Part shown: positions 1-36,432 of the stretch, piece after piece | Layout of the letters: every line of letters starts with the position of its first letter | How positions within the stretch are numbered: the first letter of the stretch is position 1 | Source: Bacillota bacterium | GTDB taxonomy: Bacteria; Bacillota; Clostridia; Peptostreptococcales; Anaerovoracaceae | Assembly: GCA_030530305.1 (NCBI GenBank) | Contig: JAUMVF010000006.1 | Location: 1-36,432, forward strand | Reading direction: 5' to 3' | Length of the DNA stretch: 36,432 nucleotides | The notes under the pieces: generated by a model | Seen by the model: only the letters and a program-made list of their open reading frames with translations | What the model was told of the DNA's origin: nothing | The model's database searches: none | Translations under genes and position numbers: made by a program

Positions 1-695
1 TGAAGAACGCTATGACTAAGGAAGACGGAACTCTCAGAACATATGACGAAATGGTCGCTGAGGGAATCCCACTCAGATATGACGCTCAGTTCCTGGCAGA
101 GAAATGGGATGAGCTCTGCTACCTGGATGCTAACACAGGTGTTGGTGATCCTAACATCATGTACACATACTGCTTCTACATTGCAGAAGTTGATGTAAAT
201 ACAACTAACGGTAAGGTCAAAGTTACAGGAATGCGCTGCGTAGACAGAGTTGGTACTATCGGAAACATCGGTTCCGTAAACGGACAGGCATTCGGCGGAA
301 TGTCTCACTCCATCGGATTCGCACTCAGCGAAGATTACGAAGATGTCAAGAAGCACACTAACGTTCTGACACTTGGTGTTCCTGCTTGTAACGATGTACC
401 TGACAAATATGAAGCTATCCACCTTGATGACCCAGAAGACGAGAGAGCTAATCCGTTCGGATCATCCGGAGCTTCCGAAGCATTCCAGTCCAGCGGCCAC
501 GTTGCTGTACTCAATGCTATCTACAACGCATGCGGCGTTCGTATCCATGAGATCCCGGCAAGACCTGAAAAGATCAAGGCTGGTCTGGATGCAATCGCTA
601 AGGGTGAAAAACCATACGCACCAAAACCGTACTACCTTGGACCAGATCTCTATGACAGGATCGAAGACTTCAAGGCTAACCCGGTTGACTGGTAA
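1..695 (+). CDS. Molybdopterin-dependent aldehyde oxidoreductase / xanthine dehydrogenase family, C-terminal part
   Basis: The reading frame is open from the left edge (codons start at base 3), so only the last ~230 residues are present. They match the end of the molybdenum-binding subunit of the xanthine dehydrogenase / aldehyde oxidoreductase family. A glycine-rich stretch ending in GSSGASEAFQSSGH carries the Glu at the position of the family's catalytic base, and it is followed by NAIYNACGVRIHEIPARPEK, the usual C-terminal signature. Such enzymes hydroxylate aldehydes or purines at a Mo centre in the cytoplasm. The downstream Fe-S/FAD protein and small zinc-ribbon-like protein resemble the partners of Desulfovibrio-type aldehyde oxidoreductases, so an aldehyde substrate is my preference over xanthine. 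Codons favour A/T-ending triplets (GCT, GTT, ACA) more than the next genes do, which suggests high expression. Confidence 0.85.
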   Translation, partial: KNAMTKEDGTLRTYDEMVAEGIPLRYDAQFLAEKWDELCYLDANTGVGDPNIMYTYCFYIAEVDVNTTNGKVKVTGMRCVDRVGTIGNIGSVNGQAFGGMSHSIGFALSEDYEDVKKHTNVLTLGVPACNDVPDKYEAIHLDDPEDERANPFGSSGASEAFQSSGHVAVLNAIYNACGVRIHEIPARPEKIKAGLDAIAKGEKPYAPKPYYLGPDLYDRIEDFKANPVDW

Positions 696-733
696 AAACA
701 CCTGCATGTCAATAGAGGTTTGACTTATTAAGA

Positions 734-772
734 AATGCCCGGGTCATGATATAATGTCATAACCCGGGCATT
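734..772 (+). terminator. Strong hairpin between the Mo-hydroxylase and the next gene
   Basis: Arms 734-749 and 757-772 (AATGCCCGGGTCATGA with TCATAACCCGGGCATT) pair over 16 positions with one mismatch around a 7-nt loop. It has the position of a terminator for the Mo-hydroxylase, but no T-tract follows. Instead the 3' arm ends directly at the ATG at 773. It could be an mRNA processing or stability element or a translation block rather than a classical terminator. Confidence 0.5.
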
Positions 773-3262
773 ATGACTATGCAACTTAATTACAGAAAAA
801 CGCGGCCCCGCGCCGCAGGAGCAGAACATAAAGAAGTTCTGCGTTTGATCGATATGACAGAAGAAAAAGATATCAGAATAATTGAAAAAGATCCGAACAT
901 CGAGGATTACGGAACAAAGTTCGAAAACTGTATAGTGAGCGAACCTCCCTTCTGCGTTTCTTCCTGTCCGTTTCACGTTCCTTTGATGGACCTCTTCGAC
1001 AAGATGGGCAGAAGCAGTTTTAACGCGGCATTCAAACCATACAGGGACGCGGTATGTTTCCCCGATATAGTTTCATCACTTTGCCCCGAGTACTGCAAGT
1101 CCGGCTGTCCCAGAAAAGATACCGACAGTCCGGTAGAGATGCGGCTGCTTGAACGGAGTCTGGTCGCAAAAACAAGAAAAAAAGAGCCCCGGGAAATGAA
1201 CCTTCCCAAGAAGGACGGCAAAGTAGCCATCATCGGCGCCGGTCCCAGCGGTATGGCCATGGCTCAGCGCATGGCTGTAAGAAAATACGATGTGGAGATC
1301 TTCGAGAAGACAGACCGCATCGGCGGACATCTTTGGGACCTGCTATCCCCCGGAGTCTTTATCGCGGATATCGAAAGACAGCTGATGCACGAAGAGTACC
1401 AGCTTCACTTAAACACGGAAATCACAGACCTTGGAGATCTGATTTCCCAGGGTTTTCACAGCATATATGTTGCCACCGGAGAAGGCGGCAATGATTTTGG
1501 AGTAATAGAAAACGCCATCGAGCAGGAAGACGGCTTCAAGTGGTACTTCCGCTCCGAAGGAGATGTGGGCATCTTCGCCGGCGGGTCGCTGCTTGGTCAC
1601 GATACCATGCACGCCATAGCCGACGGCCTCAATATCTCACACGCCCTTCAGGGATGGATGCAGGTGCAGCATCTGGATTATCCTATTCACTCGGATACCA
1701 CCAGAGCTAAGATCGTCGGCCGGGAATGGGATGCCGTTCCGGCAGTCGAGCCTACAGACACATTTGAAAACGACGCCGGTGAAGAGGAAAAAGTTTTCAG
1801 CGAAGACGAGATCAAGGCTGAGCTCGACCGCTGCCTGAACTGCCAGTGCGACGCGTGCATGAAGTACTGCGACCTTTCGGCTTTCTACGACAAATGGCCC
1901 CTGAAGATCAAGAAGGAAATCGACGCCACAGTAATGGACGGCGAAAGCCTTCTTCACGGCAAGCCCGCCAAAAGACTGATCAACACATGTACCCAGTGCG
2001 GTCTCTGCGAGGAGATCTGCCCCGAGGGCATAAATACAGGACAGCTTGCTCTGGCAGCCAGACGCATACTCCACAGGCAGGGCAAGATGGCTTTTGCCAT
2101 GCATCAGTTCTTCTTAAACGATATGGACCACGCTAACGGACCTATGGCCAATGTCGTAAGGAACGCGCCGAAAACTATTGGAGTTTCTGAGTCATACGAA
2201 AGCAGCAAATACGCTTTCTTCCCCGGATGCCAGATGGGAGCGGCCGACCCTGAACTGGTGACAGGCGCCTATTCGTACATCCTTGAGCACGAGCCTGAGA
2301 CAGGCCTTATGCTGGGCTGTTGCGGAGTTCCCGCCGAGTGGTCGGGAGATCCGGACAGACTGGACGCCGAGAATGAGCGTATCCGCAGCGAATGGGAGTC
2401 TCTCGGAAAACCCGAACTGATACTTGCCTGCGCTACATGCGCAAAACAGTTCGACAAGTTCTTCCCGGATATAAAATATCACTTCCTCTATGACCTGATG
2501 GCCGAATGGGGCGCTGATTTTGCGTCAAAGGGAGACGGCGGAAGAGAATTCGCTATATTCGACCCCTGCTCCACCAGAGGAATGGATGACCTGCGTGATT
2601 CAGTGCGCAGCGTGATCTCGGGAGCCGGCTACGCTCTTGAACCGCTCAAGCGCCAGGAAGCCCACTCGGCATGCTGCAGTTACGGCGGCCAGGGCTCAGC
2701 GGCCAATCCTGCTTTCGCGGAATTCGTCCGCAAGCGCAGGATAGAAGAAAGCGAAGATCCCTACATCTGCTACTGCATCAACTGCAGGGACGCCTTTATA
2801 GAAGAAGGAAAAGAGAGCTATCACATCCTCGATCTGCTGCTGGGCAAAGACCCCAACAGTGTGCCCTATCCTACATGGAGCGAAAGACATCACAACAGAT
2901 CAGTGCTTAAGAAGAAAGCTCTCAAAGAATTCTGGGGAGAGGATTTTAAAGAAATGGAAGAGCATAAAGTCACCCTCGTCATGAGCGACGAAATGAGGTC
3001 CAAACTCCACAAGGAGAAGATCCTTGTTGAAGACATGGAGAACGTAGTCGAGTTCTGCGAAAGGACCAAAAGAAACGTATACGACAGCGAGGCCGGCACA
3101 TACACCGGATACAAGGAGATGGGATACATCACCTTCTGGGCCCAGTACAAACCGACTGATAAGCCCGGCGTCTACGAACTGATAAACGCGTATTCCCACA
3201 GATTAAAGATAGAACTGGAGGCGGTCTGGAATGGAAAAAAAGTCGACCTTGACATGCAGTAA
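773..3262 (+). CDS. FAD/NAD(P)-binding Fe-S oxidoreductase with CCG (heterodisulfide-reductase-like) domains
   Basis: 829 residues if the ATG at 773 is used. In order: an N-terminal Cys region like that of glutamate synthase small subunits (Cys 53, 61, 65 and 104, 108, 112); a Rossmann FAD motif GAGPSG at ~155-160; a Cys cluster at 354-366 (CLNCQCDACMKYC); a 4Fe-4S motif CTQCGLCEEICP at ~406-417; and two CCG-type domains (GCCGVP near 520, CCSYGG near 640), as in heterodisulfide reductase HdrB. This matches the 'pyridine nucleotide-disulfide oxidoreductase/dicluster-binding' family found beside Mo aldehyde oxidoreductases, so it probably passes electrons from that enzyme to a soluble carrier. 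The start is uncertain: the ATG at 773 has no ribosome binding site, while TTG 845 follows AAAGAAG and ATG 854 (residue 28, MTEEKD) suits the family's length better. It overlaps the next gene by 32 nt. Confidence 0.8.
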   Translation: MTMQLNYRKTRPRAAGAEHKEVLRLIDMTEEKDIRIIEKDPNIEDYGTKFENCIVSEPPFCVSSCPFHVPLMDLFDKMGRSSFNAAFKPYRDAVCFPDIVSSLCPEYCKSGCPRKDTDSPVEMRLLERSLVAKTRKKEPREMNLPKKDGKVAIIGAGPSGMAMAQRMAVRKYDVEIFEKTDRIGGHLWDLLSPGVFIADIERQLMHEEYQLHLNTEITDLGDLISQGFHSIYVATGEGGNDFGVIENAIEQEDGFKWYFRSEGDVGIFAGGSLLGHDTMHAIADGLNISHALQGWMQVQHLDYPIHSDTTRAKIVGREWDAVPAVEPTDTFENDAGEEEKVFSEDEIKAELDRCLNCQCDACMKYCDLSAFYDKWPLKIKKEIDATVMDGESLLHGKPAKRLINTCTQCGLCEEICPEGINTGQLALAARRILHRQGKMAFAMHQFFLNDMDHANGPMANVVRNAPKTIGVSESYESSKYAFFPGCQMGAADPELVTGAYSYILEHEPETGLMLGCCGVPAEWSGDPDRLDAENERIRSEWESLGKPELILACATCAKQFDKFFPDIKYHFLYDLMAEWGADFASKGDGGREFAIFDPCSTRGMDDLRDSVRSVISGAGYALEPLKRQEAHSACCSYGGQGSAANPAFAEFVRKRRIEESEDPYICYCINCRDAFIEEGKESYHILDLLLGKDPNSVPYPTWSERHHNRSVLKKKALKEFWGEDFKEMEEHKVTLVMSDEMRSKLHKEKILVEDMENVVEFCERTKRNVYDSEAGTYTGYKEMGYITFWAQYKPTDKPGVYELINAYSHRLKIELEAVWNGKKVDLDMQ

Positions 3263-3425
3263 ATGCAACGTTGAACTTCAGGAGTTCGAAGCGAACTTCG
3301 TTTATCTGGAAAAAACTCTCCAGCACAAAGTCCTCCGCTGCCCCGAATGCGGGCAGGTCTATCTTCCCGAGGAGATGGTCCGCGGCAGGATCCGTGAGGT
3401 AGAGGATTCGCTGGAGGAGAAATAG
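3231..3425 (+). CDS. Small zinc-ribbon-like redox protein (DVU_1557-like)
   Basis: 64 residues with two CxxC pairs (CSKC at 9-12 and CPEC near 37-40) separated by a hydrophobic segment, then VYLPEEMVRGRIREVE and an acidic tail. The pattern fits the small 'DVU_1557 family redox protein' that accompanies molybdenum aldehyde oxidoreductases. The start lies inside the preceding gene (GGAGGCGGTCTGGAATG, 32-nt overlap), which indicates translational coupling. It is likely a cytoplasmic metal-binding or electron-transfer partner of the oxidoreductase; its exact role is not established. It is the last gene of this operon, since a terminator follows at 3495. Confidence 0.75.
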   Translation: MEKKSTLTCSKCNVELQEFEANFVYLEKTLQHKVLRCPECGQVYLPEEMVRGRIREVEDSLEEK

Positions 3426-3494
3426 CCGGATCTTAAGCCGGACCGGCAGGCCGGCGCAGGTATTTTCCCCGCGTTTGCTGAAACAGAAAAGATC

Positions 3495-3520
3495 AGAGAC
3501 AGCCTTGCGCTGTCTCTTTT
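3495..3520 (+). terminator. Rho-independent terminator of the Mo-hydroxylase/Fe-S operon
   Basis: AGAGACAGC (3495-3503) and GCTGTCTCT (3509-3517) form a perfect 9-bp stem with a 5-nt loop, followed by a short T-run. It separates the Mo-enzyme operon from the exported-protein operon downstream. Confidence 0.75.
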
Positions 3521-3596
3521 GCTGTGGACAAATCCCCCATAAATTGCTATCATATCAACGTGGACGTTATCGAAACAACGTTCATCCCCTATATAA

Positions 3597-3649
3597 AGGC
3601 TTCCTGTGTTCAGGGCAAGACCTGCAGGGATCCGGAATACCGGAAGCCT
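3597..3649 (+). other. Structured leader upstream of the exported protein
   Basis: AGGCTTCC (3597-3604) pairs with GGAAGCCT (3642-3649) and encloses CAGG-GCAAGA-CCTG. TCCGG-AATA-CCGGA at 3631-3644 competes with the closing stem, so two alternative folds are possible just before the ribosome binding site at 3671. An AACGT-GG-ACGTT palindrome lies upstream (3558-3569). The stretch 3426-3685 otherwise holds no gene I can support; the reading frame that extends upstream of 3686 lacks a ribosome binding site and is probably not translated. Confidence 0.35.
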
Positions 3650-3685
3650 CATTTTGATTATCTGCTCCTGAAAGGAGACGGTAAG

Positions 3686-5023
3686 TTGACTGCATTTTCA
3701 GTCAGAAATCTTATCATACGGTGCATTGCGGTAATATTCTGCATGCTGCTTGCAGCAAGCTCTTTCGCTTGCTTTTTTGCAGTGCCGGCACACGCAGAGA
3801 CCCCGGGACAGGATCTTGTGATCCGGGTCGGATATTTCGGGGATGATAAAGATTACCGTGAAAAAGCCACTCTTTCTCGCAGCCAGCTGGAAAGCATGAA
3901 CAGCGGTGTTCATTACTACTCAAATCTCACCAGAGTCGGCACTGTCATGGGTACAGTAGCCGAAGGCCCGACCATATATTCCGTACTGGAAGCCGCAGGC
4001 ATCGACAGCGGTTCGGTCCAGACCCTGAATTTAAGGACCACCGACGGGACCAACGTGAACAACTGGTTCGTCTCTCTCAATATGGACCAGTGGGTCAATA
4101 CCACCAGATACTATTACCCGGAACTGAGAGGTAACTATGAGATAACCGACGACGGGCTTACCCTTCCGGGTGAAGGGTCCCTTTCAGGTTCTTCAACTGT
4201 CCCGGCCATATTGGCTATAAGGAGTTTTGCAACCAAGAGCCCGACAGAAGAACTGAGCCCCTCAAGCATGGACGAGTCCAGAAGTTACAGATTCTGCGTC
4301 GGCCAGACAGCTCTCAAGGAAGGACAGGCTTCCAACGCGTGGTCCTCAATGAACTCCGCCTACTATATTTTCGGTATCGACGTGACCCTGTACGGCAGCC
4401 CTTCTACCGTCACGGACATGTCCCTGAATCTTAAAAGCCGCAAAGTCAAAGTCGGCAGTAAAATGAAGATCAACGTAGTCCTCACCGGCCAGGAACTTTT
4501 CGAGGACAAGGTGTCCGGCAATCTCAAATGGGAAAGCAGCGACACTTCCATCGCCACTGTGAATCAGAACGGCGTCGTGACTTTCAAAAAGAAGGGAAAG
4601 GTCACCATAACAGTGACCGACCTTGAATCTGGCATTTCAAGATCAGTGACCGTTACCGGCATTTCCGGGAAAAAGCCCGAGCAGGACGAAGATCAGGATA
4701 AAAAGCCGGATAAAGACAAAAACGGGGACAAGGTAAAAGATAAAGACAAAGAGAAAACAGAAAAGGAACCTGTAGCTCAGGATAAAGATAAAGACAAGCA
4801 GAAAAAGAAGATCGGCACTAAAACTCTGGACACAACAGGTCTGCATGAAGTAGTCATCGGCGGGACCATGTTCGACCGCGAGGAAATGGATGCCGATGCC
4901 AAGCCGCTGGACGCGCAGGGAGATGATCCCAACGCACCCCTTTACGCCGGGATCGGAGCCGGTGTGTGTATCGGAGCCGGAGGTCTGGCAAGACTGCTTA
5001 TGTACTTAAAGGAGGTAAAATAA
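3686..5023 (+). CDS. Exported, membrane-anchored protein with SUOX-like and Ig-like (BIG2) domains
   Basis: I start the gene at TTG 3686, eight bases after AAAGGAG, which places a signal peptide at the N-terminus (hydrophobic core ~8-32, cleavage after PAHA, residue ~37). A longer open frame from 3524 would bury this signal. Residues ~42-235 resemble the sulfite-oxidase molybdopterin-binding fold (VAEGPTIYSVLEAAGID is its characteristic loop/helix), but the CxGN Moco motif is not seen. A BIG2 Ig-like domain follows (~245-325, ending in KGKVTITVTD), then a ~55-residue Lys/Asp-rich linker and a C-terminal hydrophobic segment (YAGIGAGVCIGAGGLARLLMYL) as membrane anchor. It ends right at the start of the ExbB-like gene, so the two probably work together at the cell surface. 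The ligand is unknown. Confidence 0.75.
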   Translation: MTAFSVRNLIIRCIAVIFCMLLAASSFACFFAVPAHAETPGQDLVIRVGYFGDDKDYREKATLSRSQLESMNSGVHYYSNLTRVGTVMGTVAEGPTIYSVLEAAGIDSGSVQTLNLRTTDGTNVNNWFVSLNMDQWVNTTRYYYPELRGNYEITDDGLTLPGEGSLSGSSTVPAILAIRSFATKSPTEELSPSSMDESRSYRFCVGQTALKEGQASNAWSSMNSAYYIFGIDVTLYGSPSTVTDMSLNLKSRKVKVGSKMKINVVLTGQELFEDKVSGNLKWESSDTSIATVNQNGVVTFKKKGKVTITVTDLESGISRSVTVTGISGKKPEQDEDQDKKPDKDKNGDKVKDKDKEKTEKEPVAQDKDKDKQKKKIGTKTLDTTGLHEVVIGGTMFDREEMDADAKPLDAQGDDPNAPLYAGIGAGVCIGAGGLARLLMYLKEVK

Positions 5024-5671
5024 ATGGGTGATGTCGTAAAAAGTACCCTCAGGGCAGTAACGGAAGCTCTGCAGATACCGACTATCATAATACTGCTGCT
5101 GCTTATAGCCATCACGATATTTCTTCTCGGAAGTATCCTTGTGGAGGTTTTTGCCGACAGGAGGCATCTGAAGGCCAGCATCCCCAAGGTGATAGATGAT
5201 ATCCAGGGAATGGGCGCGTCACAGCTTCAGATGTATTTCAAGAAATGCCCGCTGCTGAACCGTCAGAAAAAGGCTCTGGGTGAACTGATAACCCGCGACA
5301 ACCTTCCCGACAACAGCCGGGAGGCTCTCGCCAGACAGCTGCTCTATAACGAGCAGGAGCATTACGACAAGAGGACGAAATTCTCCGAAGTTATCGCCAA
5401 GATCGCTCCAATGTTCGGTCTTCTGGGCACACTGATACCGCTGGGTCCCGGACTTATAGCGTTGGGGCAGGGAGATACGAAGACTCTTTCCGAGTCCCTG
5501 CTCATCGCTTTTGACACAACAGTCGCAGGACTCATAAGCGGCGCTGTGGCCTTCGTAATCACAGCCATCAGAAACCGCTGGTATGAAAAATACATGGTAG
5601 GCCTGGAGACCATAATGGAGTGCATCCTTGACGTTCAGGATCTGAGAGGTAAGAAAAATGCGGATCAATAA
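5024..5671 (+). CDS. MotA/TolQ/ExbB proton channel family protein
   Basis: 215 residues with three membrane segments (~17-42, ~127-150, ~165-188). The stretch FGLLGTLIPLGPGLIALGQGD and the following TTVAGLISGAVAFVITAIR match the conserved last two helices of the ExbB/TolQ/MotA family, which forms a proton-driven motor with an ExbD/TolR/MotB partner. The start ATG abuts the stop of the preceding gene (TAAATG) and is preceded by GGAGG. The stop overlaps the DUF2149 gene by 14 nt, so translation of the three genes is coupled. The family normally energises envelope transport or motility; no TonB, TolA or outer-membrane receptor is encoded here. Confidence 0.88.
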   Translation: MGDVVKSTLRAVTEALQIPTIIILLLLIAITIFLLGSILVEVFADRRHLKASIPKVIDDIQGMGASQLQMYFKKCPLLNRQKKALGELITRDNLPDNSREALARQLLYNEQEHYDKRTKFSEVIAKIAPMFGLLGTLIPLGPGLIALGQGDTKTLSESLLIAFDTTVAGLISGAVAFVITAIRNRWYEKYMVGLETIMECILDVQDLRGKKNADQ

Positions 5672-5951
5672 AGGAAAGAACCGGCTCAGAGTAAGCAGAA
5701 GAGAGACAGACGGCACAAGTCCCATGGAAAGCCTCGCCAACCTGGTGGACGTTATGCTGGTATTTGCGTGCGGACTTATCATCGCCCTCATCGCGGCCCA
5801 TAACGTGGACCTGACCAAGACGCCTTACAAGGTGGACAGCATCAAGGAAAAAGCAGGACAGACCCAGAAGACCAAAGAGGATCTTCAGGAAATGGGCAAG
5901 ATATACAAGGACCCCGACACCGGGAAACTTTACGTTATCGAGGATGAATGA
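5658..5951 (+). CDS. DUF2149 family protein (ExbD/TolR-like partner)
   Basis: 97 residues: a basic N-terminus, one membrane helix (NLVDVMLVFACGLIIALIAAH, ~28-48) and a short C-terminal domain. The Asp at the start of the helix sits where ExbD/TolR/MotB proteins carry the proton-binding Asp. DUF2149 proteins are known beside ExbB-like genes, for example in haem-uptake (hmu-type) loci and in methanogens. It overlaps the ExbB-like gene by 14 nt. I infer a two-protein proton-driven motor. The C-terminal domain (KIYKDPDTGKLYVIEDE) is too short to be a full ExbD periplasmic domain. Confidence 0.82.
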   Translation: MRINKGKNRLRVSRRETDGTSPMESLANLVDVMLVFACGLIIALIAAHNVDLTKTPYKVDSIKEKAGQTQKTKEDLQEMGKIYKDPDTGKLYVIEDE

Positions 5952-5955
5952 TCTT

Positions 5956-6450
5956 ATGAAGAAGATATTGAAGACAGCCGCATCCCTCATTCTCTGCATC
6001 GCTCTCATCGCGGGACTTACCGCCTGCGGCGAGCCGGATGACATAGACATAAGCGGATATAAAGACCGCGTGATCACCATCAGAGGTGCTGCCGAAAAGC
6101 CTGTGAAATTGACTATCGCGGATCTGAAAAAGATGGACTGTGAAACAATCACCACTGAAAGCACCAGCGATAAAATCGGCGAGGTGCGCGCTACAGGGCC
6201 GTGGCTTGACACAGTGCTTGAGCCCTACGGCATAAAACAGGAGGAATTGAAAAAGCTCCTCATCAAAGGCAAGGACGGGTATGATATAAAACTGCTGAAC
6301 GACTATCTTAAAGAGCACCCCATCATGCTCTCTTTCGGTTCCGAAGGAAAACCCCTTGATGAAGATTGCGCCCCGTGCCGGATAATAATCGAAAAATCCG
6401 ACTCGGCATACTGGGTAAGACAGGTCAGGGAGATCACTCTGGTGAAGTGA
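5956..6450 (+). CDS. Lipoprotein with SUOX-like (molybdopterin-binding-fold) domain
   Basis: Of two in-frame ATGs, 5956 is preferred because AGGA lies 11 bases upstream; the ATG at 5944 has no ribosome binding site. The 164-residue product has a lipoprotein signal with lipobox LTAC (Cys ~24). The rest reads as a single compact domain of the oxidoreductase molybdopterin-binding type: VITIRGAAEKPVKLTIADLKKM, then VRATGPWLDTVLEPYGI, ending in WVRQVREITLV. In Moco enzymes a CxGN motif follows the first helix. Here that region reads ETITTESTSDKIGE, so no Moco-liganding Cys is present and catalysis is unlikely. It probably acts as an extracytoplasmic binding protein for the ExbB/DUF2149 module; the ligand is unknown. 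Confidence 0.78.
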   Translation: MKKILKTAASLILCIALIAGLTACGEPDDIDISGYKDRVITIRGAAEKPVKLTIADLKKMDCETITTESTSDKIGEVRATGPWLDTVLEPYGIKQEELKKLLIKGKDGYDIKLLNDYLKEHPIMLSFGSEGKPLDEDCAPCRIIIEKSDSAYWVRQVREITLVK

Positions 6451-6558
6451 CGCTTCCCGGGTAAAGTTGTGTTTTTTCATCGCAGCTGCGCGTACGCGCC
6501 GGCGGTATCCGGCTGTTGTTTTCCAGCAAACGCGCCCGTTGGAAAGACAACAAAATTC

Positions 6559-6587
6559 TTGACTTTATACCCTCCCTCTTATATCAT
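6559..6587 (+). promoter_or_regulatory. Sigma-70-type promoter of the secreted-protein operon
   Basis: TTGACT (6559-6564), a 17-bp spacer and TATCAT (6582-6587). The predicted transcript starts near 6594, only about ten bases before the first structured RNA unit, as expected if the RNA units form the 5' leader. The interval 6451-6558 holds no gene I can support. Confidence 0.75.
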
Positions 6588-6602
6588 TTAATTACAATAT
6601 AA

Positions 6603-6700
6603 AAGACAACGAGCCGAAGCTCCTAAGGGCTTTCTAAGGAGCGGGGCCAATGGGTATCAGCGGGAAACCGCGGTGCCTTCCGTGTTTGTAAAGTGGTCTT
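6603..6700 (+). ncRNA. Riboswitch-like structured RNA, tandem unit 1
   Basis: The unit is closed by AAGAC (6603-6607) with GTCTT (6696-6700), extended by AC/GT across a mismatch. Inside are a hairpin GCTCCT...AGGAGC (6619-6642), a GAAA-capped hairpin GCGG-GAAA-CCGC (6660-6671) and a conserved 3' block GCCTTCCGTGTTTG. The second unit repeats the same architecture while the stem sequences differ. I could not match it with certainty to a known class. A molybdenum-cofactor riboswitch (Rfam MOCO_RNA_motif) is my leading hypothesis, from the genomic context and the GAAA-capped stem only. Confidence 0.7.
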
Positions 6701-6714
6701 GAGATAATACACAT

Positions 6715-6810
6715 AAGACGACGAGCAGAAAGCCCTACGGGAAACTACGGGCTGATGCCGCTGGGTTTGACCGGAAACGGTCAGGCCTTCCGTGTTTGAA
6801 AAGTAGTCTT
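6715..6810 (+). ncRNA. Riboswitch-like structured RNA, tandem unit 2
   Basis: Second copy of the same fold, 14 nt after the first. The closing stem is AAGAC (6715-6719) with GTCTT (6806-6810). The first hairpin is AGCCC...GGGCT (6730-6752), and the GAAA-capped hairpin is GACCG-GAAA-CGGTC (6769-6782), one pair longer than in unit 1 with different bases. The unpaired blocks ACGAGC, CTGGGT and CCTTCCGTGTTTG are kept. Conserved loops with changed but still pairing stems are the hallmark of a functional RNA. Confidence 0.7.
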
Positions 6811-6837
6811 GAGATATCTTTATAACAACGCATTTCG

Positions 6838-6858
6838 AGCTGCTTTTCGAAAGGAGCT
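6838..6858 (+). promoter_or_regulatory. Hairpin sequestering the ribosome binding site
   Basis: AGCT-g-CTTT-tcg-AAAG-g-AGCT: the 3' arm contains the ribosome binding site AAAGGAG (6850-6856) of the gene at 6866. This would be a translation-control expression platform for the tandem RNA just upstream. Confidence 0.65.
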
Positions 6859-6865
6859 ATAAGAA

Positions 6866-8284
6866 ATGCGTATTTTATTATCTGAAAACAAATCTTTGAA
6901 ACAGAAGATCCTCGGCGGATCGCTTGCGTTGTTTCTTTCGTTTTGCGTAGCCCTTTCCGGGATATCCTTCGCTTACGCCGATGAATTCGATGATCAGGCA
7001 GCTCAGAACGGAAAGAATTTCACACCGGTGCCGGACAATGAAAAGACTTCTTTCCTGCTGTTCGGTTCAGGCGCCTCCGGCGGCGACGGTATGCAGGGCC
7101 GGTGGGAAATGCTGACTAAGGATGACATGATGTCCATCAGCAACAACACCACCGCCAGGGAAGTCTTTGACGCAGGAACCTATGCCATATGGAAATCCGG
7201 GCAGAATTTCTCAACTACCACCGACGGCAAAAACCTTACTTTCGATCTTGGGACCGCAGGTATCAATATAAAGAATCTGGCAAAAAACTACAAAATCGAA
7301 AGCGGCGGTAATGATAACAAGAGCAGGCTGCTGATCGTGGATCAGGATGGCAATTCGGTATCAAGCCGTGACTACGCCCTCGAATATCCCCGTTATTATT
7401 TCAGCGACATGACTGCAAGCGGCGTTGAGGTCACTCCGCTTCTGAAGATCAAGGACGGGGTGTTCTCTCTCCGTACAGGCCAGGACAAAGCCACCGAGGT
7501 CACTGCCGATCTGTGGAAAGATGATATCAAGACTTTGCAGATAGACACCATTACTACAGCCACCGCGAAACCAGATGTGGTAATCGATGTTTTAGATGGC
7601 AAGACAGAAGTGGACTACACTCTCAGCGATGTTGTGTACTCCGGTCAGTACGACGCTGTTTTCGCTTACCGCAACGCTGCCGATGAGCAGATAACCGCAA
7701 CTGTACGCGGCGCCAGACTTTCCGATGTCCTTGCTGCGAAATCCATTAAGATCGCTTCAGGCGACACTCTGTACGGTCTGGATGCCAACGGAGCAGCAGT
7801 TAAACTGACCAGCCCGATCAGCCAGTATTTCCTGGCTTATGAAGGAGCCGAAACCAAGGCGGACGCGACAGAGACCGCCCTTACCAGCAACAGCGAATTC
7901 GTCCTGTTCGGACCGGGAACCACGGAGTCCCAGGTGAAGATGAAAGATATCTATACGATCAAGATCATCAGGGCCACTCCTCCGACGCCCGTAGTCAAGA
8001 AACCTCCGATGACAAAGATCACCAAACTTACTAAACCCACCAAAAGATCCATCAGGATCAGATGGGCCAAGAGGACCGGTATCAAAGGTTATCAGATAAG
8101 AATGAAACGGGCCGGCGGAACATACAGGATCATCAAAACCATCAAAAAAGCCGGGACGACCACTTTCGTCAAGAAAAAGCTGAAGAAAGGCAAGAAGTAC
8201 TACTTCATGGTCCGCACCTATAAAGTAGTGAACGGCAAGACTTACTACAGCAAGTGGTCCAAGGCTAGATATAGGAAACTGTAA
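6866..8284 (+). CDS. Secreted protein with SUOX-like domain(s) and C-terminal fibronectin type III domain
   Basis: 472 residues. The signal peptide is cleaved after FAYA (~38). Residues ~236-370 carry the same core as the neighbouring exported proteins (ITATVRGARLSDVLAA, then QYFLAYEG, FVLFGPG and MKDIYTIKI), that is, a sulfite-oxidase-like molybdopterin-binding fold without a visible CxGN cysteine. Residues ~55-215 (FLLFGSGASGGDG...) may be a more divergent copy. A Lys/Arg-rich fibronectin type III domain closes the protein (~383-472: ITKLTKPTKRSIRIRW, ending SKWSKARYRKL). It is the first gene after the tandem structured RNA, and its ribosome binding site lies in a hairpin, so it is the direct target of that control. 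It is probably attached to the cell wall through its basic C-terminus; its function is unknown. Confidence 0.75.
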   Translation: MRILLSENKSLKQKILGGSLALFLSFCVALSGISFAYADEFDDQAAQNGKNFTPVPDNEKTSFLLFGSGASGGDGMQGRWEMLTKDDMMSISNNTTAREVFDAGTYAIWKSGQNFSTTTDGKNLTFDLGTAGINIKNLAKNYKIESGGNDNKSRLLIVDQDGNSVSSRDYALEYPRYYFSDMTASGVEVTPLLKIKDGVFSLRTGQDKATEVTADLWKDDIKTLQIDTITTATAKPDVVIDVLDGKTEVDYTLSDVVYSGQYDAVFAYRNAADEQITATVRGARLSDVLAAKSIKIASGDTLYGLDANGAAVKLTSPISQYFLAYEGAETKADATETALTSNSEFVLFGPGTTESQVKMKDIYTIKIIRATPPTPVVKKPPMTKITKLTKPTKRSIRIRWAKRTGIKGYQIRMKRAGGTYRIIKTIKKAGTTTFVKKKLKKGKKYYFMVRTYKVVNGKTYYSKWSKARYRKL

Positions 8285-8343
8285 CTATTACATGACCCCT
8301 CAAAGGAGCCAAATTATCACAAATCAGTTTAAGGAGGAAACTT

Positions 8344-10305
8344 ATGGATGTAAAAACCAGAAAGAGCAGAATAATAGCTCTGGTATTGTCACTGCTTATC
8401 GCACTGGCATTCATGCCGGCCATCGCTTCTGCGGATGGTGAAATCTCTACAGGCCTTGACTTTTCAAGCAAAGGCGGCTCTCCAACCAAAGCGGTAGAGA
8501 CTCAGGTAGGCGCTGAAAAGGCGGGCTATATCGCTGCAGTAGCAACCGGAGGAGATCCGGCTTACAACAAAGTTACATGTGTCAGCGCTGATGAGTCTAT
8601 AGCAACTGTTGTCGACCAGAATAAGACCGACAGCCAGGGCTACTGGAAATTTGATATCGTTGGTCACAAAGCAGGATCCACAACGATAACTGTAACTGCA
8701 AACGACAACCCGGCAAACACTGCGGAAGTTGTTGTAAATGTTGCGGCACCGGCAACCGACATATATCTGGACTTCAACAGCCCGCTTTCACTCAACACAG
8801 CCGTTGGAGCTCAGAAAGGCGGTCTGATCGCAGTTTACGCAGCAGGCGGCACAGAAGAGTTCGGAAAGGTTGAATGCGAGAGCCAGGATCCAACCATCGC
8901 AACTGTAACACCTACCGGCAAACAGATGCAGGGTCAATGGTGGAAGTTCGATGTTACCGGTCTGAAGACAGGTACGACAGACGTAGTTGTAAAATCCGTT
9001 GAAGATCCTGAAGTTCAGGAAATCGTAACAGTTACTGTAGTAGAAGACCTGATCACAGTAAAATACGGAGACCTCGTTGAGGGCTTCGACATCAACGAAT
9101 TCAGCGCTCTGCCTACAGTAGAAGTACCTGCATGGGGCGGAAGAAACCACTACTTCTCCTTCCTGACTTATCCTGAAGAAGGTAAGGTTTCCGAAGGACC
9201 TACTGTTGAGACACTTCTCACCGCGGCAGGCGTAGATGTAGATGCTCTGTCAGATGATCAGATCATCAAATTCATACCTTCCGACAATCCTAAGTACACA
9301 GCAGTATTTACAGTCAAGCAGATTCTCCGTACACCGAGATACTTCTTCCCGAACTCCGCAAGCCTTACAGAAGGCAAGATTGCTACAGCAGCTCAGCTCG
9401 AAGGCGCGGTAGAGACTCCGACAGTTATCTGCAAGATGGATAACACAGATTCAAGACTCGTATTCGGACAGGTCGCTCCTAACGAGAGAAGCGTTGCCGT
9501 TTCTGCTAAATGCATGTCCACAGGCGGAACAATAGAGATCTTAGATGAGACAGCGACTAAGCTGACCAATGACGTTACGGCCAGCATCGCAAGCGGCAGC
9601 AATGTAAAAGCAGGAGCAGAGATCAAGCTGAACTCACCTACCATGCTCGTAAATGAGATCTACTACACGACTAACGGAAACACTCCAAGCGTTTGGAAAT
9701 CTGCCCTGTACAACTACTGCACAAAGGGCGATTATGCTACTGCAAAGATCACAGCTCCTAAGAAATTAGGTCCGTTCACAGTAAAAGTAATGCAGTACAT
9801 CTACGGATCCAATCCGAGCGCTGTGAAGACTTTCAAGTACACAGTTCCGGCAACCAAGGGCAGCACCTATGCTGTAAACAGCCAGAAATACAAAGTGACT
9901 AAAGTCGCTACAGCCAAAGCAAAGGGAACCGTTACTTTAACAAAGTCCAAGAACGCTAAATCCGTAACTGTACCTAAAACTGTTAAGCTGGCAGACGGCA
10001 GAACATACAACGTAACTGCTGTAGCCGCTAAGGCTTTCACACCGACCAAAGTACGTACAGTATATATAGGCGCAAATGTAACTACTCTCAAGCCGTACGC
10101 TCTGAAGGGCAGCAAGGCAACGAAGGTATTCGTTAAGACAAAGAAACTGAAGAAGACTACTGTTAAGAAGTCACTCTCAGGCTCCAAGGTCAACTACGTT
10201 ATCGTAAGAGTAGGCACAAAGGCAGCCAACAAGACTTACGTGACCAAGTACAAGAAGATCTTCACAAAGGCAAATGCCGGAAGAAAAGTAACTGTAAAAA
10301 GATAA
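8344..10305 (+). CDS. Secreted protein: two Ig-like repeats, SUOX-like domain, chitobiase-C-like domain, BspA-type LRR tail
   Basis: 653 residues, with AAGGAGG just upstream. Signal peptide to ~30 (IASA). Two ~95-residue Ig-like repeats follow (~34-133 and ~139-232; each contains a TGG...V.C/E.S.D..IATV core and a W-K-F-D strand). Next comes a SUOX-like domain (~236-400, with VSEGPTVETLLTAAGVD), a segment like the chitobiase/hexosaminidase C-terminal domain (~410-500, IYYTTNGNTPSV) and a Lys/Thr-rich tail (~505-653) like BspA-type LRR_5 repeats (VTAVAAKAFTPTKVRTVYIG). The last three parts recur in the next gene. Codons favour A/T endings (GTA, ACA, GCA) far more than the flanking genes, suggesting an abundant surface protein. 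It is likely co-transcribed from the promoter at 6559. Confidence 0.75.
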   Translation: MDVKTRKSRIIALVLSLLIALAFMPAIASADGEISTGLDFSSKGGSPTKAVETQVGAEKAGYIAAVATGGDPAYNKVTCVSADESIATVVDQNKTDSQGYWKFDIVGHKAGSTTITVTANDNPANTAEVVVNVAAPATDIYLDFNSPLSLNTAVGAQKGGLIAVYAAGGTEEFGKVECESQDPTIATVTPTGKQMQGQWWKFDVTGLKTGTTDVVVKSVEDPEVQEIVTVTVVEDLITVKYGDLVEGFDINEFSALPTVEVPAWGGRNHYFSFLTYPEEGKVSEGPTVETLLTAAGVDVDALSDDQIIKFIPSDNPKYTAVFTVKQILRTPRYFFPNSASLTEGKIATAAQLEGAVETPTVICKMDNTDSRLVFGQVAPNERSVAVSAKCMSTGGTIEILDETATKLTNDVTASIASGSNVKAGAEIKLNSPTMLVNEIYYTTNGNTPSVWKSALYNYCTKGDYATAKITAPKKLGPFTVKVMQYIYGSNPSAVKTFKYTVPATKGSTYAVNSQKYKVTKVATAKAKGTVTLTKSKNAKSVTVPKTVKLADGRTYNVTAVAAKAFTPTKVRTVYIGANVTTLKPYALKGSKATKVFVKTKKLKKTTVKKSLSGSKVNYVIVRVGTKAANKTYVTKYKKIFTKANAGRKVTVKR

Positions 10306-10330
10306 AGTTACCAGCTTGTAGAAAGATTAT

Positions 10331-11713
10331 ATGATTATGAAGAGGAAACCGGTTATTCTTATTCTCAGTTTAATAATGATGATCGTAATAAGTACCCCCT
10401 GCAGCATTTTTGCTGCAGAGGGACCTCTTTATGTCTATGACGGGGATACTCTCATGAGAGAGTATTCGTATGAAGATCTGGAGGCTGTCTGGGAAGCCGA
10501 AGGCAGCAAAGCCTATAATTACTCCGGTTACAATACTTACGCGACTTACAAGACCATCCGGGAGGATGATGAGACCCGTGCAACAGGTCCGACTGTCCTG
10601 GGACTTATTGAAAATGCGGGTGTAGACCTTGATACTCTTGCGGAAAACGATACCTTCAAGATCCAGGCTGCAGACGGTGTATACTGCAGACTCACCTACC
10701 AGCAGCTGGCCGGGGATACTTACTATTTCCCCAATGGCAACATCGGCACCGAACAGGGTATGAAAGGTGACGAATCTTCACGGGAAGGTGCTGTTGTCAT
10801 GCCTGTGATAATTGACCTGAAAGACACAAAGCAGCACAGCACCATGCGTATCGGACAAGTCGCTCCCAATGAGCAGAACTGGCCTGCCCACATGCATTAC
10901 ATGACCGACACACAGGGCGGCAAGATCATCATTCAGCGCGGAGCCGCTGTCAAAGAATCTGCTGATCTTACGACTTCCGTCGGATCAAAGACCCAGGTCG
11001 TGCCCGGTCAGAAAATAACAATAAACGGCGGGGCCCACTACGTCAAGATCTACTACACCACTGACGGGACGGAACCCACCGTTGATTCAGATATCTATAA
11101 CTTCAATTCCTACACAGGACCGGAAGCGGACAATCCGATAATAGTCCCTAACGAAATAGGCAGTACTTTCACCATAAAGTGTTTCAAGCACAGATACGGC
11201 TATTTCGACAGCAATGTGCAGACTTTTAAATACACTATCGTAAAACAGATACCGAAAGTTACAAAAGGAACTGTTTATGCTGTTTCCAATCAGAAATATA
11301 AAGTAACAAAAGTCGCCACATCTTCGGCCCGCGGCACTGTTACTTTTACAAAATCAAAGAACGCCAAGACCGTTTACGTGCCGAAAGCAGTTAAACTGAA
11401 GGACGGCAGGTATTACAACGTCAATATCGTAGCAGCCAAAGCCTTTACCCCAACCAGGGTCCGCATCGCTTACATCGGCGCTAACGTAACTACTTTAAAG
11501 CCTTACGCTCTCAAAGGAAGCCGGGCTACAAAAGTCTTCATCAAAACAAAGAAACTGAAAAAGGTGAACGTTAAAAAGTCGCTCACCGGATCCAAAGTAA
11601 AATACGTCGTTATCAGAGTCGGCACAAAGAAAGCGAACAGGACATACACTACTAAGTACAAGAAGTTCTTCACCAAAGCCAACGCAGGCAGAAAAGTCAC
11701 AGTCAAGTACTGA
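10331..11713 (+). CDS. Secreted paralogue: SUOX-like domain, chitobiase-C-like domain, BspA-type LRR tail
   Basis: 460 residues. ATG 10331 or the third codon ATG 10337 could start it; the ribosome binding site (GAAAG) is weak. Signal peptide to ~28. The SUOX-like domain (~32-200) contains RATGPTVLGLIENAGVD and MRIGQVAPNEQNW. The IYYTTDGTEPTV segment (~240) is chitobiase-C-like, and the tail from ~315 is nearly the same as that of the preceding gene (KAFTPT[KR]VR..YIGANVTT). So it arose by duplication with loss of the two Ig-like repeats, or the other protein gained them. Codon use is ordinary here, unlike its partner. It is the last gene before the terminator at 11736. Confidence 0.75.
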   Translation: MIMKRKPVILILSLIMMIVISTPCSIFAAEGPLYVYDGDTLMREYSYEDLEAVWEAEGSKAYNYSGYNTYATYKTIREDDETRATGPTVLGLIENAGVDLDTLAENDTFKIQAADGVYCRLTYQQLAGDTYYFPNGNIGTEQGMKGDESSREGAVVMPVIIDLKDTKQHSTMRIGQVAPNEQNWPAHMHYMTDTQGGKIIIQRGAAVKESADLTTSVGSKTQVVPGQKITINGGAHYVKIYYTTDGTEPTVDSDIYNFNSYTGPEADNPIIVPNEIGSTFTIKCFKHRYGYFDSNVQTFKYTIVKQIPKVTKGTVYAVSNQKYKVTKVATSSARGTVTFTKSKNAKTVYVPKAVKLKDGRYYNVNIVAAKAFTPTRVRIAYIGANVTTLKPYALKGSRATKVFIKTKKLKKVNVKKSLTGSKVKYVVIRVGTKKANRTYTTKYKKFFTKANAGRKVTVKY

Positions 11714-11735
11714 TTTTCTGCATCCTTTCACGTGT

Positions 11736-11759
11736 CCGGATTTTTATATCCGGTCTTTT
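11736..11759 (+). terminator. Rho-independent terminator of the secreted-protein operon
   Basis: CCGGAT (11736-11741) and ATCCGG (11748-11753) form a perfect 6-bp stem followed by TCTTTTTT. Confidence 0.75.
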
Positions 11760-11780
11760 TTATTTCCCAAATTATTCAGA

Positions 11781-12320
11781 TCATGCTTTCTCCCGCTGCT
11801 TTTCCGGAAATCTGAAGACGCTGTCCGGAAGTCTGCGGAGAATAACAGTTGTAACGATTCCTGTAATGATCCCGCATATGATCCCGGAAAAAAGAAGTAC
11901 CGGGAAGTAGACGAATATGCTGAGATTTGAGACCAGCAGCGCCGCAGTGAAAAGCTGGGTCATGTTGTGCACTACCCCGCCGGCCGCGCTTATCCCTATA
12001 CATGAGAAAAGACCTGTTTTTTTCAGCAGAACCATCACCAGCAGACTGAGCAGTCCCCCTGCCATTGAATAGATTATCCCGAACACACCGGAGAAAAGGA
12101 ACCCGGCGATCACTATCCTGATCACATTCACCGCCAGAGCGTGTCCCCAGCCGTATACATACAAAGCGATGACCACTACAATATTGGCGATCCCCAGTTT
12201 CACTCCCGGTATACCTATATTGAAAGGTATGATCGCTTCCACATATGAAAGTATGAGCGCCAGCGCCGTAAGCAGAGCCACGGCGGCTATGCTTTTACTT
12301 CGCGACGGTGTCATAGTCAT
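11781..12320 (-). CDS. Gx transporter family membrane protein (EetB-like; formerly heptaprenyl diphosphate synthase component I)
   Basis: 179 residues, almost entirely hydrophobic, with about five to six membrane segments. The motif IPFNIGIPGVKLGIANIVVVIAL matches the Gx transporter / 'Hpre_diP_synt_I' family, whose old name is misleading. Its start overlaps the end of the NusG-domain-II gene by 26 nt. NusG-II plus Gx transporter plus apbE also occur together in loci for flavin-based extracellular electron transfer (EetA/EetB) and near Rnf-type clusters. A role in moving a small redox or flavin-related molecule across the membrane is inferred, not shown. Confidence 0.8.
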   Translation of the reverse strand: MTMTPSRSKSIAAVALLTALALILSYVEAIIPFNIGIPGVKLGIANIVVVIALYVYGWGHALAVNVIRIVIAGFLFSGVFGIIYSMAGGLLSLLVMVLLKKTGLFSCIGISAAGGVVHNMTQLFTAALLVSNLSIFVYFPVLLFSGIICGIITGIVTTVILRRLPDSVFRFPEKQREKA

Positions 12321-12657
12321 TGGTTTTTCCCTTTATTTCCACTACAACTTTATGGGGAAGACATATGATAGAATCCGGGGAATGGCTTATCTTCCCCTTT
12401 TTCACACAGTCCTGCCCGTGGCATGTGGATTTTTTCATGAACACTTTGCCGTTCTCGATCCTTATAGTGTTGCCTGTGTCGAGTTTTATAGTCCGGTCTT
12501 TATGCAGGTCGTATGAACCGTATTTGCTGCCGTCCACAGTCACAAGGACCCGGTCACCTGAAGACTCGGCGCCTGAGAACGCCAGAGTCGCGGCGATGCC
12601 TGCGGCTATGAGAATTATTATGAGTATTATATCTGCTTTTCTGATATATGCTGACAT
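12295..12657 (-). CDS. NusG domain II-containing membrane-anchored protein (EetA-like)
   Basis: 120 residues from the ATG at 12657, which follows a CGGAACGG purine-rich site; a GTG six codons earlier is less likely. There is one N-terminal membrane helix (IILIIILIAAGIAATLAF), then an extracytoplasmic domain with the family signature CHGQDCVKKGKISHSPDSI followed by CLPHKVVVEI. The three Cys suggest a bound metal or disulfide. Despite the name the family is not a transcription factor. It forms a coupled pair with the Gx transporter gene and lies downstream of apbE. Confidence 0.8.
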   Translation of the reverse strand: MSAYIRKADIILIIILIAAGIAATLAFSGAESSGDRVLVTVDGSKYGSYDLHKDRTIKLDTGNTIRIENGKVFMKKSTCHGQDCVKKGKISHSPDSIICLPHKVVVEIKGKTNDYDTVAK

Positions 12658-12722
12658 TTTTCCGTTCCGTTGCACTGCAGCTGCCGCGGATCTTCTTTAC
12701 CTGCCCCGGCTGCCGCAGCGCC

Positions 12723-13790
12723 CTATTCAACTACTGTTATATCATATTTATCTGACGTGAACGCGTCTTTCAGGCCTTTTGTAACATAGAGCTTGTTGTT
12801 TTCATCCATGAGCACCGCGTCGAACCGGTCGCTGCGCTGTCTCCAGAAATCCAGGGCTTTTTTCCTGCCCATTATATAAAGAGACGTTGAGAGCCCGTCG
12901 GCCAGAGTGCCGTCACCGCTGACTACAGTTACAGAGATCAGACCTTTGTCCGCCGGATACCCGGTCGCCGGGTCCATTATGTGATGATACGTTTTCCCGT
13001 TTTTAGTGAAGTTGCGCTCATAGCCCCCCGATGTGACTGCGGCTTTGTCCGCGATCTCCAGGACGCCCACATATTCATCATCCCCGTAGGGACTGCCGAT
13101 GGCTACCCGCCAGCTGCTTCCGTCGGGCTTGGTTCCGAGAGCCTGCACGTTCCCGCCCAGATTGATCAGTGCGCTTTCGATGCCGTTTGCCTTAAAAAGC
13201 TCAATGACTTTCGAAGAAGCATATCCCTTGGCTATGCCGCCAAGATCTATCTGCATGCCCTTCTGCCCGATTTTCGCGCTTTTGCCGCCGCCAATCACAG
13301 ACAGCTTCGACAGGTCCATTTTCGAGATCAGACGCTTAAGTTTCCTCTCCGAAGGCACTCTGTATTTTTTCGTCGTGAATCCCCACGCCTTCATTACCGG
13401 ATAGATGGCTATATTGAAGACGCCGCCGGTATCCTTGTAAAGCGCTTTGGATCTTGTAATCAGATATCCGGCATCCTTGTCTATGGGACCTCTCCTTTTC
13501 CTGTTGAGTTTAGCTATCTGGCTGTCTTTGTTTTCGGCAGAAAGGCTCTGGTCCAGATCCATGATAAGCTCTTTTCCTTCTTCAAGCGCGCTCTGCGCGT
13601 CATCTCCGTAGGCGCTGAGTGTCATATATGTGTCCATAGCAAAAAACTCGATGCTTTGCGGCTCGGTCTGGTCGCTCCCGCTTTCCTGCTGTGCGCTTTC
13701 CGAACTGCCGCATCCCATAAGAAGAAGCAGCAATGCCAGTAATACGACTGTGGCCGGCTTTATGTAGTTTTCCGTTTTTCTCCTCTTCAT
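12723..13790 (-). CDS. apbE: FAD:protein FMN transferase (ApbE), lipoprotein
   Basis: 355 residues. A lipoprotein signal (ALLLLLMGC, Cys ~27) anchors it outside the membrane. The family markers are FFAMDTYMTLSAYG, then IDLGGIAKGYASSKV, ALINLGGNVQALGTKPDG and HHIMDPATGYPADKG. ApbE uses FAD to attach FMN covalently to Thr/Ser of exported or membrane redox proteins such as RnfG, NqrC or PplA. AAGGGAAG precedes the start. The following NusG-II and Gx transporter genes make an extracellular flavin/electron-transfer module likely. No protein with an obvious ApbE target motif was found in this window, so its substrate is encoded elsewhere. Confidence 0.9.
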   Translation of the reverse strand: MKRRKTENYIKPATVVLLALLLLLMGCGSSESAQQESGSDQTEPQSIEFFAMDTYMTLSAYGDDAQSALEEGKELIMDLDQSLSAENKDSQIAKLNRKRRGPIDKDAGYLITRSKALYKDTGGVFNIAIYPVMKAWGFTTKKYRVPSERKLKRLISKMDLSKLSVIGGGKSAKIGQKGMQIDLGGIAKGYASSKVIELFKANGIESALINLGGNVQALGTKPDGSSWRVAIGSPYGDDEYVGVLEIADKAAVTSGGYERNFTKNGKTYHHIMDPATGYPADKGLISVTVVSGDGTLADGLSTSLYIMGRKKALDFWRQRSDRFDAVLMDENNKLYVTKGLKDAFTSDKYDITVVE

Positions 13791-13826
13791 GACAACTTCC
13801 CTTTCCGGTCCGTTGCGCGCCCGCGC

Positions 13827-14138
13827 CTAAAGACTTTTCTTTACGATCTCCGGGTCATTGATAGCGTTATCAAGAAGCCTGCTCAAAAATCCCGTATACC
13901 CTTTACCCGTTGCTTTCGCTTTCTTCAGGGTGTCGGGATCTATCCTTATAGACACGATCGGTTTTCTTCTTTCTTCCCGTTTCTTTCTTGCCGCCTCCGC
14001 CATCTTAGCGTACTGCTCCTCCGTAAGTTCCGGGATATCATCAAGATTGATCTCGCGTTTTGCGGCCTCCTCGATTTCCTTTAATTGCGCCTTTGTCGGT
14101 TTCTGACCGCTTTTAACTGTGCTTTTTGTAATACCCAT
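13827..14138 (-). CDS. BrnA-like antitoxin / ribbon-helix-helix protein without a BrnT partner
   Basis: 103 residues from the ATG at 14138, which is preceded by AAAGG at good distance; an ATG six codons upstream lacks a site. The N-terminal half is charged. The C-terminal part (KPIVSIRIDPDTLKKAKATGKGYTGFLSRLLDNAI) matches BrnA-type antitoxins, which bind DNA and neutralise the BrnT RNase-like toxin. A BrnT gene would normally lie just upstream, but 14139-14340 has no frame long enough. It has its own promoter and ends 36 nt before apbE, so it might serve as a regulator of that operon instead. That role is inference. Confidence 0.65.
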   Translation of the reverse strand: MGITKSTVKSGQKPTKAQLKEIEEAAKREINLDDIPELTEEQYAKMAEAARKKREERRKPIVSIRIDPDTLKKAKATGKGYTGFLSRLLDNAINDPEIVKKSL

Positions 14139-14185
14139 AATATATCTGCCTTTCATTCAAAGTGGCTCATCCAAGTGTTTCATAA

Positions 14186-14214
14186 AGTATAACTCTATGT
14201 AATACTTTTGTCAA
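14186..14214 (-). promoter_or_regulatory. Promoter of the brnA-like/apbE operon
   Basis: On the minus strand TTGACA (14209-14214), 17-bp spacer, TATACT (14186-14191): a near-consensus sigma-70 promoter about 50 nt upstream of the start at 14138. Confidence 0.75.
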
Positions 14215-14352
14215 AACAACATGATTCAATATGATACAAGCTATTATTCTCAAGTATTAATCTCTTGAAATAATGTAAATGATAGCATTCCATAACACTA
14301 TGTGCAAAAAATCAACAATACCCACTGTAGCTCGTTAAAGTGCCCGTTGAAT

Positions 14353-14393
14353 TTTTGTCACTATTTTCTTAAAAAGAGCAGATAGTGACAAAA
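14353..14393. repeat. TTTTGTCACTA palindrome, pair 1 copy A
   Basis: TTTTGTCACTA (14353-14363) and TAGTGACAAAA (14383-14393), perfect 11-bp arms around a 19-nt AT-rich centre. It belongs to a family of six copies in this window. Flanking GTTGAA/GTTGTTC suggests a longer outer arm. Confidence 0.85.
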
Positions 14394-14477
14394 GTTGTTC
14401 GTCCAAGCAGTCCATTAATTGTGATACACGCCGAAATCCGACAATTGTAAAAAATATACCCTCTTACAACGTTGAAA

Positions 14478-14517
14478 TTTTGTCACTATTCATAAGTATG
14501 ACGAATTAGTGACAAAA
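14478..14517. repeat. TTTTGTCACTA palindrome, pair 1 copy B
   Basis: TTTTGTCACTA (14478-14488) and TAGTGACAAAA (14507-14517), perfect 11-bp arms around an 18-nt centre. Its centre lies 124.5 nt from that of copy A. The interval between them holds no gene. Confidence 0.85.
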
Positions 14518-14575
14518 AATATTCACTTGTTTGATCCGGGCTAATGCAAAAGGCGCACTTTTTATGTGAAAACAC

Positions 14576-14604
14576 TGGACATCCGGGATCCGGGTGTGTA
14601 TAAT
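14576..14604 (+). promoter_or_regulatory. his: Promoter of the histidine operon
   Basis: TGGACA (14576-14581), 17-bp spacer, TATAAT (14599-14604). The transcript would start near 14611, about 175 nt upstream of hisZ. Confidence 0.75.
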
Positions 14605-14610
14605 AACACT

Positions 14611-14784
14611 TGACCGCTTTAATGCGTTAACGCAACACCGCAATAAATTGAAGAGGAAGAAACTCCCATCATGCGGCAGTGCGGCAAAACGCGCGGCGCT
14701 CAGCACCACTCTTGCAAGCGCGGGCAAAACCCGTTAATATAGACTGGTGCGAAACTTTTGAACAACACAGAGAAAGGAATCAAA
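14611..14784 (+). promoter_or_regulatory. Leader of the his operon with a possible leader peptide
   Basis: No T-box (TGGNACCGCG) is visible. A 23-codon frame at 14671-14742 (MRQCGKTRGAQHHSCKRG...) has two adjacent His codons and is preceded by AGAGGAAG, about 12 nt away. CGGG-CAAAA-CCCG hairpin arms lie at 14721-14733. It could be a small attenuator, but two His codons are far fewer than in classical his leaders, so this is weak. Confidence 0.3.
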
Positions 14785-15909
14785 ATGGATCTTAAAAAGG
14801 CGGAACTGAGACCGGAAGAACAGGTCACCCTCAAACTGAGAGGCCTCTACGAACGGTACGGGTACAAGAAATACAAGATGAGCAAATTCGAGGAGTACAG
14901 CCTGTACTCTGAGAACAAGGACTTCCTGGAGGGAAACAAGATCATCACTTTCACCGATCTTGACGGCAGGCTCATGGCGCTGAAACCGGACGTTACCCTG
15001 AGCATCATCAAGAACTCCAACATCAGCGAAGACACAGCGGAAAAGGCTTATTACCTTGAGAACGTCTACAGGGAAAGCAAAGACAGCCGCAACTTCAAAG
15101 AGATAAACCAGATGGGCCTTGAGCTCATCGGCGCTCTCGATGATTACGGCATTACAGAAGTTCTTTCGCTGGCGGCTGATACTCTGGCGGCAGTAAGCCC
15201 CGACTACATCCTCGAGTTTTCACATATGGATTACGTGGTCGCTCTCCTCGGAAATCTCGACATCAGCGAGCAGATCAAGTTCAAATTCCTCAGGCTCATC
15301 AGAACCAGGAACGTGGACGGCATCAGGAAGACAGCTGAGGCAGAGAACCTGACGGCTGAACAGCAGGAAGCTCTTTGCGCAGTCCCCTCCCTTTACGGCG
15401 ATGTGAGACAGACTGTTGAGAAAGCAAGGAAATACGCAGTCAACGAAACGATGAACGCCGCCCTCGATCAGATGCTGGTCATCTATGACGGACTCCGCGA
15501 GGCAGGCGCCGCAGAAAAGATCCAGGCAGACCTTTCTATAGTCAATGATATAGATTACTATAACGGCATAATCTTCAACGGGTATGTCAAAGAGCTGGCA
15601 GGCAGAGTTCTGGCCGGCGGCCAGTATGACCGGGCGCTTAAGCACATGGGCAAAAAAGGAAAGGCAATTGGTTTTGCCCTTTATTTAAACGACATCAATT
15701 CACTGGCGAAGAAGGCTTCCCAGTACGATGTGGACGCGGTAGTCCTTTACGACGAGGGCACGCCGATCCCCGAAGTTACAGGCGCGGTAAAACGCCTGCA
15801 GGAAAACGGCATGAGCGTTTTCGCGGCAAAGAAAGAACCCTTAGACCTGCGCTGCAGGAACGTATATCAGCTTATAAACGGCAAGCTTTCAGAAAAGGAG
15901 GTAAGATAA
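14785..15909 (+). CDS. hisZ: ATP phosphoribosyltransferase regulatory subunit
   Basis: 374 residues from ATG 14785, with AAAGGA seven bases upstream; an in-frame TTG at 14758 lacks a site. The protein resembles the catalytic core of histidyl-tRNA synthetase (FTDLDGRLMALKPDVTLSI, YYLENVYR, YYNGIIFNGYV, LAGGQYD) but is shorter and lacks a tRNA-binding domain, as expected for HisZ. It forms a complex with the short HisG and confers activity and histidine feedback control on the first step of histidine synthesis. First gene of the operon; it ends one base before hisG. Confidence 0.93.
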   Translation: MDLKKAELRPEEQVTLKLRGLYERYGYKKYKMSKFEEYSLYSENKDFLEGNKIITFTDLDGRLMALKPDVTLSIIKNSNISEDTAEKAYYLENVYRESKDSRNFKEINQMGLELIGALDDYGITEVLSLAADTLAAVSPDYILEFSHMDYVVALLGNLDISEQIKFKFLRLIRTRNVDGIRKTAEAENLTAEQQEALCAVPSLYGDVRQTVEKARKYAVNETMNAALDQMLVIYDGLREAGAAEKIQADLSIVNDIDYYNGIIFNGYVKELAGRVLAGGQYDRALKHMGKKGKAIGFALYLNDINSLAKKASQYDVDAVVLYDEGTPIPEVTGAVKRLQENGMSVFAAKKEPLDLRCRNVYQLINGKLSEKEVR

Positions 15910-15910
15910 C

Positions 15911-16546
15911 ATGCTTAACATCGCACTTCCAAAAGGCAGACTGGGCGACCAGGTTTATGAAATGCTCAACGACTCCGGGTACGCCTGCCCCGCCTACAAC
16001 GACAAAGACAGGGAACTTATCATAGAAAGTAAAGAAGCCGGCATCAGATACCTTCTGGTAAAGCCCAGCGACGTGGCCGTATATGTTGAACACCACGCTG
16101 CGGACGTAGGTATCGTAGGCAAAGACATCCTTATGGAAAATGACCCGGATGTTTATGAGCTTCTGGATCTGGATATAGGCAAATGCAAGATGTCCGTAGC
16201 CGCTCCCAAAGGCTATGTGGAAGATAAGGACAGCACCCTCCGCGTGGCGACAAAATTCGTCAACGTGGCCAAGGCCCACTACGCGGCGAAAAACCGCGAC
16301 GTTGAGATCATCAAACTCAACGGAAGCATCGAGCTGGGACCGATCCTTGGACTTTCACACGTGATCGTGGATATAGTGGAGACGGGAAACACGCTGAAAG
16401 CCAACAACCTTGAAGTAATCGAGCAGTTCAAGGACATCAGCGCCCGCTTCATCGCCAACAAGTCCAGCTTCAAATTCCAGAACAAAGAAATAACCGAAAT
16501 GGTAGACAAACTGGCAGCGGTCGTACGCGCCAGAAAGGAAAAATAA
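15911..16546 (+). CDS. hisG: ATP phosphoribosyltransferase, short form, catalytic subunit
   Basis: 211 residues, the short HisG type that needs HisZ, which is the gene just upstream. It joins ATP and PRPP to give phosphoribosyl-ATP. Typical features are MLNIALPKGRLGDQVYEML at the N-terminus, DVGIVGKDIL, and the PRPP loop region VDIVETGNTLKANNLEVI. A strong AAAAGGAGGTAAGATAAC site precedes the ATG. In related operons hisD follows here; in this window a direct repeat and hisC follow. Confidence 0.95.
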   Translation: MLNIALPKGRLGDQVYEMLNDSGYACPAYNDKDRELIIESKEAGIRYLLVKPSDVAVYVEHHAADVGIVGKDILMENDPDVYELLDLDIGKCKMSVAAPKGYVEDKDSTLRVATKFVNVAKAHYAAKNRDVEIIKLNGSIELGPILGLSHVIVDIVETGNTLKANNLEVIEQFKDISARFIANKSSFKFQNKEITEMVDKLAAVVRARKEK

Positions 16547-16550
16547 CCGC

Positions 16551-16620
16551 GGCAGGCTGAAAAGCCGGCTGCGTCAGATGTAGGCCGCAGCGGGCAGGCT
16601 GGAAAGCCGGCTGCGTCAGA
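16551..16620 (+). repeat. Two direct 28-bp repeats between hisG and hisC
   Basis: Copies at 16551-16578 and 16593-16620 start GGCAGGCTG and end CCGGCTGCGTCAGA, with a single mismatch (A/G) between them. They fill nearly all of the hisG-hisC gap, the position where hisD usually lies. Confidence 0.9.
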
Positions 16621-16631
16621 GAGGAACTATA

Positions 16632-17702
16632 ATGAGCAGATTTTTCAGCGAGGAACTGTCAGCGCTTACCCCGTACACACCGGGAGAACAGCCTGACAAG
16701 TCAAAGCAACTGATAAAACTGAATACTAATGAGAACCCCTATGGCCCGGGACCAATGGTCAAAAAAGCCCTGGAGGAGACAGACTCGGATCTTTTGCGGC
16801 TCTACCCCGATCCGGAGGCTCTGGAGCTGAGAGAAGCCATCGCGGATTTCTACGGGCTTGGTCCCGAACAGGTGGCAGTGACCAACGGATCCGACGAGAC
16901 TCTGGCTTTTGCTTTCATGGCTTTTTCGGCAAACCGGCGCAAGGTATTCTTCCCGGAGATCAGCTATGGATTTTACCCCGTGTTCGCCCAGGTGTTCAAG
17001 ACGGATTTTGAGGAAGTCCCCCTTCGCGGAGGTCTGACCATCGATCCGGAGGACTATCTGAAGTGTGACGGGCCGGTCCTTATAGCCAACCCCAACGCGC
17101 CAACGGGTCTTGCCCTTGAGCCGTCGGAAATAGAGCGGATATTAAATGCGGATCCCTACAGACTGGTGATAATTGACGAGGCCTATGTCGACTTCGGCGC
17201 TGAGAGCTGCGTGCCTCTGATCGAAAAATACGACAACCTTCTGGTGATCCAGACTTTTTCCAAGTCCAGAGGACTGGCCGGAAGCCGCGTAGGGTTCGCA
17301 CTCGGGTGTGAAGACCTGATCAACGATATCAACACTATCAAGTTCAGTTTCAACCCATACAGCCTTGACCAGGTAGCCATAAGTGTCGCGGCCGCGTCAA
17401 TGCGGGATAAAGAGCACTTTGAACAGACCAGGAGCATGATCATGGCAACCCGGGAAAAGACGTTCAAAACTCTTAAGGAAATGAATTTCCATGTGATCCC
17501 GTCCAAGGCGAACTTCCTGTTCGCAAGACACGACCTGATCAGCGGCGCGGATTACTTTGCCGCTCTCAGGGAAAATGATATAATAGTAAGGCATTTTGAC
17601 AAAGAGCGCATAGAGGATTATGTACGGATATCGATCGGCACAGATGAGCAGATGAAACAGTTCCTGAAAGTGACCGGCGAGATCATCCGGGAACTGGAAT
17701 AA
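16632..17702 (+). CDS. hisC: Histidinol-phosphate aminotransferase
   Basis: 356 residues, a PLP-dependent fold-type I aminotransferase. Markers: KLNTNENPYGPGP at the N-terminus, NPNAPTG, VIIDEAYVDF with the cofactor Asp and Tyr, and TFSKSRGLAGSRVGFALG with the PLP-binding Lys. It converts imidazole-acetol phosphate to L-histidinol phosphate. GAGAGGAAC precedes the start. It sits directly after hisG, with no hisD between. Confidence 0.94.
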   Translation: MSRFFSEELSALTPYTPGEQPDKSKQLIKLNTNENPYGPGPMVKKALEETDSDLLRLYPDPEALELREAIADFYGLGPEQVAVTNGSDETLAFAFMAFSANRRKVFFPEISYGFYPVFAQVFKTDFEEVPLRGGLTIDPEDYLKCDGPVLIANPNAPTGLALEPSEIERILNADPYRLVIIDEAYVDFGAESCVPLIEKYDNLLVIQTFSKSRGLAGSRVGFALGCEDLINDINTIKFSFNPYSLDQVAISVAAASMRDKEHFEQTRSMIMATREKTFKTLKEMNFHVIPSKANFLFARHDLISGADYFAALRENDIIVRHFDKERIEDYVRISIGTDEQMKQFLKVTGEIIRELE

Positions 17703-17784
17703 AACGCCCCATCAAGTCGCGCAGGCAAGGGCGCGAAATAACAACCATACGTCCGCACAGGCGGCGTGAAACGAAAGGATCGTT

Positions 17785-18408
17785 ATGAGAAAATCAGAGA
17801 TCAAAAGAGATACAAAAGAGACCCAGATCAAACTGAGTCTTGAGATAGACGGAACCGGGCAGTACGACATTAAGACCGACTGCGGGTTTCTGAAACACAT
17901 GCTGGAGCTTTTCGCCCGTCACGGCAGGTTCGATCTTACCATCGACTGCACCGGCGACAGCTACGTGGATTACCACCACACAGTTGAAGATATCGGCATC
18001 TGCATGGGACAGGCTTTCAAAGAAGCCCTGGGCGACAAGAAAGGCATCTGCAGATACGGGAGCATGATGCTCCCCATGGACGAGGCCCTCGTGCTGTCGT
18101 CCCTGGATATCAGCGGAAGAGCCTTCGTCAATTATGATGTTGTGCTCCCTGCCATGAAGGTCACTGATGACGCGGAAGAAACATCGCCTATGAAGGTCGG
18201 CGATTTCGACACCGAGCTGGTGAAAGAATTCCTGCTTGCTTTTGCGCGGGAGCTGGGACTGACCCTCCACGTAAAGATGTTCGCAGGCGAGAATACGCAC
18301 CACATCATCGAGGCCGTATTCAAAGGTTTTGCTAGAGCGCTGGCTAAGGCATGCGCTATTGACGAGAATTTTGCTGACGAGATACCATCCACCAAAGGAG
18401 TTTTATAA
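17785..18408 (+). CDS. hisB: Imidazoleglycerol-phosphate dehydratase
   Basis: 207 residues, monofunctional HisB without a phosphatase domain. The two metal-binding His motifs are visible: DYHHTVEDIGI and ENTHHIIEAVFKGFARAL, plus GFLKHMLELFARH near the N-terminus. It dehydrates imidazole glycerol phosphate to imidazole-acetol phosphate. GAAAGGATC precedes the ATG. Its TAATG overlaps the start of hisH by one base, so the two are translationally coupled. Confidence 0.95.
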   Translation: MRKSEIKRDTKETQIKLSLEIDGTGQYDIKTDCGFLKHMLELFARHGRFDLTIDCTGDSYVDYHHTVEDIGICMGQAFKEALGDKKGICRYGSMMLPMDEALVLSSLDISGRAFVNYDVVLPAMKVTDDAEETSPMKVGDFDTELVKEFLLAFARELGLTLHVKMFAGENTHHIIEAVFKGFARALAKACAIDENFADEIPSTKGVL

Positions 18409-19121
18409 TGATTGCTATCGTAGATTACGGAGTGGGAAATCTGTTCTCGCTTCAGGCTTCACTGAAATATCTGGGCTTTGACGCCAAAGTCACGGGGGAA
18501 AAAGAAGACCTTAAGAAGGCCGACAGACTGATCCTCCCCGGCGTGGGCGCTTTTGAAGACGCCATCGCTAAACTGAGAGCCACCGGTCTCGTGGACACGA
18601 TAATCGACGAGACCTCCAAGGGCAAATACCTGCTGGGCATCTGCCTCGGTATGCAGCTGCTTTTCAAAAAGAGCTATGAATACGGCGAGTTCGAGGGTCT
18701 CGGCCTTATCGACGGCGATGTGGTAAGCATCGAAGACGACCTGAGCCCGGAGGCAAAAGGCGTGCTCAAAGTTCCTCACATCGGCTGGAACGCCCTGACT
18801 CTCACAGAAATGGGCACATGCGACAGCGGCTGCTGTGATGCGGCAGCTTCCGGCTGCGGTACTGCTTCCGACTGTGTGGCCAACCCGGAGGGGCGCTGCG
18901 TGGATCCGCTGTTCAAATACACGAAAAACGGCGACTGCGTTTACTTCGTCCACAGTTTTTACGGCAAGAACTGCGAGAAAAGCACCATCGCCACAGCCGA
19001 ATACGATGTGACCATCACAGGCGCCGTGAGAAACGGCACTGTTTACGGGACCCAGTTCCATCCTGAAAAAAGCGGAAAAGTCGGTCTCGATATACTTAGA
19101 GCGTTTACTGAACTGAAATAA
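18408..19121 (+). CDS. hisH: Imidazole glycerol phosphate synthase, glutaminase subunit, with Cys-rich insertion
   Basis: 237 residues, longer than the usual ~200. The class I amidotransferase triad is present: Cys79 in GICLGMQ, and His and Glu in QFHPEKSG near the C-terminus. It supplies ammonia to HisF. Between PHIGWN (~126) and VYFVHSFYG lies an extra segment of about 28 residues containing six Cys at 138, 142, 143, 150, 156 and 164, plus one Cys shortly after (GDCVYF). The insertion lies between two conserved catalytic-domain strands and is not part of the normal family. The frame is intact, so it is not obviously a frameshift product. Confidence 0.93.
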   Translation: MIAIVDYGVGNLFSLQASLKYLGFDAKVTGEKEDLKKADRLILPGVGAFEDAIAKLRATGLVDTIIDETSKGKYLLGICLGMQLLFKKSYEYGEFEGLGLIDGDVVSIEDDLSPEAKGVLKVPHIGWNALTLTEMGTCDSGCCDAAASGCGTASDCVANPEGRCVDPLFKYTKNGDCVYFVHSFYGKNCEKSTIATAEYDVTITGAVRNGTVYGTQFHPEKSGKVGLDILRAFTELK

Positions 19122-19133
19122 GGAATAATAATT

Positions 19134-19844
19134 ATGAAGATTTTTCCCGCGATAGATCTGAGAGACGGCAAGGCGGTTCGCCTTTTTCAGGGCGACTACG
19201 ACCAGATGACCGTATACAGCGATGACCCGGCTGACGTGGCCGAGGGTTTCAAAGCCTGCGGCGCGGAGAACATACACCTTGTCGATCTGGACGGAGCAAA
19301 AGACGGAAAACTTGTCAATTTCGAGACTATAAAAAAGATAACCGGCCGGGTGGATATGTTCACCGAAGTCGGCGGCGGAATACGCGATGAAGAACGTATA
19401 AAACAGTATCTTGATCTGGGTGTCGGCAGAGTCATTCTGGGCACTGTCGCAGTCAAAGATCCGGATTTCCTGGAAAAAATGGTTTCGCGCTACGGCGAAA
19501 AAATCGCTGTCGGCGTGGATGTAAAAGACGGCTTCGTGGCCATCAACGGATGGAAAGAAGTCACCGATAAAAAAGGTTTTGATTTCTGCAGGTGGCTGCG
19601 TGACATCGGCGTGAAAACCGTGATCTATACGGACATTTCCCGGGACGGCGGCCTGAAGGGCACCAACATGGATGCTTACCGGAAACTGAAAGAAATCGAA
19701 GGCCTTGATATCGTCGCTTCCGGCGGCATAAGTTTTGAAGACGAGATAACAGCACTTAAAGATATAGTCTATGGCGCGATTCTGGGTAAGGCGCTTTACA
19801 GCGGCGCTCTTGATCTGAAACGCGCAATTGAACTGGCGAAATAG
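19134..19844 (+). CDS. hisA: ProFAR isomerase (phosphoribosylformimino-5-aminoimidazole carboxamide ribotide isomerase)
   Basis: 236 residues, a (beta/alpha)8 barrel. Begins MKIFPAIDLRDGKAVRLFQGD with the catalytic Asp; EVGGGIRDEE and a second phosphate loop VASGGISFED near the C-terminus are typical, and the second catalytic Asp lies in YTDISRDGGLKGTN. It isomerises ProFAR to PRFAR. It sits 12 nt after hisH. AAGGAATAATAATT precedes the start. Confidence 0.95.
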   Translation: MKIFPAIDLRDGKAVRLFQGDYDQMTVYSDDPADVAEGFKACGAENIHLVDLDGAKDGKLVNFETIKKITGRVDMFTEVGGGIRDEERIKQYLDLGVGRVILGTVAVKDPDFLEKMVSRYGEKIAVGVDVKDGFVAINGWKEVTDKKGFDFCRWLRDIGVKTVIYTDISRDGGLKGTNMDAYRKLKEIEGLDIVASGGISFEDEITALKDIVYGAILGKALYSGALDLKRAIELAK

Positions 19845-19928
19845 CAGGCCGGCAAGGCAAGCCGGTAAACGATCTGCTGATCGGAAATGGCCTGCTAAAC
19901 GGTTAATGACTTACCAAAAGGAGACAAA

Positions 19929-20684
19929 ATGATAACCAAAAGGATAATCCCCTGCCTGGACGTAAGGGATGGAAAAGTTGTAAAAGGCGTGAATTTCAAA
20001 GGCGTCAAGGACGTTGCCGATCCGGTGGAAATGGCGAAGTTCTACAATGACAGCGGCGCTGACGAACTTGTTTTTTACGACATAACGGCAAGCGTGGAAG
20101 GAAGAAAAATTTTCTCGGAAGTGCTGACCAGCGTTGCTTCCCAGATCTTCATTCCTCTTACAGTCGGCGGCGGCATCAACACTCTCGATGATTTCGACAG
20201 AGTGCTCAAATGCGGCGCAGACAAAGTGAGCGTCAACAGCGGAGCCATCAAGAATCCGGCCATCATAGAAAAAGCCGCTAAAAAATACGGCGACCAGTGC
20301 GTCGTGCTCAGTACGGACATCGCTCTGATAGACGGCAAGTATCATCTGTTCACCGGCGGCGGCCAGAAAGATACGGGCATCGATGCTATCCAGTGGATCA
20401 TCGACGGCGTGGATCACGGGGCCGGCGAGCTTGTGATCAACAGCATCGATACAGACGGTGTAAAAGGCGGCTTCGATCTGGATCTTCTGGATCTCGTAGC
20501 ATCCAAGGTCAATGTTCCTATCATAGCATCCGGCGGAGCCGGGAGCATGGAGCATTTCGCAGAGCTTTTCAGACATGACGGAATGGACGCAGGCCTTGCA
20601 GCAAGTATCTTCCACTTCAAAGAGGTGGACATCAGAGACCTGAAGAAATACCTGATCGAACAGGGAATAAATATGAGGATATGA
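19929..20684 (+). CDS. hisF: Imidazole glycerol phosphate synthase, cyclase subunit
   Basis: 251 residues, a barrel homologous to HisA. Begins MITKRIIPCLDVRDGKVVKGVNF; LTVGGGINTLDDF and IIASGGAGSMEHF are its phosphate loops, and NSIDTDGVKGGFD carries the second catalytic Asp. With HisH it closes the imidazole ring and releases AICAR, which links this operon to the purine genes at 27730-36095. AAAAGGAGAC precedes the start. An 84-nt gap without an open frame separates it from hisA. Confidence 0.95.
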   Translation: MITKRIIPCLDVRDGKVVKGVNFKGVKDVADPVEMAKFYNDSGADELVFYDITASVEGRKIFSEVLTSVASQIFIPLTVGGGINTLDDFDRVLKCGADKVSVNSGAIKNPAIIEKAAKKYGDQCVVLSTDIALIDGKYHLFTGGGQKDTGIDAIQWIIDGVDHGAGELVINSIDTDGVKGGFDLDLLDLVASKVNVPIIASGGAGSMEHFAELFRHDGMDAGLAASIFHFKEVDIRDLKKYLIEQGINMRI

Positions 20685-20689
20685 CGGCC

Positions 20690-20790
20690 GTGCTACGCGC
20701 GCCAAGTCATGTTGACCGCAGAGCGGTCACCGTGCTACGTGTAGCATGCCTATTGATATGAATGCGGACCTGTGCTACAGGCCGTGCTAC
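20690..20790 (+). repeat. Cluster of GTGCTAC repeats and hairpins between hisF and hisIE
   Basis: GTGCTAC occurs at 20690, 20732, 20772 and 20784. Hairpins GACCGC-AGA-GCGGTC (20714-20728) and GCTAC-GT-GTAGC (20734-20745) lie between them, and the last copy is followed by a run of seven T before the hisIE ribosome binding site. This could be an internal attenuator or mRNA processing site. Confidence 0.6.
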
Positions 20791-20811
20791 AGTTTTTTTC
20801 GGAGGTAAAAA

Positions 20812-21471
20812 ATGATAACTGCAGATTTTGACATAAGCGAACTGAAATTCGATGAAAAAGGGCTCATTCCTGCCATCGTCCAGGACTACTTTTCAAAGCA
20901 GGTCCTCACTCTGGCCTATATGAACAAAGAGTCTCTGGGCATAACTCTTGATGAAGGCAAGACCTGCTTCTGGAGCCGCTCACGTCAGGAACTCTGGCGC
21001 AAAGGCGAGACCAGCGGCAACTACCAGAAAGTCGTGACCATCAAAGCTGACTGTGACAAGGACGCTCTGGTAATCGAGGTCATAAAAGACGGCCCGGCCT
21101 GCCACACAGGCGCGGAAAGCTGCTTCTTCAACGACCTTTACCAGGCAGATGACGTTACGCCTTTCTCATATGAAGCGCTTTATGACATGATCAAAGGCCG
21201 TAAGACCGACCCGAAGGAGGGCAGCTACACCACTTACCTTTTCGACAAGGGTATTGAGAAGATCATGAAAAAAGTCGGCGAGGAAAGCACGGAAGTAATC
21301 ATCGCCGCGACAAAGGGCGACAAGGAAGAGACCATCTACGAAGTTGCCGATCTCGCTTATCACGTACTGGTAATGATGGCTGAGCAGGGCATCGAGCTGA
21401 AAGACATCATGGCAGAACTTGCCAAGCGCCACGTTATCGATCACAAGGTGAAACAGGAACGTATGAAATAG
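20812..21471 (+). CDS. hisIE: Bifunctional phosphoribosyl-AMP cyclohydrolase / phosphoribosyl-ATP pyrophosphatase
   Basis: 219 residues. The N-terminal HisI domain (~1-115) has [18 protein letters not shown] and the Zn/Mg ligands in DCDKDAL and [10 protein letters not shown]. The C-terminal HisE domain (~125-219) has [19 protein letters not shown] with the metal-binding acidic residues. It carries out steps two and three of histidine synthesis. TCGGAGGTAAAAA precedes the start. It is the last gene of the operon, with hairpins and a terminator following. Confidence 0.95.
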
Positions 21472-21478
21472 TTTTTTC

Positions 21479-21499
21479 GGAGCGCATGAGGTGCGCTCC
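21479..21499 (+). other. Hairpin after hisIE
   Basis: GGAGCGCA and TGCGCTCC form a perfect 8-bp stem with a 5-nt loop. It has no T-run, so it is probably mRNA 3'-end structure ahead of the terminator at 21540. Confidence 0.5.
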
Positions 21500-21539
21500 C
21501 CCAACGCGCGTGTTTGATTGAGCGCGCGATTATATAAAA

Positions 21540-21562
21540 GGGAGCCTTACGGCTCCCCTTTT
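21540..21562. terminator. Bidirectional terminator between hisIE and the convergent methyltransferase-like gene
   Basis: GGGAGCC (21540-21546) TTAC GGCTCCC (21551-21557) followed by CTTTTT and preceded by AAAA, so it can serve both converging operons. Confidence 0.85.
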
Positions 21563-21646
21563 TAGTATTCTGAAATTTGTATCATTCGAAATTTACTCCA
21601 TTCGAGTTTTGCGCCGGCTGCCTCGCTGAAATGCTTTTCCTGTTTC

Positions 21647-22132
21647 TCAGAAGATAAATGGTATTATTTTTTTCGTTCTTCTCTTGTATTCCCTGTAGGC
21701 CTCTCCGAAATCTTCCTCCAGCCGCTTTTCTTCCCTGCTGACCTGGACCATCATGATCGCCACATATGCTATGAAAATGACGAGCGCCTGCCAGGACCAG
21801 AGGCAAATCACCAAGCCGGTATAGAAGATGAACACGCCAAGAAGCATGGGATTTCTGCATATTCTGTACGGACCGCCGGTCATCAGTTCGCTGGTGCGCG
21901 GAGCCACCTCGTGGTTGAACGCGTCCATGGGATTGCCCTTTCCTACGATCTTCATGTAAACGATGGACCAGATGCTCAAGGCTATCCCAATGACTCCAAG
22001 GACCACAAGCACAACTATCCTCCCTGTCCCCGGATCCACGTTCCCTGAAAGTTTCCACATGAGCAGCGGAATGAGGATGATGAACAGGATCAGTCCCATG
22101 ATGTATCCGATTATGTCTCTGGCGTTTTTCAT
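21647..22132 (-). CDS. Isoprenylcysteine carboxyl methyltransferase-family membrane protein
   Basis: 161 residues with four to five hydrophobic segments. The C-terminal half carries the SAM-binding pattern of the ICMT/PEMT-like family: NHEVAPRTSELMTGGPYRICRNPMLLG and a final REEKRLEEDFGEAYREYKRRTKKIIPF. Bacterial members are probable small-molecule or lipid methyltransferases; the substrate is unknown. The ATG lies one base after the stop of the small upstream gene, so the two form an operon read from the promoter at 22351. Confidence 0.82.
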   Translation of the reverse strand: MKNARDIIGYIMGLILFIILIPLLMWKLSGNVDPGTGRIVVLVVLGVIGIALSIWSIVYMKIVGKGNPMDAFNHEVAPRTSELMTGGPYRICRNPMLLGVFIFYTGLVICLWSWQALVIFIAYVAIMMVQVSREEKRLEEDFGEAYREYKRRTKKIIPFIF

Positions 22133-22133
22133 G

Positions 22134-22265
22134 CTATTTGATCTCTATCGTTATGTCCATCCCCTCTTCATAACCTTTCAGCGCCTTTACCATGCCAAGG
22201 ATGACTCCACTTACCATTTCCTCGATGAACGGTGCCATTGGCACATCTTCACCATCAAATTTCAT
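22134..22265 (-). CDS. Small protein of 43 residues, unknown function
   Basis: I start it at ATG 22265, preceded by AGGAG at about 12 nt (MKFDGEDVPMAPFIEEMVSG..., ending GMDITIEIK). An in-frame ATG at 22295 would give 53 residues but has no ribosome binding site. It has a regular beta-helix-beta appearance with a hydrophobic helix (FIEEMVSGVILGMVKAL). It is transcribed from the promoter at 22351-22380 and ends one base before the methyltransferase-like gene. I do not recognise the family. Good ribosome binding site, promoter and tight coupling make it a credible gene. Confidence 0.65.
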   Translation of the reverse strand: MKFDGEDVPMAPFIEEMVSGVILGMVKALKGYEEGMDITIEIK

Positions 22266-22350
22266 TGTTATTTCTTTTTCTCCTGCAGTTTTCATATTGC
22301 TTTTACGGCCGGCTTTTGAGCATCGGCCTTTCCTCCTTTTCTTTTGCTTT

Positions 22351-22380
22351 ATTATACCTTGCGGCGGCGCAGGTTTTCAA
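22351..22380 (-). promoter_or_regulatory. Promoter of the small-protein/methyltransferase operon
   Basis: On the minus strand TTGAAA (22375-22380), 18-bp spacer, TATAAT (22351-22356). Confidence 0.65.
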
Positions 22381-22538
22381 TCATGTGTTGTTTTTGCCTG
22401 AACGCGGCAAGTTCCCTGCCACTTTCCCTATGGCATACGCGTGCCGTATTTGATAAAATTAAGTAAATAAACTGATTAACGATACGGCCCCGAAACGGTC
22501 TGGGTTTTGCGCCGGTCGGGATCACGCGGGAGGTAATC

Positions 22539-24170
22539 ATGTATACGAACGATTTGATCTGGATCGCCAACAACGACAAAGGCGAACATCTCAACATACT
22601 GCCGAAGATGGCTAACAGGCACGGCCTCATCGCCGGCGCCACCGGTACCGGCAAAACTGTCACTCTGAAAGTCATGGCTGAGTCCTTCAGCGACGCTGGA
22701 GTGCCTGTTTTTATCGCTGATGTAAAAGGCGATGTTGCAGGGATGCTCTGCCCCGGCGAAGACAATGAGAACATGCAGGAGCGCATCAAGCGTTTCGGTC
22801 TGGCAGACGCAGGTTTCACATACAAGGGGTGCCCGTCGACTATATGGGACATCTACGCGGAAGACGGCATCACCCTTCGGACGACTATATCGGAGGCGGG
22901 CCCGATGCTTCTCGCAAGGATCCTGGAGTTGAATGATCTGCAGACTGATCTTCTGACGATAATATTCAAGATCGCCGATGACAATCAGCTTCTTCTGATC
23001 GACACCAAAGACCTGAAAGCCATGATAAAATTCGTCGGCGAGCACGCGGACGAGTATTCGAGCGATTACGGCAAGATAAGCGGCTCTTCTCTGGATGTCA
23101 TAACCCGGAGCGTAGTTGCTCTTGAGATGAACGGCGGAGATAAATTCTTCGGCGAGCCGGACCTGGATATCAACGACTGGCTGGGAACAACGTCCGACGG
23201 CAAAGGCATGATCCACATCCTTAACTCTGCAAAACTCGTGAGCAACGGCCGCCTCTACTCTACTTTCCTGATCTGGCTGGTATCCGAACTGTTCGAAAAC
23301 CTGCCGGAAGTAGGCGACCCGGAAAAACCGAAGCTGGTGTTCTTTTTCGATGAAGCACATCTGCTTTTCAATGACGCGTCGAAGGCTTTCATGGAGAAGA
23401 TCGAGCAGGTCGTTAAACTCATAAGGTCAAAAGGCGTAGGCATATATTTCTGCACACAGAACCCAAGCGACATCCCAGGAAGCGTGCTTTCCCAGCTGGG
23501 CAACAAGGTGCAGCACGCCCTCCGCGCCTTCACCCCTGCTGAGCAGAAAGGCATCAAGGCCGCGGCGGATTCCTTCAGAGAGAATCCCGAATTTGATTCT
23601 AAGGAAATGCTCACCATGCTGGGAACCGGCGAAGCTCTCGTTTCATTCCTGGATGAGAAAGGCACGCCGCAGATGGTCGAAAAAGCCAACATCCTGCCGC
23701 CTCAGTGCAGCATGGGCGCCGCATCAGCTGAAGACCGGGCAAAAGCAATAAGCGGAAGCCCCTTCTTCGCAAAATACGCTCAGGCAGTGGATAACGTTTC
23801 CGCGTATGAGACGCTGAGCGGGCAGGGCGCAGCGCAGGCAGCGGCAACAGATGCGCCTGCAGTTGAAGCTGCGCCGGGAACCGCAACGCAGGAAGCGCCC
23901 GCAGAGGCCCCGGCGGAAGCAGAGGCAGCGCCGGCGAAGCCCGAAGCTGAACCTGCTGCAGAAGCGCCGAAGCCTGAAAAGCCTTCCAAGAAAGATAAAA
24001 AAGTCAGCAAAGCCGCACAGAAAGCAGGCAGATCCGCAGCCGGCACTATCGGCCGCGAAATTGGTAAAGAAGTCTTCGGAAAAGCATTTGGCAAGAAAGC
24101 CGCCAAGGTCGGCGGTAACGCTATGGCTGCTTTTGCCCGCGGACTCATGGATACACTGCTGAAGAAATAG
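22539..24170 (+). CDS. HerA-like / DUF853 helicase-type ATPase
   Basis: 543 residues. Begins MYTNDLIWIANN; Walker A is GATGTGKT at ~33-40, Walker B is LVFFFDEAHLLF at ~266-277, and the later IYFCTQNPSDIPGSVLSQLGNKVQHALRAFTP is typical of the DUF853 (YjgR) branch of the FtsK/HerA family. After the ATPase core (~430) comes an ~70-residue Ala/Pro/Glu-rich linker (to ~485), then a Lys-rich helical tail with GTIGREIGKEVFGKAFGKKA. GGGAGGTAATC precedes the ATG. No NurA nuclease or other partner is nearby, so its role (DNA or protein translocation) is unknown. Confidence 0.85.
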   Translation: MYTNDLIWIANNDKGEHLNILPKMANRHGLIAGATGTGKTVTLKVMAESFSDAGVPVFIADVKGDVAGMLCPGEDNENMQERIKRFGLADAGFTYKGCPSTIWDIYAEDGITLRTTISEAGPMLLARILELNDLQTDLLTIIFKIADDNQLLLIDTKDLKAMIKFVGEHADEYSSDYGKISGSSLDVITRSVVALEMNGGDKFFGEPDLDINDWLGTTSDGKGMIHILNSAKLVSNGRLYSTFLIWLVSELFENLPEVGDPEKPKLVFFFDEAHLLFNDASKAFMEKIEQVVKLIRSKGVGIYFCTQNPSDIPGSVLSQLGNKVQHALRAFTPAEQKGIKAAADSFRENPEFDSKEMLTMLGTGEALVSFLDEKGTPQMVEKANILPPQCSMGAASAEDRAKAISGSPFFAKYAQAVDNVSAYETLSGQGAAQAAATDAPAVEAAPGTATQEAPAEAPAEAEAAPAKPEAEPAAEAPKPEKPSKKDKKVSKAAQKAGRSAAGTIGREIGKEVFGKAFGKKAAKVGGNAMAAFARGLMDTLLKK

Positions 24171-24217
24171 CCGCGCTTAAGAAACCGCCATGTGTGGTTT
24201 TTGCGAAAGGGATAAAA

Positions 24218-24715
24218 ATGAAGATCATAGTAATTAAAGGATATTCGAAAACCGGTAAGACCACCGTCTGCACCTCGGTAATCAGCGAGCTTGCCCGCAG
24301 GGGTTACTCGGTGGGCAGCGTCAAAGACATACATTTTGAGGGATTCACTCTGGACAATGAGAACGAAGACACCGGCAAACACAGAAAAGCCGGTGCCTCG
24401 ACTGTCACGGCGCTCGGCATTTACGAGACCGACATAATGTACGGGAAGCGTCTTGATATAAAGGAGATTCTCAGTCACTACGATGAAGACTTCGTTGTCT
24501 GCGAAGGCGGCGTGGATCTTTCCTGTCCCAATATCGTGACAGGCAAAGACAAGCAGCAGCTGGATGACCGCCGGGATGAAAACACGATCGGCTTTTCCGG
24601 CATTATTGCTGAAGAACTGTCAGAGTACGACGGTCTTCCCGTCATCAACGCTCTGACGGATATCGGTGCGTTGGTGGATCTGACCGAGAAGAACGCAGCG
24701 GAATACGATGGCTGA
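24218..24715 (+). CDS. mobB: Molybdopterin-guanine dinucleotide biosynthesis protein B (MobB) family GTPase
   Basis: 165 residues from ATG 24218, which follows AAAGGGATAAAA; an earlier GTG lacks a site. Begins MKIIVIKGYSKTGKTT with a P-loop at 8-16, followed by VGSVKDIHFEGF and KHRKAGASTVTALG, typical of MobB. MobB assists attachment of GMP (or CMP in related systems) to molybdopterin for Mo enzymes such as the hydroxylase at the left edge. The tail from ~100 on contains EGGVDLSCPNIVTGKD, a common MobB feature. It follows the HerA-like gene by 47 nt. No moa, moe or mobA gene is in the window. Confidence 0.75.
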   Translation: MKIIVIKGYSKTGKTTVCTSVISELARRGYSVGSVKDIHFEGFTLDNENEDTGKHRKAGASTVTALGIYETDIMYGKRLDIKEILSHYDEDFVVCEGGVDLSCPNIVTGKDKQQLDDRRDENTIGFSGIIAEELSEYDGLPVINALTDIGALVDLTEKNAAEYDG

Positions 24716-24775
24716 CTTGCCCGGACGTCCTTTGATTTACCGCTTTTTGATCGGTGCGGCACGACTCATTTTTAA

Positions 24776-25573
24776 CTAAATAAGATCGAACTCTTTAAGC
24801 CTTTGATTTATCACTTCGTGAGTCAAAGGCTTTTCCTGTGTTTCATATGTTATTATCAGGTTTTTCCCGGGGACGATTCCCGTCCTGCCGTACTCTATGA
24901 TTTTTTCTATGTTTTCACAGACGTACTCCTGGTCGCCCACTAGACCCAGATGTTCCCACCAGATGAGCTTGTGCGTTTTCGGATGCAAAATCTCAAAATC
25001 AGGGTACACCGTCCTGTTTGCAAGCCTTAACGCAGCTTCAGATTTGAACTCAAGCTTTGCATCATAAAGTGAATCGGCAATGAGCACCTCGCTCTTGGAT
25101 CTGACCATCTTCCCGATTTTCGTTTTGTGGATGAGCCCTTTCCGGAAATAATCATTCTGGCTGTCCGGCTTTTTTCTCCAATCCCTGACACATACATCGT
25201 CCTCGAGGTAGTAAGCTTTGTTCAGTAAGTCACCATACTTGTAGTTCAATGGATTGTAGGGCTTCAACTCCGACATGCACCGTCTTAATGCCTCAATGTT
25301 TCCCCTCAAAATTGGCAACCCATGAGTTATTGTTTTTCTCTCGGTCAACTCTCTGATAATCTGCCTGTGATATCTGGAATCGGGATCTAAAGCAATCGCT
25401 TTTCTTCTCCCATCAACATAAACAAAAGAAAAATAGTATGTATCGTTCCCTCGCCTCCGAATAACGAGAGAACCGGGCGCAAGTTTTTTGACTTGTCTCT
25501 CCATAAACCCTTTAACATGGCTTTCACGCATAATCTCATTATTAATTTGAGCAATCAAATCTATAATACTCAT
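24776..25573 (-). CDS. Hypothetical protein with PD-(D/E)XK nuclease-like domain
   Basis: 265 residues; AGAGGAAC lies just before the ATG. Residues ~158-245 read as a restriction-endonuclease fold: VRSKSEVLIADSLYDAKLEF (helix with the conserved Glu), then TVYPDFEILHP (the PD motif) and KLIWWEHLGLVGDQEY (E-x-H in the next strand). Similar unnamed Firmicutes proteins keep this PDF...WEH pattern. The N-terminal ~100 residues are basic and unrecognised. There is no methylase or specificity partner nearby, so it is not a classical restriction system. It is flanked upstream by AT-rich DNA and palindrome pair 2. Convergent with mobB without an evident terminator in 24716-24775. Confidence 0.6.
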   Translation of the reverse strand: MSIIDLIAQINNEIMRESHVKGFMERQVKKLAPGSLVIRRRGNDTYYFSFVYVDGRRKAIALDPDSRYHRQIIRELTERKTITHGLPILRGNIEALRRCMSELKPYNPLNYKYGDLLNKAYYLEDDVCVRDWRKKPDSQNDYFRKGLIHKTKIGKMVRSKSEVLIADSLYDAKLEFKSEAALRLANRTVYPDFEILHPKTHKLIWWEHLGLVGDQEYVCENIEKIIEYGRTGIVPGKNLIITYETQEKPLTHEVINQRLKEFDLI

Positions 25574-25686
25574 CTGTTCCTCTTTTGATGATTCAATCCC
25601 TTAGCTTCTAATTCGTTTCCATATATTACCATTCTCTTTCTTGTTTGTATAGTTCATTCCGAATAATCAGACACCAAACTTTTTAA

Positions 25687-25746
25687 GCGTTGAAAAAATG
25701 TCACTATTTTTCTTATTTCAAATTTAGTGACAAATTTTCAACGTTT
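25687..25746. repeat. TTTTGTCACTA palindrome, pair 2 copy A (long arms)
   Basis: The core AAATGTCACTA (25695-25705) and TAGTGACAAAT (25725-25735) is flanked by GCGTTGAAA on the left and TTTTCAACGTT on the right. The total arm is about 20 bp, the longest of the six copies, around a 19-nt centre. Confidence 0.85.
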
Positions 25747-25819
25747 ACTTCACTCGTTTTAGAGTAAAATAATCATTTCTCTATAGAATTTGAGAGACTA
25801 ATGGCGTTTAGCCAATAAC

Positions 25820-25859
25820 TTTTGTCACAAATCAACTTTTTTTGAAATTAGTGACAAAA
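25820..25859. repeat. TTTTGTCACTA palindrome, pair 2 copy B
   Basis: TTTTGTCAC (25820-25828) and GTGACAAAA (25851-25859) around a 22-nt centre. Its centre is 124.5 nt from that of copy A. The left arm has drifted at the last two bases (CAA for CTA). Confidence 0.8.
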
Positions 25860-26115
25860 GATTAAGGATTGTTTGTTCAAATACGGGAAGTTGGGGGAGT
25901 GGGATTCCGGGCGAAGGCCCAATCGCCCTCTTCTGGGCTCTTGGGATCCGCTTTACAGCTCAGTCTCGCTCTATAGCTGCCGCCAGCCTCTTACGGGCGC
26001 GGCAGCAGCGGCCTTCGCTGAGCGGATCGGAGCGGATCAGGGCGGCTTGGCGCGGACGGACCGATGCGGGCGGATGAGGTCTGCCTTGGTTTGGGCTGTG
26101 AGAGCGCGGAGACGC

Positions 26116-26150
26116 AAAAACCAGGTCCGGCTTTTAGCGGCAGACCTGGT
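26116..26150 (-). terminator. Second minus-strand terminator
   Basis: ACCAGGTC (26120-26127) and GACCTGGT (26143-26150) form an 8-bp stem. On the minus strand it is followed by a T5 run (AAAAA at 26116-26120 on the plus strand). It lies ~100 nt beyond the first terminator of the dehydrogenase gene. Confidence 0.65.
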
Positions 26151-26242
26151 CCTTGCTTAAATATTGCATGGATACAATATTGGAAAACTATTTGATTGCT
26201 GTTTTTCATGCACGGGCGGTTTGCGGTGCCGTGCGCCGTGGG

Positions 26243-26276
26243 AAAAACAAGACCGGCCGGGATGCCCGGTCGGTCT
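26243..26276 (-). terminator. Terminator of the dehydrogenase gene
   Basis: The arms around 26250-26261 and 26265-26276 (AGACCGGCCGGG with CCCGGTCGGTCT, one G-U pair, ATG loop) are followed on the minus strand by a T-run (AAAAAC at 26243). It begins 11 nt after the stop codon at 26288. Confidence 0.85.
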
Positions 26277-26287
26277 TTTGTGTTTAA

Positions 26288-27370
26288 CTATTTAGTCTTT
26301 ACGTACTCGTTGAGCGGCTTGAGTCTGTATTCGTGATCCGGATACTGGTCTGTGGAAACGTAACCAGCAGGAGCGTCGATCAGCTGCGGAATCCTGTTGA
26401 TGATGTTTGCGCATGTCAGCTCAACTGTTGGAGGCTCGTCAACCTTGATTGAGATATCAGGCTCACCATAAAGTTTCCAGTCGTTGATGTCGAATTCTGT
26501 TTCGTCATAAACGTTACCGATACATTCTGTCTCGATTGTGATTCCTTCTTTTGTCTCGGTTGTTACGATAGCTCTCATACCTGTAGGCTGTCCAGCCGGG
26601 ATCGTCATTCCCAGAGTCTCGGACTTCAGGTCTTTTGTATTTGTCTTCGGGATGCACTTCTGGATCTGTGAGATCGGTGTGAGGCCCAGTCTCTTGCAGA
26701 GCCATCCGTTCTGGTTCCACATGTATGAAGGAACGAGCTCTCCGCTCTCAACCAGCTTCTGCTGTTCTTCGGATGAGCAGTCATTGTACTTTCCGATCTC
26801 AGCTTCGAACTGTTCTGTTGTGAGACCTGCGCCGTGTCCTTCAGCAAGAGCGATACCATAGTCTTCTACGTTGTAGCTGCTTGCTCCCCAGATCTTTGTG
26901 ATCTTGTCGCATGATCCTGCGAGAAGTGTTACCAGTGTTCCCCAGTAAAGGTCAGGATATCCTGAACCTGTGATAGTTGTTCCGTTCTTCTTTGCCAGAG
27001 CATCCAGTCTTGCTGTTACTTCCGGTGAAGAGTTCCATGGATAAAGTGATTCTTCGCATGTTGAGATAGCGTCTGCTCCAGCGTTTGATGCTGCTGTGAA
27101 AGCAGGCTCCAACTCTGCTACTGTACTTCTTGTTGCGCATACGCATACGTCAACTTTCAGCTCTTTCATGATCTTTTCAGCGTCTTTTGCGTCTGAGATC
27201 TTTACGCCTATGTCATCGCCGCCGATAACAATGCTAACGTCTTTGCCGATCTTGTTAGGATCCATATCAAATGCTGCTACAAGGTCTGCTCCCTTATCCA
27301 GAGCATAACGCATAAGCCATGCGCTCATTTTTCCGCATCCGTACTGTGCAACTCTTACTTTTCTGTCCAT
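26288..27370 (-). CDS. NAD(P)-dependent amine dehydrogenase, 2,4-diaminopentanoate dehydrogenase-like
   Basis: 360 residues with a perfect AGGAGGTAA site before the ATG. The N-terminal Rossmann part begins VRVAQYGCGKMSAWLMRYALDKGADLVAAFD. DVCVCATRST and STCEESLYPWNSS follow, then GSGYPDLYWGTL and an acidic second domain. This matches the dihydrodipicolinate-reductase-like family containing 2,4-diaminopentanoate dehydrogenase, which oxidatively deaminates 2,4-diaminopentanoate in clostridial ornithine fermentation; related members act on other diamino acids. Codon use is strongly biased to a small set (GTT, ACA, TCT, CTG), as in abundant enzymes. It is monocistronic, with its own promoter and terminator. 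None of the other ornithine-fermentation genes is in the window, so the substrate is unproven. Confidence 0.7.
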   Translation of the reverse strand: MDRKVRVAQYGCGKMSAWLMRYALDKGADLVAAFDMDPNKIGKDVSIVIGGDDIGVKISDAKDAEKIMKELKVDVCVCATRSTVAELEPAFTAASNAGADAISTCEESLYPWNSSPEVTARLDALAKKNGTTITGSGYPDLYWGTLVTLLAGSCDKITKIWGASSYNVEDYGIALAEGHGAGLTTEQFEAEIGKYNDCSSEEQQKLVESGELVPSYMWNQNGWLCKRLGLTPISQIQKCIPKTNTKDLKSETLGMTIPAGQPTGMRAIVTTETKEGITIETECIGNVYDETEFDINDWKLYGEPDISIKVDEPPTVELTCANIINRIPQLIDAPAGYVSTDQYPDHEYRLKPLNEYVKTK

Positions 27371-27435
27371 TAAATTACCTCCTGTAATATCGCGATATTT
27401 TGATTTGATAATTGATTTTACAACAATTCACTATG

Positions 27436-27466
27436 ATTATAAAGGTTATTGGTGGAATAATGTCAA
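27436..27466 (-). promoter_or_regulatory. Promoter of the dehydrogenase gene
   Basis: On the minus strand TTGACA (27461-27466), 19-bp spacer, TATAAT (27436-27441). Both hexamers are consensus but the spacing is 2 bp longer than ideal. Confidence 0.65.
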
Positions 27467-27729
27467 GATTTTTCATAAATGTGTACGATAGTACCGCCCG
27501 GGTAACGTTTCGTGTGGCCGGGGCGCGGATGCGGTGTTGAATTATTAACCATATTTTTTATATACAATATTACGGCTAAAAAATGCCGAATGTATACAAA
27601 ACATTTTCTGAAAACCCCACAAAAGAGCCGTGTTTTTTGGTATATTATTTATATAAGATTTAATGGAAAAGTGTTTGTAAAATCTGACTGAATTTCTACT
27701 GTTTTAGCAAAGAAAGGATCTCACCCGAA
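27467..27729 (+). promoter_or_regulatory. Upstream region of the purine operon
   Basis: AT-rich divergent intergenic DNA with TATATTAT and TATAAG near 27641-27657 as possible -10 elements, but no convincing -35. A short CGGC/GCCG hairpin lies around 27574-27589. I see no purine riboswitch. The GAAAGGATC ribosome binding site is at ~27712. Confidence 0.35.
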
Positions 27730-30700
27730 ATGGTAAAAAGAATATTCGTAGAAAAGAAAAAAGGCTTTGACGTTGAGGCGCAGGGAATGCTTGCCGACAT
27801 CAGGCAGAATCTTAATATAGGACAGCTTGAGAATGTCCGCGTCATCAACCGCTACGATGTAGACGGCATAGACGACGATACATATGAAATGGCCAGATAC
27901 ACCGTGTTCGCAGAACCGGCAATAGACGTGGCTTATGATGAGAAAATGCCAGAGGACACTTCCTCTGCAGTTTTTTTTGCTGTTGAATATCTCCCCGGCC
28001 AGTACGACCAGCGGGCAGACTCGGCGGCCCAGTGCATCAAGCTGATGAAACCGGACGCTGACGCGACGGTAAGATTCGCCAAGGTCATAGTTCTTGAAGG
28101 CGACCTTACCGAAGAACAGGTCATGGCCATCAGAGACTACTGCGTAAATCCCGTAGACAGCCAGCAGGCTTCACTTGAAAAGCCGGCTTCACTGGAGATG
28201 GTGACCACAGATCCTGCAGACGTTGCCACTGCGGAAGGTTTCAGAGACAAGAGTGAGGAAGAGCTTGAACAGTACCGCAAAGACATGGGTTTTGCCATGA
28301 GCCACGCGGATATCATGCACATACAGAATTATTACAAAAACGATGAGCACCGGGATCCGACCATCACGGAACTCAAGGTCATCGACACATACTGGTCAGA
28401 CCACTGCCGTCACACCACTTTCATGACGGAGCTGACCAATATCTCATTTGAGGACAGCCCTTACGGACATCTGGTGAAGGCTGCTTTTGACGACTATATG
28501 AAAATGCGCGCAGACGTTTACGGCGACAGGGACAAGGACGTATGCCTTATGGATATGGCCTGCATCGGCGCCAAGTACCTGAAGAAGGCGGGAAAAGCCG
28601 ATGACGTGGACGAGTCCGAAGAAGTCAACGCCTGCAGCATCAAGGTGAAGGCAAAGATAGACGGCAAAGAAGAAGACTGGCTCGTTATGTTCAAGAACGA
28701 GACACACAATCATCCGACAGAGATCGAGCCTTTCGGCGGCGCGGCCACATGTCTTGGCGGCGCCATCAGAGACCCGCTTTCGGGAAGAGTTTATGTATAT
28801 CAGGCAATGCGTGTAACGGGCGCGGCTGACCCGAGAAAGAGCGTCAGCGAGACCATCCACGGCAAGCTGCCGCAGAAAAAACTCACCCGCGAAGCCGCTG
28901 CCGGATACAGTTCCTACGGCAACCAGATCGGTCTTGCCGCAGGGCAGATAGATGAAGTTTATGACGATGACTACGTTGCAAAGAGAATGGAAGTGGGCGC
29001 TGTAGTAGGCGCTGCTCCCGCAGACCACGTCATCAGAAAAGTGCCCGAACCGGGCGATGTGATCATCCTTGTGGGCGGCCGTACAGGCAGAGACGGCTGC
29101 GGCGGCGCTACAGGTTCGAGTAAGGAACACACCGAGGATTCGATTCTTGAATGTGGCGCGGAAGTCCAGAAGGGCAACCCGCCGGTAGAAAGAAATATCC
29201 AGAGACTGTTCAGAAGAAAAGAAGTCGCCGTGCTCATCAAACGCTGCAACGACTTTGGCGCAGGCGGCGTTTCAGTAGCCATCGGCGAGCTGGCTGACGG
29301 TCTTGACATAGATCTGGACAAAGTACCTAAGAAGTACGAAGGTCTGGACGGCACCGAACTTGCCATCTCCGAATCCCAGGAAAGAATGGCAGTCGTTGTC
29401 GCCGCCGACAAAGAAGACGAGTTCAGAAAATACGCGGACGAGGAAAATCTGGAGTCCACGACCGTAGCTGTAGTCACAGACACCAACCGTGTAAAGATGA
29501 CCTGGCGCGGCAAGACCATCCTTGATCTTTCCCGCGATTTCCTCAATACCAACGGAGCTAAGCAGACCGCAAAGGCAACAGTCAACACCCAGATCGGATA
29601 TGAACAGCTTGCCGAAGAAGGAAGCACCGACAACATGTCCATCTTAAGTGACGCCCTCAGCGATCTGAACTGCTGCAGCAAGAAAGGCCTCATCGAGCGT
29701 TTTGACAGCACTATCGGAGCTGCCACAGTGCTCATGCCTCTCGGCGGCAAGCACCAGCTGACTCCTGCAGCCGGCATGGCAGCCAAACTGCCGGGCGCCG
29801 GAGCAGAGACAGCCACCATCATGGCTTACGGCTATGATCCGCAGATGGCCAAGAAGAGCCCGTATCACGGAGCTTTTTACGCGGTCATCGATTCAGTGAC
29901 AAAGATCGTCGCAATGGGCGGCGACAGAAAAAAAATATTCCTTTCGTTCCAGGAATACTTCGAGAAACTGGGCGAAAACGACGAAAGCTGGGGCAAGCCT
30001 CTGGCAGCCCTCCTCGGAGCACTTGAAGTACAGAGACAGCTGGAGATCCCGTCTATCGGCGGCAAGGACAGCATGTCCGGAACCTTCATGGATATCAACG
30101 TGCCCCCCGCCCTGCTCTCCTTCGGCATCACTACTGAAGACGCAGACAACATCATCAGTACAGAACTGAAAGAAGGAAGCAGCAGCCTGGTCATCATAGA
30201 CATCCCGAGAGATGAAAACGGCATCCTGGATATGGAAGCCTACAAGGCGTCCATGGACAAAGTGCACCAGCTGATCCTGGAAGGAAAAGTTCTGGCGGCA
30301 GACCCTGTGGGCAAAGGCGGCGCTTTCATGACTCTGGTCAAGATGGCCCTCGGCAACAAGGTAGGCATCGAAGTAAGAGGCCTTACCATGAGAGAGCTTT
30401 CACAGGTAAGATACGGCGACATGATACTGCAGATCCCGTCCAGATATCTGCCGACGACCGGCGCTACTTATCCTGACGCGAAAAAACTTTTCGGCGACAT
30501 CCCTGCGAGGACCATCGGAAAGACAACTATAGACGGACGCATCAAGATCATCGCCGACTTCCAGCCTTTCGACGAAGCCATAGACGACGTGATCAACGTA
30601 TGGAGCTATCCGCTTGAGGGAGTTTTCCCGACAAGGACCGCGGATTTCGCATTCGAAGAAGACAGAACAGAAGTCAAAAAGGTTTCCTTTACAGAGAGAA

Positions 30701-31527
30701 ACACCGCAAAGCCTGCTATCAAAGTGGCCAAACCGAAGGTGCTCATTCCGGTATTCCCGGGCACCAACTGCGAAGTGGACACTGCCCGCGCCTTCGAAAG
30801 AGCCGGCGCCGAGGCTGACATACATATAATCCGCAACCTGAGCACTCAGGCTCTGGAGGATTCCATAAACGAGATGGCGCGCAAGATCAAGGAAAGCCAG
30901 ATGATAATGATCCCGGGCGGTTTCTCCGGCGGAGACGAGCCTGACGGATCGGCAAAATTCATCACGGCCGTATTCAGAAACCCGAAGATCAGCGAAGCGG
31001 TCACCGACCTTCTCGATAACAGAGATGGTCTGATGCTGGGTATCTGTAACGGATTCCAGGCTCTCATCAAACTGGGCCTCGTTCCTTACGGAAAGATCAC
31101 CGACATGAAGGCTGACAGCCCGACTCTCACATACAACAAGATCGGACGCCACGCCTCCTGCCTCGTGCAGACCCGCATCGCATCCGTTAAGAGCCCGTGG
31201 CTTGCGGGAACCAATGTGGACGACGTCTACACCCTGCCTGTTTCACACGGCGAAGGAAGGTTCATCGCGTCTGAAGAGATGCTGGCCCAGCTGGAAGCAA
31301 ACGGTCAGATCGCTACCCAGTACGTGAACTTCAACGGTGATCCGTCAATGGACATCAAATACAACCCCAACGGTTCAGACTGGGCTATTGAAGCCATCAC
31401 CTCACCTGACGGCAGAGTCCTTGGCAAGATGGGCCACTCAGAAAGAATCGGAAAGAACGTATACAAGAACGTGCCCGGAGAAAAAGACCAGAAGATATTC
31501 GAATCGGGCGTAGCGTATTTTAAATAA
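27730..31527 (+). CDS. purL: Phosphoribosylformylglycinamidine synthase, single-chain
   Basis: 1265 residues, the large fused form with the glutaminase at the C-terminus (equivalent to PurS, PurL and PurQ). Markers: DTYWSDHCRHTTF and FKNETHNHPTEIEPFGGAAT in the synthetase half, GGRTGRDGCGGATGSS, and a second repeat with GGKDSMSGTF. The class I glutaminase domain starts near KPKVLIPVFPGTNCE; nucleophile Cys1106 is in GICNGFQ and His1173/Glu1175 are in SHGEGRF. It converts FGAR to FGAM. First gene of the operon. The preceding GAAAGGATC site supports the ATG. Confidence 0.95.
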   Translation: MVKRIFVEKKKGFDVEAQGMLADIRQNLNIGQLENVRVINRYDVDGIDDDTYEMARYTVFAEPAIDVAYDEKMPEDTSSAVFFAVEYLPGQYDQRADSAAQCIKLMKPDADATVRFAKVIVLEGDLTEEQVMAIRDYCVNPVDSQQASLEKPASLEMVTTDPADVATAEGFRDKSEEELEQYRKDMGFAMSHADIMHIQNYYKNDEHRDPTITELKVIDTYWSDHCRHTTFMTELTNISFEDSPYGHLVKAAFDDYMKMRADVYGDRDKDVCLMDMACIGAKYLKKAGKADDVDESEEVNACSIKVKAKIDGKEEDWLVMFKNETHNHPTEIEPFGGAATCLGGAIRDPLSGRVYVYQAMRVTGAADPRKSVSETIHGKLPQKKLTREAAAGYSSYGNQIGLAAGQIDEVYDDDYVAKRMEVGAVVGAAPADHVIRKVPEPGDVIILVGGRTGRDGCGGATGSSKEHTEDSILECGAEVQKGNPPVERNIQRLFRRKEVAVLIKRCNDFGAGGVSVAIGELADGLDIDLDKVPKKYEGLDGTELAISESQERMAVVVAADKEDEFRKYADEENLESTTVAVVTDTNRVKMTWRGKTILDLSRDFLNTNGAKQTAKATVNTQIGYEQLAEEGSTDNMSILSDALSDLNCCSKKGLIERFDSTIGAATVLMPLGGKHQLTPAAGMAAKLPGAGAETATIMAYGYDPQMAKKSPYHGAFYAVIDSVTKIVAMGGDRKKIFLSFQEYFEKLGENDESWGKPLAALLGALEVQRQLEIPSIGGKDSMSGTFMDINVPPALLSFGITTEDADNIISTELKEGSSSLVIIDIPRDENGILDMEAYKASMDKVHQLILEGKVLAADPVGKGGAFMTLVKMALGNKVGIEVRGLTMRELSQVRYGDMILQIPSRYLPTTGATYPDAKKLFGDIPARTIGKTTIDGRIKIIADFQPFDEAIDDVINVWSYPLEGVFPTRTADFAFEEDRTEVKKVSFTERNTAKPAIKVAKPKVLIPVFPGTNCEVDTARAFERAGAEADIHIIRNLSTQALEDSINEMARKIKESQMIMIPGGFSGGDEPDGSAKFITAVFRNPKISEAVTDLLDNRDGLMLGICNGFQALIKLGLVPYGKITDMKADSPTLTYNKIGRHASCLVQTRIASVKSPWLAGTNVDDVYTLPVSHGEGRFIASEEMLAQLEANGQIATQYVNFNGDPSMDIKYNPNGSDWAIEAITSPDGRVLGKMGHSERIGKNVYKNVPGEKDQKIFESGVAYFK

Positions 31528-31613
31528 GGATATATGCCGCTGAACGGGAAGGCCCGGCACGGCAGTCCGGCAGAGGACGCGTCGGCAAAGCACGGCGGCA
31601 CGAGGAGGAAGAA

Positions 31614-32114
31614 ATGAAAGTCGGAATAATAATGGGAAGCAAAAGCGACTACCCGGTAGTGGAAAAAGCCGAAGAAGTCCTGAAGGATTTCAAAGTGCCC
31701 TACGAGACCCGTGTGATCTCAGCCCACAGGACACCGGAGGCCGCTGCTGATTTTTCGAAGGACGCTTTGAAAAATGATTTCGAAGTGATCATAGCCGCAG
31801 CCGGCAAGGCGGCACATCTGGCCGGAGTGCTGGCGGCATCCACACCGATCCCCGTGATCGGCATCCCCATGAAGACCAGCGACCTGGGCGGTATGGACTC
31901 GCTGCTTTCGACAGTGCAGATGCCTAAAGGCGTGCCTGTTGCCACAGTAGCCATCGGCGGAGCTGAGAACGCAGCTCTTCTGGCGGTCCAGATACTCAGC
32001 ACAAAGTATCCGTCACTCCGTCAGGCGGTCGTTGATTACAAAGCGAAAATGCAGAAAGATATAGAAGCCGCTGACGCGGAAGTTGCAAACAGTTTCGACC
32101 CGGTCGGACTTTAG
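31614..32114 (+). CDS. purE: N5-carboxyaminoimidazole ribonucleotide mutase (class I PurE)
   Basis: 166 residues, standard length. GSKSDYPVVEKA, VISAHRTPE with the catalytic His, and AAAGKAAHLAGV with the second conserved His are the class I signatures. PurE converts N5-CAIR to CAIR and normally needs PurK to make its substrate; no purK is in this operon. GAGGAGGAAGAA lies before the ATG. The 86-nt gap after purL holds no gene. Confidence 0.95.
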   Translation: MKVGIIMGSKSDYPVVEKAEEVLKDFKVPYETRVISAHRTPEAAADFSKDALKNDFEVIIAAAGKAAHLAGVLAASTPIPVIGIPMKTSDLGGMDSLLSTVQMPKGVPVATVAIGGAENAALLAVQILSTKYPSLRQAVVDYKAKMQKDIEAADAEVANSFDPVGL

Positions 32115-32178
32115 CGCTGACCCGCAGGCGGCGCCCGGAAACTCTCCGGCAGCATTTTAGAAAAGAAAGGATTTTACC

Positions 32179-32883
32179 ATGGAAAAAAGAGAGCAGATGT
32201 ACGAAGGCAAAGCCAAGAAAGTCTTCAAGACTGACGATCCGAGATACGTGATCGTTGACTACAAGGACGACGCTACCGCTTTCAACGGCGAGAAAAAAGG
32301 CCAGATCGCAGGCAAAGGCGTTGTCAACAACACCATGTCCAACATCATATTCCAGCTTCTGGAGCAGAAAGGCGTCCCCACTCATTTCGTTGAGCAGATC
32401 AGCGAGCGCGAGACAGTGGTAAAAGCCGTTAAGATCCTGCCGCTGGAAGTAATCGTAAGAAACGTTTCCGCTGGAAGTTTTGCGAAGAGATACGGCGTTG
32501 AAGAAGGCATCGTTTTCGACGAGCCTACATTTGAGTTTTCATATAAGAACGACGATTTGGGCGACCCGCTCATGTGCGAAAGCCACGCGCTTGCGCTGAA
32601 GCTGGCCACCAAAGAGCAAATCGAGACAGTCAGAAAATACGCCATGATCGTAAATGATACTCTGAAGGAGTTCTTCCTTGAGAGAGACCTGAAGCTGATC
32701 GACTTCAAGATCGAGTTCGGACTCTGCGACGGCGAAGTGATCCTGGCAGACGAGATCAGCCCGGACACCTGCAGACTGTGGGACGTTCACACCAACGAAA
32801 AGATGGATAAAGACAGATTCAGAAGAGACCTGGGCAACGTTGAAGAAACTTACCAGGCAGTATTTGAGAGAGTGAAGAAATAG
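32179..32883 (+). CDS. purC: SAICAR synthetase
   Basis: 234 residues, standard length. Begins [54 protein letters not shown] and [12 protein letters not shown] are characteristic. It joins CAIR and aspartate using ATP. AAAGAAAGGATTTTACC precedes the ATG. Fourth enzyme in pathway order among the genes present. Confidence 0.96.
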
Positions 32884-32950
32884 CGCGGTGTAAGGCAGCC
32901 GGACAGGTTCCGGCGCGACAGTTATCACGCGGTATTTTCAGGAGATCAAC

Positions 32951-33988
32951 ATGAGCGAGAACAAAGGACTGACATACAAAGACGCCGGCGTCGACACCAA
33001 AGAAGGCGAGCGCGCCGTAAGCCTGATGAAAGAGCATGTAAAAAAGACTTTTGACGAGAACGTGCTCACCGGGCTCGGCAGCTTCGGCGGAATGTACAAT
33101 CTGGACGTGGCGGGAATGAAACAGCCCGTCCTCATCTCCGGCACCGACGGAGTAGGTACCAAACTCAAACTGGCTTTCATGATGGATAAGCACGACACAG
33201 TGGGCATCGACTGCGTTGCAATGTGCGTCAACGATATCCTGTGCCAGGGCGCGAAACCGCTGTTTTTCCTTGACTACATAGCCACCGGAAAAGTTACGGC
33301 GGAAAAAATCGCTGAAATAGTCAAAGGCATCGCGGAAGGCTGCAGACAGGGCCGCAGCGCTCTCATCGGCGGCGAGACAGCAGAGATGCCGGGTTTTTAC
33401 GCTGACGGCGAATACGATATGGCCGGTTTTTCAGTCGGCATAGTCGACAAGGAAAAAATCATCACCGGCGCTGATATCAAAGAAGGAAACGCCATCGTGG
33501 GCATCGGCTCATCCGGTATTCACAGCAACGGTTTTTCCCTCGTGCGCAAAGTCATCTTCGAGATCGCGGGCCACAAGCCGGATGATTTTGTCGAAGAACT
33601 GGGCGAGACTGTAGGCGAAGCCATGCTCAGACCTACCAAGATATACGCCGACGTGTGCGACGCTGTTTACAGCAAATTCAAAGTCAACGGCACAGTGCAT
33701 ATTACAGGCGGCGGATTCTATGAGAACATCCCGCGCGTACTGCCCGAAGGAATCGGCGCGAAAATAAACACCGGCACATGGGAAGTACCGCCGATTTTGC
33801 CATATATCAAGAAGTGCGGCAACCTTGACAGAGAAGTCATGCTCAACACCTTCAACATGGGCGTAGGCATGATGATGTTCGTAGACAAAGACATCGCCGA
33901 AGACGTGGTCAAAACCATCAAAGCCGCAGGCGAAAAAGCCTGGATCATCGGCGAAGCAGTGAAAGGAGACGGAATACAGGTATGTTAA
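32951..33988 (+). CDS. purM: Phosphoribosylformylglycinamidine cyclo-ligase (AIR synthetase)
   Basis: 345 residues. LTYKDAGVDTKEGERAV is the usual N-terminus; SGTDGVGTKLKLAFMMDKHDTVGIDCVAMCVNDIL, LIGGETAEMPGFY and HITGGGFYENIPRVLP are family signatures. It cyclises FGAM to AIR. CAGGAGATCAAC precedes the start. It overlaps purN by 7 nt, so the two are coupled. Confidence 0.96.
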   Translation: MSENKGLTYKDAGVDTKEGERAVSLMKEHVKKTFDENVLTGLGSFGGMYNLDVAGMKQPVLISGTDGVGTKLKLAFMMDKHDTVGIDCVAMCVNDILCQGAKPLFFLDYIATGKVTAEKIAEIVKGIAEGCRQGRSALIGGETAEMPGFYADGEYDMAGFSVGIVDKEKIITGADIKEGNAIVGIGSSGIHSNGFSLVRKVIFEIAGHKPDDFVEELGETVGEAMLRPTKIYADVCDAVYSKFKVNGTVHITGGGFYENIPRVLPEGIGAKINTGTWEVPPILPYIKKCGNLDREVMLNTFNMGVGMMMFVDKDIAEDVVKTIKAAGEKAWIIGEAVKGDGIQVC

Positions 33989-34581
33989 ATATTTCTGTTA
34001 TGGCCTCAGGAGGCGGTACAAACTTCCAGGCCATACTGGATGCCCTTGCATCAGGTGAGATCGAAAACGCAGAAGTGAAACTTCTCATCGCCAGCAACGA
34101 TAAAGCTTTTGCTATCGAGAGGGCGAAAGGCGCCGGCATTAAGACTGTCGTGATCTCAGCAAAAGACTATCCCGATATGGACGCAAAAACAGATGCCATC
34201 CTTAAGGCGCTGGCAGAAGCGGAAACAGACCTGATCGTACTTGCCGGCTACATGAGCATCCTGGATCCAAGAGTCATCCAGGAGTACAGCGGCCGGATAA
34301 TCAACATACACCCTTCCCTTATACCGAAACACTGCGGCAAGGGAATGTACGGACTGAAAGTCCACGAAGCGGTCCTCGCGGCCGGTGACACAGAGACCGG
34401 CGCGACGGTGCACTACGTGGACGAAGGCGTCGACACAGGGGAAATAATCCTGCAGGAGAAAGTCCCTGTTATGGACGGCGACACACCGGAAGTGCTGCAG
34501 AAGCGCGTACTTGAGACCGAGCACAAAATACTCCCGGCAGTTATCCAGATGATAGCGGCCGGCACACTGGGCGTAGAATAA
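33982..34581 (+). CDS. purN: Phosphoribosylglycinamide formyltransferase
   Basis: 199 residues, the folate-dependent GART. NISVMASGGGTNFQAILDAL is the phosphate loop region. The catalytic Asn and His are in INIHPSLIPKHCG, and the third residue Asp is in VDEGVDTGEII. It formylates GAR using 10-formyl-THF. The start overlaps the end of purM, whose ACAGGT may serve as its ribosome binding site. Confidence 0.95.
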   Translation: MLNISVMASGGGTNFQAILDALASGEIENAEVKLLIASNDKAFAIERAKGAGIKTVVISAKDYPDMDAKTDAILKALAEAETDLIVLAGYMSILDPRVIQEYSGRIINIHPSLIPKHCGKGMYGLKVHEAVLAAGDTETGATVHYVDEGVDTGEIILQEKVPVMDGDTPEVLQKRVLETEHKILPAVIQMIAAGTLGVE

Positions 34582-34622
34582 CGCCTTTATACTTTTTCAC
34601 ATAAACCCCAAAGGAGGAACAA

Positions 34623-36095
34623 ATGGGCGGCGTATTTGGCGTTACATCAAAACACGATTGTGTCATGGACATTTTCTTTGGCACCGACTATCATTCGCAC
34701 CTTGGAACTAAACGCGGAGGCATGTGCATTCTGCAGGAAGACGGTTTCAACCGTGCCATCCACAACATTGAAAACAGTCCTTTCAGAAGCAAGTTCGAGG
34801 ACGAGCTCAACGGTATGAAAGGCAAATGGGGCCTTGGCGCTATAAGCGACGGCGAACCCCAGCCGCTGACTGTCATCAGCAATCAGGGCGAATACGCCAT
34901 CACCACCGTTGGACGTATCAACAACAAAGAAGAAATCGCAAAGGAACTTCTTTCACGCTTCCCCGGCCAGTTCATGTCAATGAACGGGGGCCAGCTGAAC
35001 AACACTGAACTTGTAGCGGCTCTTGTTTCCACAGGGAAAGACGTGGTGGACGGCATCCGGACCGCTCAGGAAAAAATCGACGGCTCCATGACCATGCTGG
35101 TCCTGACTCCGGACGGCTTATACGCGGCCAGAGACAAAGTCGGCCGCACACCCCTCATAATCGGAAAAAACAAAGACGGATACTGCGCGGCATCCGAATC
35201 TTTTGCATTCATAAATATCGGATATACTTTTGAGCGCGAGCTGGGACCGGCGGAGATCGCCCTGCTCACGCCTGAAGAAGAAAAAACCGTTTCCCCTCCG
35301 GGCGATGAGATGCACATATGCACTTTCCTCTGGTCGTATTTCGGCTACACAACTTCCATATATGAAGGCCGGAATGTAGAACTCATGAGGAACAGAAACG
35401 GTGCCATCCTCGCCGACAGGGACGGCCCTATGGACGTTGACTACGTAGCAGGCGTTCCTGACAGCGGTGTCGCCCATGCGCTGGGCTATGCCAACCAGTC
35501 CGGGATACATTATTCGCGCCCGCTGATAAAATACACACCGACATGGCCGAGGAGTTTCATGCCTCAGAACCAGAAGGCGCGGAACCTGATCGCCAAGATG
35601 AAACTGGTGCCTGTTTTCCAGATCATCAACAAGAAAAAATTCGTACTGGTGGACGACTCCATCGTCCGCGGCACACAGCTTTCGGAGACAGTAGCGTATC
35701 TGCTGGACAACGGAGCTGAAGAGATCCACGTAAGGTCCGCATGCCCGCCGATCATGTACGGCTGCAAATACCTGAATTTCTCCAGGAGCGTCACCGACAT
35801 GGAACTCATCACGCGCCGCGTGATCCGCGAACTTGAAGGTCTGGACGCCGGCGAAGGCAATGCTTCCGCCAACCCGGACGGCAGCGACCAAGCAGTCAGC
35901 GCAGCGGAGATTCCGGAAGATATCATCGCCGAGTACGTTGACGCCTCCACTGAAAAGCACGCGAAGATGGTCGAAGCCATCAGGCAGAAGCTGAAATTTG
36001 ACAGTCTGCGTTTCCAGGAGCTGGACGACCTGATGAAAGCCGTGGACGTAGACCCATGCAAGCTCTGCACATACTGCTGGAACGGGAAAGGCTGA
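34623..36095 (+). CDS. purF: Amidophosphoribosyltransferase-like protein lacking the N-terminal catalytic Cys
   Basis: 490 residues. The C-terminal phosphoribosyltransferase part is intact (FVLVDDSIVRGTQLSETV is the PRPP loop). The Ntn-type glutaminase part shows GTDYHSHLGTKRGGM, TVGRIN, GGQLNNTELVAAL and RDKVGRTPLIIG. The protein begins MGGVFGV, whereas normal PurF starts (M)CGI/VFGI with Cys as nucleophile. The ATG has a strong AAAGGAGGAAC site and no upstream alternative, so the Gly is real. It may use free ammonia or another donor. The C-terminal CKLCTYCWNG supplies Cys pairs resembling the 4Fe-4S ligands of Bacillus PurF. A low-complexity insert lies at ~400-430. Last gene of the operon. 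Confidence 0.85.
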   Translation: MGGVFGVTSKHDCVMDIFFGTDYHSHLGTKRGGMCILQEDGFNRAIHNIENSPFRSKFEDELNGMKGKWGLGAISDGEPQPLTVISNQGEYAITTVGRINNKEEIAKELLSRFPGQFMSMNGGQLNNTELVAALVSTGKDVVDGIRTAQEKIDGSMTMLVLTPDGLYAARDKVGRTPLIIGKNKDGYCAASESFAFINIGYTFERELGPAEIALLTPEEEKTVSPPGDEMHICTFLWSYFGYTTSIYEGRNVELMRNRNGAILADRDGPMDVDYVAGVPDSGVAHALGYANQSGIHYSRPLIKYTPTWPRSFMPQNQKARNLIAKMKLVPVFQIINKKKFVLVDDSIVRGTQLSETVAYLLDNGAEEIHVRSACPPIMYGCKYLNFSRSVTDMELITRRVIRELEGLDAGEGNASANPDGSDQAVSAAEIPEDIIAEYVDASTEKHAKMVEAIRQKLKFDSLRFQELDDLMKAVDVDPCKLCTYCWNGKG

Positions 36096-36107
36096 TACGT
36101 TGTGACT

Positions 36108-36218
36108 GCTGTGACCGGTCGAAAGTATAAAGCCATAGCGCTGACCGGACGTATAGAGCTACAGGTGCCTATTGAACATAACGAGCCATAAACGCTGATC
36201 GAACGTTTAAAGCCATAA
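36108..36218 (+). repeat. Degenerate tandem repeats downstream of purF
   Basis: About four imperfect copies of a ~26-nt unit resembling GCTGACCGGACGTATAAAGC plus CATA, starting near 36109, 36139, 36166 and 36193. It is immediately followed by palindrome pair 3. No open frame or U-tract terminator is seen here. Confidence 0.55.
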
Positions 36219-36219
36219 G

Positions 36220-36259
36220 TTTTGTCACTAATTCTCATATAAAGATATTTGTGACAAAA
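36220..36259. repeat. TTTTGTCACTA palindrome, pair 3 copy A
   Basis: TTTTGTCAC (36220-36228) and GTGACAAAA (36251-36259) around a 22-nt AT-rich centre. Confidence 0.82.
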
Positions 36260-36336
36260 AATGCCTGTTCGTGGCATGTGTTTTTCAAAATGCCAGACAA
36301 AAACTGCCGCAAATGGCTTTTTAAGGGCAAACAATC

Positions 36337-36390
36337 GTTGCAAATTTGTCACTTTTTGCTCAAATAAGAAATTAGTGACAAAAACTCAAC
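36337..36390. repeat. TTTTGTCACTA palindrome, pair 3 copy B
   Basis: The core TTTGTCAC (36345-36352) and GTGACAAA (36375-36382) has outer GTTG (36337-36340) and CAAC (36387-36390) as extended arms. Its centre is 124 nt from that of copy A. Confidence 0.82.
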
Positions 36391-36432
36391 ATTACAGAAG
36401 GTCAGAAATGAGCTAACCATACAAAGGTCGAT

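Follow-up and report, generated by a model that had tools for sequence, protein, structure and literature searches.

The 36,432-nucleotide stretch of Anaerovoracaceae DNA analysed here (the window) carries two tightly packed riboswitch aptamers ahead of an operon for secreted proteins, and we propose that they form a doublet of P3-less Moco/Tuco aptamers sharing one translational OFF platform, a mechanism to which, taken in full, we assign a probability of roughly 0.8. The sensor class and its use in tandem are already known; the new part is the packed, one-platform form, which looks unusual for the class. Unless stated otherwise, the features described below lie on the forward strand.

Measured from P1 edge to P1 edge, aptamer unit 1 occupies positions 6603-6700 and aptamer unit 2 positions 6714-6811, with a linker at 6701-6713 (13-14 nt) between them, and both units lie outside genes. 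The first-pass annotation had described two repeated units across a short gap, with a shared closing stem (AAGAC/GTCTT) and internal stems that are unlike in sequence and still pair, and the mapped anatomy agrees with it: AAGAC is found at 6603 and 6715 and GTCTT at 6696 and 6806, and the sequences of P2 and P4 have diverged between the units with pairing kept in both. With differences between the copies all along P2 and P4, an assembly artefact is unlikely. Over their 3' halves (44 nt, spaced 110 nt apart) the units share 84% identity. Each unit has P1, P2, P4 and P5, with P4 capped by GAAA, and in P1 of both a purine-purine mismatch occupies a column that elsewhere is 98% U and forms a U-A pair. 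The likeness to RF01055 as published (Regulski 2008, PMC2408646) lies in a whole-model match above the cut-off and in the same set of stems with no P3, whereas the window differs in having two copies so close together, in the altered P1 junction pair, and in its target, an operon of secreted SUOX-like/fn3 proteins.

A covariance-model scan against all of Rfam matched unit 2 to RF01055 with 61.9 bits over 6707-6822, and unit 1, when scanned alone, scored 53.0 bits over 6595-6712, the gathering score being 36 bits. Wider and whole-window Rfam scans list the match of unit 2 alone, apparently owing to a 6-nt overlap between the matches of the two units. Other Rfam classes, including c-di-GMP, gave no match in either unit. 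Of the 29 highly conserved columns (at least 90%), unit 1 keeps 27 and unit 2 keeps 28. We also built our own covariance model from 25 homologues and aligned 107 matches, in which paired cells reached 91.6% against 65.6% when shuffled and double-sided changes numbered 905 against 315, margins that are large even though an alignment fitted to a model is biased towards structure. Double changes were seen in 24 of the 29 pairs, and controls with slid partners scored far lower. On these model matches, both units are RF01055 Moco/Tuco riboswitch aptamers. The first-pass annotation had guessed at a Mo/W cofactor aptamer and had named an Rfam search (MOCO motif and c-di-GMP classes included) and covariation in homologues as checks; both came out in favour of the guess, and the known class that fits the two units is the related one rather than an unrelated RNA.

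Upstream of the doublet, a sigma-70-type promoter (TTGACT-17-TATCAT) at 6559-6587 would place the start of the RNA near 6594-6597. It had been called strong, and its 10/12 match stands; chance alone would give 0.7 sites this good in the region, which makes the promoter plausible but short of proven. Downstream, a sequester hairpin at 6828-6871 (-18.4 kcal/mol, z -3.1) encloses the Shine-Dalgarno sequence AAAGGAG (6850-6856) and the start codon ATG (6866-6868), in keeping with the earlier claim that a hairpin covers the ribosome binding site (RBS) of the next gene. The switching strand of unit 2 (UUUGAAAAGUAG-U-CUUGAGAU, 6795-6815) is complementary to 6832-6851, the 5' arm of this start-hiding hairpin, which predicts a ligand-OFF translational switch. 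The helix between the two has 20 bp with one bulge at -21.2 kcal/mol, and 5 of 2000 shuffles were as stable; some of this complementarity is to be expected, given the likeness of the aptamer core AAAGUAG to a Shine-Dalgarno sequence. Pairing of the 3' strand of unit 1 with the platform is much weaker (-15.4 kcal/mol, with 155 of 2000 shuffles as good), so that the platform may lie beyond the reach of unit 1. A scheme in which the 3' strand of either aptamer opens the platform was rejected, as the unit 1 strand never competes in the energy model.

In the folding model, the sequester hairpin had P = 0.99 at all three transcript lengths when unit 2 was native, and P = 0.17-0.37 when unit 1 was native and unit 2 free, the anti-sequester helix then taking over. 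With both units free, the model runs from mostly closed to mostly open by transcript length, and the ON state is for that reason less certain. In the mechanism that we propose, the free 3' strand of aptamer 2 would pair with 6832-6851 when the cofactor is scarce, and this pairing would keep the Shine-Dalgarno sequence and ATG of the 6866 gene accessible (ON). Binding of the cofactor, in its tungsten form by the P3 rule discussed below, would allow aptamer 2 to fold its P1 and core, and 6832-6851 would be freed so that the hairpin could hide the start site (OFF).

Two other readings of the platform were weighed against this mechanism. The hairpin at 6828-6871 could be an intrinsic terminator rather than a cover for the RBS, given that ATTTTATTA stands directly 3' of it and that a related locus, L093, uses a terminator; this syntenic locus has one RF01055-type RNA in the equivalent position, with a 3' strand able to base-pair with the 5' arm of that terminator. 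However, the start codon in the window falls within the stem, the tail falls short of a clean run of T, no terminator was called at this hairpin by the scan, and we regard a terminator here as quite improbable. The logic common to the window doublet and L093 is, we infer, ligand-OFF. The units could also be two independent riboswitches, pseudo-cooperative and each with its own expression platform, as in other doublets: a 2022 survey classed tandem Moco and Wco RNAs among multiple expression platforms (PMC9481103), and a terminator or terminator-like hairpin lies between the units in all four further doublets of the same taxonomic order (L134, L157, L158 and L159; sequences read by eye). This is contradicted by the window sequence, in which the linker contains no terminator, RBS or ORF and is too short to hold a terminator, so that both units must act through one platform, and we hold two independent platforms to be very improbable indeed.

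A one-platform doublet would stand apart from the tandem RNAs to which it is otherwise alike. The L158 doublet (genome G390, from another family of the order) likewise has two P3-less RF01055-type RNAs and secreted SUOX-like targets, but its units are ~145 nt apart and each is followed by a terminator-like hairpin of its own. At L134 (898-1156) we observed a mixed doublet, a short variant and then a standard P3-less RNA, with a terminator-like hairpin on each, ahead of a secreted SUOX-like gene. The tandem Moco/Wco RNAs of S. wolfei and G. metallireducens (PMC9481103) share the class, the tandem arrangement and the P3-less repeats, and differ from the two aptamers and single platform of the window in having multiple platforms; in the P3-less triplet of S. 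wolfei, terminators follow the first two RNAs (Regulski 2008, PMC2408646). P3-less RNAs ahead of putative sulphite oxidase genes had also been noted earlier in S. wolfei. No doublet as tight as this one was found with a strict pattern in 84,980 species genomes or in viral contigs, a null result that does not show the absence of tight doublets because the pattern demands the exact core, and records near the source genome may be left out. A model search of 350 family genomes (~130 RNAs) listed no further same-strand pair within 1 kb, and weak partners can be missed by such a search, since the L134 pair surfaced only on rescanning of the locus. Tandem glycine riboswitches have two similar aptamers, a short linker and one platform. 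By its sequence anatomy the window doublet has the same arrangement, with the difference that its aptamer is unrelated and that no inter-aptamer tertiary contacts are known.

The P3 position holds 4 nt in both window units, and P3 is absent, to within two bases, in 105 of the 107 matches, a longer insert being found only in L040 and L046. An AOR gene was found in the source genome, and the characterised members of the AOR family are known as tungsten enzymes; a TupA-type tungstate transporter was not found in this genome, which is 84% complete. In the family, P3-less RNAs precede xanthine-oxidase-type hydroxylases, which are normally molybdenum enzymes, as often as they precede tungstate transporters. 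P3 was absent in 58 of 176 original examples of the class, and P3-less RNAs were linked to the tungsten cofactor, 17 of the 19 organisms with such RNAs having tungsten-related genes (Regulski 2008, PMC2408646). By this P3 rule the ligand of the doublet would be the tungsten cofactor, and the molybdenum cofactor is kept as an alternative because P3-less RNAs also lie ahead of the hydroxylases. That the units sense the molybdenum cofactor instead, or both, is a substantial possibility, if short of an even chance: the rule is correlative, and the E. coli RNA, when stripped of P3, did not switch specificity (Regulski 2008, PMC2408646), whereas the tungsten-related genes of those 17 organisms and the AOR gene of the source genome argue for tungsten. 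The two-input control that the first-pass annotation had allowed for is unlikely, since the two units share one class and, within it, the P3-less form. Moco and Tuco are too unstable for simple binding assays. Cooperativity of the doublet is plausible on the folding model, for the P1 strands are the same in both units and can swap partners, so that the folding of one unit would favour the native fold of the other. The modelled coupling amounts to -6.4 kcal/mol, where random aptamer pairs average -2.0 and 7 of 150 reach the same strength; a comparable value (mean -4.3) was obtained with artificial doublets built from two identical aptamers, and the coupling may therefore only reflect sequence similarity. 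Aptamer 1 would be the product of a local duplication and probably sharpens the response. It is also conceivable, and in our judgement rather unlikely, that switching is due to unit 2 alone, unit 1 being a duplicate that arose recently, is decaying and hardly alters the dose response, as the lower score of unit 1, the weak pairing of its 3' strand with the platform and the single copy in the relative L093 would suggest; unit 1 nevertheless retains nearly all of the highly conserved columns and can still form its stems after the divergence of P2 and P4, which points to selection after duplication.

The first gene controlled by the proposed switch (6866-8284) encodes a secreted protein of 472 aa with one or more probable SUOX-like domains and fibronectin type III. 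Its only match in Pfam is fn3, with no direct SUOX-type (Oxidored_molyb, PF00174) match, and its N-terminal part, as a three-sequence profile, aligned to a PF00174-type lipoprotein profile (hhalign 86%, E 4.9e-6, first domain). A second SUOX-like domain may be read from its sequence, and the product probably carries SUOX-fold (pterin-binding) domains. A single-sequence structure prediction of this protein gave a pLDDT of 31 and was hence set aside, and a search with it against the genome-contig collection returned no relatives. The second gene (8344-10305) encodes a secreted protein with Ig-like repeats, a SUOX-like and a CHB_HEX-like domain, and the third (10331-11713) a secreted paralogue of it (51% over 401 aa) with a SUOX-like and a CHB_HEX domain. 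The group that includes both proteins matches the SUOX lipoprotein profile at 98.5%, and that profile in turn has PDB matches among sulfite dehydrogenases and pterin-binding proteins. The two RF01055 units thus do lie upstream of a secreted-protein operon, as had been noticed at the outset. The preceding operon contains a MotA/ExbB gene (5024-5671) and a DUF2149 gene (5658-5951) and ends with a gene for a SUOX-fold lipoprotein (PF00174; 5944-6450). As a whole, this operon (3524-6450) comprises genes for a secreted SUOX-like/Big_2 protein, an ExbB-like protein, DUF2149 and the SUOX lipoprotein, and it is repeated in L056 and L093. On the reverse strand, genes at 11781-13790 for a Hpre_diP_synt_I-type membrane protein, a NusG domain II protein and an ApbE flavin transferase face the secreted-protein operon, and are suggestive of extracellular electron transfer.

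Related RNAs lie in comparable surroundings. At L093 the order is PBP, 3524-like, ExbB-like, DUF2149-like, SUOX lipoprotein, RNA, 6866-like and 8344-like, the 6866-like protein being 35% identical to the window 6866 protein, and this row sits behind genes for a FecCD-like permease and an ATPase (FecBCD-type transporter genes). FecCD and ABC ATPase genes also lie 3' of SUOX-like genes in L116, L135 and L096. Among ~105 RNAs, the first gene downstream encodes a TupA-type protein in ~21 cases, a Mo-hydroxylase in ~21, a secreted SUOX-like protein in ~17 and an AOR-type ferredoxin in ~7, where the TupA, hydroxylase and ferredoxin labels derive from short sequence motifs and five TupA lipoproteins were moved by hand out of the SUOX class, their weak profile matches being discounted as signal-peptide similarity. 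Genes after homologous RNAs also include MoeA, MoaC and AOR. The RNAs of this class are accordingly found ahead of Mo/W genes in relatives, and in the window ahead of the 6866 gene, SUOX-like by profile. Control of cell-surface proteins by such an element had been thought unusual, but with secreted SUOX-fold proteins directly behind about 17 of the ~105 RNAs it is a recurring feature of the family and not an oddity.

Two further observations were made at these loci. FMN-binding-looking proteins (by eye) adjoin RF01055-associated SUOX-like genes at L067 (from 6469 on) and L071 (1-480). In a short RF01055-like variant (~104 nt), near or below the Rfam cut-off, P4 carries a GCGA/GCAA loop, P2 is changed, and the core (CCUGCCAUUGUGCAAAGGAG) has the P5 C-G swapped to G-C; the variant lies mostly ahead of AOR-type ferredoxin or AOR genes and was seen at L097 (750-853), L143 (378-481), L146 (2389-2492), L140 (2933-3037 and 12782-12886), L054 (495-602) and others. 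It is possibly a sub-class of different specificity.

For the target proteins, the nearest described analogue is PruR, which is secreted, has the SUOX fold, binds pterins and is without the metal-binding cysteine. The likeness to PruR-type periplasmic pterin-binding proteins lies in the secreted SUOX-fold domains; the window proteins differ in being modular surface proteins with fn3/Ig/SLH domains. The analogy suggests that a link to pterin capture or sensing is worth considering. That the doublet represses a system at the cell surface that captures and imports either the metal itself or a pterin cofactor or its precursor is a long shot, in which the secreted SUOX-fold proteins and the ExbB-like motor, and in relatives the FecBCD-type ABC transporter, would be the parts of the system. 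If the one-platform reading is true, the cooperative two-aptamer design, for which glycine riboswitches are the best-known example, would extend to the Mo/W class, with L093 (single) and L158 (a doublet with terminators) at hand as near relatives for comparison. The recurring association of these RNAs with secreted SUOX-fold proteins also offers a first clue to the role of such widespread surface proteins, which may be tied to the supply of Mo/W cofactor or pterin.
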